DNA of 43,884 nt, from contig CAMCKZ010000018.1 of assembly GCA_945875545.1 (NCBI GenBank), forward strand, positions 1-43,884, given 5' to 3'. Under the pieces are notes generated by a model that was not told where the DNA came from, made no database searches, and saw nothing but the letters and a program-made list of their open reading frames with translations. Source of the DNA: Polyangium aurulentum. Its GTDB lineage: Bacteria > Myxococcota_A > Polyangia > Polyangiales > Polyangiaceae. Made by a program: the position numbers and the translations under genes. Below are positions 1 to 43,884 of this stretch, piece by piece; the stretch's first letter is position 1, and every line of letters starts with the position of its first letter.

Positions 1-90
1 TTCCCGTCGCGCCCGCTGTTCCCGTCGCGCCCGCTGTTCCCGTCGCGCCCGCTGTTCCCGTCGCGCCCGCTGTTCCCGTCGCGCCTGCTG
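1..90. repeat. 18-bp tandem repeat, five copies, coding
   Basis: Five head-to-tail copies of TTCCCGTCGCGCCCGCTG; the fifth has one change (C to T). The unit is six codons and on the minus strand encodes Gly-X-Y triplets of the collagen-like lipoprotein. The array starts at base 1, so its true copy number is not known. Confidence 0.95.
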
Positions 91-310
91 CTCCAATCGG
101 CAGCCACTCCCCGTTGCTGCACAGCGCGAGCACTCGCTCCGCTGTCGCCATCGCTACCTCCAGATCACGCCTCGATTCGCACGCCGGACGATCTGCCAAA
201 CTCGCATAGCGGACCACGACTTGGCCCGCCGCCGCTGGGGCTGATGGGGAGCACCCCGCCAAAGTTGCCGCCATCGCGCTCAGCCCCACCAATGTTGAGA
301 TACGCTTCAT
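1..310 (-). CDS. Collagen-like lipoprotein, C-terminal part beyond the left edge
   Basis: The gene starts at an ATG at 308-310 and reads leftwards without a stop to the window edge (about 103 codons seen). Residues 1-20 form a lipoprotein signal peptide ending in the lipobox LAGC (Cys20), so the protein should be lipid-anchored after export. Residues 21-75 are a short Cys-containing region. From about residue 76 the 18-bp DNA repeat at 1-90 is read as AGATGT units, which is a Gly-X-Y pattern (GAT-GTA-GAT-GTA), the triplet rule of bacterial collagen-like proteins. The purine-rich stretch GAGAGAGAAAG just upstream can serve as ribosome binding site. Function is unknown; a structural or surface role is inferred from the family. 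It is divergent from the gene at 598. The total length and what follows the repeat cannot be seen. Confidence 0.75.
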   Translation of the reverse strand, partial: MKRISTLVGLSAMAATLAGCSPSAPAAAGQVVVRYASLADRPACESRRDLEVAMATAERVLALCSNGEWLPIGAAGATGTAGATGTAGATGTAGATGTAGATG

Positions 311-597
311 GTGCTTTCTCTCTCTCACTCGTTGTTCTACTGCCACTAACCCGACGAAAAGGCTTCGCTCCTCTTTCTCCTTCGTCAAGCTTCATCTGCT
401 TTTTCGCCGTTACGCGCGCAATCGCTTCCGCCCTCGTCGCGCAGCTCTCGCTCGCCGCCCGGCCGCAAGTCGGAAGCACATGAAGAGAGAACGGCAACCC
501 TTAACCTCGTAGAATTATCGCAAGCGCGGTCTCACTTGCGTTGACAATTTCCAAAGGCATCGCCCCGCCTCCCGAGAGGCCGGTGTAGGCTCGCGCA
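311..597. other. Intergenic region between two divergent lipoprotein genes
   Basis: This stretch of 287 bases separates the divergent starts at 310 and 598. It must hold the promoters of both genes. A TTGACA hexamer is present at 541-546, but no convincing -10 box follows it at normal spacing, so I do not call a promoter. I see no convincing RNA gene or coding sequence; the short reading frames here look like chance frames of GC-rich DNA. Confidence 0.5.
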
Positions 598-2829
598 ATG
601 GCACGCGTTGCGGTTTCGTTTCTCGCGTTGGTTTTTTGCTCCGGTGCCCTAGCCGCCTGCGCACGCGCCCCGGTGCAACCTGCGTCACCGCCGGGTCCAC
701 CGTCGATCTTGCGCGGATATTCCCTCGCAATCGCGCAAGATTCATCGGCCCTTCCGAGCGCCGGTCTCGCTCGCCGCGCGGCGGTCCAACTTCCCCTCGC
801 GCCGCTGTTGAACCGCTCCGCTTCGCCCACCGACAGGGCCAACGCGTTCGCCCTGTTTCATGAAGATGGCTTCGCCCGCGTGGCATCGATCGTGCGGCGC
901 GCAGACCTCAAAAATGCCGACATCCTGGTGCGTGCATTATGCACATATTCATACGTGGAGAATGCACGTACTCCGCAAGCGAGCAACACGCAGGCCGAGT
1001 GGCACGCCCTTCGCCTTGGGCACCGTGCGGCCGGTGAAGAGGGCAAGACGCTGGCCCTGTTGGACGCGACAGAACCGACTCCCGACGCCGCCGCCGAGCG
1101 GGCCGCCCTCGACGACTGGATGAAAGCCGGATCGACGAAACCCGTGGTTTTAGCCCTGCGCCGCGCACGTGCTGGCATCGAGCGGGCAGCTCTTTGCCCG
1201 AGCCCCGCGGGCCTCCGTTTCTTGGACGAAGCCCTGCGCGAAGCCCTCACGGCGGCGACCGCGCTCCGTCTTCAACACCAGGGAATGACGCCGGACAACG
1301 CCGTTTCCGAAGACTCGCAAGCCGTGATTGGCACATTCACGCTGGCACCCCTCGCGATGATCGCGTCGAAGCTCCTCCAAGGAGACGTGCGCGCGGCGCA
1401 GCAGCTGGCCCAAGACGGCGAGCTTGCGCCATTTGTGAATCCGGCCATTCTGGAGGCCCTCCGGGGCGTGAGCGCGGCACCTACGGCGAGCGAATACGCG
1501 GTATTGGCCCTGACCCTTCGCATCGTCACCGAGCGCGACGCCCGCAACCGCGCTCCGCGTCATCGCGACCCGGCGAGTGAAACGCTCGTTGAGCTCGCGT
1601 CCGCGCGACTGGCCCGCGAAGCGCAAGTGCTGCAACCGACCGCGCCGGAAGTCACCCTGCTCGCATCGCGGGTTTTGTCGCCACTGGGGCTTGGGGCCCT
1701 CGGCATCGCGATGCTCGAACCTGTTGCAAAGTACACGCAAGAAGAAGCGTGGCTTCAAGAGGTTCTCAACGTGACCATTGCCGCCGAGGGTGAGGCCGCG
1801 GGGCGCGGCGATCGGATAGATGTAGACCGCATCTTTCGGGCCGCGGCCCCGGTGTTGGCAGCAGCGATCTCACACGCGCCGGCAACCCTCGGCGTCGAGG
1901 TTTGGAGGGCCACCGCGATCGCCGCGGAGGCAGCGCTTCGCGACGGAGACGGGGCCGGGGCCGAGGTTCTTTTTAGGGCCATCGCACCGTCGCCACCGGA
2001 GATCGCCGTAAGCATCGCGCGTCTCGAAGCGGGCTCCGGGAACGCGGTCGGGGCTCTCGCGCGTCTCGATGCCTTGGCCGCCGGCGCCGCGCCACCCTCC
2101 GGGCCTGACGTCGCGGTTCATGCGTGTGAAATCGCGGCTTTCGCGGGCTTGCCCGAAGCCCCAAAACGCTGCGAAAATGCGCTCAATTCCATTCTCGGCG
2201 CGTCGGCGCTTTGGTCTCGCGAGGGCACCGACGACGGCAAGTCCGATCGGCTGCTGGCGCGGGTCTTGATGCGCTTTCGTGGCGGCCTCGATGGTGCCCT
2301 GCGGGCCCTTGACCGCGCGTATTACGCGGCACGAAAATCTGGCGGCGACGTGTCGTTCATCGTGGGCCAAGCGGTGGGCGCCGCGGTTACTTCCGATGCG
2401 CCGCACGCGGCCCAAGCCGTCGAGCCGTGGGTCGCCCGCGCGATGGAACTCGACGCCGACGATTTCGTTTATTTTGGGCTCTGGGCCGAGACTCTCTTTC
2501 GACGACATGGTCACGCCCACGAACACCTCGATGCCGCGCTTCACCGCGCGAGGCCGCAAAGCCCGTGGGTGCAGGCCCTGTTGGCGGCGCGCGTTCCTAA
2601 CAATCTGCCCGGCCTCGAGTTCCTCGCGCGCCAAGACACCGAAACGGCTGAAGCTGTATTCTACACGGGTCTTTCTGCGTGGGGTGACCGCCGTGATGCA
2701 GAGGCGCTCGAGAAGTTTCGTCGGTGCCGGAGCTACCGGGCTTTGGAGCTCATGGAAAACGGGTTTTCCGAGGCTTTTCTCAGGGGACCATCGCAGCTCG
2801 TTCTTCCGCCGCACATCGCGATTCCGTGA
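598..2829 (+). CDS. Large lipoprotein of helical-repeat (TPR-like) type, unknown function
   Basis: A 743-residue protein with a lipoprotein signal peptide: hydrophobic residues 4-19 and lipobox LAAC with Cys21. The rest is Ala/Leu/Arg-rich and looks alpha-helical, with repeated patterns such as ALxxARAG and ALARLDALA that suggest a TPR-like solenoid; I cannot assign a named family. The stop codon overlaps the GTG start of the next gene (GTGA), so translation with the downstream Omp85-like barrel gene is probably coupled. That context suggests an envelope role, perhaps at the outer membrane (inference). Around 931-968 the codons (GCA TTA TGC ACA TAT TCA) are unlike the rest of the gene. Confidence 0.75.
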   Translation: MARVAVSFLALVFCSGALAACARAPVQPASPPGPPSILRGYSLAIAQDSSALPSAGLARRAAVQLPLAPLLNRSASPTDRANAFALFHEDGFARVASIVRRADLKNADILVRALCTYSYVENARTPQASNTQAEWHALRLGHRAAGEEGKTLALLDATEPTPDAAAERAALDDWMKAGSTKPVVLALRRARAGIERAALCPSPAGLRFLDEALREALTAATALRLQHQGMTPDNAVSEDSQAVIGTFTLAPLAMIASKLLQGDVRAAQQLAQDGELAPFVNPAILEALRGVSAAPTASEYAVLALTLRIVTERDARNRAPRHRDPASETLVELASARLAREAQVLQPTAPEVTLLASRVLSPLGLGALGIAMLEPVAKYTQEEAWLQEVLNVTIAAEGEAAGRGDRIDVDRIFRAAAPVLAAAISHAPATLGVEVWRATAIAAEAALRDGDGAGAEVLFRAIAPSPPEIAVSIARLEAGSGNAVGALARLDALAAGAAPPSGPDVAVHACEIAAFAGLPEAPKRCENALNSILGASALWSREGTDDGKSDRLLARVLMRFRGGLDGALRALDRAYYAARKSGGDVSFIVGQAVGAAVTSDAPHAAQAVEPWVARAMELDADDFVYFGLWAETLFRRHGHAHEHLDAALHRARPQSPWVQALLAARVPNNLPGLEFLARQDTETAEAVFYTGLSAWGDRRDAEALEKFRRCRSYRALELMENGFSEAFLRGPSQLVLPPHIAIP

Positions 2830-4112
2830 TCTTTTCTCCGGGCCTGTTGCTCGTACTTGCGGCCGCCGCGTCGCTTCCAGAAGGCACCTCGGGCCCAGCT
2901 CCGGGGCCCCAATCTGCCGACGCGCCCGGTGACCTCGCTCCCCTTGGCGAGGAACCTGCGCTCCCGGGGGTCGTCCGCGAAGTAACGATTTTCGGCAACG
3001 TGAAGACCACGCGTCACGTCATTCTGCGCGAGCTTGGGTGGCACGCCGGCACCGCCATCGACGACCACGCGTGGCACCTCGGCCTGACGCGCTTGCAGAA
3101 CACGATGCTCTTCAACCTCATCGAGGCGCACCGCGTGGAGGCGGGCCCGGGGCAATTCGATGCGGTGATCCACGTGCAAGAAAACTTCACTCTCTACCCG
3201 AGCTTCAACGCCGTCGCGAGCAGCGATATTTTTTGGCTCAGCGCGGGCGTTTCCGAGTTCAATCTCTTCGGTGCATTCCGAGAACTGCGCGCGCAGTACG
3301 AACGCTACAACGACGAGCACGGAGGCCAGATCGGCTACCGAGACCCGCGCCTTTTCGACGAACGCCTGGATTTCTCCGTCGTCGGTGGTCGTTTCGCCAG
3401 GCCTCGCCCTACGTTTACGCTGCTCCGGCTTTTTGCCCAGACCGAGCTCGCACGTCTCCTGAACGACGATCATCTGCGTGTCGGCCTGCGCGCAGAGGTC
3501 GGCCATGACGAGTATACTGCGGCTATCGATGGTACACCCGCTAGCAATACACCGTCTGCATATGGTATACTATCAGCCCCTACCCGCCTCGGGCGCATTG
3601 ATCGCATCCGCGTGGACTTCGACGGCCAGTCGTTGGAGGTCACGCCCAGTGTCATCGCAGGCGGCGGGGCCCGGGGTTTTTTTCCAAGTTTTTCCGCCGC
3701 TGGCCTCTTCTACAAGCAAGGCCCCGGAAGGACGAACCTGGCGGTGCGCGTGCTGGGCGGCGCAACGGGTGCCTCCACGAGTAATTTTCGTATGTACATA
3801 GGAGGCCTTGAAACGGTTCGCGGATTTCCAGACAGCTACGCAAACGGTACGCAATATGCTGCCGCCAATATCGAGCTGCGATGGACGGCCTTCGACTCGA
3901 AATACCTCGCCATCCAGCCGGCCGCATTCGTCGACGGTGCGGCGATGGGCAACGAACGGCAAGGGCACGGTCGGCTCCTCTCGGCGGGCGCGGGCGTGCG
4001 ATTCATTTGCCCCCTCTTTGCCCAGGCCGGCCTTCGCATCGATCTCGCGGAGCGGTTGATTGGCGGCTCGGGCCTCGGCCTCAGCGTGGGTGCTTATCAG
4101 TTTTTTTTCTGA
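2826..4112 (+). CDS. Omp85/BamA-TamA family outer-membrane protein with one POTRA domain
   Basis: I choose the GTG at 2826 because it overlaps the upstream stop codon (GTGA) and opens a signal peptide (VIFSPGLLLVLAAAASLPEG); the frame is open further upstream but that part lies inside the previous gene. The product is 428 residues. After a Pro-rich linker, residues around 50-125 (VREVTIFGNVKTTRHVILRE) match a POTRA domain. The remainder is a beta-barrel ending in ...SVGAYQFFF, with the C-terminal Phe typical of outer-membrane proteins. Family members insert or export proteins at the outer membrane. With only one POTRA and about 430 residues it is much shorter than BamA, so it is unlikely to be the essential BamA itself. 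The end overlaps the convergent hydrolase gene by 32 bases. Confidence 0.85.
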   Translation: MIFSPGLLLVLAAAASLPEGTSGPAPGPQSADAPGDLAPLGEEPALPGVVREVTIFGNVKTTRHVILRELGWHAGTAIDDHAWHLGLTRLQNTMLFNLIEAHRVEAGPGQFDAVIHVQENFTLYPSFNAVASSDIFWLSAGVSEFNLFGAFRELRAQYERYNDEHGGQIGYRDPRLFDERLDFSVVGGRFARPRPTFTLLRLFAQTELARLLNDDHLRVGLRAEVGHDEYTAAIDGTPASNTPSAYGILSAPTRLGRIDRIRVDFDGQSLEVTPSVIAGGGARGFFPSFSAAGLFYKQGPGRTNLAVRVLGGATGASTSNFRMYIGGLETVRGFPDSYANGTQYAAANIELRWTAFDSKYLAIQPAAFVDGAAMGNERQGHGRLLSAGAGVRFICPLFAQAGLRIDLAERLIGGSGLGLSVGAYQFFF

Positions 4113-5139
4113 GCCGACGAAGGGCCTTCGGCACACGGGCACCGAGAACAGAATCCATAAAGGCGCGCTGTTCGAGCCAGGCTACACGCGCGGCGCGAAG
4201 GACCGGCAACGCATGAAACGCGTGGGGTTGCCCAGGGTATTCGGGGTGTTCGCAGCGGCCACCACGACGCTCCACGGCCACGGCCAATCTGCGTGTATCA
4301 TGCACGCATAGGTCGGCGGTTCCGCAAAGGGAGAAGAACGGAGGCAAGGGCCTTAGGGTGACAGCGTCGCTTTCCAAAATGCAAATCGGGTCTGCGAGGG
4401 CCGCATCGGGGCGGGGAGATGCGGAGCGGTCGTCGAGGTAGGTGCTGCACACCTCCCACAGGCGATCGCGAATGAACGCGCTGCCATCGGGCTCCAGCTC
4501 ATCGAAGCGACCGGGGTTCGATACCTGCAAAAGCGGGCACGCGGGCATAACAGCCACGGGCAAGACGCCGCGCCGAAAAACCTCTTGGGCGACGGCCTCG
4601 GGGCGCTCCATGGTGGCCATGATGGTCAGCGCGGTCACGAGGTTTCCGCCTGCAGATTCCCCCGCAACAATGATCGTGGACGGGTCGCCGCCGAAACGTT
4701 CGGCGTTGTCGAGGGTCCACGTCCACGCGGCGACGAGGTCGTTCACGGCGGCGGGAAAAGGCTTCTCGCCCGACAGCGTGTAATCGATCGTGACGACGAC
4801 GTAGCCGAGGCGCGCGAAGGAAAACGCGAAGTTCCAGTGCGTGTCTTTGGAGAGAATTCGGAAGCCGCCGCCGTGCACATAAAAGACCACGGGCATGCGT
4901 CGATCGGGCTCGTAACCGCTCCACACATCGAGGCGATGCGCGCGGCTACCGGAGCCAAGATACGGCACGTCGCGGTGGACACGAATGCCCCACTCCTCGG
5001 GTTTCACCCCGGACATCAAGCGCCCGGTGTACGAGAGCCCGCGAAAAAAAACATCTAGGAATTTGCCGCCAGCCCGCTTGCGCGCACGCCGAACCACTTT
5101 CTTCGCGAATTTGCTGGCGAAACTCGGCATGGGACTCAA
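4081..5139 (-). CDS. Alpha/beta hydrolase, hormone-sensitive-lipase (GDXG) type
   Basis: A 352-residue hydrolase. The oxyanion-hole motif HGGGF lies at about residues 89-93, the nucleophile is Ser162 in GESAGG, the likely acid is Asp276 in LCGTAD and the likely base is His306 in GQPHAFHAL. This set defines the HSL/bacterial esterase family, which hydrolyses short-chain esters; the natural substrate cannot be read from sequence. The basic N-terminus (residues 8-26) is not a signal peptide, so it is probably cytoplasmic. It starts 3 bases after the cdsA stop and is therefore the last gene of the uppS-cdsA operon, in the place where many bacteria carry dxr. A lipid-related role is inferred. Its 3' end overlaps the convergent barrel gene by 32 bases. 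Confidence 0.9.
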   Translation of the reverse strand: MSPMPSFASKFAKKVVRRARKRAGGKFLDVFFRGLSYTGRLMSGVKPEEWGIRVHRDVPYLGSGSRAHRLDVWSGYEPDRRMPVVFYVHGGGFRILSKDTHWNFAFSFARLGYVVVTIDYTLSGEKPFPAAVNDLVAAWTWTLDNAERFGGDPSTIIVAGESAGGNLVTALTIMATMERPEAVAQEVFRRGVLPVAVMPACPLLQVSNPGRFDELEPDGSAFIRDRLWEVCSTYLDDRSASPRPDAALADPICILESDAVTLRPLPPFFSLCGTADLCVHDTRRLAVAVERRGGRCEHPEYPGQPHAFHALPVLRAARVAWLEQRAFMDSVLGARVPKALRRLRKKTDKHPR

Positions 5140-5142
5140 CTC

Positions 5143-5958
5143 CTAGTTGTGCGTCCAAAGGAGATAAACGTAAACCGTTGCGTTGGTGACGAGGAGCGCA
5201 TCGACGCGATCGAGGATGCCTCCGTGGCCCGGCAGGATCGCGCCCGAATCTTTCACGCCTGTTGCGCGCTTCAAGACCGATTCGCCGAGGTCTCCGAGCT
5301 GACCCAATGCGCCCGCCGCAATCGAAAGAGGAATGCCGTGGGCCAGCGAAAGTTCCGGGAGAAACGTGTAATGGCCAATGACAGCGCCGAGCATGGCCCC
5401 GACAAGACCACCGACGGCGCCCTCCACCGTTTTCTTGGGAGACACGGCCTCAAATAGTTTGTGCCGCCCAAAGCGTTTGCCTGCAAAGTAGGCCACGGTG
5501 TCGCTGCCCCACGCGAAGGTCATCGCCAAGAGCGCGTAACCCCGAGCGTAATCGCGCTGCATGATGGCCGAGAGCGTGAGGGGAATCGCGACAAAGAACG
5601 GCGCAAAGCCCATGGCGCACGCCCGCAACGCCGCCGAGGGCATGTCGCCGAGGCGCGCGAGGGTGAGAAGAGGCGCCAGAACGGGAATCGTGACGAGCAG
5701 CGTGAGAAGGTATTTTGGCTCGTGGGTATAAAAATAGACGCCAAGAGAAGCGCCCGCGGACAGCAGCACGCCGAAGGTTTGCGACACCCGATCGCCCGGG
5801 TGCGTCATCTGAAAAAGCTCCAAACAGCCCACAAGCCCGGCGGTGAAAATGAGGACGAAAAAACCCCAAACCGGCGCCACAAAAACGAGCCAGAGAATCA
5901 GGGGAACCGCGACCGCTGCGGTAGCCAATCGCGAGAAAAAGTTGGCCGAGATCGCCAT
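5143..5958 (-). CDS. cdsA: Phosphatidate cytidylyltransferase
   Basis: CdsA makes CDP-diacylglycerol from phosphatidate and CTP, the precursor of bacterial phospholipids, at the inner membrane. The 271-residue protein has several hydrophobic segments (about 15-45, 60-78, 83-100, 115-133, 140-158, 181-200). It carries the full CDP-transferase signature at residues 227-251, from SVLKRATGVKD to LPGHGGILDR, including the invariant KDSG and HGG..DR residues. Length matches the family. It lies 85 bases downstream of uppS and directly upstream of the hydrolase, the common uppS-cdsA order. Confidence 0.96.
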   Translation of the reverse strand: MAISANFFSRLATAAVAVPLILWLVFVAPVWGFFVLIFTAGLVGCLELFQMTHPGDRVSQTFGVLLSAGASLGVYFYTHEPKYLLTLLVTIPVLAPLLTLARLGDMPSAALRACAMGFAPFFVAIPLTLSAIMQRDYARGYALLAMTFAWGSDTVAYFAGKRFGRHKLFEAVSPKKTVEGAVGGLVGAMLGAVIGHYTFLPELSLAHGIPLSIAAGALGQLGDLGESVLKRATGVKDSGAILPGHGGILDRVDALLVTNATVYVYLLWTHN

Positions 5959-6043
5959 GAGGCCTGCGCTCTGAGGAGTGAGGGAAACGTCGGGGAGGGC
6001 GCTGGAGCTGCGAGCCCAAAATGGGCCGCAAGCAGCAAAAAGC

Positions 6044-6817
6044 CTAACGAACGGCTGCGTGCGGGGGAATCGTCAGGTGCCGTGATTCTGCGCCCACGAG
6101 GCCGTAACGGCGTTCGCGTGCTTGATAAGAGGCGATGGCTGTGTGCAAGTCGTGTTCAGAAAAATCGGGCCAAAGAGCATCGGAAAAATAGAGCTCCGCG
6201 TACGCAAGACCGAAGAGCAAAAAGTTCGAAATGCGCTGCTCGCCGCCCGTGCGAATCACCAGATCGGGATCTCCCACGGTGAGCGAAGGCATGCGTCGAT
6301 GCATGAGGTCTGCATCTATCTCGGAAGGGTCGAGGGTGCCTTCTTGCACCTGCTTCGCGAGCTCGCGCGCAACCGCTGCGATCTCCTCGCGGCCGCCGTA
6401 GCTGAGGGCGAGGGTCAGGGTCATGGCGTCGTTGTCGCGGCTTGCCTCTTTCAGAGGCTCGAGAACGGCCCGCACAATTCCAGGCAAGCGACCCAGATTG
6501 CCAACGGCGTTGAAGCGAATGCCGCTTGTGAGAATTTCGTCGTGTTCAGACAGGAGAAAGTCTCGAAGAAGCTCCATCAAGGCGTCGACCTCGAGTTCGG
6601 GGCGCTCCCAATTTTGCTCACTAAAAGCGTACAGCGTGAGCGCTTTTACGCCGAGACGGCGGCACGCGCGAACCATGCGCCGCACCGTGCGGGAACCTTC
6701 GCGATGCCCGATGGCCCGGGAAAGGCCTCGCTGCTGAGCCCATCGGCCATTGCCATCCATGATGATGGCAATGTGCGCGGGGAGGTTGCGCGCTTCGACA
6801 AGGGGCGGCATCGGCAT
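6044..6817 (-). CDS. uppS: Isoprenyl transferase (undecaprenyl diphosphate synthase)
   Basis: UppS condenses isopentenyl diphosphate units onto farnesyl diphosphate to make the C55 carrier lipid for peptidoglycan and other polymers; it is cytosolic. The 257-residue product has all cis-prenyltransferase motifs: MDGNGRWA at residues 20-27 with catalytic Asp21, the FSEQNWERP motif, YGGREEI, and DLVIRTGGEQRISNFLLF near the C-terminus. The start ATG at 6815-6817 gives a typical N-terminus; the open frame continues upstream to 8041, but that part lies antisense to the gene starting at 6878 and has no family resemblance. First gene of the uppS-cdsA-hydrolase operon. Confidence 0.95.
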   Translation of the reverse strand: MPMPPLVEARNLPAHIAIIMDGNGRWAQQRGLSRAIGHREGSRTVRRMVRACRRLGVKALTLYAFSEQNWERPELEVDALMELLRDFLLSEHDEILTSGIRFNAVGNLGRLPGIVRAVLEPLKEASRDNDAMTLTLALSYGGREEIAAVARELAKQVQEGTLDPSEIDADLMHRRMPSLTVGDPDLVIRTGGEQRISNFLLFGLAYAELYFSDALWPDFSEHDLHTAIASYQARERRYGLVGAESRHLTIPPHAAVR

Positions 6818-6877
6818 AGGACCGCGACCGATAACACGGGCCCGCTCAATGGGGGAATGTAGGTGTAGTATGCGGGC

Positions 6878-8167
6878 ATGAATGGCCTGAAAGTTTTCGT
6901 TCGTCTTCGCATGAGCGCCCACGACGCGCACTACGCGGGAGAACTCGTCGACGGCGCGCGCATGCTTGCCCTCTTTGGAGACCTCGCGACGGAGCTGCTG
7001 ATACGCCTCGACGGCGACGAAGGTCTCTTTCGCGCTTACGAGAGTGTGGAGTTTCTTGCCCCTGTTTTTGCAGGAGATTACGTCGAAGCGACCGCCGAAC
7101 TTATTCGCGTGGGGCGCACTAGCCGGCAGATGCGTTTTGAAGCGCGTAAAGTCATCTCCAACGTGCGCGCCCCAGGTGTGCCCGCAAGCGCCGCCGACGT
7201 GCTGCCGGAGCCCGTCGTCGTGTGCCGCGCCGTCGGAACATGCGTGACGCCCGAAGCCTTCAAACGCGTGCCGGCGCAGCTCTACCCCATTGGGCTCCCC
7301 GCCCCCCAGGCCCACGAGCCCATCGTGACGCCCGCGCCCCAAAAAGTGCTGCCCGAGCTCATTCTCACCGCGGCCATCGTGGGCGCCGAAGTGACGCGGC
7401 AACAGACGCCATTTTTGCCGATCACGCCGGAAGAAATCGGCATCGAGGCGGCCAAGTGCCAAGCCGCCGGGGCCAGCGTGATTCACCTTCACGTGCGCGA
7501 CGACGACGGGAATTCCACCCAGTCGGCGGATCGCTTTGCCGCGGCCCTCGAAGAGATTCGCAAACGATGTGATTGTATTGTGCAAGTAACTACGGGCGGC
7601 GCCGTGGGCATGTCGATCGACGAGCGCGCGGACTGCCTGCGATGCTTGCCGGAGATGGCGACGCTCAATTGCGGCACGCTCAATTTCGGCGACGATGTGT
7701 TCGTCAATACGAGGCCCGATATTAGGCGAATGGCTGCAAAAATAGGCACTTCGGGAGCTGTGGCGGAACTTGAATGTTACGAAGTTGGGCACCTCGAAGA
7801 GGCCCTTCGGTTGCACGCCGAAGGCGCAATTCATGCGCCGCTGCACTTTCAAATCGTCCTCGGAGTGCCCGGCGGTATCGGTGCCACCGAGGCAAGTTTG
7901 CGTTTCATGGCCTCTCTCGTGCCCGCCAATGCCACGTGGGGCGTGGCCGCCGTGGGGCGGTTTCAAAAGCCCATGACCGAGCTCGCCATGCGCCTCGGTG
8001 GTCATGCGCGCGTCGGTCTCGAAGACAACATTTACCTCCAAAAGGGCGTTCTGGCGGAGGGCAGCGCGCCTCTCGTCGCCCAGGCCGCGGCGTATGCGAG
8101 GAGCCTCAATCGGCCCATCGCTAACGCAGCGCGCGCGCGCGAACTCCTGGGAATTCGCGCGCGGTAA
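6878..8167 (+). CDS. Fusion of 3-aminobutyryl-CoA ammonia-lyase (Kal-like) and 3-keto-5-aminohexanoate cleavage enzyme (Kce/BKACE)
   Basis: A 429-residue two-domain protein. Residues 1-130 look like the hotdog-fold Kal enzyme ([20 protein letters not shown], then [15 protein letters not shown]). A Pro/Ala-rich linker (about 131-160) joins it to a DUF849/BKACE TIM barrel (about 160-429). That part has the zinc ligands His203 and His205 in HLHVRD, the TTGG motif near 239 and Glu382 in [11 protein letters not shown]. In lysine fermentation, Kce uses acetyl-CoA to cleave 3-keto-5-aminohexanoate to acetoacetate and 3-aminobutyryl-CoA, and Kal then removes ammonia to give crotonyl-CoA, so the fusion joins two consecutive steps. 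The other kam/kdd genes are not in the window. A possible -10 (TAGTAT, 6866-6871) lies so close that the mRNA may have almost no leader. Substrate assignment is by similarity recalled from memory. Confidence 0.85.
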
Positions 8168-8184
8168 GCATCGCGGTTTGCCCG

Positions 8185-9687
8185 CTAAAATACGCCGAAA
8201 ATACCTACGCCGCTCGCCTCTCCGAGGAGGGGCACGAACGTGACGTTGCGCGCGGCAGCCGCGACCCTAGAACCGCCGGAAACCGGCGCGAGCCACCAGC
8301 CCAAAACCGCGCCGCCGATCATGCCGCCCGCGGTGCACGCCAAGAACAAGCGGTCGTTGCTGGCGCTCTTTGGCTCGAGAAGAAACGGGGTGCCCGCCGC
8401 AGCCCCCAAGAGCGCGCCAAGGCCCGCTCCGAGGTCGAGGTTGCCGAGACGCGTGAGGTCGGCGGTCGTGGCGACGATGGCGAGCACTCCCGCGCCCACA
8501 AGGCCCACGGCGAGCCCCTCACCGACGCCGCGTGCGCTAGGCCCCGAAAGGCGCCCGTCGACGAGCCTTGCGGCCAGGCCGCCCGTTAACGCACCGAGAA
8601 ATGCCCCGGATCCGAGCACCGGTGCCACGTTGGGGCGCGACGATTGCGTCAGCACCGTGATGCCCACCGCCGCCCCCGCGAGGCCGCCCGCTACGCCGTA
8701 TGCGAGTGGCCTGTGCGCCGTATTACCGTCGTTATATTGCCTACCGAGGGCGTAGCCCGAAGCGGTTCCAGCGATGAGCGAGGTGCCGAGGGCCCACGCG
8801 TGGTCGCTTGGAAGATTCCACTCATCGGACGAAAGGATCGCCGCGCCGGCGCCCACGCTGGCCCCGAGAGCGAGCAGCGGAAAGAGGAGCCGAGAGTCGC
8901 CGGAGCCGCTCGAACGCTCCACCGCGTAGCCCGTAAACGCACCGAACGCGGCACCGTGCACCGCGAGAACCATGCGCCCGGAAGTGTGCGCCGGCGCGAG
9001 CACGCCTGCCGCCGCGGGCACGGGCCCAGACGACGCGGGCGACACGGATCGGGTTTGATGCGAGGGCTGCGAGGCGTGCGATTGGCTGGATTTATCCACG
9101 CGGTTCACGGCGTCCAAAAGGAGCGGCCGCAGGAGAACGAGGGCCCGCGCGGGAATATCGATTGCGAGGGTTTCGTCGAGACGCACCCGCAGTTCGACCT
9201 CGCGCGGGCCCACGGCGACAACGCGCAAACGCCAACGCGTTCCGTCGCGTTCGAGGCGCGGACTCAAGACCCATCGGCCGTGTTCGCCCTTGCCCGCGCG
9301 TGCGACGAGGGAGGCATCGCGCAGGCCTCGCGCCAGTTCGTCCGCATCGGGAATCGCAAGGTCAAAACCCGAGTCTTCGATGGCCTCGCGCAACGTCGCG
9401 TCGAGCTCGTCGGCCCGGGCCCTCACCTCGCCGTCGGCCAGCGTTGGCGCGCGCAAAGCCGTGCCCGCGCCGTCGTCGCCGAGGGGGGTGAGCGTGGGCA
9501 GAAGTAGAACGGTTTCACGGGGCGGGCCGCCCGCATTTTCAGCCCGCGCAGGCGATGACGTGAGCACCAACGCGAGGCCGCAAACGCCTGGCCAAACGCG
9601 TCCCCAAACGCCTGGCCAAACGCCTGGCCAAACGCCTAGCCGCGGCCGACGCGAAGGCCTCAAAAGAGCAGCGAGAGATTCGCCCAT
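8185..9687 (-). CDS. Exported membrane protein with repeated glycine-zipper segments, unknown function
   Basis: A 500-residue protein that I do not recognise. The N-terminus has a basic start, five WPGV-like tetrapeptides from a 12-bp DNA repeat, and a hydrophobic stretch ending in SSPARA-EN, a plausible signal peptidase site. Residues about 55-210 look like a soluble periplasmic domain (LLLPTLTPLGDDG; later EVELRVRLDETL). From about 235 onward there are seven or more Gly/Ala-rich hydrophobic segments, such as AGTASGYALGRQYNDG and AYGVAGGLAGAAVG, which recur like duplicated hairpins of glycine-zipper type. The start ATG lies inside the 3' end of the upstream barrel gene (28-base overlap), so the two are probably co-translated. 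Confidence 0.7.
   Translation of the reverse strand: MGESLAALLRPSRRPRLGVWPGVWPGVWGRVWPGVCGLALVLTSSPARAENAGGPPRETVLLLPTLTPLGDDGAGTALRAPTLADGEVRARADELDATLREAIEDSGFDLAIPDADELARGLRDASLVARAGKGEHGRWVLSPRLERDGTRWRLRVVAVGPREVELRVRLDETLAIDIPARALVLLRPLLLDAVNRVDKSSQSHASQPSHQTRSVSPASSGPVPAAAGVLAPAHTSGRMVLAVHGAAFGAFTGYAVERSSGSGDSRLLFPLLALGASVGAGAAILSSDEWNLPSDHAWALGTSLIAGTASGYALGRQYNDGNTAHRPLAYGVAGGLAGAAVGITVLTQSSRPNVAPVLGSGAFLGALTGGLAARLVDGRLSGPSARGVGEGLAVGLVGAGVLAIVATTADLTRLGNLDLGAGLGALLGAAAGTPFLLEPKSASNDRLFLACTAGGMIGGAVLGWWLAPVSGGSRVAAAARNVTFVPLLGEASGVGIFGVF
9581..9640. repeat. 12-bp tandem repeat, five copies, coding
   Basis: Five units of CAAACGCCTGGC (units 2 and 5 vary). On the minus strand they encode WPGV-like tetrapeptides in the signal-peptide region of the gene that starts at 9687. 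The unit is four codons, so copy-number change keeps the frame. Confidence 0.9.
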
Positions 9688-11135
9688 ACGTCCGTTATCA
9701 ATGTGTCGTCGGCGCGAAAACGCCGCCCCGCGGAATCGATGCTGGGCCGGTAATTCGGGTTCGGAATCCCCGTGGATTTGTAGGAGGCTTCACCTTGCGG
9801 ATTTCGGGCACTGACACTCTTGCAGTTTGCAGCCTCTCCGAGAGACCCCGCTTTGACCCCCGTGTTGCACTCATCGCCGCCGGTAATGGCGTGACCTTGA
9901 ACCCACTCAAAGCCGACGCCGAGGGTAAACAAGACGAGCGGGTTCACTTGCCAACGAACCGCGACCCGTGACCCCAGAGCGATGTGCGGCGCGATGTCGG
10001 TTATGCCTGTAAAGTACACCTTTCCCGCGGAGGTACTTGGCATCGAGCCACCCGCGCCGTTGTCGGTGTAGGCGGCGGGACTTGGCGTGGCGAGGGAGCT
10101 TGCGCGCGACGAGCCAAGGGCATCAAAAAGTTCGGAGTAGTCGCGGCCCGGCGAAATGTAGGAGCCTCTCGCTTGCACATCGAAGACCAGCCGCCGGCCA
10201 TTTTCACGCTCTTCGTTGGCGGTGATTTCAACGCCCGAAATCACCGTGCCGATGACCGGTGGGCGATCCAAAATGATGCCGCGCTGGGTGTTTTGCGTAG
10301 AGAAATCGCTGCCCGTTCCCGGGAAATCGGCGAGAATCGAAAATTGCCCGTAAGGCTCCACGTCTCCGTAGCGACGCGAAACTGCGCTGCGCGCAATGAC
10401 GGTGGTCATGCCGCGGTTCAAGCCTGCGCTGCGCGAACTGGCGCCATTGGTGAAACGGCCATCGGGAGTGGTATCCGCAAAAATATTGGGGCACTGCGGT
10501 GAGGCATTGGCGTTGCACGCGTGGAGTGGATCGCCGATGGGAAGGCGCACTTCGATCGACCCAAGCCAACTCGGGAGACCCGGCGTGCGACGCTGGTTCG
10601 TGATGCCCCACGCCACCTCGAGCCCGAGCCAATCGAGGCCGCTGCGCGTGGGACTTGTGAACGGAAGGCTAAAGAGCGCCGCACCATCGCCTTGCGCGTA
10701 ACGTTGCGGGTTCGCCGACGAGCCGTCGAGGGATGAGAGCGTTCGCGAGTCGCTCAGAACAACCGGAAGCTTGATGCGTAGGCCCAGATCATGCCACAGA
10801 CCCGCTTCGGCGGTGATGTTCAGCGAGTGGGTAACTTGTTGATAATTCGCGATATTTTCGTTGATGGCCGTGAAGCCGCCCTGGGTTAGCCCGGCCTGCG
10901 AAAGGCTGCTCTCACGTCGTATTTTGGCGCTCTTGAAACGCGCGGCATACGCCGCAGAAATGTGAAAATCGAACGGGTCGTCGTCATCGAAAGCATCGAG
11001 GACGTTAGTGAGTTCCGCGGTGTCGTCGAGGAACGGTTTGACGCCGCCCGCCCGGGGCGCCGCACTTGCGCCCGCCGCGGTGAAAACGAGAACCGCGCGA
11101 ACCGCGAGTAGAGCACAAGGCCTGTAAAATCCCAT
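9660..11135 (-). CDS. Probable outer-membrane beta-barrel protein
   Basis: I choose the ATG at 11133-11135 because it opens a clean signal peptide (MGFYRPCALLAVRAVLVF to GASAA); a TTG at 11174 would add 13 residues. The mature protein of roughly 465 residues starts with an acidic stretch (DAFDDDDPFDF). It continues with alternating strands rich in aromatic and small residues (ISAAYAARFKS, AEAGLWHDLGLRIKLP, WGSIEVRLPIG-like runs) and ends with WANLSLLF, a terminal Phe typical of barrels. Two Cys pairs lie in predicted loops (near LHACNANASPQC and DECNTGVKAG). The family is uncertain; FadL-like or PF13557-like transport barrels are possible. It overlaps the following gene. Confidence 0.7.
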   Translation of the reverse strand: MGFYRPCALLAVRAVLVFTAAGASAAPRAGGVKPFLDDTAELTNVLDAFDDDDPFDFHISAAYAARFKSAKIRRESSLSQAGLTQGGFTAINENIANYQQVTHSLNITAEAGLWHDLGLRIKLPVVLSDSRTLSSLDGSSANPQRYAQGDGAALFSLPFTSPTRSGLDWLGLEVAWGITNQRRTPGLPSWLGSIEVRLPIGDPLHACNANASPQCPNIFADTTPDGRFTNGASSRSAGLNRGMTTVIARSAVSRRYGDVEPYGQFSILADFPGTGSDFSTQNTQRGIILDRPPVIGTVISGVEITANEERENGRRLVFDVQARGSYISPGRDYSELFDALGSSRASSLATPSPAAYTDNGAGGSMPSTSAGKVYFTGITDIAPHIALGSRVAVRWQVNPLVLFTLGVGFEWVQGHAITGGDECNTGVKAGSLGEAANCKSVSARNPQGEASYKSTGIPNPNYRPSIDSAGRRFRADDTLITDVWANLSLLF

Positions 11136-11249
11136 GGGAAGAGACGACCCTAACGGCGTCGCGGAAGAAGTCAACGAGCGGCGTGCCCGAGGCCCATTGT
11201 TTTTCGCAGCGACGCAGACCGGGCCCGCCGTAACGGCACGCCGCGCGTC

Positions 11250-12506
11250 TCAATCGTCGTGGAGAACCGAGGCGCGAAGTGCGCTCAGTTCGCTGCTCGA
11301 ACCCTCAAGCCGCTCCGCGAGAACATGAACGAAGTGCCTTAGAATCTTGACGCCTAGACGCGTCTCGTCGCGCAAAAACGTTTCAAAATCAGTGCGATGC
11401 AGGAGCAGCAGCTCGGTGGGTGCAAGCGCCACAACGGTGGCCGAACGGGCCCGATCGCGCACGAGACTCATCTCGCCAAACACGTCTCCGGCCTGAAGAA
11501 CATTGATGGCCTCGCCCTTCTTGTCGACGCGAACCTTGCCCGCAAGAATGACAAAGAGAGAGTCGCCCGGATCACCTTCGCGCACGATGGTATCGCCCTC
11601 GGGGAAGCTTCGCGATTCTGTCGGCTGGAGAAGGCGAAAGAGCTCGTCGTCGTCGAGGCCGGAAAACAGCGAAACGGTGCCGAGGCTTTCGCGTTGAAGC
11701 GCCAGACGACGGGATCGCTCGCGGCCAATGGAGCTGTCGCCGTCGACGTTCAGCACGAGGACCGTGACGTTGTCGCGACCACCGCAAGAATTCGCGTAGT
11801 CGACGAAGGTCACCGCGGAGTCCGACGGTGCGTCGCTCAGGCCCCCAGCGAAGTCGTAGTCGCGGTCGTCGAGGTAACCGGTCAGGCCGTCTGTCGCGAG
11901 GACCACCCGATCGCCGGGCACAAGCTCGAGGGCGAGCGACTCGGGTTGGGTGCACTCGTAGGTGCCGACAGCCCGCGTGATGGCGTGCTTGTACGGCAGC
12001 TCCTCGATCTCCGCTAGCGGGGTATTTCCCTGGCGAATGAGCTCGTTTCGTACCGTATGGTCGTAGGTCAGTTGCCGTATGAGCCCATCGCGTACGAGGT
12101 ACAGACGCGAGTCACCTACGTGCGTGATGAAGGCACACTCGCCGAGCACCAAACAAACAACGAGGGTGGTGCCCATGCCGCGCCGCTCTTCGTGCGCCAA
12201 CGCATCGGCGTAGATCACTTGGCAGGCGTGCTGCACCGCCGCCTCGACGAGCTGAATCACCTCTTCGCGAACACGGGGCGACCCGAGACGCCCGACCTGT
12301 GAGCGAAGCACGGCGCGACTTTCTGCGAGCTTGCCGCGCACCGATTCGACAGCAAGACGGCTGGCCACCTCGCCCGCTGCGTGGCCTCCCATGCCGTCGG
12401 CCACAATGAAGAGACCCAACGCCGAGTCGATCAGCATCGCGTCTTCGTTGTGTTCCCGAGTGCGTCCCACGTCCGTCGCGCCACCAGCTCGAATCGTGAG
12501 GTCCAT
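11250..12506 (-). CDS. PP2C-type Ser/Thr phosphatase fused to a cyclic-nucleotide-binding domain
   Basis: A 418-residue cytoplasmic protein. Residues 1-250 are a PPM/PP2C phosphatase with the metal-binding motifs RTREHNEDA (Asp22), VADGMGGHAAGE (Asp37), THVGDSRLYLVRDG, LATDGLTGYLDD and CGGRDNVTV. Residues about 270-395 are a cNMP-binding/CRP-like beta-roll (FPEGDTIVREGDPGDSLFVI, AGDVFGEMSLVRDRARSAT), where the Glu and Arg of the phosphate-binding cassette are present. A plausible reading is a phosphoprotein phosphatase gated by cAMP or cGMP. The ATG at 12504-12506 fits the usual PP2C N-terminus; the open frame extends further upstream into the kinase gene. It follows two histidine kinases and an FHA protein in the same direction. 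Confidence 0.9.
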   Translation of the reverse strand: MDLTIRAGGATDVGRTREHNEDAMLIDSALGLFIVADGMGGHAAGEVASRLAVESVRGKLAESRAVLRSQVGRLGSPRVREEVIQLVEAAVQHACQVIYADALAHEERRGMGTTLVVCLVLGECAFITHVGDSRLYLVRDGLIRQLTYDHTVRNELIRQGNTPLAEIEELPYKHAITRAVGTYECTQPESLALELVPGDRVVLATDGLTGYLDDRDYDFAGGLSDAPSDSAVTFVDYANSCGGRDNVTVLVLNVDGDSSIGRERSRRLALQRESLGTVSLFSGLDDDELFRLLQPTESRSFPEGDTIVREGDPGDSLFVILAGKVRVDKKGEAINVLQAGDVFGEMSLVRDRARSATVVALAPTELLLLHRTDFETFLRDETRLGVKILRHFVHVLAERLEGSSSELSALRASVLHDD

Positions 12507-12558
12507 ACGCGCAGCGTCGCATGAAATGAGCACGAGCAAAGCATCAGAATGGAGCGAA

Positions 12559-14397
12559 TCAATCGTCGGGCAGCAGAATCGAAAGACGCACCAGCTCCGT
12601 GAGGGTCTCTTCAATCGCGAACTCGCCGCCGTGACGCAGCACGAGGGAACGGGCGACCTCAAGCCCAAGGCCCAGGCCTCCGAGGCGTCTTGCCCTTCGT
12701 GCCGTGCTCGCGGCGTTGAGGAGCTCCAGTGGCTCGATGATCGAGCCCTCCGACGCGGGAAAAAACTCGATGGTCGTCCGCACGCCATGGGGCAAAGGTG
12801 TGACGAGAATAGCGATGGGAGCGTTGTCCGCGATGCGCCGAATCGCCGTGAGAAGCGTCGTCATTCCGAGTTCGAGCCAACGAGGATCCAGGGGCAAAAT
12901 AGCACGACGCGCGCCCCCGATTCGCAGCGGTCTTCGAACCACGAAATCCGGAGGCGCGGCCTCGTCAACGCGCTCTTGCACGGCGCGAAGCAATGCCACG
13001 AGATCCGAGGGCACCGGGCGGATCACGAGAGACCCGACCTCAAGCCGAGCGGCCGCAAGAATCGTTTCCACGAGGACGAGCATCGACCGTGCACTGCGCT
13101 CCACCGAGTCGAGACTCTCGCGTTGAGGATGCGTGCATACTGCACGTGATGCCAGGGCGGTGAAGCCAAGAATCGAGTTGAGCGGTGACTTCAAGTCGTG
13201 GCTCATGGTCGCGAGAAATCGAGCACGCGTGCTCTCGTTGCGTGCGCGCGCCGCCGCCGCTGCCTCGCGAGCGATGCCCGCGTTGCCAAGCACGCCCGCG
13301 AGCCGTTGCGTGGCCGCGAGCAACTCGTTGACCTCCGTGAAGCGCACATCGCTCCGCGTCCAGTGGCCCCCAAGGGCCTCCGCCGTGCCCAAACTCTCCA
13401 AGGCACCCCGCGCCACTTCGAGGTCGCGAACGAGCGCGAGCCCCACGCGGCGGCCCAGGTAAATGCCTAGCAATCCTGCGAAACTAAGGAGTCCGCACAC
13501 CGCAAAAAAAGAGCGGGTGCGCCACGGAATGGGCAATTCAATCGCGGCGTGCGCGCCATGTTCGAGGGCGACATGGACGACGACCGACGTGCCTGTGACG
13601 AGCGATTGATACGAACCCCGCCCACTTTTTTTTACCTCCAAAGCCACACCGTGGGCCTTCAACGCCGCGACTGCCGCATCGGCGCCTCTTAGGTCTCCGT
13701 CAACCGCATCCACGACGGAGCGCGCGAGAGCGGCACCGCGCGCTTCCAGAAGTTTCACCTCCGCCCGTTGCTCGTGGGAGAGCAAAAAAAGCGACGTGCC
13801 CAGCGCAACAAACGCGATGGGCACGGCCACGGCGAGGGTCACGCGCGGAACGATCGAAAGGGAAGGAGCTATGCCCTCGCGTTCAAATTCTGCAAGCAGA
13901 GGCGCGGCCAAGTTCGGGGAAAGAGCCCGCGCCAAATAGCGCGCGACAGACCGGCGCAGCAGCGCATGCCCCAAAAGTGCCGCGAGACTTCCGATCGAAA
14001 TCGTCAGCGCCGCAAGATTCCGATGGTCAAAAGAAGAGAGCCCGCTGGGCGCGATCGACGGATGGAATGTCAGCGCGACGGCAACAAATGAGGCGCAAAT
14101 ATCCGCCAAAATCATGCGAGACGGCACGAGCGCCAAATCGAGCAACGCCCGAGACGTCGTCGGCTCGTCGTGGACGATGGCCTCGAGCGTCGGGGTCACG
14201 CCGCGGTAGATCACCATCGTGATCATGCATTCTGCAAGGATAAGGAGTGCACCTAAATTTCGCGCCGCGGGCCAAAGATCCACGGCGGCGGGAAGCTCCA
14301 AAAGCCGCGGGGCAAACACGGTCGTCGCGCCTTCTGCGGCGATGCAAAGCAGCACCTGCAGGCGAAGCCACTCGCCCCGCGCCGAGGAGGCGGTCAT
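12559..14397 (-). CDS. Membrane histidine kinase-like protein with degenerate ATP-binding domain
   Basis: A 612-residue protein with about five hydrophobic segments (around 45-65, 95-112, 127-147, 184-207, 296-316). The last two flank a periplasmic region of about 90 residues. A HAMP-like/coiled region leads to a canonical DHp motif RARFLATMSHDLKSPLNSIL with His400. The following ATPase domain is unusual. The N-box position reads ELGMTTLLTAIRRIAD and lacks the expected Asn-rich motif, and I find no DxGxG box. A glycine-rich stretch (GGLGLGLEVARSLVLRHGG) remains. It may be a poor kinase, a phosphatase or a pseudokinase (inference). It overlaps the upstream kinase gene by four bases (ATGA). Confidence 0.85.
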   Translation of the reverse strand: MTASSARGEWLRLQVLLCIAAEGATTVFAPRLLELPAAVDLWPAARNLGALLILAECMITMVIYRGVTPTLEAIVHDEPTTSRALLDLALVPSRMILADICASFVAVALTFHPSIAPSGLSSFDHRNLAALTISIGSLAALLGHALLRRSVARYLARALSPNLAAPLLAEFEREGIAPSLSIVPRVTLAVAVPIAFVALGTSLFLLSHEQRAEVKLLEARGAALARSVVDAVDGDLRGADAAVAALKAHGVALEVKKSGRGSYQSLVTGTSVVVHVALEHGAHAAIELPIPWRTRSFFAVCGLLSFAGLLGIYLGRRVGLALVRDLEVARGALESLGTAEALGGHWTRSDVRFTEVNELLAATQRLAGVLGNAGIAREAAAAARARNESTRARFLATMSHDLKSPLNSILGFTALASRAVCTHPQRESLDSVERSARSMLVLVETILAAARLEVGSLVIRPVPSDLVALLRAVQERVDEAAPPDFVVRRPLRIGGARRAILPLDPRWLELGMTTLLTAIRRIADNAPIAILVTPLPHGVRTTIEFFPASEGSIIEPLELLNAASTARRARRLGGLGLGLEVARSLVLRHGGEFAIEETLTELVRLSILLPDD

Positions 14398-15866
14398 GAG
14401 CGAAATCCCCGAGGCCGGCGCGACACGCGGCGTCTGACGCCGAGCTCCGTCGGTGGCGCGTGCCGCAATGGAAACTCCGCGGTGACCGTCGTTCCGGCGC
14501 CCATGCGGCTCTCAAGGCGCACACGGCCCCCATGCAGCTCCAGTATGCGTTTCGCGATGACGAGGCCGAGCCCTGCGCCGCCGCGTTGCAGGCGCTCGTC
14601 GCCCGCCTGACTGAAGTCTTGAAAGAGGGTGCGCTGGGCGGCCTCGGAGATGCCCGGGCCTGTATCAACGACGCGCAACACGATGCGCGTCGTTGTCGCG
14701 TCGGCCCGAATATGCACGGCACCTTGAGCCGTGAATTTCGCTGCATTTCCAATGACATTGGTGAGCGCCTGGCGGATGCGCGTGCGGTCAAGATAGGCCA
14801 ACAGCGTGCCCGGCGCCGTGAGGATGACGGCCACGGGGCGGCGACCGATGACAGCTCGGGTCTCGCGGACAATCTCTTCAAGCATCGGCACAAGATCGAC
14901 GGTTTGGAGCTCGAGATTCACCTGCACGTCGTCGAGCATCGCTAGCCCCACGACGTCTTCGACGAGGTCGCGAAGGTGCTGCGCGCTCGACAAGACGTGC
15001 GACAAATCGCCCCGCACATCGTCGGAAATGGGGCCGTCGATTTCCGCCAGAACCAAGTCGGTGAAACCAAGAATCGCGTTCAACGGCGTGCGCAACTCAT
15101 GGCTCACGGCGGCGAGAAATTGCTTCCGCTCGGCGTCGGCTTGTTGGGCCTGCGCGAGGCTTTGGCGCCCCGTCCCCGTCGCCTCCGTCAGTCGATCGAC
15201 CAGGTGATCGAACGTCAGCGTCAGCTTCCCTATCTCGTCGAGCGTTCGCAGTTCGATGGGGTCCGGCGTGAGCGTAGCGGCCGGAAGCATCGCATCGACA
15301 CGCCTCGCAATGAACGCCAGTTCGCCCGAGGCCTCCCGATTGACGGCCCACGCCACGGCGGCTGCAATGCCGACAAACAACACGGTAAGAGCGAGGAGTC
15401 GGACCACAAATGGGTTCGAGTGGCGGGTAGCCTCCGGGGCCGGAACGAAGGCAAAAACCACGAGCGGAACGCGTGCATCTTGCACCGACACCCAAGCGTA
15501 ACGCACGCGACCAAGGGCCGTCGTGCTCAGTCCCTTTGGCGACTGCAAAGCCTTTTGAATGGTCTCCAGCGGCAGACGCCCGAGAGTTGCGTCCGCGACG
15601 ATGTGCCCCCCAAGATTCCAGAGCAGGAGCTCAGCGCCGCTGCGTCTGGCGGCCTGTTGGAGCATCGCGGTGCGGTCGTCGCCGTCGAGAAAGGCCACGC
15701 GCGCCCCAACGCCGGTGGCAAGGTCGTCGGCCAAACTCGACGCATGGTCGTCGGTTGTAGACTGCAAGCTCCATGTTCCGATGAGCATGAGCGCCCCGGC
15801 CACGAGACTCGCGATCAGCACGACCAAAATCGTGATGAGAAAACCAAGGCGCAGTCGCCTACGCAC
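14394..15866 (-). CDS. Membrane sensor histidine kinase with HAMP domain
   Basis: A 490-residue kinase. Transmembrane segments at about 7-30 and 152-175 enclose a periplasmic sensor of about 120 residues, followed by HAMP (about 175-228). The DHp motif is FLAAVSHELRTPLNAILGF with His256. The ATPase is complete: N-box ALTNVIGNAAKFT, G1 VVDTGPGIS, F-box LFQDFSQAGDE, G2 GGAGLGLVIAKRILELHGG. It should autophosphorylate in response to an envelope signal. No response regulator lies in the same run, so its partner is elsewhere. The stop overlaps the next kinase (ATGA) and its start codon directly abuts the thiolase stop. Confidence 0.93.
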   Translation of the reverse strand: MRRRLRLGFLITILVVLIASLVAGALMLIGTWSLQSTTDDHASSLADDLATGVGARVAFLDGDDRTAMLQQAARRSGAELLLWNLGGHIVADATLGRLPLETIQKALQSPKGLSTTALGRVRYAWVSVQDARVPLVVFAFVPAPEATRHSNPFVVRLLALTVLFVGIAAAVAWAVNREASGELAFIARRVDAMLPAATLTPDPIELRTLDEIGKLTLTFDHLVDRLTEATGTGRQSLAQAQQADAERKQFLAAVSHELRTPLNAILGFTDLVLAEIDGPISDDVRGDLSHVLSSAQHLRDLVEDVVGLAMLDDVQVNLELQTVDLVPMLEEIVRETRAVIGRRPVAVILTAPGTLLAYLDRTRIRQALTNVIGNAAKFTAQGAVHIRADATTTRIVLRVVDTGPGISEAAQRTLFQDFSQAGDERLQRGGAGLGLVIAKRILELHGGRVRLESRMGAGTTVTAEFPLRHAPPTELGVRRRVSRRPRGFRS

Positions 15867-17072
15867 TTAAACCGCTTCGAGGACCACGGCAATTCCTTGG
15901 CCGCCGCCGATGCACGCACTCCCGATGGCCCGCTTGCATTCGCCGATGCCAATGGCGTGCGCGAGATGCGCGAGGATTCGTGCGCCGCTCGCCGCAAGGG
16001 GATGCCCGAGGGCGATCGCGCCCCCGTTGGTATTCAAGAAGGCCCGATTGATGCCGAGTTCTTTCGCCACCGCGAGAACCTGCGGCGCGAAGGCCTCGTT
16101 GACCTCTACGCGATCGAGTTCCGCGAGGGCGAGCCCGGCTCGGGCGAGGGCTTTTTGAATCGCGGGCACGGGACCGATGCCCATGAGCGAAGGCTCGACG
16201 CCGGCGACGCCCCAGGAAACGATGCGTGCCAAGGGGGTGAGTCCGTGGGCCTTCGCGAAGTCTTCGGAAGCCACAACGAGGGCCGCCGCGCCGTCGCAAA
16301 TGCCCGACGCGTTTCCGGCCGTGACGGTGCCATCTTTTTTGAAAATGGCGTTTAGTTTTGCGAGCCCCTCCATGGACGATTGGGGTCGCACGTGTTCATC
16401 GGTCGCGAACGAGCCTTTTTTGCTAGGGATTTCCGTTGCGACAATCTCCCGGACAAAAACGGCGCGCTCGTGGGCGGACGCCCAACGTTGCTGACTCTCG
16501 AGCGCGTACGCATCGCAGTCTCGGCGAGTAATTTCGTATTTTTCGGCGAGGTTCTCCGCCGTGATGGCCATGGGAAGCTTGCAGAATGCATCGACCAGCG
16601 CGCCGGACATGAGGTCTTCCAAAACGGGACTCTTGCCGTATCCGAGGCCGTCGCGAAGGCCTCGAACAACATGCGGAGTCTGTGTCATCGACTCGGCCCC
16701 TCCGGCCAAAATGCATTCACTCTCACCGAGGAGAATTTGCTCCGCGGCCTGCACGACCGACTCGAACCCGGACCCACACAAACGATTGACGGTCAGAGCT
16801 GTGGCTGCAATTGGCGCGCCGCATCGAAGACCAATGTGGCGTGCGAGGTAGATGGCGTCGGAGCTTGTCTGCTGCACATTACCGAAGATAATTTGCTCGA
16901 TCATGCTCGGGTCGATCCGGGCATCGGCGATCGCGGCCTTCGACGACAGCACGCCGAGGTCTGTGGCGGTGAAGGTTTTGAGGCTCCCGTTGAGGGTACC
17001 AAAAGCCGTTCGGCGGCCGGACAGGAGAACGATTGAGCGACCTAAACGGCCTAAGCGACCTGAGCGATTCAT
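15867..17072 (-). CDS. Acetyl-CoA C-acetyltransferase (thiolase)
   Basis: A 401-residue thiolase. The acylated nucleophile is Cys99 in VNRLCGSGFESV. The C-terminal half has NEAFAPQ, GGAIALGHPLAASGARI with the catalytic His, and GSACIGGGQG with the second catalytic Cys. The enzyme condenses two acetyl-CoA to acetoacetyl-CoA or runs in the degradative direction; the chain-length preference cannot be read here. The ATG at 17070-17072 overlaps the upstream stop (ATGA), which fixes the start. A run of GRLGRLGR near the N-terminus comes from a short tandem duplication. Its place inside an otherwise regulatory run is odd and suggests co-expression rather than a shared pathway. Confidence 0.93.
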   Translation of the reverse strand: MNRSGRLGRLGRSIVLLSGRRTAFGTLNGSLKTFTATDLGVLSSKAAIADARIDPSMIEQIIFGNVQQTSSDAIYLARHIGLRCGAPIAATALTVNRLCGSGFESVVQAAEQILLGESECILAGGAESMTQTPHVVRGLRDGLGYGKSPVLEDLMSGALVDAFCKLPMAITAENLAEKYEITRRDCDAYALESQQRWASAHERAVFVREIVATEIPSKKGSFATDEHVRPQSSMEGLAKLNAIFKKDGTVTAGNASGICDGAAALVVASEDFAKAHGLTPLARIVSWGVAGVEPSLMGIGPVPAIQKALARAGLALAELDRVEVNEAFAPQVLAVAKELGINRAFLNTNGGAIALGHPLAASGARILAHLAHAIGIGECKRAIGSACIGGGQGIAVVLEAV

Positions 17073-18721
17073 CGATGGGACTCCTGATTGCGTGCGGCTC
17101 GCACCTCGTCGACGCACTTCGCGTCGCCAAAATCTTTGCACAGCCCCAAGAGCCCTTTGAGCTCATCGCGCGACGCCTGCCCGTGCTGCATGCGCGCGTA
17201 AAGGTAGTCGCGGGCTCGGTGCTTTTCGGCGTCGGTGCCCATCATCAGCGCGCGGATCTTGTCGGGGTCTTCGACGCGAGGGCCGGGCCTCTCCGGCGAG
17301 GGTTTTTGCACGTTCGTTTTCACTCCAGCCGGGCTCGCGGCCCCACCGGCCACACCCGTCACCGCGGGCAACACCGGTGTGGCAGCGGGGACCACGGCAG
17401 CGGCGTGGTGGGCGGTCTTCGGCGCGTGCGGCGTTGCCTCGCGTTCGACCGCCCCAACGATCAACGCCAAGGCCCGCTTTGCACGCTCACGGTCTGCAAA
17501 GGGCGCGCGGATTTCGAGCCGAACTTTGTCGAGGAGGTGACGCTTCAACGCCGGGTCGGACTCGAGTCTCGCGCGCCCCAGCAGGTCGGCGGACCAGTCG
17601 CCGAAGAACACCTGGCCCTCGGGGCTCCCCAACCGAGGATCGTCCGCGGCGAACGCTACGTCGAGGGCCTCGCGCGCGCGGTCGCACTCTTGATGCTTGC
17701 ACAATGCAACAATATCGGGCATCGCCAAAGTCGGCACCTGCGCGGTCCTTGGCGCGGCAGATGGCAATTCGCGCGGCACCTCGGGCGACAACGCGGGCGA
17801 CAACGCGGGCACGGCTTCACCGGGCGACGGCGCGGGCACGGCTTCACCGGGCGACGGCGCGGGGCCTTCTTGGGGCGACTCCGAACCAACCGTTCCGCCG
17901 GACGGCAGGTCGTGGGGCTGCCGCGCAAGCCACGTTGCGAGCCCGCCAATGACGATGACGATGACGAAGGCCGCGGCAGGGAGCCACGCGCGAACGCCCT
18001 CACGGCGATCGCCCTCGAGCGATTCACCGGACGGCATCGCCGGCACCGGAGCGCCCGGCTCCAGAACACGAACGCGGACGTCTCCCATTTCAAACAGGTC
18101 TCCGCCTTCGAGAATCTCGCGGCGCACGGTCTTGCCGTTGAGAATCAGGCCGTTCGAGGACCCGCTGTCGATAAGCTCGAGGCGGCCATCGGGAAGCACC
18201 GCAACCTCCGCGTGATGACGCGATACCGAGGGGTGCGCGAGTTGAATCGTCGCGTCTTCTGCACGGCCCAAGATGGTTCGCGCATTGTCAAGCAAAAACA
18301 CTTTTCCCGCGTCCGGGCCGCTCGCCACGAACAGCCGGTAAGCCGGCGCGGGCCCTTTTCCGCGCTGCGTAACTTTCAGCTCCGGATTCGTCGATTCGTG
18401 CGCCAGCGGACCAAGGGTTTCGTCTTCGATCGTGATTCGGTATTCGCCGATCACGACGAGGTCGCCGTGCACAAGGCTAACGGGTTCTTCGAGACGCACG
18501 CCGTTTACAAACACGCCGGTCAAGCTCGCCAGGTCTTCAAGCCGGTAAGCTGGCTGCCCGTCGGGCCCGCCCTTTCGCTCGACGCGCGCGTGTTTTCTCG
18601 AGACGTTGCGTTCCGTCAGACGGATGGCGTTGTCTTCGGAACGACCTACGTCGTAGGCGTCACGCGATAGCGGTACGACAGTGCGACGTGCTTCGTCGTC
18701 TTCGATGACCAGCTTCCACAT
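17069..18721 (-). CDS. Membrane protein with two FHA domains
   Basis: A 550-residue protein. FHA domain 1 is at about 3-98 (GR26-27, NVSRKH at 39-44, LTGVFVNGVRL); FHA domain 2 is at about 127-220 (ILGRAED, SVSRHHAEV at 165-173, SSNGLILNGK). FHA domains bind phosphothreonine peptides. A single transmembrane helix (about 247-266) follows, then a Pro/Ser/Ala linker with tandem PAPSPGEAV repeats and a C-terminal region of about 230 residues with Cys pairs (CKHQEC; near the end CKDFGDAKC), presumably outside the cytoplasm. I chose the ATG at 18721, which gives MWKLVIEDDE; a GTG four codons upstream is possible. It may read phosphorylation states also controlled by the PP2C protein of the same run (inference). 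Confidence 0.88.
   Translation of the reverse strand: MWKLVIEDDEARRTVVPLSRDAYDVGRSEDNAIRLTERNVSRKHARVERKGGPDGQPAYRLEDLASLTGVFVNGVRLEEPVSLVHGDLVVIGEYRITIEDETLGPLAHESTNPELKVTQRGKGPAPAYRLFVASGPDAGKVFLLDNARTILGRAEDATIQLAHPSVSRHHAEVAVLPDGRLELIDSGSSNGLILNGKTVRREILEGGDLFEMGDVRVRVLEPGAPVPAMPSGESLEGDRREGVRAWLPAAAFVIVIVIGGLATWLARQPHDLPSGGTVGSESPQEGPAPSPGEAVPAPSPGEAVPALSPALSPEVPRELPSAAPRTAQVPTLAMPDIVALCKHQECDRAREALDVAFAADDPRLGSPEGQVFFGDWSADLLGRARLESDPALKRHLLDKVRLEIRAPFADRERAKRALALIVGAVEREATPHAPKTAHHAAAVVPAATPVLPAVTGVAGGAASPAGVKTNVQKPSPERPGPRVEDPDKIRALMMGTDAEKHRARDYLYARMQHGQASRDELKGLLGLCKDFGDAKCVDEVRAARNQESHR
17783..17863. repeat. Tandem repeats in the linker of the FHA protein
   Basis: Two 12-bp units (GGGCGACAACGC, 17783-17806) are followed by two identical 27-bp units (17810-17836 and 17837-17863). 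On the minus strand they encode the repeated Pro/Ser/Ala linker next to the membrane helix. All units are multiples of three, so expansion would keep the frame. Confidence 0.9.
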
Positions 18722-18825
18722 GCCAGCTTTCACAAGGTTTGGGGCCGCAGCCCGGGATCTCAGGAAGGCGCTAGATTAGCGAGTCTTTGTGCTTCGCGAA
18801 AGGGGACTCGTCGCCCAAGCGCCGA

Positions 18826-19572
18826 TCACGGATCCGTCCATTGCGGCTCGCCCGGGGGAAGCGAGGCGATAAACGCCCCCTTTGCCGCAAGGACCGCCGC
18901 CTCATCGAGGCTGTCGAAGGTGAGCTTGGTGCGAAAGCGCGCATCGGTCCACGTTGGGTAGGAACCCACATCGACGGTCGGAAATTGCTCGACCACAGCA
19001 TCCAAAAGTGCCTTCAAATGGCCTTCATCCATTTGCGTGTAGACTGCATGACTCACAAACGGCCGGTGATGGCCAACCACGGCCTCAACGACCGCAAGCT
19101 TCATACGAAATACCTGTGGAATTCCAGGCAATACGAAAACGTTGCCGACGCGAACGGTGGGCCATCGGACGCTCTCAATGACCTCCAGCACAGCACCCTC
19201 GGGAACGAGCGCCATGCGAAGATGCCCGTCGGTGCAGTGCTCTCCGTAGTGCCCGCGAATGAGGTCGGCGGTGCCTTCGTGAATGACGGCTTTCAGGCCA
19301 AAGGCATCGGCGACGGCCTCGATGGTTACGTCGTCGTGGGTTGGGCCAACGCCCCCGGAAGTGAAAACCCAGTCGTGGGTCGCAGAAAGCGTAGCTACAG
19401 CCGCAGAAATGCGTGCGCGATCGTCGGGAATCACGAGAATTTGCTGGAGCCGAACGCCTAGCCGACGCAAAAGCAGGGCCAGATCGCGGCTATTGGTGTC
19501 GGCGACCTTCCCGGAGAGAATTTCGTTACCGATTATCAGCGCCGCAGCAGATGGAACGATTTCGGCAGTCAT
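18826..19572 (-). CDS. CinA/MoaB-like molybdopterin-binding domain protein
   Basis: A 248-residue protein of the competence/damage-inducible CinA N-terminal family. Residues about 8-175 form the MoCF-biosynthesis-like domain (LIIGNEILSGKVADTNSRDL, VFTSGGVGPTHDDVT, VFVLPGIPQVFRMKL). The C-terminal 70 residues match the extension found in the short form of this family. The C-terminal nicotinamide-nucleotide amidase domain of full-length CinA is absent, so a deamidase role should not be assumed. I chose the ATG at 19570-19572; the longer open frame reaches into the divergent receiver gene. The biochemical role of the short form is not established to my knowledge. Confidence 0.85.
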   Translation of the reverse strand: MTAEIVPSAAALIIGNEILSGKVADTNSRDLALLLRRLGVRLQQILVIPDDRARISAAVATLSATHDWVFTSGGVGPTHDDVTIEAVADAFGLKAVIHEGTADLIRGHYGEHCTDGHLRMALVPEGAVLEVIESVRWPTVRVGNVFVLPGIPQVFRMKLAVVEAVVGHHRPFVSHAVYTQMDEGHLKALLDAVVEQFPTVDVGSYPTWTDARFRTKLTFDSLDEAAVLAAKGAFIASLPPGEPQWTDP

Positions 19573-19645
19573 GAAACTCGACGACGCCCCCTTCTTTTCG
19601 GTACGCTCATCGCTTACGTCACTAGCAGCGGAACGCACGAAACAC

Positions 19646-20041
19646 ATGCGAAGGGTTCTCATCGTCGAAGATTCGAATGCAGTCCGGACGTTCGTCCGCG
19701 GTGCCCTGGAAGATGAAGACTTCCAGCGCGCAGTGGGCGGCTTTGACGTCATCGAGGCTGCTTCGGGGTTCGAAGCCATGGCTCAATTTCCACGAGGCAC
19801 GTTCGCGTGCATCGTGACCGATATCAACATGGGGGACATCAACGGACTTGAGATCGTGAATTTCGTGCGCAAATCTGAGGCTCACCGTCTGACGCCGATC
19901 GTGATTATTTCCACGCAGTCCTCGGAGCGCGACATCGCGAGAGGCCTCGCGCTCGGAGCGAGCGCCTACCTAACCAAGCCGTTTTCCGCAGAAGCCCTTC
20001 AGGCTTGTGTGCGGAGCTTTGTTGCGCCGGACGAGGGCTAA
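19646..20041 (+). CDS. Single-domain response regulator (CheY-like receiver)
   Basis: A 131-residue receiver domain with no output domain. It shows the acidic pair in VLIVEDS (Glu8-Asp9), the phosphoacceptor Asp59 in CIVTDINM, Thr/Ser in IIST and Lys in LTKPFSAEAL. It is the first gene of the chemosensory operon: the stop is two bases before the cheA ATG. It is probably phosphorylated by that CheA and may act as the CheY of the system. The ATG at 19646 is chosen because it starts the domain directly; the frame is open upstream but antisense to the CinA-like gene. Confidence 0.92.
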   Translation: MRRVLIVEDSNAVRTFVRGALEDEDFQRAVGGFDVIEAASGFEAMAQFPRGTFACIVTDINMGDINGLEIVNFVRKSEAHRLTPIVIISTQSSERDIARGLALGASAYLTKPFSAEALQACVRSFVAPDEG

Positions 20042-20043
20042 CC

Positions 20044-22281
20044 ATGGCTGATTTCGGGTTCGAGTCGTCCGACCGGAAGGAGGAGTTTTTCTCCGAAGCA
20101 CAAGAGATCGTCGATGCCCTCGGCAAGCTTCTCCTCGACGTCGAAGTGACCGTTGCGGAGTCGCGCGTCGACCCCGACGTGATCAACGAAATGTTTCGAG
20201 CGGTTCACACGCTCAAGGGCATCGCAGGCCTCTTTGGTGCCACGCGTATGAGCGGCATGTCGCATGAACTCGAGAACATCCTCGACGACGTGCGCATGGG
20301 CAGACTCGATCTCACCGCCGCCGTGCTCGATCTCCTTTTTCGCGCGGTCGATCTCTACACGCACATTCTTTTGTTTGAGCGCGGAGACGCCCCAGACCCC
20401 GAGCACCAGATCGCGGCACTGCTGTCTTCGTTCGCCCGCGTGACGCAGCCCGATGAGGCACCAACCTCCAATATCTTCACGCAGTTCGATCTCGACCCGG
20501 GCCTTTTCGGTGTCCTCACCGAGTACGAAGAGCACCGGCTCAAATCGAACATCGAGTCGGGGCTTGCGCTCTTTCGCTTGCGGGTTCGATTCAGCCTCAT
20601 GGTCCTCGACTCCGCCCTCGAGGATCTGAAAAAGAAGGCCAAGCCCCTCGGCGAGATCATCACGTACCTGCCTGCGCCCTCCACAGACGAGAGCGATTTC
20701 GAGAATCTCGAACTCGACATCTTGATGGCGAGCAAGTGCCCTACGTCCCTCATCGAGACCACGCTCAGCATTGAGGGCCTCGTCGTGAATCCGGTGTTGC
20801 GCCGTGTCGGCGGTGCCCCACCCCCGAAACACGGCCCGCCAAAAAGCAACACGCCGCTCCCGAAAATCGGCGGTGCACCCTCCATGCCCCCGCCCACGAT
20901 TGCGGGGCCTCCGCGCCTTCCTCGCGACCTCATCCCCGACTCGGTCGCCACTCCGGCACCTTCGCGAAAGAGCAGTCGTCCGGGCTCACGCCACAGCCTT
21001 ACCCCGGCCGGAGGTGCGGGCCAGGCGGCGCAATTCGTGGGCAAGTCCGCGGCGCAAACAACCGTCCGCGTCGACATCCGAAAGCTCGATCGCCTGATGA
21101 CGATTCTCGGCGAGCTGGCCATCGTGCGCAGTGCCGTCGGCCGCCTGGCGGAGCGTTTCCGCGGGAGCGTCGAGCATCGCGAACTCGGCGGCGATTTGCA
21201 TCGGTTGCACCGCACGTTCGAGCGCCATCTCGGCCAAATGCAGAACGGCATTCTCGAGGTGCGCATGGTGCAGCTCGGGCCCGTTTTCGACAAACTCCAG
21301 CGAGGCCTTCGCGCCATCAGTCGCGAGTACAGCCGGCCCGTCAATCTCGTCATCACGGGGCAAGAAACCGAGATCGACAAACTCATCGTCGAAGAGTTGT
21401 CCGATCCACTGATGCACATGGTGCGAAACGCCTTCGACCACGGCATCGAAGACCTCGAAGACCGCATCAAGGTTGGCAAACCCGAGGTCGGCACCGTCGC
21501 TCTGAACGCTTTCCAAAAAGGCAACCACGTCGTCATTGAGGTCGAAGACGACGGCCGCGGAATGGACCCAAAACTCATCATCGCGAGCGCCATCCGCAAG
21601 GGCGTGATCACCGAGAGTGAGTCGGGCGAAATGAGCGCCCGCGACGCCTACCGTCTCGTGTTTGTGCCGGGGTTTTCCACGAAGGCGGTCGTCACCGATC
21701 TGTCGGGCCGGGGCGTCGGCCTCGACGTCGTCAAGACGAATATCTCGCGCCTCGGCGGCATCGTTGACATCACCAGCGATGTAGGCATCGGCACGAAGAT
21801 GACCATCACACTTCCGGTGACGTTGGCGATCATCAACGTGCTTATCGTCGAACTCGCGGGTCGTTCTTTCGCGATTCCGCTGGCCAGCGTTGAAGAAGCT
21901 TTTGTCTACGAGCCCGCGCGCACGCGCAACGTCGAAGGCCGCGAGGTGCTGTCGCTTCGTGGGCAAAGCTTGCCCATTTGCAACCTCCTCAAACTGCTGC
22001 ACCTGAATACCTTCGACGACGAAGGGCGCAAATATTACGTCGTAACCGTGGCGGTCGGCATTCGGCGGCTCGGGCTCCTCGTCGACCGCCTCGAGGGCCA
22101 ACAAGACATCGTCATCAAGCCCCTTGGGCGCTCACTGAAGGCCGTTCGTGGCTTCTCGGGGGCTGCAGAACTCGGCGACCAAAGGGTGGCCCTCGTTATC
22201 GACGTAGCGGCAATTGTCGAAGAGGTTTTGGCCGGCGACCAGGGTCGGTACTTGGCAATTGCCGGCGACGGGAGGGGCTAA
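20044..22281 (+). CDS. cheA: Chemosensory histidine kinase CheA
   Basis: A 745-residue kinase. The N-terminal Hpt domain (about 10-130) has the phosphorylated His55 in FRAVHTLKGIAGLFG. Residues about 155-265 (LTEYEEHRLKSNIESGLALF, then KPLGEIITYLP) form a P2-like regulatory region. A Pro/Ser-rich linker (about 275-335) precedes the dimerisation helices. The ATPase core has the N-box DPLMHMVRNAFDHGIED near 455, G1 VEDDGRGMD near 500 and G2 GRGVGLDVVK near 557. A CheW-like P5 domain ends the protein (about 590-735). It should phosphorylate the upstream receiver and CheB in response to a receptor that is not encoded in this window. Confidence 0.96.
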   Translation: MADFGFESSDRKEEFFSEAQEIVDALGKLLLDVEVTVAESRVDPDVINEMFRAVHTLKGIAGLFGATRMSGMSHELENILDDVRMGRLDLTAAVLDLLFRAVDLYTHILLFERGDAPDPEHQIAALLSSFARVTQPDEAPTSNIFTQFDLDPGLFGVLTEYEEHRLKSNIESGLALFRLRVRFSLMVLDSALEDLKKKAKPLGEIITYLPAPSTDESDFENLELDILMASKCPTSLIETTLSIEGLVVNPVLRRVGGAPPPKHGPPKSNTPLPKIGGAPSMPPPTIAGPPRLPRDLIPDSVATPAPSRKSSRPGSRHSLTPAGGAGQAAQFVGKSAAQTTVRVDIRKLDRLMTILGELAIVRSAVGRLAERFRGSVEHRELGGDLHRLHRTFERHLGQMQNGILEVRMVQLGPVFDKLQRGLRAISREYSRPVNLVITGQETEIDKLIVEELSDPLMHMVRNAFDHGIEDLEDRIKVGKPEVGTVALNAFQKGNHVVIEVEDDGRGMDPKLIIASAIRKGVITESESGEMSARDAYRLVFVPGFSTKAVVTDLSGRGVGLDVVKTNISRLGGIVDITSDVGIGTKMTITLPVTLAIINVLIVELAGRSFAIPLASVEEAFVYEPARTRNVEGREVLSLRGQSLPICNLLKLLHLNTFDDEGRKYYVVTVAVGIRRLGLLVDRLEGQQDIVIKPLGRSLKAVRGFSGAAELGDQRVALVIDVAAIVEEVLAGDQGRYLAIAGDGRG

Positions 22282-22283
22282 AA

Positions 22284-22760
22284 ATGGCAGACATGGTACG
22301 AGCGCACGCACGCGACTTGCGGCGCGCCACAGACACGGGAAAGCGCGTTGAATACCTAGCGTTTACGCTGGGTTCACAGATCTACGCGGTCCCCATTCAG
22401 CACATCGCTGAAATCTTGAAGCCGCCTCCGGTCACAGAGATTCCCCGCGCCCCCCGCAACGTCGTGGGCATCATTAGCGTGCGCGGCAAACTCGTAACGG
22501 TCATCGATCTTCGACGCCGCTTCGGCCTCATCGAAGCTCCCTTTGATCGCAGCACGCGCATTCTCTTGAGCGACACCGGCGACGACGAACCCATTGGGCT
22601 TTTGGTCGACGAAGTCATTCAAGTGTACCGGCTAAGCGAGCAAGAAATCGAGCCCGCGGCGGCTCTCGGTGGAGACCAGCCCGCATATATTCTCGGTATA
22701 GGGCGTCAAGACGATGTCCTGCTTGTGCTCTTGGAACTGAAATCGCTTATCGAGAGCTAG
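22284..22760 (+). CDS. cheW: Chemotaxis coupling protein CheW
   Basis: A 158-residue CheW domain protein (AFTLGSQIYAVPIQHIAEIL, GIISVRGKLVTVIDLRRRFG, IGLLVDEVIQVYRLSEQEIE). CheW links receptors to CheA in the membrane-associated array. A strong ribosome binding site GGAGGGG at 22271-22277 lies just upstream, inside the end of cheA, and supports the ATG at 22284. The N-terminal extension of about 20 basic residues is not part of the usual domain. Confidence 0.94.
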   Translation: MADMVRAHARDLRRATDTGKRVEYLAFTLGSQIYAVPIQHIAEILKPPPVTEIPRAPRNVVGIISVRGKLVTVIDLRRRFGLIEAPFDRSTRILLSDTGDDEPIGLLVDEVIQVYRLSEQEIEPAAALGGDQPAYILGIGRQDDVLLVLLELKSLIES

Positions 22761-22974
22761 AGATGCCTCGTTCCGGCGAACGCCAGCGGCCCCTCGTCCA
22801 TGCCCACGGAGGCCCGCCCATGCCCACCGAGGCCTTTTTTCGCGCCGCGCCATCCATCCCCCTCAACCATGCCGGCAGCAGCAATTGCCCCCATTTCATT
22901 TTTCCTGGACCGATTTCTTTATCGCGCGCAGCCTCTGCGACGTGCAACAATGGTCAGCTGAAGGGATGCGTTTC

Positions 22975-23520
22975 ATGGGTCCGAGACACCGGCACGATCC
23001 GTTGAAAAACCTCGTGGGGTTTTGCGTGGGAGACGTTAACTACGCGGTTCCCATTGCGTGCGTCAAAGAGGTCTCGAATCCCTTGGACGTCGTGGCACTT
23101 CCCCATGCGCCGCCCGGCATCTGCGGGGTTTCTGATTACCGCGGTCATGTCGTTCCTCTGGTCGATTTGCGCCTCCGCTTTAACCTCGAACGGCAAGCCA
23201 CCACCAGACGCACAAAATGGGTGATTCTTGAGCTCGAAGGGCGCTTGTTGGCCCTCATCGTCGATCGGGTCTCAGAGGTTTTTGGCACGGGCGGTGCCGA
23301 GGTTCGTCCTTCCCCGTTTCTCGGGGGCGGCGAAGATGTCCGCGGAATCGCTGGGGTTACGAGCTTTAATGGGGAGCTTGTTTTTGTTCTTGACACGGGC
23401 AAACTTCGTGAACTGACCGACGCGGTCGCCCTGCCCCACGCCCTGCCCCACGCCCTGCCCCACGCAGTGCCCTCCAGCGGGGGCCGCGGAGGTCTGGTGG
23501 CAGCCAAGTTGTCCACGTGA
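22975..23520 (+). CDS. Second CheW-like coupling protein with repeat tail
   Basis: A 181-residue CheW-like protein (VGFCVGDVNYAVPIACVKEV, YRGHVVPLVDLRLRF, LALIVDRVSEVFG). I prefer the ATG at 22975 because GAAGGG at 22960-22965 sits at a proper distance; the ATG at 22966 is too close to that site. The C-terminus has three PHAL units from a 12-bp repeat and a Gly/Ser-rich tail, not part of the CheW fold. It may couple a different receptor set or join the array as an extra linker. The stop overlaps the GTG of the HEAT gene. The 214 bases between the two cheW genes contain no credible gene. Confidence 0.88.
   Translation: MGPRHRHDPLKNLVGFCVGDVNYAVPIACVKEVSNPLDVVALPHAPPGICGVSDYRGHVVPLVDLRLRFNLERQATTRRTKWVILELEGRLLALIVDRVSEVFGTGGAEVRPSPFLGGGEDVRGIAGVTSFNGELVFVLDTGKLRELTDAVALPHALPHALPHAVPSSGGRGGLVAAKLST
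23428..23463. repeat. 12-bp tandem repeat, three copies, coding
   Basis: Three exact copies of GCCCTGCCCCAC encode ALPH units in the C-terminal tail of the second CheW-like protein. Confidence 0.9.
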
Positions 23521-25580
23521 AAAACGCCTTCGCCGCCGTCGAATGGCTCTTGTGCCAAGAGGAGCCCGAGGCGCGCCGCACGGCCGCCCAACAGCTGGTC
23601 AAGCTGGAGGGGCGCGATGCCATTCCGTTCTTGCTCACGGCCCTCGGCGACACCGACTGGCGCGTGAGGCGCGAGGCCACGAGTTCCGCGCCTCTCATCG
23701 CGCCGCGAGCAGCGGTCATCGCGGCGCTCATTCCCTGCCTCTCGGAGGCCCAAAACATCGGCCTGCGCAACGCCGCCGTCGAGGCCTTGGTGGCCATCGG
23801 GGCCGAGGCCATCGGGCCCGTTCTCGGGGTACTCGCAGCCCTTTCAAGCGACGGAAAAAAGCTGGCCGTCGAAGTCCTCGCAGGCATCACCGACGAGCGC
23901 AGCGCATCGGCCCTTGAGGCCCTCCTCGAAACCGACGACGTGAACGTAGCCTGTGCCGCGGCCGAGGCCCTTGCGCAGGTCGCGAAACGCTCCGACGAGC
24001 TCCGTGCGAGCGCGGTTGCGGCCCTCGTGCGCAACATGGAAGGCGCCGACACCTACTTTTGCGTCGCGCTTTTGGAGGGCCTAAAATTTCTCGAGGCCGA
24101 GGTTCCTTGGGCGGTTTATGCAAAAATTTCAAAAAACCCCATGCTTCGTGGGTACGCGGTCTCGGCCGCGGCCCTAACGACCGACCCCTCCGCTCTCCAC
24201 CTGCTCGTCTCCACGATATCGCACAGCACCAAGACCCTCGTGCGCGAGGCAACGATCGTCCTCGGCGAAAAAGTGTTCGCGGGGGTTGCAGACCAGGGCC
24301 TTCTGCGCATCGTTCGCGACGCCTTCGCGCTGAACCCGGGGGTTGACGCGCCCATTCTGTTTCTCGCGCGCACCCACGACGACCTGCCTGCGCGCGCCGG
24401 CGCCACGGTGCTTCTTGGCCTCCTCGGCGACCCGGCGACGATCCCCACGATCATCGGTGCCCTGAGTGAAGACGGGCTCACAGAGCGCGCCGAGCGGGCT
24501 CTAAAACTGGCCGGGGGCGATGCCGTCGGTCCGCTGTTGGCCCTGGCGCGGTCACGTGAACCAAGCGCGCGCGCAAACGCCATTTCCATGATGCCCGTGA
24601 TCGTGCATTCTGCAAGTGACGAGGTCCGCAAGACGCTTCACGGTGCCCTTCGCGACGAATCCAACGAAGTCAAAGCCTCGGCCCTTCGTGTTCTCGCGAC
24701 CACCGGCGACGCCGACGACATGGAGCGCATCATGCCCATGGTGAACGACCGCGACCCGCGCGTTTCTGCCGCCGCCGCCGCCGCCCTTGCGCCCCTCGCC
24801 CGCCGCTACGAAGATCGCGCCCTCGAGCTCGTAAGCGACGTCGACGTGACGGGCCATCTGGCTTCCGCTGCCTGCGTTGTTTTGGAGGCCATCGCCGGCC
24901 GTGCGCCGCTCACGAGCGCGAGTCTTCGTTTCCTCGAGCAGGCGATGCTCAGCACGAGTGCACACGTGCGTCGTCTCGCCGTCGACGCCCTCGCCGTCAA
25001 CCCCACAGACGAGGTCATCGAGGTGCTCCAACTTGGCTTGGCCGACGAAGAACGCGACGTGCAGATTGCATCGATGCGTGCCCTCGGAAGGGCCGGCCGG
25101 TCGCAGCCCATCGAGATCTTGATTCTTGGGGCTCGAGACGGCGAGCTTGTGGCGAGTGGGCTCTCGGCCCTTGCAGAATGCAGCGAAGCCATCGCCATCC
25201 AACTCGCCGGAAAACTCATCGCCTCCCGAGATGCGCTCGTCGCGTGTGCTGCCGTCGATACCCTCGGTCGCTACACCGATGCAGCCGCCCGGGCGCTGCT
25301 CTTCAAAGCCCTCGGCCACCCCGACGGCGACGTCGTGCGGCTTGCTCTCACCGAGATCGTGGCCCCGGAATCCGATTCAGAACGAGGCCTCGTCGCCGAC
25401 TGCCTATCCAGCTCAAACCCTGGAATTCGCCGCGCCGCGATTGATGCCTTGGGCAAAGATCCGCATCGCGAGTCGCGGCGAATTGTGCGCCGTCGCCTCG
25501 ACGATGAATCCGATCCACGGGTCATTGAAATGATTTTGTCGGTGCTGGCGTCTGGGGTCAGGGCACCAGGCGGTCTGTGA
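23517..25580 (+). CDS. HEAT-repeat protein of the chemosensory operon
   Basis: A 687-residue protein built almost wholly of HEAT/PBS-lyase-type repeats of about 30 residues (for example PFLLTALGDTDWRVRREA, ALEALLETDDVNVACAAAEA, VRRLAVDALAVNPTDEVIEV). It forms an alpha-solenoid for protein binding and has no catalytic motif that I can see. The GTG start overlaps the CheW stop (GTGA), and its own stop overlaps the cheR start, so it is translated as an integral part of the operon. HEAT-repeat proteins are known companions of some myxobacterial chemosensory systems; here it could be the output or scaffold in place of flagellar control (inference). Confidence 0.9.
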   Translation: MKNAFAAVEWLLCQEEPEARRTAAQQLVKLEGRDAIPFLLTALGDTDWRVRREATSSAPLIAPRAAVIAALIPCLSEAQNIGLRNAAVEALVAIGAEAIGPVLGVLAALSSDGKKLAVEVLAGITDERSASALEALLETDDVNVACAAAEALAQVAKRSDELRASAVAALVRNMEGADTYFCVALLEGLKFLEAEVPWAVYAKISKNPMLRGYAVSAAALTTDPSALHLLVSTISHSTKTLVREATIVLGEKVFAGVADQGLLRIVRDAFALNPGVDAPILFLARTHDDLPARAGATVLLGLLGDPATIPTIIGALSEDGLTERAERALKLAGGDAVGPLLALARSREPSARANAISMMPVIVHSASDEVRKTLHGALRDESNEVKASALRVLATTGDADDMERIMPMVNDRDPRVSAAAAAALAPLARRYEDRALELVSDVDVTGHLASAACVVLEAIAGRAPLTSASLRFLEQAMLSTSAHVRRLAVDALAVNPTDEVIEVLQLGLADEERDVQIASMRALGRAGRSQPIEILILGARDGELVASGLSALAECSEAIAIQLAGKLIASRDALVACAAVDTLGRYTDAAARALLFKALGHPDGDVVRLALTEIVAPESDSERGLVADCLSSSNPGIRRAAIDALGKDPHRESRRIVRRRLDDESDPRVIEMILSVLASGVRAPGGL

Positions 25581-26473
25581 CGATGGCGCTGCCCCCAGGT
25601 CCCGACGGATTGGTGCTTCGGAAGGCGGAATACGAGGCCTTTAAGTCGCTTTTTTCGGAACGGCTTGGCCTCGCGTTAGCCTCCGATACGCCCGCATCCC
25701 TCGCGCGCCGACTTCAAGATCGCGTGATTTGCCACGGCCATAAAACGTTTGCAGAATACATGCAGCTCCTTCGCTTTTCGGGGCACGCCCTCGACGAGTG
25801 GGAGGAGTTGCAAGACATTCTCACGGTTCACGAGACCTACTTCTGGCGCGATGAGGCGCAGTTGCGCTGCTTTCGCACCGAGATTCTTCCGATGCTTGCG
25901 GAGCAGGGACGAGAACGTCGTCGCCTGTCGATCTGGAGCGCCGGCTGTTCAACGGGCGAAGAAGTTTATACGCTCGCGATTTTGGTTCACGAGTCGGGTC
26001 TGTTTCGCGATTGGTTTGTGCGCATTTACGGCAGCGACGTGTCGAAGCGCTGCGTGTCGGCGGCACGCCTTGGGGTCTACGGCCAGTCCTCATTTCGAGC
26101 GATGCCCTCCGACATGCGCAAGCAGTACTTCCATGATCGTCCCGACGGCGCCCACGTAGCGGACCGCATTCGGCGTTACTGCGCCTTCGGGCAAGTCAAC
26201 TTGGCGCACCCCGATAAAGTTCGCCTCGTGGGCGCCCAAGACGCCATCGTGTGCCGAAATGTTCTCATCTACTTCGACCCCGCCACCCGTCGAGGCGTGA
26301 CCGAGAGCTTCGTCGAGCGCTTGAACACCGGCGGAATACTGGTCCTCGGGCACTCGGAATCTCTCATCCATGTGTCGAATGCCCTTGAGCTGCTAGCGTT
26401 GAAGGGCGACCTTGCTTACCGCAAGCCTGTTGGCTCGTTCCGCAGTTCCCCAGAATTTCTGAAGCCCACGTGA
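25577..26473 (+). CDS. cheR: Chemoreceptor methyltransferase CheR
   Basis: CheR methylates glutamates of chemoreceptors with S-adenosylmethionine. The 298-residue product has the N-terminal helical domain (about 15-90), then VHETYFWRDEAQ, the SAM-binding loop IWSAGCSTGEEVYTLAI, and AIVCRNVLIYFDPATRR followed by GILVLGHSESL. Length is normal. The GTG at 25577 overlaps the previous stop (GTGA), the same arrangement as its neighbours; an ATG two codons later is the alternative. Its presence shows that the system adapts by methylation although no receptor gene is nearby. Confidence 0.95.
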   Translation: MTMALPPGPDGLVLRKAEYEAFKSLFSERLGLALASDTPASLARRLQDRVICHGHKTFAEYMQLLRFSGHALDEWEELQDILTVHETYFWRDEAQLRCFRTEILPMLAEQGRERRRLSIWSAGCSTGEEVYTLAILVHESGLFRDWFVRIYGSDVSKRCVSAARLGVYGQSSFRAMPSDMRKQYFHDRPDGAHVADRIRRYCAFGQVNLAHPDKVRLVGAQDAIVCRNVLIYFDPATRRGVTESFVERLNTGGILVLGHSESLIHVSNALELLALKGDLAYRKPVGSFRSSPEFLKPT

Positions 26474-27618
26474 CCGACGCCAAAGCCCCCACCAAACTTC
26501 TCGTCGTTGACGACTCCCCCTTCAACCGCCGGTTCATCGCCGATGGTTTTTCCGGTGTCCCGGAAGTGCAGGTGGTGGCGCGCGCAGCCGATGGTCAAGA
26601 GGCGCTCGATCTGACCTTCTTGCATCGCCCCGATGTGATCACGCTCGATCTCGAAATGCCACGCATGGATGGCTTTACGTTCTTGCGCATTTTGATGGCC
26701 CGCTTGCCCACGCCGGTCATCATTGTGTCGAGCTACTCGCAGCGCGAAAACGTCTTCAAGGCGCTTGAACTTGGTGCCGTCGACTTCGTCACCAAGCCCG
26801 ATTTTACGCAATTGCAAGACGCGCCAGAGGTCCGCGATTCGCTGATTCAAAAGGTCTTGGCCTTGCGTTCGCGCGCGTCCGGGCCGAGCCTTGCCGCGGG
26901 CGTGGCCGGCGCGCCAAGTAGTGCGGGCTACCTATCGGGGTCCGCGATGTCCGCGCGCATGGCGGTGGCACCTCCCTCGGGCCCGGGATTGGTCCCGGGG
27001 TCCGCGCCGGGCACCATGCCCGGGGCAGCCCTCGAAGACTACGTTGCCCCAAAAAAACTTGTGGTCATTGGGGCCTCCACGGGCGGGCCGAGCGCCCTCT
27101 TGACCCTATTCGGTGTGCTCACCACCGCGAGCCGAGCGGCCTTCGCGATCGCACAACACATGCCCGATAAATTCACGCGCACGTTCAGCGAGCGCCTCGA
27201 CAAACGGGGCCCCATTCGCGTGCGCGAAGCAAGCGGCGGAGAAACTCTCGGAGAGCATCAAGCCCTCGTGTGCCCCGGCAAACGCAACCTCGAACTGGTG
27301 CGCCAGGGCGGCATTCTTCGGTCGATCGTGAAGATGCCCGAGAGCGACGACCGCTATGTTCCCAGCGTCGACCGCCTCTTCAAATCGGCCGCGGCTTTCG
27401 CGGGTGCAGAGCTCATTGCGGTTGTCTTGACGGGCATGGGAGACGACGGCCTTGAGGGAGCGCGGGCCGTGAAAGCGGCGGGCGGTCTCGTGATCGCGGA
27501 GTCCCAAGAATCAGCGGTTGTTTTCGGCATGCCCGGGTGCGTCGTTCGCGAAGGCCTCGCCGATCACATTCTGCCTCTGAAGAACATCGGGCCATTTCTC
27601 ATCAACGCGACCAAGTAG
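26470..27618 (+). CDS. cheB: Chemoreceptor methylesterase CheB
   Basis: CheB removes the methyl groups added by CheR when phosphorylated by CheA. The 382-residue protein has a receiver (1-125; Asp14-Asp15 and phosphoacceptor Asp60 in VITLDLEMPRMDG), a long low-complexity linker of Ser/Gly/Pro/Ala (about 135-190) and the methylesterase domain. The catalytic Ser is in VIGASTGGPSALL, the His in IAQHMPDKF and the Asp in VVLTGMGDDG. The GTG start overlaps the cheR stop (GTGA). It is the last gene of the operon; the convergent ArsA-like gene ends 26 bases further on. Confidence 0.95.
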   Translation: MTDAKAPTKLLVVDDSPFNRRFIADGFSGVPEVQVVARAADGQEALDLTFLHRPDVITLDLEMPRMDGFTFLRILMARLPTPVIIVSSYSQRENVFKALELGAVDFVTKPDFTQLQDAPEVRDSLIQKVLALRSRASGPSLAAGVAGAPSSAGYLSGSAMSARMAVAPPSGPGLVPGSAPGTMPGAALEDYVAPKKLVVIGASTGGPSALLTLFGVLTTASRAAFAIAQHMPDKFTRTFSERLDKRGPIRVREASGGETLGEHQALVCPGKRNLELVRQGGILRSIVKMPESDDRYVPSVDRLFKSAAAFAGAELIAVVLTGMGDDGLEGARAVKAAGGLVIAESQESAVVFGMPGCVVREGLADHILPLKNIGPFLINATK

Positions 27619-27644
27619 AATACACGCGTTCTTTCAGCGGTGAT

Positions 27645-28754
27645 TCACGGTGCAGCATGCGCCGAGTCCACCAAGAAAGAGCCCACGCGGTCCAGGTCTT
27701 CGAGCGTGTCAATGCCGCCCCCCATCGACGGAACCGCGGTCAGAAAAGCGGCCGGATCGAGCTGCTTACGCAGTTCTAAAAGCAGCGCCGTGTGATCATC
27801 GCGGCGAGTTTTTTCCCCGATGGCTGCCGCGGAAAGAGCCGACGCAAGCTCCGGGCCCAGCGCGAAGAGTTCCTCCGCCGTAGCAGCCCTCGGGCCCGGT
27901 TTCGTGTCGCATCGCATGACAACGAGGCCGCCGCAATGCATGTATTTTGCAGCCAGTTGGCGCTCGAAAAATCGTGCCTCGTCGATGGCCGATGGCGCGG
28001 GTGCGGTGACGAGGACAAAGCTCACTTTCGCGCGGTCCGAGAGCAGCGCTTCGAGGCGTGCCGTGTGGGTTCCGCACGCGCGCAGGACCCCGGCGAAGGC
28101 GCCAAAAAACTGTTGCAATTCAAGGTGTTCGGCTTCTCCAAGAGCCGCCCCAAGGACCGACCGAAGGACGCGCGAGGCCCCGGCGCGGAGGGAACTGGAG
28201 GTGCCGTGAGGAGGCAAGAAAAGTTGAAAAATCTTGCTGTCCAGAAACGCGGCGAGGCGGCGAGGGCCATCGAGGACCTCGAGGGCGTGGCGCGACGGGG
28301 GCGTGTCCAGCACGATGAGGTCGTAGCGATTGCTGGCAACGAAATCGTCGAGGGCTTCGAGCGCCGTGTACTCGACCATGCCCGCCGTCATCGTCGCTAG
28401 CTCCCGGTAGACGCGGTTGTCGAAAAGCGCCCGCTGCGCTTTCGCGTCAGGAACTATTTGCCTGATGACCCGTTCCGCAACCGCGCGCGGGTCCAGCAGC
28501 CACACGTCGAGGGGCACGTCTTTTCCCGCGAGCGCGCGAAGACCGAGCGGCACGACGGGCGCGGCGCTTTCCATCGACACGCCGAGGGCCTGGGCCAGCC
28601 TTTTCGACGGGTCAATCGTCAGCGCGAGGGTTCGGCGCCCTTCTTTGGCCGCGCGCAGGGCCAATGCCGCCGCGGTGGTTGTCTTGCCAACGCCGCCCCC
28701 GCCGCAGCTCACGATCACGCGCTGGGAATACATGAGGTCTGCAAGGGTTTTCAC
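27645..28754 (-). CDS. ArsA/Get3-family ATPase, lacking the signature lysine
   Basis: A 369-residue P-loop ATPase of the ArsA/GET3 type. The P-loop reads SCGGGGVGKTTTAAA (about 17-31): the Walker lysine (Lys24) is present, but the signature lysine of the family motif GKGGVGKT is replaced by Gly. Other motifs are normal: switch I LTIDPSKRL, and YDLIVLDTPPSRHALEVLDGP. Helical regions with many Leu and Phe residues (AAFLDSKIFQLFLPP) follow. Family members use ATP to load anions or tail-anchored membrane proteins; the role here is not known. GAGGAG upstream and the GTGA overlap with the preceding gene fix the GTG at 28754. Confidence 0.88.
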   Translation of the reverse strand: MKTLADLMYSQRVIVSCGGGGVGKTTTAAALALRAAKEGRRTLALTIDPSKRLAQALGVSMESAAPVVPLGLRALAGKDVPLDVWLLDPRAVAERVIRQIVPDAKAQRALFDNRVYRELATMTAGMVEYTALEALDDFVASNRYDLIVLDTPPSRHALEVLDGPRRLAAFLDSKIFQLFLPPHGTSSSLRAGASRVLRSVLGAALGEAEHLELQQFFGAFAGVLRACGTHTARLEALLSDRAKVSFVLVTAPAPSAIDEARFFERQLAAKYMHCGGLVVMRCDTKPGPRAATAEELFALGPELASALSAAAIGEKTRRDDHTALLLELRKQLDPAAFLTAVPSMGGGIDTLEDLDRVGSFLVDSAHAAP

Positions 28755-29710
28755 GCGCGCTCCTCGAAGCAAAGTGCCATGGCCTCGCGGACGGCGGCCA
28801 CCGCATCGAGCCCGCCGTGCAAAGCTTCGGGCGCGCGCATCACGGGAACGGGCGAGGCCATGGCGATGAGTTTTGCCACGCGTTCGTCCGCCACAACTTG
28901 CTCAAGAAGCGTGCGTTTTCCCAGGACCTCGGCGCTGCCAAAAACGGCCGCGAGACTTTCGGCGACCCCCAAAATCGGAGGTACACACGGCGAGCGGTTG
29001 ACCAAAAATCCCGCGACGGGAACGAGCGCGCGGCGGAGCGCCGTCGCAAGATCGGTGGCCTCACGGAGGGCCAGTGGTTCGGGAATCGTGACCACGAGCG
29101 CCCCGGTTGTTGCCGCGTCGTGAAGGAGCGCTTGCCCACGCCGCAGACGGTCCGCGATCGGGCCGCGTGGTGCGAGCCGCAAGACGGTGTTCGGCAGGTC
29201 GGCGAGCGCCATCGCGTGCCCGGTGGCGGGCAGATCGAGCACGACGCGATCGTAGCTAAATCCCTCACCCGATCGCATTTCCACCAGGGTCAAAAAGTGC
29301 TGCATGACGCCCAATTCGTCGAGGGCGGGGGCCGCGTCGAGGAGTCTCGCCAGCGAACGCGAGTGCATCGCCGCACGCACGAGGGGTCCCACCGGCACGA
29401 CCTCGCGCAAGAAGAGTTCTTGCCCCTTTCGCGGCTCCAGGCGGGCGCAAGACAGCGTTCCCGTGACCGCCTGCGGGTGGCAACCCGGCGCGACGCCCAA
29501 GAGGGCTTGGAAGGCGCTGGGGCCCGGAGCGCCGAGACCGGCTTCGAGAAGCAAGGTTCGCTCACCGCGGGCGGCAAACAATTGAGCGACGGCCAAAGCC
29601 GTGGTCGATCGTCCAACGCCACCTTTGCCCGCAATTAGCCAGATGCGGCGATCGAAGTCGGGGATGAGAGGCGATAAAGGCACACGATTCCGGTCTGGTG
29701 GCGTGGGCAC
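28751..29710 (-). CDS. ArsA/Get3-family ATPase, lacking the Walker lysine
   Basis: A paralogue of the next gene, about 319 residues from the GTG at 29710 (a GTG at 29683 is nearly as good; both precede the P-loop). The P-loop reads LIAGKGGVGRSTTA. The signature lysine (Lys29) is present, but the Walker lysine is Arg34. YDRVVLDLPATGHAMALADLP matches the switch II region. Its stop overlaps the GTG of the partner gene, so the two are probably made in equal amounts and assemble together. It is divergent from a receiver gene at 29774. Natural substrate is unknown; tail-anchored protein targeting is only one family precedent. Confidence 0.85.
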   Translation of the reverse strand: MPTPPDRNRVPLSPLIPDFDRRIWLIAGKGGVGRSTTALAVAQLFAARGERTLLLEAGLGAPGPSAFQALLGVAPGCHPQAVTGTLSCARLEPRKGQELFLREVVPVGPLVRAAMHSRSLARLLDAAPALDELGVMQHFLTLVEMRSGEGFSYDRVVLDLPATGHAMALADLPNTVLRLAPRGPIADRLRRGQALLHDAATTGALVVTIPEPLALREATDLATALRRALVPVAGFLVNRSPCVPPILGVAESLAAVFGSAEVLGKRTLLEQVVADERVAKLIAMASPVPVMRAPEALHGGLDAVAAVREAMALCFEERA

Positions 29711-29737
29711 CGAACGGCCGACGCGCGATGTCTTCTC

Positions 29738-29766
29738 TTCACTAAACGCCAAGCGCAGCGTATTGT
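29738..29766 (+). promoter_or_regulatory. Possible promoter giving a near-leaderless mRNA
   Basis: TTCACT (29738-29743) and TATTGT (29761-29766) are 17 bases apart. Transcription would start about at the ATG at 29774, and there is no ribosome binding site in front of that ATG. Each box matches the sigma-70 consensus at only four of six positions. Confidence 0.35.
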
Positions 29767-29773
29767 AACGACA

Positions 29774-30169
29774 ATGAGTTACCGCGTTCTTGTTGCCGAC
29801 GACAGCTCCGTAGTTCGGGCGCTCTACGTCGCGTGCTTGGAGCGCGCGGGCTATGAGGTTGTTCATTGCGGAAATGGCCGCGAAGCCCTGGCCATGGTTT
29901 GCGACTACATGCCCGATGCGGTCCTCTCAGACATCAGCATGCCGGAACTCGACGGCGTGCAGCTCATCGAAGAAATTCGCGCCCTCGACGACGACATGCT
30001 CGCGGCCATTCCCGTGGTCCTCATTACCGCGTGGGATGACGAAGACGAGCGCCTGCGGGCCAACCGCGTGGGTGCCGCAAAAATTTTGCTCAAGCCCGTC
30101 GATGCGCGCGACCTGCGCGATGCCATCGAAGAGGCCATCAACACGGCCCAAACAGCGGTCCACGTTTAG
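29774..30169 (+). CDS. Single-domain response regulator
   Basis: A 131-residue receiver: acidic pair in VLVADDSS (Asp9-Asp10), phosphoacceptor Asp53 in AVLSDISMPELDG, Thr in LITAW and Lys in LLKPVDARDL. There is no output domain and no kinase gene adjacent, so it acts through protein contacts. It is about 40 percent similar by eye to the receiver of the chemosensory operon and could be a second target of that CheA or of the kinases at 12.6-15.9 kb (inference). Confidence 0.9.
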   Translation: MSYRVLVADDSSVVRALYVACLERAGYEVVHCGNGREALAMVCDYMPDAVLSDISMPELDGVQLIEEIRALDDDMLAAIPVVLITAWDDEDERLRANRVGAAKILLKPVDARDLRDAIEEAINTAQTAVHV

Positions 30170-30211
30170 TTGCCGCGCGGCGGGGCCCAAGCGACTTTTG
30201 TCGGGGCTTTT

Positions 30212-31093
30212 ATGTGGTGTTTCTCAGGGTTTGCGCTGCTCGGCGTGTCGTCGACCGCCCACGCGGCCTCCGTTGGATTTCGGCCCATCGCCAAGGGAGA
30301 CCGCTGGCCGCGCGTGGAGCTGAAACGCGAAATTGGAGACAAGCCGGGGCCGATGACGGCGCACATTTTTCTGAAGCAGGTCACGAACCCATTCGTCAAG
30401 TTTGGGCCGTACTTGAACGAAAAAGAGGTCGGCGTGCTCGTGTTCAAGGGCCGCGGCCCTGCGGCGGTTCAACCCCTTGATGGAGCCGTGACCGTGCCCT
30501 CATCGGGACTCCTCGCTGGGCGTTACGAACTCCGTGTTCGCGTCGATACGCAAGACGGAACGATGGCGGCAGCGGCCGTCGCGACGCTCGACGAAACGCG
30601 CATCGCTCTCATTTCCGGGGCCTCGTCTTTGGGCGTTCGCACGCGCGCGTCCGAGGGTGCCCGGTCCGACGAAACCTCCGCCGCCGCGAGCCCCAACGCG
30701 AACCCCGATCCGAAACTTGTGCACCTCGACGCACGCGAAATGGCGGCCCTGCCGACGGACGAAGCGCGGCGCGCGGCCCAGGTTTTTGCCTTTGTTCTCA
30801 CCACGCGCGACGCCGAATCTTTTCGGCAACTGGTCGCCCAAGACGGCCTGCAAACCGACAAGGGCCGACTCTCGCACACCGAACTCGGCAAGCAGGTGCC
30901 AAAGGGTCTCGATCCCTTTCTTGGGCCGCCCCCGCGCGCTCCGTGGCACGTGGTGTTTGCCCGCGACACGCCGAATCGTTTCTCCATGAAGCCATCGAAA
31001 ACAGGAGACGATGAAGTGTCGTTTCGCAAAGGTTCGGACAACCGATGGCGCATCGAACAAGTCAGTCGAAAAAAGAGCACGCCGGAGCAATAG
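30212..31093 (+). CDS. Exported protein of unknown function
   Basis: A 293-residue protein. I choose the ATG at 30212, which starts a signal peptide (MWCFSGFALLGVSSTAHAAS, cleavage after AHA); a TTG at 30170 directly after the previous stop is possible. The mature N-terminal half (SVGFRPIAKGDRWPRVELKR, then YLNEKEVGVLVFKGRG and LAGRYELRVRVDTQDG) looks like a beta-sandwich. It is followed by an Ala/Ser-rich linker near 160-185 and a C-terminal domain containing DNRWRIEQV. I recognise no family or catalytic motif. It lies between a receiver and an M3 peptidase, 9 bases before the latter, so it is probably in one transcript with it. Confidence 0.7.
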   Translation: MWCFSGFALLGVSSTAHAASVGFRPIAKGDRWPRVELKREIGDKPGPMTAHIFLKQVTNPFVKFGPYLNEKEVGVLVFKGRGPAAVQPLDGAVTVPSSGLLAGRYELRVRVDTQDGTMAAAAVATLDETRIALISGASSLGVRTRASEGARSDETSAAASPNANPDPKLVHLDAREMAALPTDEARRAAQVFAFVLTTRDAESFRQLVAQDGLQTDKGRLSHTELGKQVPKGLDPFLGPPPRAPWHVVFARDTPNRFSMKPSKTGDDEVSFRKGSDNRWRIEQVSRKKSTPEQ

Positions 31094-31102
31094 GAAACGA
31101 CA

Positions 31103-32902
31103 ATGGACTGGGACTTGACAGGGTATTTCCATGACTTTGAGGGCTACGAAACTTTCGTCAGCGAGCTCGAGGTCGATTGCAAAGGTCTTCTCACGAGCCT
31201 CCATTCGGTTCCTCCCCTCGCCCCGGTGACGGAGGCCACGTGGGCGAGCGGCACCGATGGCTACGAAAATATTCTTGCGCGTTTTGCGCATGCCTCGAGC
31301 TACGTCGGATGTCTCGCCGCTGCGGAGTCGCACGTGCCGAGGCACCAGCAAGCCGAATCGCGGATCGCAAGTCTCGCTGCCGAAGTCTCGAAACTCAGCT
31401 TGGAATTTGTGCGCGCGTTTCGCACCGCAGACGACGCAACATTCGAAGCCTTCATGTCCAAACCGGCAATCGCCACGGCCCGTCCGGCCCTCGAGCGATG
31501 GCGTCGCGAGGCCACCCATTCGATGGCCCCGGACCTCGAGGCCCTCGCCGCCGACTTGGGCACAGACGGCCTCCATGCGTGGGGCCGGCTCTACAACCGC
31601 ATGACGTCTGACCTGCGATTTCCCATGGTTTGGCCTGATGGTCGCCGCGAACGACTCCCCGTGTCCCAGCGGCGATCGCTCATGGCGAACCCCGATCGCG
31701 CGGTTCGCGTTGCGGCCTTCCGCGGCGGCAACGAAGGCTGGAGCGGCGCGGCACAACTTTGCGCCGCAGCCCTCAATCACATCGCGGGCACACGCATCAT
31801 CCTCGACGCAAGACGCAAGCGGCCGTCGTCCACGCACGCGGCGCTGGAGCAGGCAGCCATCTCCGAAGCCACTCTTCACGCGATGATGCGAGCAGTCTCG
31901 GGAGGTGCCTCGGTGGCACGAAGGGCCCTCGAGTTGAAGGCCCGCGCGATGGGGCAAACCGCCGTGGGCTGGTACGATCTTGAGGCGCCGTTCGAGGTCG
32001 GCGAGCCCGATGCGTTCATCCCGTGGGAGACCGCTTGCGCGCGCGTTAGCAGGTCTTTCCATCGCGCAAGCACCGACCTCGGCTCGTATTTCGACCGCTG
32101 CGTTGCACAAAATTGGATCGACTACCGGCCTCGCGCCGGCAAGCGTCCCGGGGCGTTTTGCACGTCGAGCGAAGTCACCGACGAAACACGAATCTTCATG
32201 ACGTACCAGGGCACCGCCGGCGACGTCAGCACCCTCGCCCACGAGGCCGGTCACGCGTTTCACGCCGAAGCGATGCGCGGTATTCGCCCCCTCGCGCGTC
32301 AATACCCGATGACCCTCGCGGAGAGCGCATCCACGTTCGGCGAATTGCTTTTGGCCGATGGTCTCCGAAAAGAGGGCCACTTCGACGACGCCGCCCGCGC
32401 CCGAATGCTCGGCGAAGGCCTCGGCGACGCGGTATCGTTTCTCCTGGATATTCCCGTGCGTTACGCATTTGAGCGCGCCTTTTACGAGGAGCGCCGCAAG
32501 GGTGAAGTGAGCGTCGCGCGCATCTCGGAACTGATGGTGACGTCGCAGCGAAACATCGTCGGCCCGGTGCTCGAAGTGGGCGGCGAGGACCCTCTTTTTT
32601 GGGCCTCGAAACTGCACTTCTTTTTGACCGACATCAGTTTTTACAACTTCCCGTACACCTTCGGATTTCTTCTCTCGCGCGCGATGTTCCAGCGCTACCT
32701 CGAAGAGGGGCCGTCGTTCATGGGCGCTTGGGTAGCGTTTTTGCGCGACACGGGTCAGGCTGAAGCCCACCTAGTTGCGTCCCGCACCCTTGGCGAAAAC
32801 CTCGAAGACGAGATGTTTTGGCGACGCGCGATAGCCAGTCTCGAACCCGATTTGACCGAGCTCGAAGGGCTCGCGCCGAAGGTCTTCAAGCCGCTTCCCT
32901 GA
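31103..32902 (+). CDS. M3-family oligoendopeptidase (PepF-like)
   Basis: A 599-residue zinc metallopeptidase. The HExxH motif is HEAGH at residues 380-384 within TLAHEAGHAFHAEA, and the third zinc ligand is Glu407 in PMTLAESASTFGE. The C-terminal part has SFYNFPYTFGFLLSRAMFQRY, typical of the M3B oligoendopeptidase F group. These enzymes are cytoplasmic and cut short peptides. No signal peptide is seen. The ATG at 31103 has AGGAAA about 10 bases upstream. Confidence 0.92.
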   Translation: MDWDLTGYFHDFEGYETFVSELEVDCKGLLTSLHSVPPLAPVTEATWASGTDGYENILARFAHASSYVGCLAAAESHVPRHQQAESRIASLAAEVSKLSLEFVRAFRTADDATFEAFMSKPAIATARPALERWRREATHSMAPDLEALAADLGTDGLHAWGRLYNRMTSDLRFPMVWPDGRRERLPVSQRRSLMANPDRAVRVAAFRGGNEGWSGAAQLCAAALNHIAGTRIILDARRKRPSSTHAALEQAAISEATLHAMMRAVSGGASVARRALELKARAMGQTAVGWYDLEAPFEVGEPDAFIPWETACARVSRSFHRASTDLGSYFDRCVAQNWIDYRPRAGKRPGAFCTSSEVTDETRIFMTYQGTAGDVSTLAHEAGHAFHAEAMRGIRPLARQYPMTLAESASTFGELLLADGLRKEGHFDDAARARMLGEGLGDAVSFLLDIPVRYAFERAFYEERRKGEVSVARISELMVTSQRNIVGPVLEVGGEDPLFWASKLHFFLTDISFYNFPYTFGFLLSRAMFQRYLEEGPSFMGAWVAFLRDTGQAEAHLVASRTLGENLEDEMFWRRAIASLEPDLTELEGLAPKVFKPLP

Positions 32903-32925
32903 CCCACTCAACGCGAGGGCGCACC

Positions 32926-35457
32926 ATGGTTACGTTTTTTTCGGCGGCACCCGCAAAGCTTCGGTTGATGGCGCGATCGGTTCTCGTTTCGTCGGCCGCG
33001 GTTTCCATTCTCGGCTGCCCGTCGCGCCCTTTCTATTCGCAAGGTCCAGGCGCCCCGCCCGATGCGGTTGCCGGTGAATCTCCAGCGATTTCAGCGCCGC
33101 CCGCTCTTTTGGGTGCGTCGAATAACGCGGCCGCGGCGCCATCGCTAGCCGCCGCGCTAAGCATGCAGAGTACACCGAGTACCGTGCACCCGAGGCTATG
33201 GTTTCGGCCCGAAGATTTGCCCGCCCTGAAGGCGGCGATGCACGAAAAAAATCCCCTTTGGACCGACGGCCTCGCGCGCATCATTGCCGATGGAGTCTCG
33301 CAAATGGATGCGGGAAAACTTCCGAATCCAGCCAGGCCCGGTGCGTGCCTCGACGAAAACGAGATCGTGCCGTGCGAGGCATGGGCCGAGATTTTTGCCT
33401 TTCGCGCGCTGCTCGCCAAAGGAGACACCGACGAAGCTTTGTGGATTGCCCGCGCCAAAAAACTGCTCTTCGCGGTGCTCAACGAAGCCGACAAGGGCTT
33501 TGATGATCGCGCGGCGGTGCGCGCCCACGCGTTCCCCGTCGACGACCGTTCGCGCTGGTACGGCGAAGCCTTTCCGCTCGTCGTTGACTGGATTCACGGC
33601 AGCCTTTCGGAAGGCGAACGAAGCCTCGTTGTGCGCGTATTTGCTCGCTGGGCCGACGCCATCTCCCACGCCGATGTGACGACCGCGAACCACCCGGAGC
33701 CGCTCGGAATCTTCAACCAACCGGAGCTTCTGAAAGACGTGAAGCTCGTGCGCTGGTCGCTCAACAACTATTACGCCGCCCACGCGCGCAACCTCGGTCT
33801 CATGAGCCTCGCGGTCGATGCAGCGGACGATCCCAAAGGCCTTGTCCGCGGGCGCCTGCGGGAAGCCCTCGGCGCGTGGCTCTACGTGATGGACCACGCG
33901 ATGCGTACCGAAACAAGAGGAGGGCTGCCTCCAGAGGGGTTTGAGTATGGCCCACAAACATACGGATACATTGCACAACTACTTTGGGGGCTCGTAAGCG
34001 CCGGTGAGGATAATCCCGCCACTTGGGGCCCGCAGGTGGCTTCACTCCGGGGTTCCTTGTGGGTTGATGTGCAGCGCGCGTGGCTCCATTCGCTTCCTCC
34101 CGTCGCCAGCGGCACGACGGACATGGGGCCCGCGTACGAGCCCGCGTGGTACGGTGAAGGCCAGCACGTGACCGTCCCAGATCCGGTGGATCTCATGGGC
34201 CCGTTGGCGCGCTCTTGGGAGGTGCTGGGGCGCCCGGACGAGGCCGCCCGCGCCCGTTGGTCGACGCGAAATGCGGGCCCTGGGGGAGCTGCGGGGCAGA
34301 CCGATCGCGCGCGCGACGGCACGTTCCCGAGGCGAGCGCTGTTGCATTTTGCGACGTCCCTGCCCGGCGCTTTGGAGACAGATCCGCGGCCCGGCCTCGG
34401 CAATCTGCACGTGGCCCAGGGCCTCGGGCGCGTGCTTGCGCGCACGGGTTGGGGCGCGCGCGACAGCTTCTTTTCCTTGGAAAGCGGCTGGATCGGCATG
34501 GATCACCAGACCGGCGGCGGCGGCGATTTCGGCCTCTTTCGAAAGGGCGAATGGCTTACGCGGCGGCGCGTGGGTTACGGCGACGTGGGCTCGTCGAGCG
34601 ATCAGCACAACACGATAACCGTGCAGAATACACGACCCTCCCACGGGCAGCCCGGAGACTACCGCTACGTGCTCTGGCAGCGCGGCTCTCAGTGGACGGT
34701 CGAACTATCGAATGGCCCCGCGAGGCTCGCCGCTTTCGCCGATGGACCGGCGTCACTTTCGGCCACCGCGGATCTCACATCTCTTTACCAATCGGCCTAC
34801 GAAGGTGCCACGCAGGTGGGCCATGTGTCGCGAAGTCTTGTCTGGGCAAAACCCGATCACATCATCGTCTATGACCGTGCTTCAACGCTGGCCGATGGGA
34901 GATTTAAACGTGTGAATTTCCAGCTTCCCGCCGCAGTAACGATGCACGGAAAACAGGCCGTGGCGCGCACCAAGGGCGGGCAAGATGTGGCCATCACCCA
35001 GGTGCTTCCGGAGAGCGGAACGCTGACCCTGGAGCCCGTCGACAAGGGCGCCGACGAAGAGGCTGCCGAGGGCGAGCCGATGAAACGGCGCGTGCGCGCG
35101 GAGGCCTCCCTGCGCGGCCTCGAAGCGCGATTTCTTCACGTCGTTCAGGGCCTCGATGGCGGCGCTTCGATTGATGCTGTAGACCGCACAGAGTCTCGCG
35201 GCGCGGCCGCCACCGACGGCGTGGTGCTGCGCGGAACGAGCTACGTGTTCTTGCGATCCCTTGGTCCGTCGCCGAAAGAACTGGTCTTCGCGGCCCCGAG
35301 CGGCACGGGGCACCACGTGGTCACGGGGCTCGCACCCGGCGGAAAGTACGACACCGTGGTGACCGGCGAGGGAGGAAAAACCCTCGTCACCGTGCGTTCC
35401 GGCTCCACCTCGCCGTCTGCCCGCGAGGCCGACGCGGGCGGCACGCTTTCCTGGTGA
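32926..35457 (+). CDS. Lipoprotein resembling heparinase II/III-type polysaccharide lyases
   Basis: An 843-residue protein from the ATG at 32926. The signal peptide ends in the lipobox SILGC (Cys31), so it should be surface- or periplasm-anchored; a second ATG at 32968 would give a shorter signal. Residues about 85-470 look like the (alpha/alpha) toroid of heparinase-like lyases (HPRLWFRPEDLPALKAAM at the start, then WYGEAFPLVVDWI and GFEYGPQTYGYIAQL). Residues about 500-760 are beta-rich (FFSLESGWIGMDHQTGGGGD, SSSDQHNTITVQ) like the heparinase II/III domain. A role in degrading acidic polysaccharide is inferred by resemblance only. A short patch near 33.9-34.0 kb uses many codons rare in this genome. 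Confidence 0.75.
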   Translation: MVTFFSAAPAKLRLMARSVLVSSAAVSILGCPSRPFYSQGPGAPPDAVAGESPAISAPPALLGASNNAAAAPSLAAALSMQSTPSTVHPRLWFRPEDLPALKAAMHEKNPLWTDGLARIIADGVSQMDAGKLPNPARPGACLDENEIVPCEAWAEIFAFRALLAKGDTDEALWIARAKKLLFAVLNEADKGFDDRAAVRAHAFPVDDRSRWYGEAFPLVVDWIHGSLSEGERSLVVRVFARWADAISHADVTTANHPEPLGIFNQPELLKDVKLVRWSLNNYYAAHARNLGLMSLAVDAADDPKGLVRGRLREALGAWLYVMDHAMRTETRGGLPPEGFEYGPQTYGYIAQLLWGLVSAGEDNPATWGPQVASLRGSLWVDVQRAWLHSLPPVASGTTDMGPAYEPAWYGEGQHVTVPDPVDLMGPLARSWEVLGRPDEAARARWSTRNAGPGGAAGQTDRARDGTFPRRALLHFATSLPGALETDPRPGLGNLHVAQGLGRVLARTGWGARDSFFSLESGWIGMDHQTGGGGDFGLFRKGEWLTRRRVGYGDVGSSSDQHNTITVQNTRPSHGQPGDYRYVLWQRGSQWTVELSNGPARLAAFADGPASLSATADLTSLYQSAYEGATQVGHVSRSLVWAKPDHIIVYDRASTLADGRFKRVNFQLPAAVTMHGKQAVARTKGGQDVAITQVLPESGTLTLEPVDKGADEEAAEGEPMKRRVRAEASLRGLEARFLHVVQGLDGGASIDAVDRTESRGAAATDGVVLRGTSYVFLRSLGPSPKELVFAAPSGTGHHVVTGLAPGGKYDTVVTGEGGKTLVTVRSGSTSPSAREADAGGTLSW

Positions 35458-35509
35458 GCAGCGTTCGGTCCACAATCGGCCCGTCACCTCCGAAGGGGCA
35501 TGCGCCTTC

Positions 35510-35542
35510 GTGACCTCGCCTTGACATCGCCTTGACATCGCC
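35510..35542 (+). promoter_or_regulatory. Triplicated 11-bp element carrying the -35 of the tRNA promoter
   Basis: Three head-to-tail units: GTGACCTCGCC (35510-35520), then TTGACATCGCC twice (35521-35531, 35532-35542). The last TTGACA (35532-35537) is 17 bases before TTTATC (35555-35560), a plausible sigma-70 promoter that would start at about the tRNA 5' end. The second copy supplies another perfect -35 box out of register. Confidence 0.6.
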
Positions 35543-35567
35543 GCGCGGTTCGACTTTATCCGCGCGT

Positions 35568-35657
35568 GGAGAGATGTCCGAGTGGCTTAAGGAGCCTGAT
35601 TCGAAATCAGGTGTACTCTTACGGGTATCAGGGGTTCGAATCCCCTTCTCTCCGCCA
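35568..35657 (+). tRNA. tRNA-Ser (anticodon CGA)
   Basis: The 90-base sequence folds as a class II tRNA. The acceptor stem is GGAGAGA with TCTCTCC, followed by discriminator G and an encoded CCA. The anticodon stem is CCTGA/TCAGG around the loop TTCGAAA (anticodon CGA, reading UCG). A long variable arm of the serine type follows, and the T-arm is GGGG-TTCGAAT-CCCC. Confidence 0.97.
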
Positions 35658-35661
35658 GTTG

Positions 35662-35715
35662 TTCCCGGCGTTCCCGGCGTTCCCGGCGTTCCCGGCGTTC
35701 CCGGCGTTCCCGGCA
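35662..35715. repeat. 9-bp tandem repeat, six copies, intergenic
   Basis: Six copies of TTCCCGGCG (the last ends in A) start four bases after the tRNA CCA end and lie between the tRNA and the 3' end of the convergent pilB-like gene. No protein is assigned to it. A weak hairpin GCTGCC/GGCAGC at 35762-35782 is the nearest terminator-like structure. Confidence 0.9.
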
Positions 35716-35781
35716 TGTGGCTCGGCCAGCGCGCCCTTCCCGCAGGCGGCGGGTACAAGGCGCTGCCCCGCGAAAAGGCAG

Positions 35782-37518
35782 CTAATCGGCCATCGTGACG
35801 CGGAGCACTTCTTCCGTTGTCGTCATGCCCTCGAGCACCTTTTTGATGCCCGCCGCGCGCAGCGTGATCATGCCCGAACGAATCGCGCCGGCCTTCAATT
35901 CGGCGGTCGAAACGCCCTGAAGAATGAGGTCGCGAATGGCATCGTTGAAGCGCATAACCTCGTAGATCGCGACGCGGCCCCGGTAACCCGTTCCGTTGCA
36001 GTTCTTGCAGCCTGCACCCTTTACGAGTTTGGCGCCGGCGATCTGTTCGTCGCTGAAACCAATGTCTTTTAGGCTCTCGGGCGCAACCACCAAGGGCTGT
36101 GCGCACTCACCGCAGATGCGGCGCGTGAGCCTTTGGGCCACGATGAGGTTCAAACTCGCGGTGATCAAAAACGGCTCGATGCCCATGTTCAACAAACGCG
36201 ACACCGTGGCCGGGGCGTCGTTGGTGTGGAGCGTGGAGAGCACCAAGTGACCGGTGAGCGCGGCCTTGATGGCGATCTCTCCGGTCTCAAAATCGCGAAC
36301 TTCTCCGACCATGATCACATCGGGATCTTGGCGCAAGAACGAACGAAGAGCCGCCGCGAAAGACAGCCCCACGTCTTCGCGAATTTGAACCTGGTTGATG
36401 CCCTGAAGGTTGTATTCTACAGGATCTTCGGCGGTGCTGATGTTGTGCCCCGGCGTGTTCATTTCCGAGAGCGCGGAGTACAGCGTCGTGGTCTTTCCCG
36501 AGCCTGTGGGGCCCGTCACAAGAACCATTCCCCAGGGCTGATGAATCGCCCACTGGAAGTCTTCGAGGGGCTTGAGATCGAAGCCAAGCTTCGTCATGTC
36601 GAGCTGGAGGTTCGACTTGTCTAGGAGACGAAGTACTGCTTTTTCGCCCCAAATCATCGGCAAGATCGACACGCGGTAGTCCATCTCGCGGTCGCCACCG
36701 AGCTTCAGCTTGATGCGTCCGTCTTGGGGCACACGCCGCTCGGCGATGTCGAGGTTGCTCATGATTTTGATGCGGCTGATGACCGCGTTCATGAGCTTCT
36801 TCGGCAGCTCCATCTCCTGCACGAGCATGCCGTCGATGCGGTACCGAACGCGCACCACGCGCTCGTACGGCTCGACGTGAATGTCGCTCACGCGCTTCTT
36901 GATGGCGTTGACGAGGAGGGCGTTGACGAGGCGCACAATCGGAGCGTCTTCCGCCTCTTTTACCGCCGGATCGTCGGAGGCATTCGCCGCCGCTGACGGA
37001 TTCGATGCGGGCGAGCTCTTGTCGAGCATCGCCATTTCAGACTCATCGAAACTCGCCATCACGTCGGCGTATTGATTGGTCGCCTTGACGCCGTAATAGC
37101 GTTCGACCGCCGCGACGATCGCGCCTTCCAGCGCCACAACGGGGTCAACGTTAAAGCCCGTTAGAAATTTGATGTCGTCAATCGCCCGCAAATCGCCTGG
37201 ATTTGCCATGGCGACGACGATTGTGGAGCCCGCTCGACTGATGGGAATCAGCCGGTGCTTCACGCAATGATCGCGCGAGATGAGCTTCAGGGTCTCGGGA
37301 TCAAACGCGTAGTCCTCGAGGCTCACGACGCGAACGCGGTATTGCTCCGCCAAGAAACGCGTCATCTCGTTCTCGGTCGTGAAACCAAGCTTCGCGAGGG
37401 TGTAGGAGAGGTCCTTTCCGGACTTCTGCGCCTGCTCTTGGGCGTTCTTGAGCTGGGCGAGAGAAATCACCCGCTCGCGCAGCAGCAACTCTCCGATACC
37501 GCTTCGATTTGTCGTCAT
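35782..37518 (-). CDS. PilB/GspE-family type IV pilus or secretion ATPase
   Basis: A 578-residue AAA-like motor ATPase. The N-terminal MshEN domain (about 1-150; GIGELLLRERVISLAQLKNA) is followed by a linker and the ATPase. That shows the Asp box/arginine region SDIHVEPYERVVRVRYRIDG, Walker A GPTGSGKTTTLYS, Walker B RQDPDVIMVGEVRD, His box LSTLHTNDA, and the zinc site CGEC...CKNC. Such ATPases drive pilus extension at the inner membrane. No other pil gene is next to it, so pilus versus type II secretion cannot be settled. The ATG at 37516-37518 is chosen to give the usual short N-terminus; the ATG at 37554 is possible. Confidence 0.93.
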   Translation of the reverse strand: MTTNRSGIGELLLRERVISLAQLKNAQEQAQKSGKDLSYTLAKLGFTTENEMTRFLAEQYRVRVVSLEDYAFDPETLKLISRDHCVKHRLIPISRAGSTIVVAMANPGDLRAIDDIKFLTGFNVDPVVALEGAIVAAVERYYGVKATNQYADVMASFDESEMAMLDKSSPASNPSAAANASDDPAVKEAEDAPIVRLVNALLVNAIKKRVSDIHVEPYERVVRVRYRIDGMLVQEMELPKKLMNAVISRIKIMSNLDIAERRVPQDGRIKLKLGGDREMDYRVSILPMIWGEKAVLRLLDKSNLQLDMTKLGFDLKPLEDFQWAIHQPWGMVLVTGPTGSGKTTTLYSALSEMNTPGHNISTAEDPVEYNLQGINQVQIREDVGLSFAAALRSFLRQDPDVIMVGEVRDFETGEIAIKAALTGHLVLSTLHTNDAPATVSRLLNMGIEPFLITASLNLIVAQRLTRRICGECAQPLVVAPESLKDIGFSDEQIAGAKLVKGAGCKNCNGTGYRGRVAIYEVMRFNDAIRDLILQGVSTAELKAGAIRSGMITLRAAGIKKVLEGMTTTEEVLRVTMAD

Positions 37519-37587
37519 GGATCCGCGTGCAGCTCGAACTAAAGACCCCGACATAGTCGGCCCGCAGCGACCGAGGGTCAAGAGTTC

Positions 37588-37615
37588 TTGCCAAACGCCC
37601 TGTGTTCGTTATAGT
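37588..37615 (+). promoter_or_regulatory. Sigma-70-type promoter of the rhodanese-MoeB gene
   Basis: TTGCCA (37588-37593) and TATAGT (37610-37615) are 16 bases apart, each matching the consensus at five of six positions. Transcription would start near 37622, about 20 bases before the ATG at 37642. Confidence 0.55.
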
Positions 37616-37641
37616 AGACACTCGTTCACCAGAGTATACCT

Positions 37642-38829
37642 ATGAGCCTCAGCTATTCCGACCTCCTCGCGCAGACCCGGGCCAGCATACGCGAACTATC
37701 TTTCGACGAACTGAAGGCTCGGCTCGATGCGAAAGAAGACTTCGTCCTCCTCGACGTTCGCGAGAAGGAGGAGTTCCGCGCGGGGTATGTGCCGGGCGCT
37801 GTCAACATTCCTCGCGGCTTTCTTGAGATGCAAATCGAAGGAAAAATACACGATCGCAGCACCAAGATCGTGACCATGTGTGCGGGCGGCGTGCGGTCGG
37901 CGCTCGCGGCGGTGACGCTCAAAAACATGGGCTACGCGAACGTCGAGTCGGCGAATCCGGGTTTCGTGCGGTGGAAAGACCTGGGCTACCCGGTCACAAC
38001 CCCGCCCCAACTTACCGAGGCCCAGCGCGATCGCTACTCGAGGCATTTGCTGTTGCCCGAGGTCGGTGAGGTTGGTCAAGCGAAGCTCCTTCAGAGCAAG
38101 GTTCTTCTGATTGGCGCCGGCGGCCTAGGCTCCCCCGCGGGCTTGTACTTGGCCGCTGCGGGCGTCGGAACCCTGGGAATTGTCGACGCCGATGTGGTCG
38201 ATGCTTCGAACCTTCAGCGCCAGATCCTCCACGCAACGAGCCGCGTCGGCATGGCCAAGGTGGAGAGCGCCGCCAAGGCCATTCAAGATTTGAATCCCGA
38301 TGTGAAGGTCGTGCAGCACAAAGAGCGCGTGACCCGAGAAAACGTTGACCGTTTGTTTTCGGCTTACGACGTAATCGTCGACGGCACCGACAACTTCCCG
38401 ACGCGCTACCTCGTCAACGACGCGAGCGTCTTCTTGGGCAAGCCCGTCGTCCACGGTTCCATTTTTCGCTTCGATGGCCAGGTCACAACCTTCATGCCGC
38501 CCAAGGCTGCCAAGACCTTCGGCCTCAAGGCGGGCCCCTGTTACCGCTGCCTCTACGCCGAGCCTCCACCTCCGCATCTTGCGCCCTCGTGCCAAGAGGC
38601 GGGCGTCCTCGGCATCCTTCCGGGCATCATTGGCGTCGTGCAAGCCACCGAGGCCATCAAGCTCCTCTTGGGCCGCGGCGAACCTTTGGTGGGCCGACTT
38701 CTGACCTACGATTCGTTGCGCATGAAGTTTCGCGAACTCAAACTACGACCCGACCCCCGATGCGCCGTCTGCAGCGAGCACGCCACGGTGACCGACTACC
38801 AGGATTACGAGGGATTTTGCTCGCTTTAG
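37642..38829 (+). CDS. MoeB/ThiF-type adenylyltransferase with N-terminal rhodanese domain
   Basis: A 395-residue fusion. Residues about 18-118 are a rhodanese domain with the active cysteine Cys80 in VTMCAGGVRSA. Residues about 125-395 are an E1-like ThiF/MoeB domain: the nucleotide loop IGAGGLGSPAG (157-167), Asp-rich IVDADVVDASNLQRQI, VDGTDNFPTRYLVND, the cysteine in PSCQEAGVLG, and the zinc pairs CYRC and CAVC. Such proteins adenylate the C-terminus of small sulfur carriers (MoaD, ThiS or CysO type) and can pass on sulfur from the rhodanese cysteine. The rhodanese is N-terminal here, unlike the C-terminal one in eukaryotic MOCS3. The pathway (molybdopterin, thiamin or cysteine) is open because no carrier gene is nearby. 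Confidence 0.92.
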   Translation: MSLSYSDLLAQTRASIRELSFDELKARLDAKEDFVLLDVREKEEFRAGYVPGAVNIPRGFLEMQIEGKIHDRSTKIVTMCAGGVRSALAAVTLKNMGYANVESANPGFVRWKDLGYPVTTPPQLTEAQRDRYSRHLLLPEVGEVGQAKLLQSKVLLIGAGGLGSPAGLYLAAAGVGTLGIVDADVVDASNLQRQILHATSRVGMAKVESAAKAIQDLNPDVKVVQHKERVTRENVDRLFSAYDVIVDGTDNFPTRYLVNDASVFLGKPVVHGSIFRFDGQVTTFMPPKAAKTFGLKAGPCYRCLYAEPPPPHLAPSCQEAGVLGILPGIIGVVQATEAIKLLLGRGEPLVGRLLTYDSLRMKFRELKLRPDPRCAVCSEHATVTDYQDYEGFCSL

Positions 38830-38834
38830 CGCGT

Positions 38835-38853
38835 AAAAAATGCGTAACGCATT
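38835..38853 (-). terminator. Intrinsic terminator after the 38912-40036 gene
   Basis: Read on the minus strand, AATGCG-TTA-CGCATT forms a 6-bp stem with a 3-base loop, followed directly by a run of six T. It lies about 60 bases after the stop codon of the minus-strand gene. The perfect 15-bp palindrome could also be read as a binding site, but the T run favours a terminator. Confidence 0.5.
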
Positions 38854-38911
38854 ACCCTTGACTCCAGGGCCAACTTGTGCATCGGCGGCGGCGCAATCCA
38901 CATGATTGAGC

Positions 38912-40036
38912 TCACGGCGGCGGTGGTGCACCCGGCCCGCCTGGGCCGCCCGGGGCTGTTGGCGCGCTGTTCGCGGGCATGCCACCGGGAGCGACCTTGC
39001 GCAGAGCGCCGAGGAGTCGCAGCCGCTGGCTCATCATGCGCAGTCGGCCAATGGGCGCTGCAGCGGTGACGACGACGGCATCGCCCGCGGTCACAACGCG
39101 CGCGTGGTCCAGCGCGTCGCCGACACCGATGGCGCGGGCCTCCAGCGAATCTCCAGCTTTTTTGATGAGTCGCTCGAAAAGTTCGCGAAGTTTTGGCACC
39201 GCCTGGGGGCTGTCGGTTTCGAGGCGAACCACGACTTGAAGGGTGTCGTTCGGGACGTCGATCGAGGCTGTGATCGCGGCGCGGGCAATGGAAAAAAGTT
39301 CCGGATGGGAATCGTTTCCGCCCTGGGCCTCGATCACCGCGGCGAAGGCTCGGCGCTGTTCTGCGGGCAGGGTCATGGCGGCGAAGGCATGGCGTGGCAC
39401 GTTGGCCTCGCCCGTTCGCCCCGCAAGACCGGGGTAAACGGCAGCGGAATGACTGGCAAAAACCGCACTCGCGAGGGTGCGCAGGTACGGCTCGCGCCCC
39501 CACAGCGCAAGTCCCGAGGCGTGCATCGCGAGGCGTGGGCCACCCGCTGCACCGACAAACGTCCACAGGCCGTCGGTCTCTTTGGGAATCGATCCGCCTT
39601 TCGCGGCGAGCTCCGTTTCGCATGCGGCTCGCCACGGGCCTGCTGAATCGAGACGGGCCGCAACGGCAAATACGCCCTCGTCGCTCGCCCCGCCGGGCAC
39701 CACAATGCCAACTTCGAGCACCGCCTGTACAGCCCCATGGGCGCAGGCCCCAAGAATGCCAGACGCCTGCTTTTCTGCTAGTGAATCTCCCTCAGCGAGC
39801 AAGTCCGCGAGGGGGCCTTTGCGTAGCGATTCGACGTCGAGCGCCGCGACCAAATAGCTGTCGTCGGGAAAGAGTTCGAGCAGTGGTCGCGCTTTTTGCG
39901 TGCGGAATACATAGAATATTCCGGCTCCAGAAATGACGGCCACGGCGGCGAGGCCGATGCCAACGCGAACGAGGCGTTTGCGCGGCAACCAGGGCGCGGA
40001 GGCAGGCGGTTCGGGAGACGCGAACGGCGGTTCCAT
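38912..40036 (-). CDS. Membrane-anchored protein of unknown function
   Basis: A 374-residue protein with a basic, Pro-rich N-terminus, one transmembrane helix (about 24-46, VRVGIGLAAVAVISGAGIFYVF) and a large outer domain. The domain begins LLELFPDDSYLVAALDVESL and has repeated patterns of a beta-rich fold (AVIEAQGGNDSHPELFSIA, LQVVVRLETDSPQAVPKL). The C-terminus is a low-complexity Gly/Pro tail (GGPGGPGAPPPP). I do not recognise the family. The open frames on the opposite strand are Arg-rich and look like shadows. It is divergent from the M20 gene. Confidence 0.7.
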   Translation of the reverse strand: MEPPFASPEPPASAPWLPRKRLVRVGIGLAAVAVISGAGIFYVFRTQKARPLLELFPDDSYLVAALDVESLRKGPLADLLAEGDSLAEKQASGILGACAHGAVQAVLEVGIVVPGGASDEGVFAVAARLDSAGPWRAACETELAAKGGSIPKETDGLWTFVGAAGGPRLAMHASGLALWGREPYLRTLASAVFASHSAAVYPGLAGRTGEANVPRHAFAAMTLPAEQRRAFAAVIEAQGGNDSHPELFSIARAAITASIDVPNDTLQVVVRLETDSPQAVPKLRELFERLIKKAGDSLEARAIGVGDALDHARVVTAGDAVVVTAAAPIGRLRMMSQRLRLLGALRKVAPGGMPANSAPTAPGGPGGPGAPPPP

Positions 40037-40124
40037 GGGGCGTACTCAGCTGAAATAGGGGGTTCTGGAAGTCTCACGCCCGCGGCGTTGCGGGGAGCTT
40101 TCACCGCAGTACCCGGGCGTACGC

Positions 40125-41354
40125 ATGGGCGGTATGGGTAACCGCATGGCCCTTGACCGCGACCTCGTTCTCGCCCTCGACGCTGCCGTTGACAAGCATG
40201 GTTCCGCGATCGACGCGCTGGCCCTCGATCTGCACGCGCACCCGGAACTTCGCTTCGAAGAGCACCACGCGGCGGGCGCGATAAGCGACCTCCTTCGCCA
40301 GTGTGCCCACGACGTGGAGCGCCCTTTCGGGGGCATGGACACCGCTTTTCGCGCGAAGGCTGGCACGGGTTCCGGCCCTCGCATTGCCATCTTGGCCGAG
40401 TACGACGCGCTGCCCGAAATTGGTCACGCGTGTGGCCACAACCTCATCGCGGCGGGCGCGGTGGGCGCATTTTTGGCGGTGGCCGAAGTTGTCGCGCGCG
40501 TCGGCGGCACCGTCGAAATTTTCGGCACGCCGGCGGAAGAAGGCGGCGGCGGCAAGATCAAACTCCTCGACGCGGGGGCCTTCGCGGGCCTCGACGCGGC
40601 CATCATGTACCACCCGTTTGATCGCGATTTGCTCGTCCACCCGACCCTCGCTTCCACGTGGTTGCGCTTCGATTTTCACGGCACCCCGAGCCACGCGGCG
40701 ATCGCTCCTCACGAGGGAAAAAGCGCCCTAACAGCGTGTATGGACACCTTCCGCCTCATCGACGGTCAGCGGGTGCACTTGCGCGATGGGGTGCGGGTTC
40801 ACGGGTACATTCTTGACGGCGGTCAGGCGGTCAACATCATCCCCGAAACGGCCGCATGTGAAATCAGTGTGCGCGCCGGCGACTCCCCGGAGCTCGAACG
40901 CGCAAAGGCCATGGTGACGCGATGCGCGCGCGCCGCAGCGATGGCCAGCGATGTTCCCGTGACGGTTAGCGAGCGCCGCGGGTACGCCGAACTGGTGAAC
41001 AACGAGACCCTCGCCAGAGTTTTCGGCACCCATCTTGAGCGCCTCGGCCGGGCCCCACGTTTTCGCGATTCGTCCGTCGGCGCGGGGAGCACCGACATGG
41101 GAAACGTGTCCCACGCGGTGCCCTCCATTCACCCGTGGATCGCGATTTGCGACGAGCAATTTACGACCTGCCACCAGCGTCCGTTTGCGGCCGCCGCAGC
41201 GTCGGAGCGGGGCCTTTGTTCCGCACGAATTGCTGCAAAAAGCCTCGCGGCAACCGCCGTGCAGTTCTTGGCCTCGCCGGCGCTTCGGGCCGAAGTACGC
41301 GCCGAATTCGAGCGGCAGAATGTGCCCCAGACTCGGCCATCACGCGACGGCTGA
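40125..41354 (+). CDS. M20-family amidohydrolase/peptidase (PM20D2/AbgB-like)
   Basis: A 409-residue metal-dependent amidohydrolase. Metal and catalytic motifs are HAHPELRFEE near 36-45, LAEYDALPEIGHACGHNLIAAG near 90-110, the general base Glu in FGTPAEEGGGG, FHGTPSHAAIAPHEGKSAL in the lid domain, and AGSTDMGNVSHAVPSIHP near the end. The Cys in HACGHN is a metal ligand in the aminoacylase/carboxypeptidase subgroup. Substrates are probably N-acyl amino acids or dipeptides. Three in-frame ATGs (40125, 40134, 40146) compete; I give the first. No signal peptide. Confidence 0.9.
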   Translation: MGGMGNRMALDRDLVLALDAAVDKHGSAIDALALDLHAHPELRFEEHHAAGAISDLLRQCAHDVERPFGGMDTAFRAKAGTGSGPRIAILAEYDALPEIGHACGHNLIAAGAVGAFLAVAEVVARVGGTVEIFGTPAEEGGGGKIKLLDAGAFAGLDAAIMYHPFDRDLLVHPTLASTWLRFDFHGTPSHAAIAPHEGKSALTACMDTFRLIDGQRVHLRDGVRVHGYILDGGQAVNIIPETAACEISVRAGDSPELERAKAMVTRCARAAAMASDVPVTVSERRGYAELVNNETLARVFGTHLERLGRAPRFRDSSVGAGSTDMGNVSHAVPSIHPWIAICDEQFTTCHQRPFAAAAASERGLCSARIAAKSLAATAVQFLASPALRAEVRAEFERQNVPQTRPSRDG

Positions 41355-41434
41355 AAAAGACGGCCTCTAGCCCTGTGATGGGGCGCGATACTTGGCCACG
41401 AGCCCCCAGGAGCGGCATGAACTTTTGAGCCCCC

Positions 41435-42601
41435 ATGCGTAGCTCGGTCCCCCTCTCCCGCCGCGTTCTCTGCTCCCTCGCTGTCGTGGTGTCCTGCGTC
41501 GCCACATCGGCAACCGTGCATAGTGCACCGATTACCAGCGCCCACCATCCGGTGACGGGGGCCGATACGAAGACGTCGGCGACGCCTAAAAAGTCCGTCA
41601 AGACCGCCGCTGCCCACCATCGCCGTGGAACCCTCGTTGCCAAGGGCCATCGGCACCACGCGAGGGCCAAAGAGAAACTTCACGCCCCGGCGGTTGCTAT
41701 CGTGGACGCCACGCCCCTGCGGTTCGCTCCGCGTGTTGTGGAGACGGCTGCTCCGCGCGTGGAGGAGAAAGTCGCGCCGCGCTTTTCGGAGACCGTCGCG
41801 CCGCGCGTTGCGGAGAAGGTCGCGCCGCACGGGGAGAAGGTCGCTCCGCTGGCTGCAATCAAAGGGAAAAAGAGCGCGCGGAAGATTGCCAAAGTCGCAC
41901 CCAAGCCGCCGTGCCTGCGCGAAGCCGTGCACTTTGAGCGCTTTGAAGAGAAGCACGCGTTCTCGCTCCTGACGTGCGAGGGGGCACCGGCACCCATGGC
42001 CATCGAGCACCTGTCGCTGATGGCCCGGCCTGGAGGTGTTCCGCTTCCGCCGGAAAGCGTCGAGGTGCTTGTCAAGCAAAAAGGGACCATGCTCGCCCAG
42101 GGGCTTAAACGCCTGGATTTGGGCCTACTTGAGCGCTTGCAAAGCGTCGTTGATAAGCTGCGTCCGAAGGGAACCGCGAGCCTCTCGGTGGTGTCCGGGT
42201 ACCGGCCCGCGAGCAAGGGAAGTCTGCACGCGGAGGGCCAGGCCCTGGATTTCAGTCTCGCCGGCGCGACAAATGTCGAGCTCGTGGACGCCTGCAAAAC
42301 CATCGAAGACACGGGCTGCGGTTTCTACCCAAACTCGTCGTTCATCCACCTCGACGTTCGCCCCAAGGGTGCGGGCCATGTGAGCTGGATCGATGCGAGC
42401 GGCCCAGGCGAGGAGTCGCGCTACATGGCGAGCTGGCCCCCATCACCAAACGACGCACGCAGGGCCAAGGCTGCCCAAGGCGGCGAGGGTGCGGAGCGCC
42501 AAGGCCGCGAGTGGCGCGAGCTGCCCGTAGACGAACGGCGCGGTATTCCGGCGTCCACGTCGACGCCGTTGCGGTCGCCCGAAGAGCCCAGCGATCGCTG
42601 A
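41435..42601 (+). CDS. Exported M15/DUF882 (MepK-like) peptidoglycan endopeptidase
   Basis: A 388-residue protein with a signal peptide (residues 1-30, ending ATVHS-A). A long basic, repeat-containing linker follows (about 35-155), with HHRR/HRHHAR patches and EKVAPR repeats, suited to binding cell wall or anionic surfaces. The catalytic domain (about 190-330) has the M15-type zinc set: His265 and Asp272 in HAEGQALDF, and His305 in FIHLDVRP, with SVVSGYRP upstream. MepK-like enzymes cut peptide cross-links in peptidoglycan. The C-terminal tail is hydrophilic. No good ribosome binding site is seen directly before the ATG at 41435. Confidence 0.88.
   Translation: MRSSVPLSRRVLCSLAVVVSCVATSATVHSAPITSAHHPVTGADTKTSATPKKSVKTAAAHHRRGTLVAKGHRHHARAKEKLHAPAVAIVDATPLRFAPRVVETAAPRVEEKVAPRFSETVAPRVAEKVAPHGEKVAPLAAIKGKKSARKIAKVAPKPPCLREAVHFERFEEKHAFSLLTCEGAPAPMAIEHLSLMARPGGVPLPPESVEVLVKQKGTMLAQGLKRLDLGLLERLQSVVDKLRPKGTASLSVVSGYRPASKGSLHAEGQALDFSLAGATNVELVDACKTIEDTGCGFYPNSSFIHLDVRPKGAGHVSWIDASGPGEESRYMASWPPSPNDARRAKAAQGGEGAERQGREWRELPVDERRGIPASTSTPLRSPEEPSDR
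41741..41857. repeat. Degenerate 21-24-bp tandem repeat, coding
   Basis: About five units built on GAGAAGGTCGCGCCGC encode the ETVAPR/EKVAPR repeats in the linker of the M15-type peptidase. The units differ from each other, so this is an older array than the perfect repeats elsewhere. Confidence 0.8.
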
Positions 42602-42727
42602 GCGGTCGCGAACGGTTGCAAACTTTTACAGCGGCGGGGCTGCGGGCGGAACGGTGTTCGAGGGTCGCGCGCTGAGGCGCTGTTCAATGCCCGCCTGGAG
42701 CTCGATAGAGGCCCTTTCGACCGCCGG

Positions 42728-42865
42728 GTGAGCTCTGCGACGGTGCCGATGCGCGACGCGTCTACGCCGCGACTGGAGGCGTTGGAGCAGCGGCGGGAGA
42801 AAACCCGCGACCTCAAGCAGGCCATGATGCAGGAACTCCTCACCGGGCGCACACGGCCGGTGTGA
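42728..42865 (+). pseudogene. hsdS: 5'-truncated end of a type I restriction specificity subunit
   Basis: In the frame that ends at the TGA at 42863-42865, the sequence reads ...LEALEQRREKTRDLKQAMMQ and then ELLTGRTRPV before the stop. This is the conserved C-terminal helix and tail of HsdS (family wording: KTRxLKQGMMQELLTGRTRLV). No target-recognition domain lies upstream; the frame instead runs into unrelated sequence at the end of the M15-type gene, so only about 45 codons remain. The exact left boundary is uncertain between about 42610 and 42730. Confidence 0.75.
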
Positions 42866-42916
42866 GTTTTCTCGCTGGGTCGGGTCAATATCATCCGTGT
42901 ATACCAATAACTTTGA

Positions 42917-42978
42917 GATTCTGCTTTACGTTTAGCGCAGCTTACCTTTACAATTAAGGCGATTCTGCCTTACGTTTA
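42917..42978 (+). promoter_or_regulatory. Promoter flanked by an 18-bp direct repeat, probable autoregulatory operators
   Basis: GATTCTGCTTTACGTTTA (42917-42934) recurs at 42961-42978 with one change, 44 bases apart start to start. Between them lies TACAAT (42949-42954), a good -10, with TTTACG (42925-42930) as -35 at 18-base spacing. The first repeat thus covers the -35 and the second the predicted start of transcription at about 42961, ending 17 bases before the ATG at 42996. The region is clearly richer in A and T than the rest of the window. Confidence 0.6.
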
Positions 42979-42995
42979 TTCCGCTGACTATTACG

Positions 42996-43884
42996 ATGAC
43001 CGCTGATCTGCGCCGCACCCTGCTCGATGCCATTGCCCGTGACGGGGGCAATGTCGCTGCACGTCTGGCGGAGCAGCATGGCGTGTCGCGCCAGTCTGCC
43101 AGTGCCTGGCTGGCGAAGCTGAGGCGGGAGGGGGTTGTCACTTCTTCCGGCGTGGGGCGCGGCGTGCGCTACCAGTTGGCGGTGCTGGCCGATGCGCGCC
43201 AGGTTTATGAGCGTGCCGGGCTGAGTGAAGACCGGGTATGGCGCGAGCAGATCGCGCCGCGTCTGGCCGACCTGCCCCCCAATGTGCGCGATGTGTGGCA
43301 CTACGCGGTAACGGAGATGGTGAACAATGCGATAGACCACTCCGCTTCGGAGCAGGTTGCGGTGGGGCTGGTGCGCGATGCGCTGAATACGTCGGTGTAT
43401 GTCGCCGACGAGGGCGAAGGCATCTTTCTCAAGATTAAGCGCGCGCTGAATCTTTATGATCCGCGCGAGGCGATTCTGGAGCTGGCCAAGGGCAAGCTGA
43501 CCACCGATCCGGTGAATCACACGGGCGAGGGAATTTTCTTTTCGTCCAAGGTGATGGATGTCTACGACATCCGTTCCGGCAAGCTGCATTTCGTGCATGA
43601 CGATTGGGGTACAGATGTGTTGCTGGAGCGCGCCGCCGATGCGCCCGGTACGGTGGTGTTGATGCGGCTGGCGAACGACAGTGTGCGTACGTTGCACGAG
43701 GTGTTCGATCAGTTTGCCGCGCCGGACGAGTACACCTTTTCCAAGACCATCGTACCGGTGAAGCTGGCGCAGCATGAAGGCGAGAAGCTGGTTTCGCGCT
43801 CGCAGGCCAAGCGCCTGACCATGCGCTTCGAGCGATTCCAGACGGTGGTGCTGGATTTCGCCGGGGTGGAAGAAATCGGGCAGG
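42996..43884 (+). CDS. HTH + GHKL ATPase + STAS-like (DUF4325) regulator, 3' end beyond the window
   Basis: From the ATG at 42996 the frame is open to the window end (296 codons). Residues about 5-58 form a winged-HTH (LAEQHGVSRQSASAWLAKLR). Residues about 90-225 form a GHKL/HATPase domain with N-box VTEMVNNAIDHS (Asn110, Asn111), G1 YVADEGEGIF (Asp138) and G2 NHTGEGIFFSSK. From about 235 the sequence (FDQFAAPDEYTFSKTIVPVK, SRSQAKRLTMRFERFQTVVLDFAGVEEIGQ) matches the STAS-like DUF4325 domain. The combination resembles an anti-sigma kinase joined to its antagonist fold and a DNA-binding head. The location beside hsdS suggests control of a restriction locus (inference). Codons such as GTG, CTG, TTT and GAT in non-local proportions mark it as foreign to the rest. 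Confidence 0.85.
   Translation, partial: MTADLRRTLLDAIARDGGNVAARLAEQHGVSRQSASAWLAKLRREGVVTSSGVGRGVRYQLAVLADARQVYERAGLSEDRVWREQIAPRLADLPPNVRDVWHYAVTEMVNNAIDHSASEQVAVGLVRDALNTSVYVADEGEGIFLKIKRALNLYDPREAILELAKGKLTTDPVNHTGEGIFFSSKVMDVYDIRSGKLHFVHDDWGTDVLLERAADAPGTVVLMRLANDSVRTLHEVFDQFAAPDEYTFSKTIVPVKLAQHEGEKLVSRSQAKRLTMRFERFQTVVLDFAGVEEIGQ

Follow-up and report, generated by a model that had tools for sequence, protein, structure and literature searches.

Get3/TRC40 is a homodimer with two equal sites, in which each chain carries both lysines of the P-loop motif GKGGxGK, the signature lysine and the Walker lysine, and the signature lysine crosses the dimer interface upon ATP binding (PMC10248533). 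Solved ArsA, a pseudodimer of the halves A1 and A2 that is linked to arsenite transport, also has both lysines in each half. A two-gene, split heterodimer of the Get3-like type is already known from Mycobacterium tuberculosis: BagA and BagB (Rv3679/Rv3680) are encoded by adjacent single-domain genes and were solved as an A-B complex (PDB 6bs3, 6bs4 and 6bs5), the entry 6bs3 being titled 'ADP-bound bacterial Get3-like A and B in Mycobacterium tuberculosis'. BagA (GKGGTGKST) has both lysines and a glutamate in Switch I. BagB (CGAGGVGKTT) is already without the signature lysine and keeps the Walker lysine and the Switch I aspartate. The mycobacterial pair was tied to tolerance of glycerol metabolism, nitric oxide, and citrate (PMC10597346) and to streptomycin survival (PMC12216072); these phenotypes name stress and no substrate. 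In the same NTPase class, SRP and its receptor hydrolyse GTP in one of their two faces (PMC9599734). Nostoc Get3d, finally, is a homodimer with a C-terminal alpha-crystallin domain and both signature lysines; it has an arginine at the Walker position and a glutamate in Switch I of both sites and retains ATPase activity (PMC10248533).

Here we compare with these systems a gene pair in a 43,884-nt stretch of Polyangium aurulentum DNA (contig CAMCKZ010000018.1), called the window below, to which all coordinates refer. Both genes lie on the minus strand. The upstream gene (28751..29710, GTG start, 319 aa) encodes an A-type (BagA-like) ArsA/Get3 subunit and the downstream gene (27645..28754, GTG start at 28754) a B-type (BagB-like) subunit. 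A longer version of A, from an ATG at 29866, would enter the divergent response-regulator gene, and the homology of A with its relatives starts near IPDFDRR. Read from the strand letters, the stop codon TGA of A (28753-28751) and the start codon GTG of B (28754-28752) have GTGA in common (28751..28754, minus strand; junction ...TTCGAGGAGCGCGCGTGAAAA...). The four-base overlap claimed in a first-pass annotation of this DNA holds if B starts at this GTG; from the earliest possible start in the ORF list, TTG 28772, the overlap would be longer. A Shine-Dalgarno-like GAGGAG was seen by eye at 28760..28765 of the same strand, 5 bases upstream of the B GTG.

The P-loop of A, GKGGVGRS (29606..29629, minus strand, within ...LIAGKGGVGRSTT...), keeps the signature lysine (codon 29624-29626) and has an arginine (CGA, 29609-29611) at the Walker position. 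That of B, GGGGVGKT (28680..28703, minus strand, within ...VSCGGGGVGKTT...), has a glycine (GGG, 28698-28700) at the signature position and keeps the Walker lysine (AAG, 28683-28685). With flanks, the motifs are GKGGVGRSTT in A and CGGGGVGKTT in B, as first annotated, and neither chain has the canonical Get3/ArsA motif with both lysines, the Walker lysine being absent from A and the signature lysine from B. Our sample contains one more genome of the genus (L010), and it has the same arginine and the same loss (GKGGVGRSTA and CGAGGVGKTT). Between this genome and the window, dN/dS (NG86) is about 0.23 for A and about 0.17 for B, values that suggest purifying selection on both, at a dS of 1.4-1.55, which is near saturation. 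Because the sister genome shares the motifs and selection appears to maintain both genes, a sequencing slip or chance can be excluded as their source.

The neighbours of the pair in the window, on the opposite strand, encode a HEAT-repeat protein, CheR, CheB, a response regulator and an M3 peptidase. Within 23517-31093 the pair opposes the run of HEAT-repeat, CheR, CheB and response-regulator genes; it converges on CheB and diverges from the response regulator. A tRNA-Ser (CGA) gene is located at 35568-35657. Elsewhere in the same genome there is a second B-type gene (L162, contig 3:28082-28951, P-loop CGAGGVGKTT) and a second A-type gene with both lysines (L163, contig 42:7757-8614, GKGGVGKTS), each unlinked; the unlinked A type recurs across many genomes of the family. 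Cross-pairing of the window pair with these unlinked A- and B-type proteins is possible.

Membership of both proteins in the ArsA-like ATPases, as first annotated, was confirmed with Pfam ArsA_ATPase (PF02374), for which B scored 78.2 bits and A 64.1 bits at a cut-off of 24.3. Among the NCBIfam models, B scored highest with BagB (205 bits, equivalog cut-off 521) and A with BagA (57.6 bits, cut-off 400); the two scores lie below cut-offs that are strict and tuned to mycobacterial proteins. By sequence, B matched Rv3680 (6bs3 chain B) with an E value of 1.2e-51, and A matched Rv3679 (6bs3 chain A) with about 8e-10, ranked after ArsA. AlphaFold2 models of the single chains had a mean pLDDT of 84.5 (A) and 80.8 (B). 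Searched against the PDB, the A model ranked 6bs3_A first (E 1.6e-15), with yeast Get3 near (4.7e-15), and the B model ranked 6bs3_B first (2.1e-19), well ahead of the next Get3 (5.5e-14). As the models match the two chains of 6bs3 first, we assigned A and B to the BagA/BagB kind. An alpha-crystallin domain as in Get3d was absent among the Pfam matches of A and B, and no CXXC motif was seen by eye in either protein. The first-pass annotation knew of no description of the split arrangement; the mycobacterial pair supplies one. The window pair resembles the mycobacterial one in gene arrangement, in the missing signature lysine and retained Walker lysine and Switch I aspartate of B, and in the signature lysine of A; it differs in A, which has arginine and glycine where BagA has the Walker lysine and the Switch I glutamate.

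To place this difference, adjacent pairs were surveyed. To the loci that B and an A profile retrieved from whole genomes of the window's phylum, we added those of two other sources: named genomes scanned for the motif, and genomes sampled around three loci, one actinobacterial, one spirochaetal and one of Bdellovibrio type. Whether a protein was A or B was decided by its profile score, without regard to the motif, and each distinct A contributed one adjacent pair. This yielded 181 distinct adjacent A-B pairs with A upstream, an order that the window pair fits. Searching with B, we recovered BagAB-type pairs from 129 of the 141 genomes sampled in the window's phylum; BagAB-type matches, some of them weak, turned up in 39 of 80 genomes sampled from an actinobacterial phylum and in 49 of 59 from that of Bdellovibrio. 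Few members of the sample around the spirochaetal locus (Leptospiraceae) had any match. One pair (L066) comes from a MAG recorded as Klebsiella pneumoniae but falls among deltaproteobacterial records, which probably reflects a mislabelled record or a mixed bin.

The two subunits were conserved very differently. The Walker lysine, the P-loop threonine, the Switch I aspartate and the Switch II aspartate of B were each present in 181/181 pairs, while the signature lysine of B was present in none (0/181), its position being occupied by Ala (67), Ser (67), Pro (24), Thr (17), Gly (5) or Cys (1). A had the signature lysine in all 178 readable pairs, a count biased upwards by the motif scan, which demanded GKGGVG[RK] or the Switch II motif; with the motif-scan loci removed it was 117/117, and the B signature lysine 0/120. 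The Walker position of A was lysine in 127 and arginine in 51 of the 178 readable pairs, four of the latter kind being from the Bdellovibrio phylum. The Switch I position of A, the alignment of which is uncertain, was acidic in 79/179. The P-loop Ser/Thr (178/178), the Switch II aspartate (180/180) and the base-contacting asparagine (179/180) were kept in A. The base-contacting asparagine of strand beta 7 was found in 176 of 178 readable B proteins; B of the window has a methionine there, and that of the sister genome L010 a threonine. Judged by this residue, the 'complete' site in the window's genus would be imperfect, and its base choice or affinity may differ.

These counts contradict the idea that the two subunits lose their lysines in a complementary way: B lacks the signature lysine throughout, yet A carries both lysines in 127/178 pairs. 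Such pairs, which the first-pass annotation had named as evidence against its proposal, include L022 and L151 of the window's own family, in which L152 keeps the Walker lysine too, as well as M. tuberculosis BagA. As the signature position of B is never lysine in the 181 pairs, it offers no variation with which the Walker lysine of A could co-vary. Being variable within the BagAB group, the Walker lysine of A is not taken here as a defining trait.

A tree built from 153 A proteins after masking of the Walker residue showed 7 changes between lysine and arginine at that position, at least 5 of them forced by well-supported branches; among the 178 adjacent pairs alone there were 4 such changes in A, at least 3 forced. 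No Walker Lys/Arg change occurred in B in any pair. A single myxobacterial group of 57 rows, 44 with Arg and 13 with Lys, holds most arginine-type A proteins, including that of the window. Others come from Leptospiraceae together with one Polyangiaceae record, from one actinobacterial record and from two other myxobacterial lineages. The Leptospiraceae and Polyangiaceae pairs (L057, L065 and L074) form a distinct divergent type that combines an arginine-type A with a B whose Switch II reads DTAPG. In the pair tree, the small clade around the window (L009, L010, L013 and L141) is separate from the main arginine clade of 43, a separation that is tentative as the trees are of a quick kind. With the direction from lysine to arginine assumed from the remaining P-loop NTPases, these trees suggest that the Walker lysine of A was replaced several separate times, in at least 3-5 changes. 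The loss of the signature lysine in B would then have come first, or is at least universal, and loss of the Walker lysine in A appears as an optional later step. Loss of an acidic Switch I residue in A was not linked to the Walker arginine after correction for relatedness: the raw counts of 10/53 vs 35/99 differed, but independent contrasts showed no link. The B signature position was Ala or Gly in 47/51 arginine-type and 24/127 lysine-type pairs, with 3-4 independent contrasts in the same direction that were not significant; otherwise, Ser, Pro and Thr were found at this position in the comparison.

Following the two-lysine logic that the pair shares with Get3 together with fold and family, both losses would strike the same site, that in A, which lacks its own Walker lysine and the trans lysine from B. 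The two sites foreseen in the first-pass annotation can thus be assigned: the composite one with both lysines (B Walker, A signature) lies in B, and the one with neither, with the Walker arginine and no signature lysine from B, lies in A. We consider it likely that the pair is an asymmetric heterodimeric ATPase of the BagAB kind with a working site in B and a degenerate site in A, in which turnover in B moves a client-handling dimer. B would provide the Walker lysine, the Switch I aspartate and the Switch II aspartate of the working site, and A would add the signature lysine in trans. The A site probably still binds nucleotide and Mg, since the P-loop Ser/Thr, the Switch II aspartate and the base-contacting asparagine are kept; hydrolysis there would be slow or absent, as B supplies no lysine, Switch I is mostly non-acidic and, in this pair, the Walker lysine is an arginine. 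Such a pattern of conservation would be the signature of a nucleotide-holding site freed from catalytic demands. By analogy with Get3, the single B site may, by turning over ATP, open and close the dimer so that a client is bound and released; ATP in B would be completed by the lysine of A, and the nucleotide in A may be a structural or regulatory ligand. Dimer formation in P. aurulentum, one-site hydrolysis and client handling are the steps that we infer here. The obligate, asymmetric heterodimer proposed before remains an inference, but one that has gained support from the conserved pattern and the invariant B site.

How far the A site is impaired depends on the arginine. Lys to Arg might be near-neutral in an active site, the arginine holding the beta-phosphate, so that both sites turn over and the asymmetry is that of any BagAB pair. 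Nostoc Get3d speaks for this, since with a Walker arginine in both sites it has a kcat of 0.28 per min vs 1.10 for Arabidopsis Get3d, and the Walker arginine is common to several cyanobacterial Get3d proteins (PMC10248533); moreover, the other binding residues of A are fully conserved. A dead site cannot be deduced from the Walker arginine alone, and to call the A site 'defective', as was done before, was right as to the absent lysines but too strong as to activity. However, Get3d has the signature lysine in both subunits and the A site receives none from B (0/181), Switch I of A is mostly non-acidic, and the change is restricted to A despite equal opportunity in B (51 vs 0). We therefore regard a near-neutral arginine as unlikely.

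The remaining explanations concern the partners. Two separate homodimers with different jobs, A2 with the signature lysine and a Walker arginine and B2 with the Walker lysine and no signature lysine, would agree with the homodimeric nature of Get3, and the unlinked A-type and B-type genes on contigs 42 and 3 mean that sets could mix. In a B2 dimer, however, neither site would receive a lysine from the partner chain; the relative of known structure is a complex of A with B, the genes overlap here and the adjacent A-B order is found in 181 distinct pairs, which together make separate homodimers quite improbable. A split form of ArsA, the energiser of an arsenite pump, is a still more improbable identity for the pair, to the point that we give it hardly any weight, although the Pfam family is the same, two ArsA-type halves occur together in both cases, and a single-domain ArsA pair with Acr3 was reported in Alkaliphilus metalliredigens (PMC2963123). 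The ArsA equivalog scores were 48 and 42 bits vs a cut-off of 650, none of the named genes that flank the pair in the window is ArsB, Acr3, ArsD or ArsR, and these were likewise missing from the 25 Pfam families listed, of 76, for neighbours of 16 related arginine-type pairs. Around these 16 pairs, blastp clusters of the nearest genes contained no common neighbour beyond the pair itself and antisense shadow ORFs, and each of the 25 Pfam families listed, of 76, occurred in one neighbour only. A literature search on myxobacterial A/B pairs found no report.

The asymmetric heterodimer with its working site in B thus accounts best for the pair. Whether it extends to a rule, with BagAB pairs as one-site ATPases in which the B site is invariant over several phyla while the A site holds nucleotide without hydrolysing it and could lose its Walker lysine more than once, so that A of these myxobacteria would be an activator donating a lysine to B, is a wider claim, towards which the balance tips only slightly. 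What the survey contributes is a split in conservation between B site and A site that spans several phyla, together with a Lys-to-Arg change that recurs on one side only. BagAB-type pairs are widespread, and the conservation split points to the site that should be the working one; the natural Lys-to-Arg variants are a ready test of this prediction. The SRP and SRP receptor GTPases, of a different family in the same NTPase class, use arginine fingers and GTP but likewise form face-to-face, unequal dimers. If the prediction is true, A/B pairs would represent, among Get3-type proteins, the ATPases with two unequal sites, and they could show which abilities remain to a half-active Get3.
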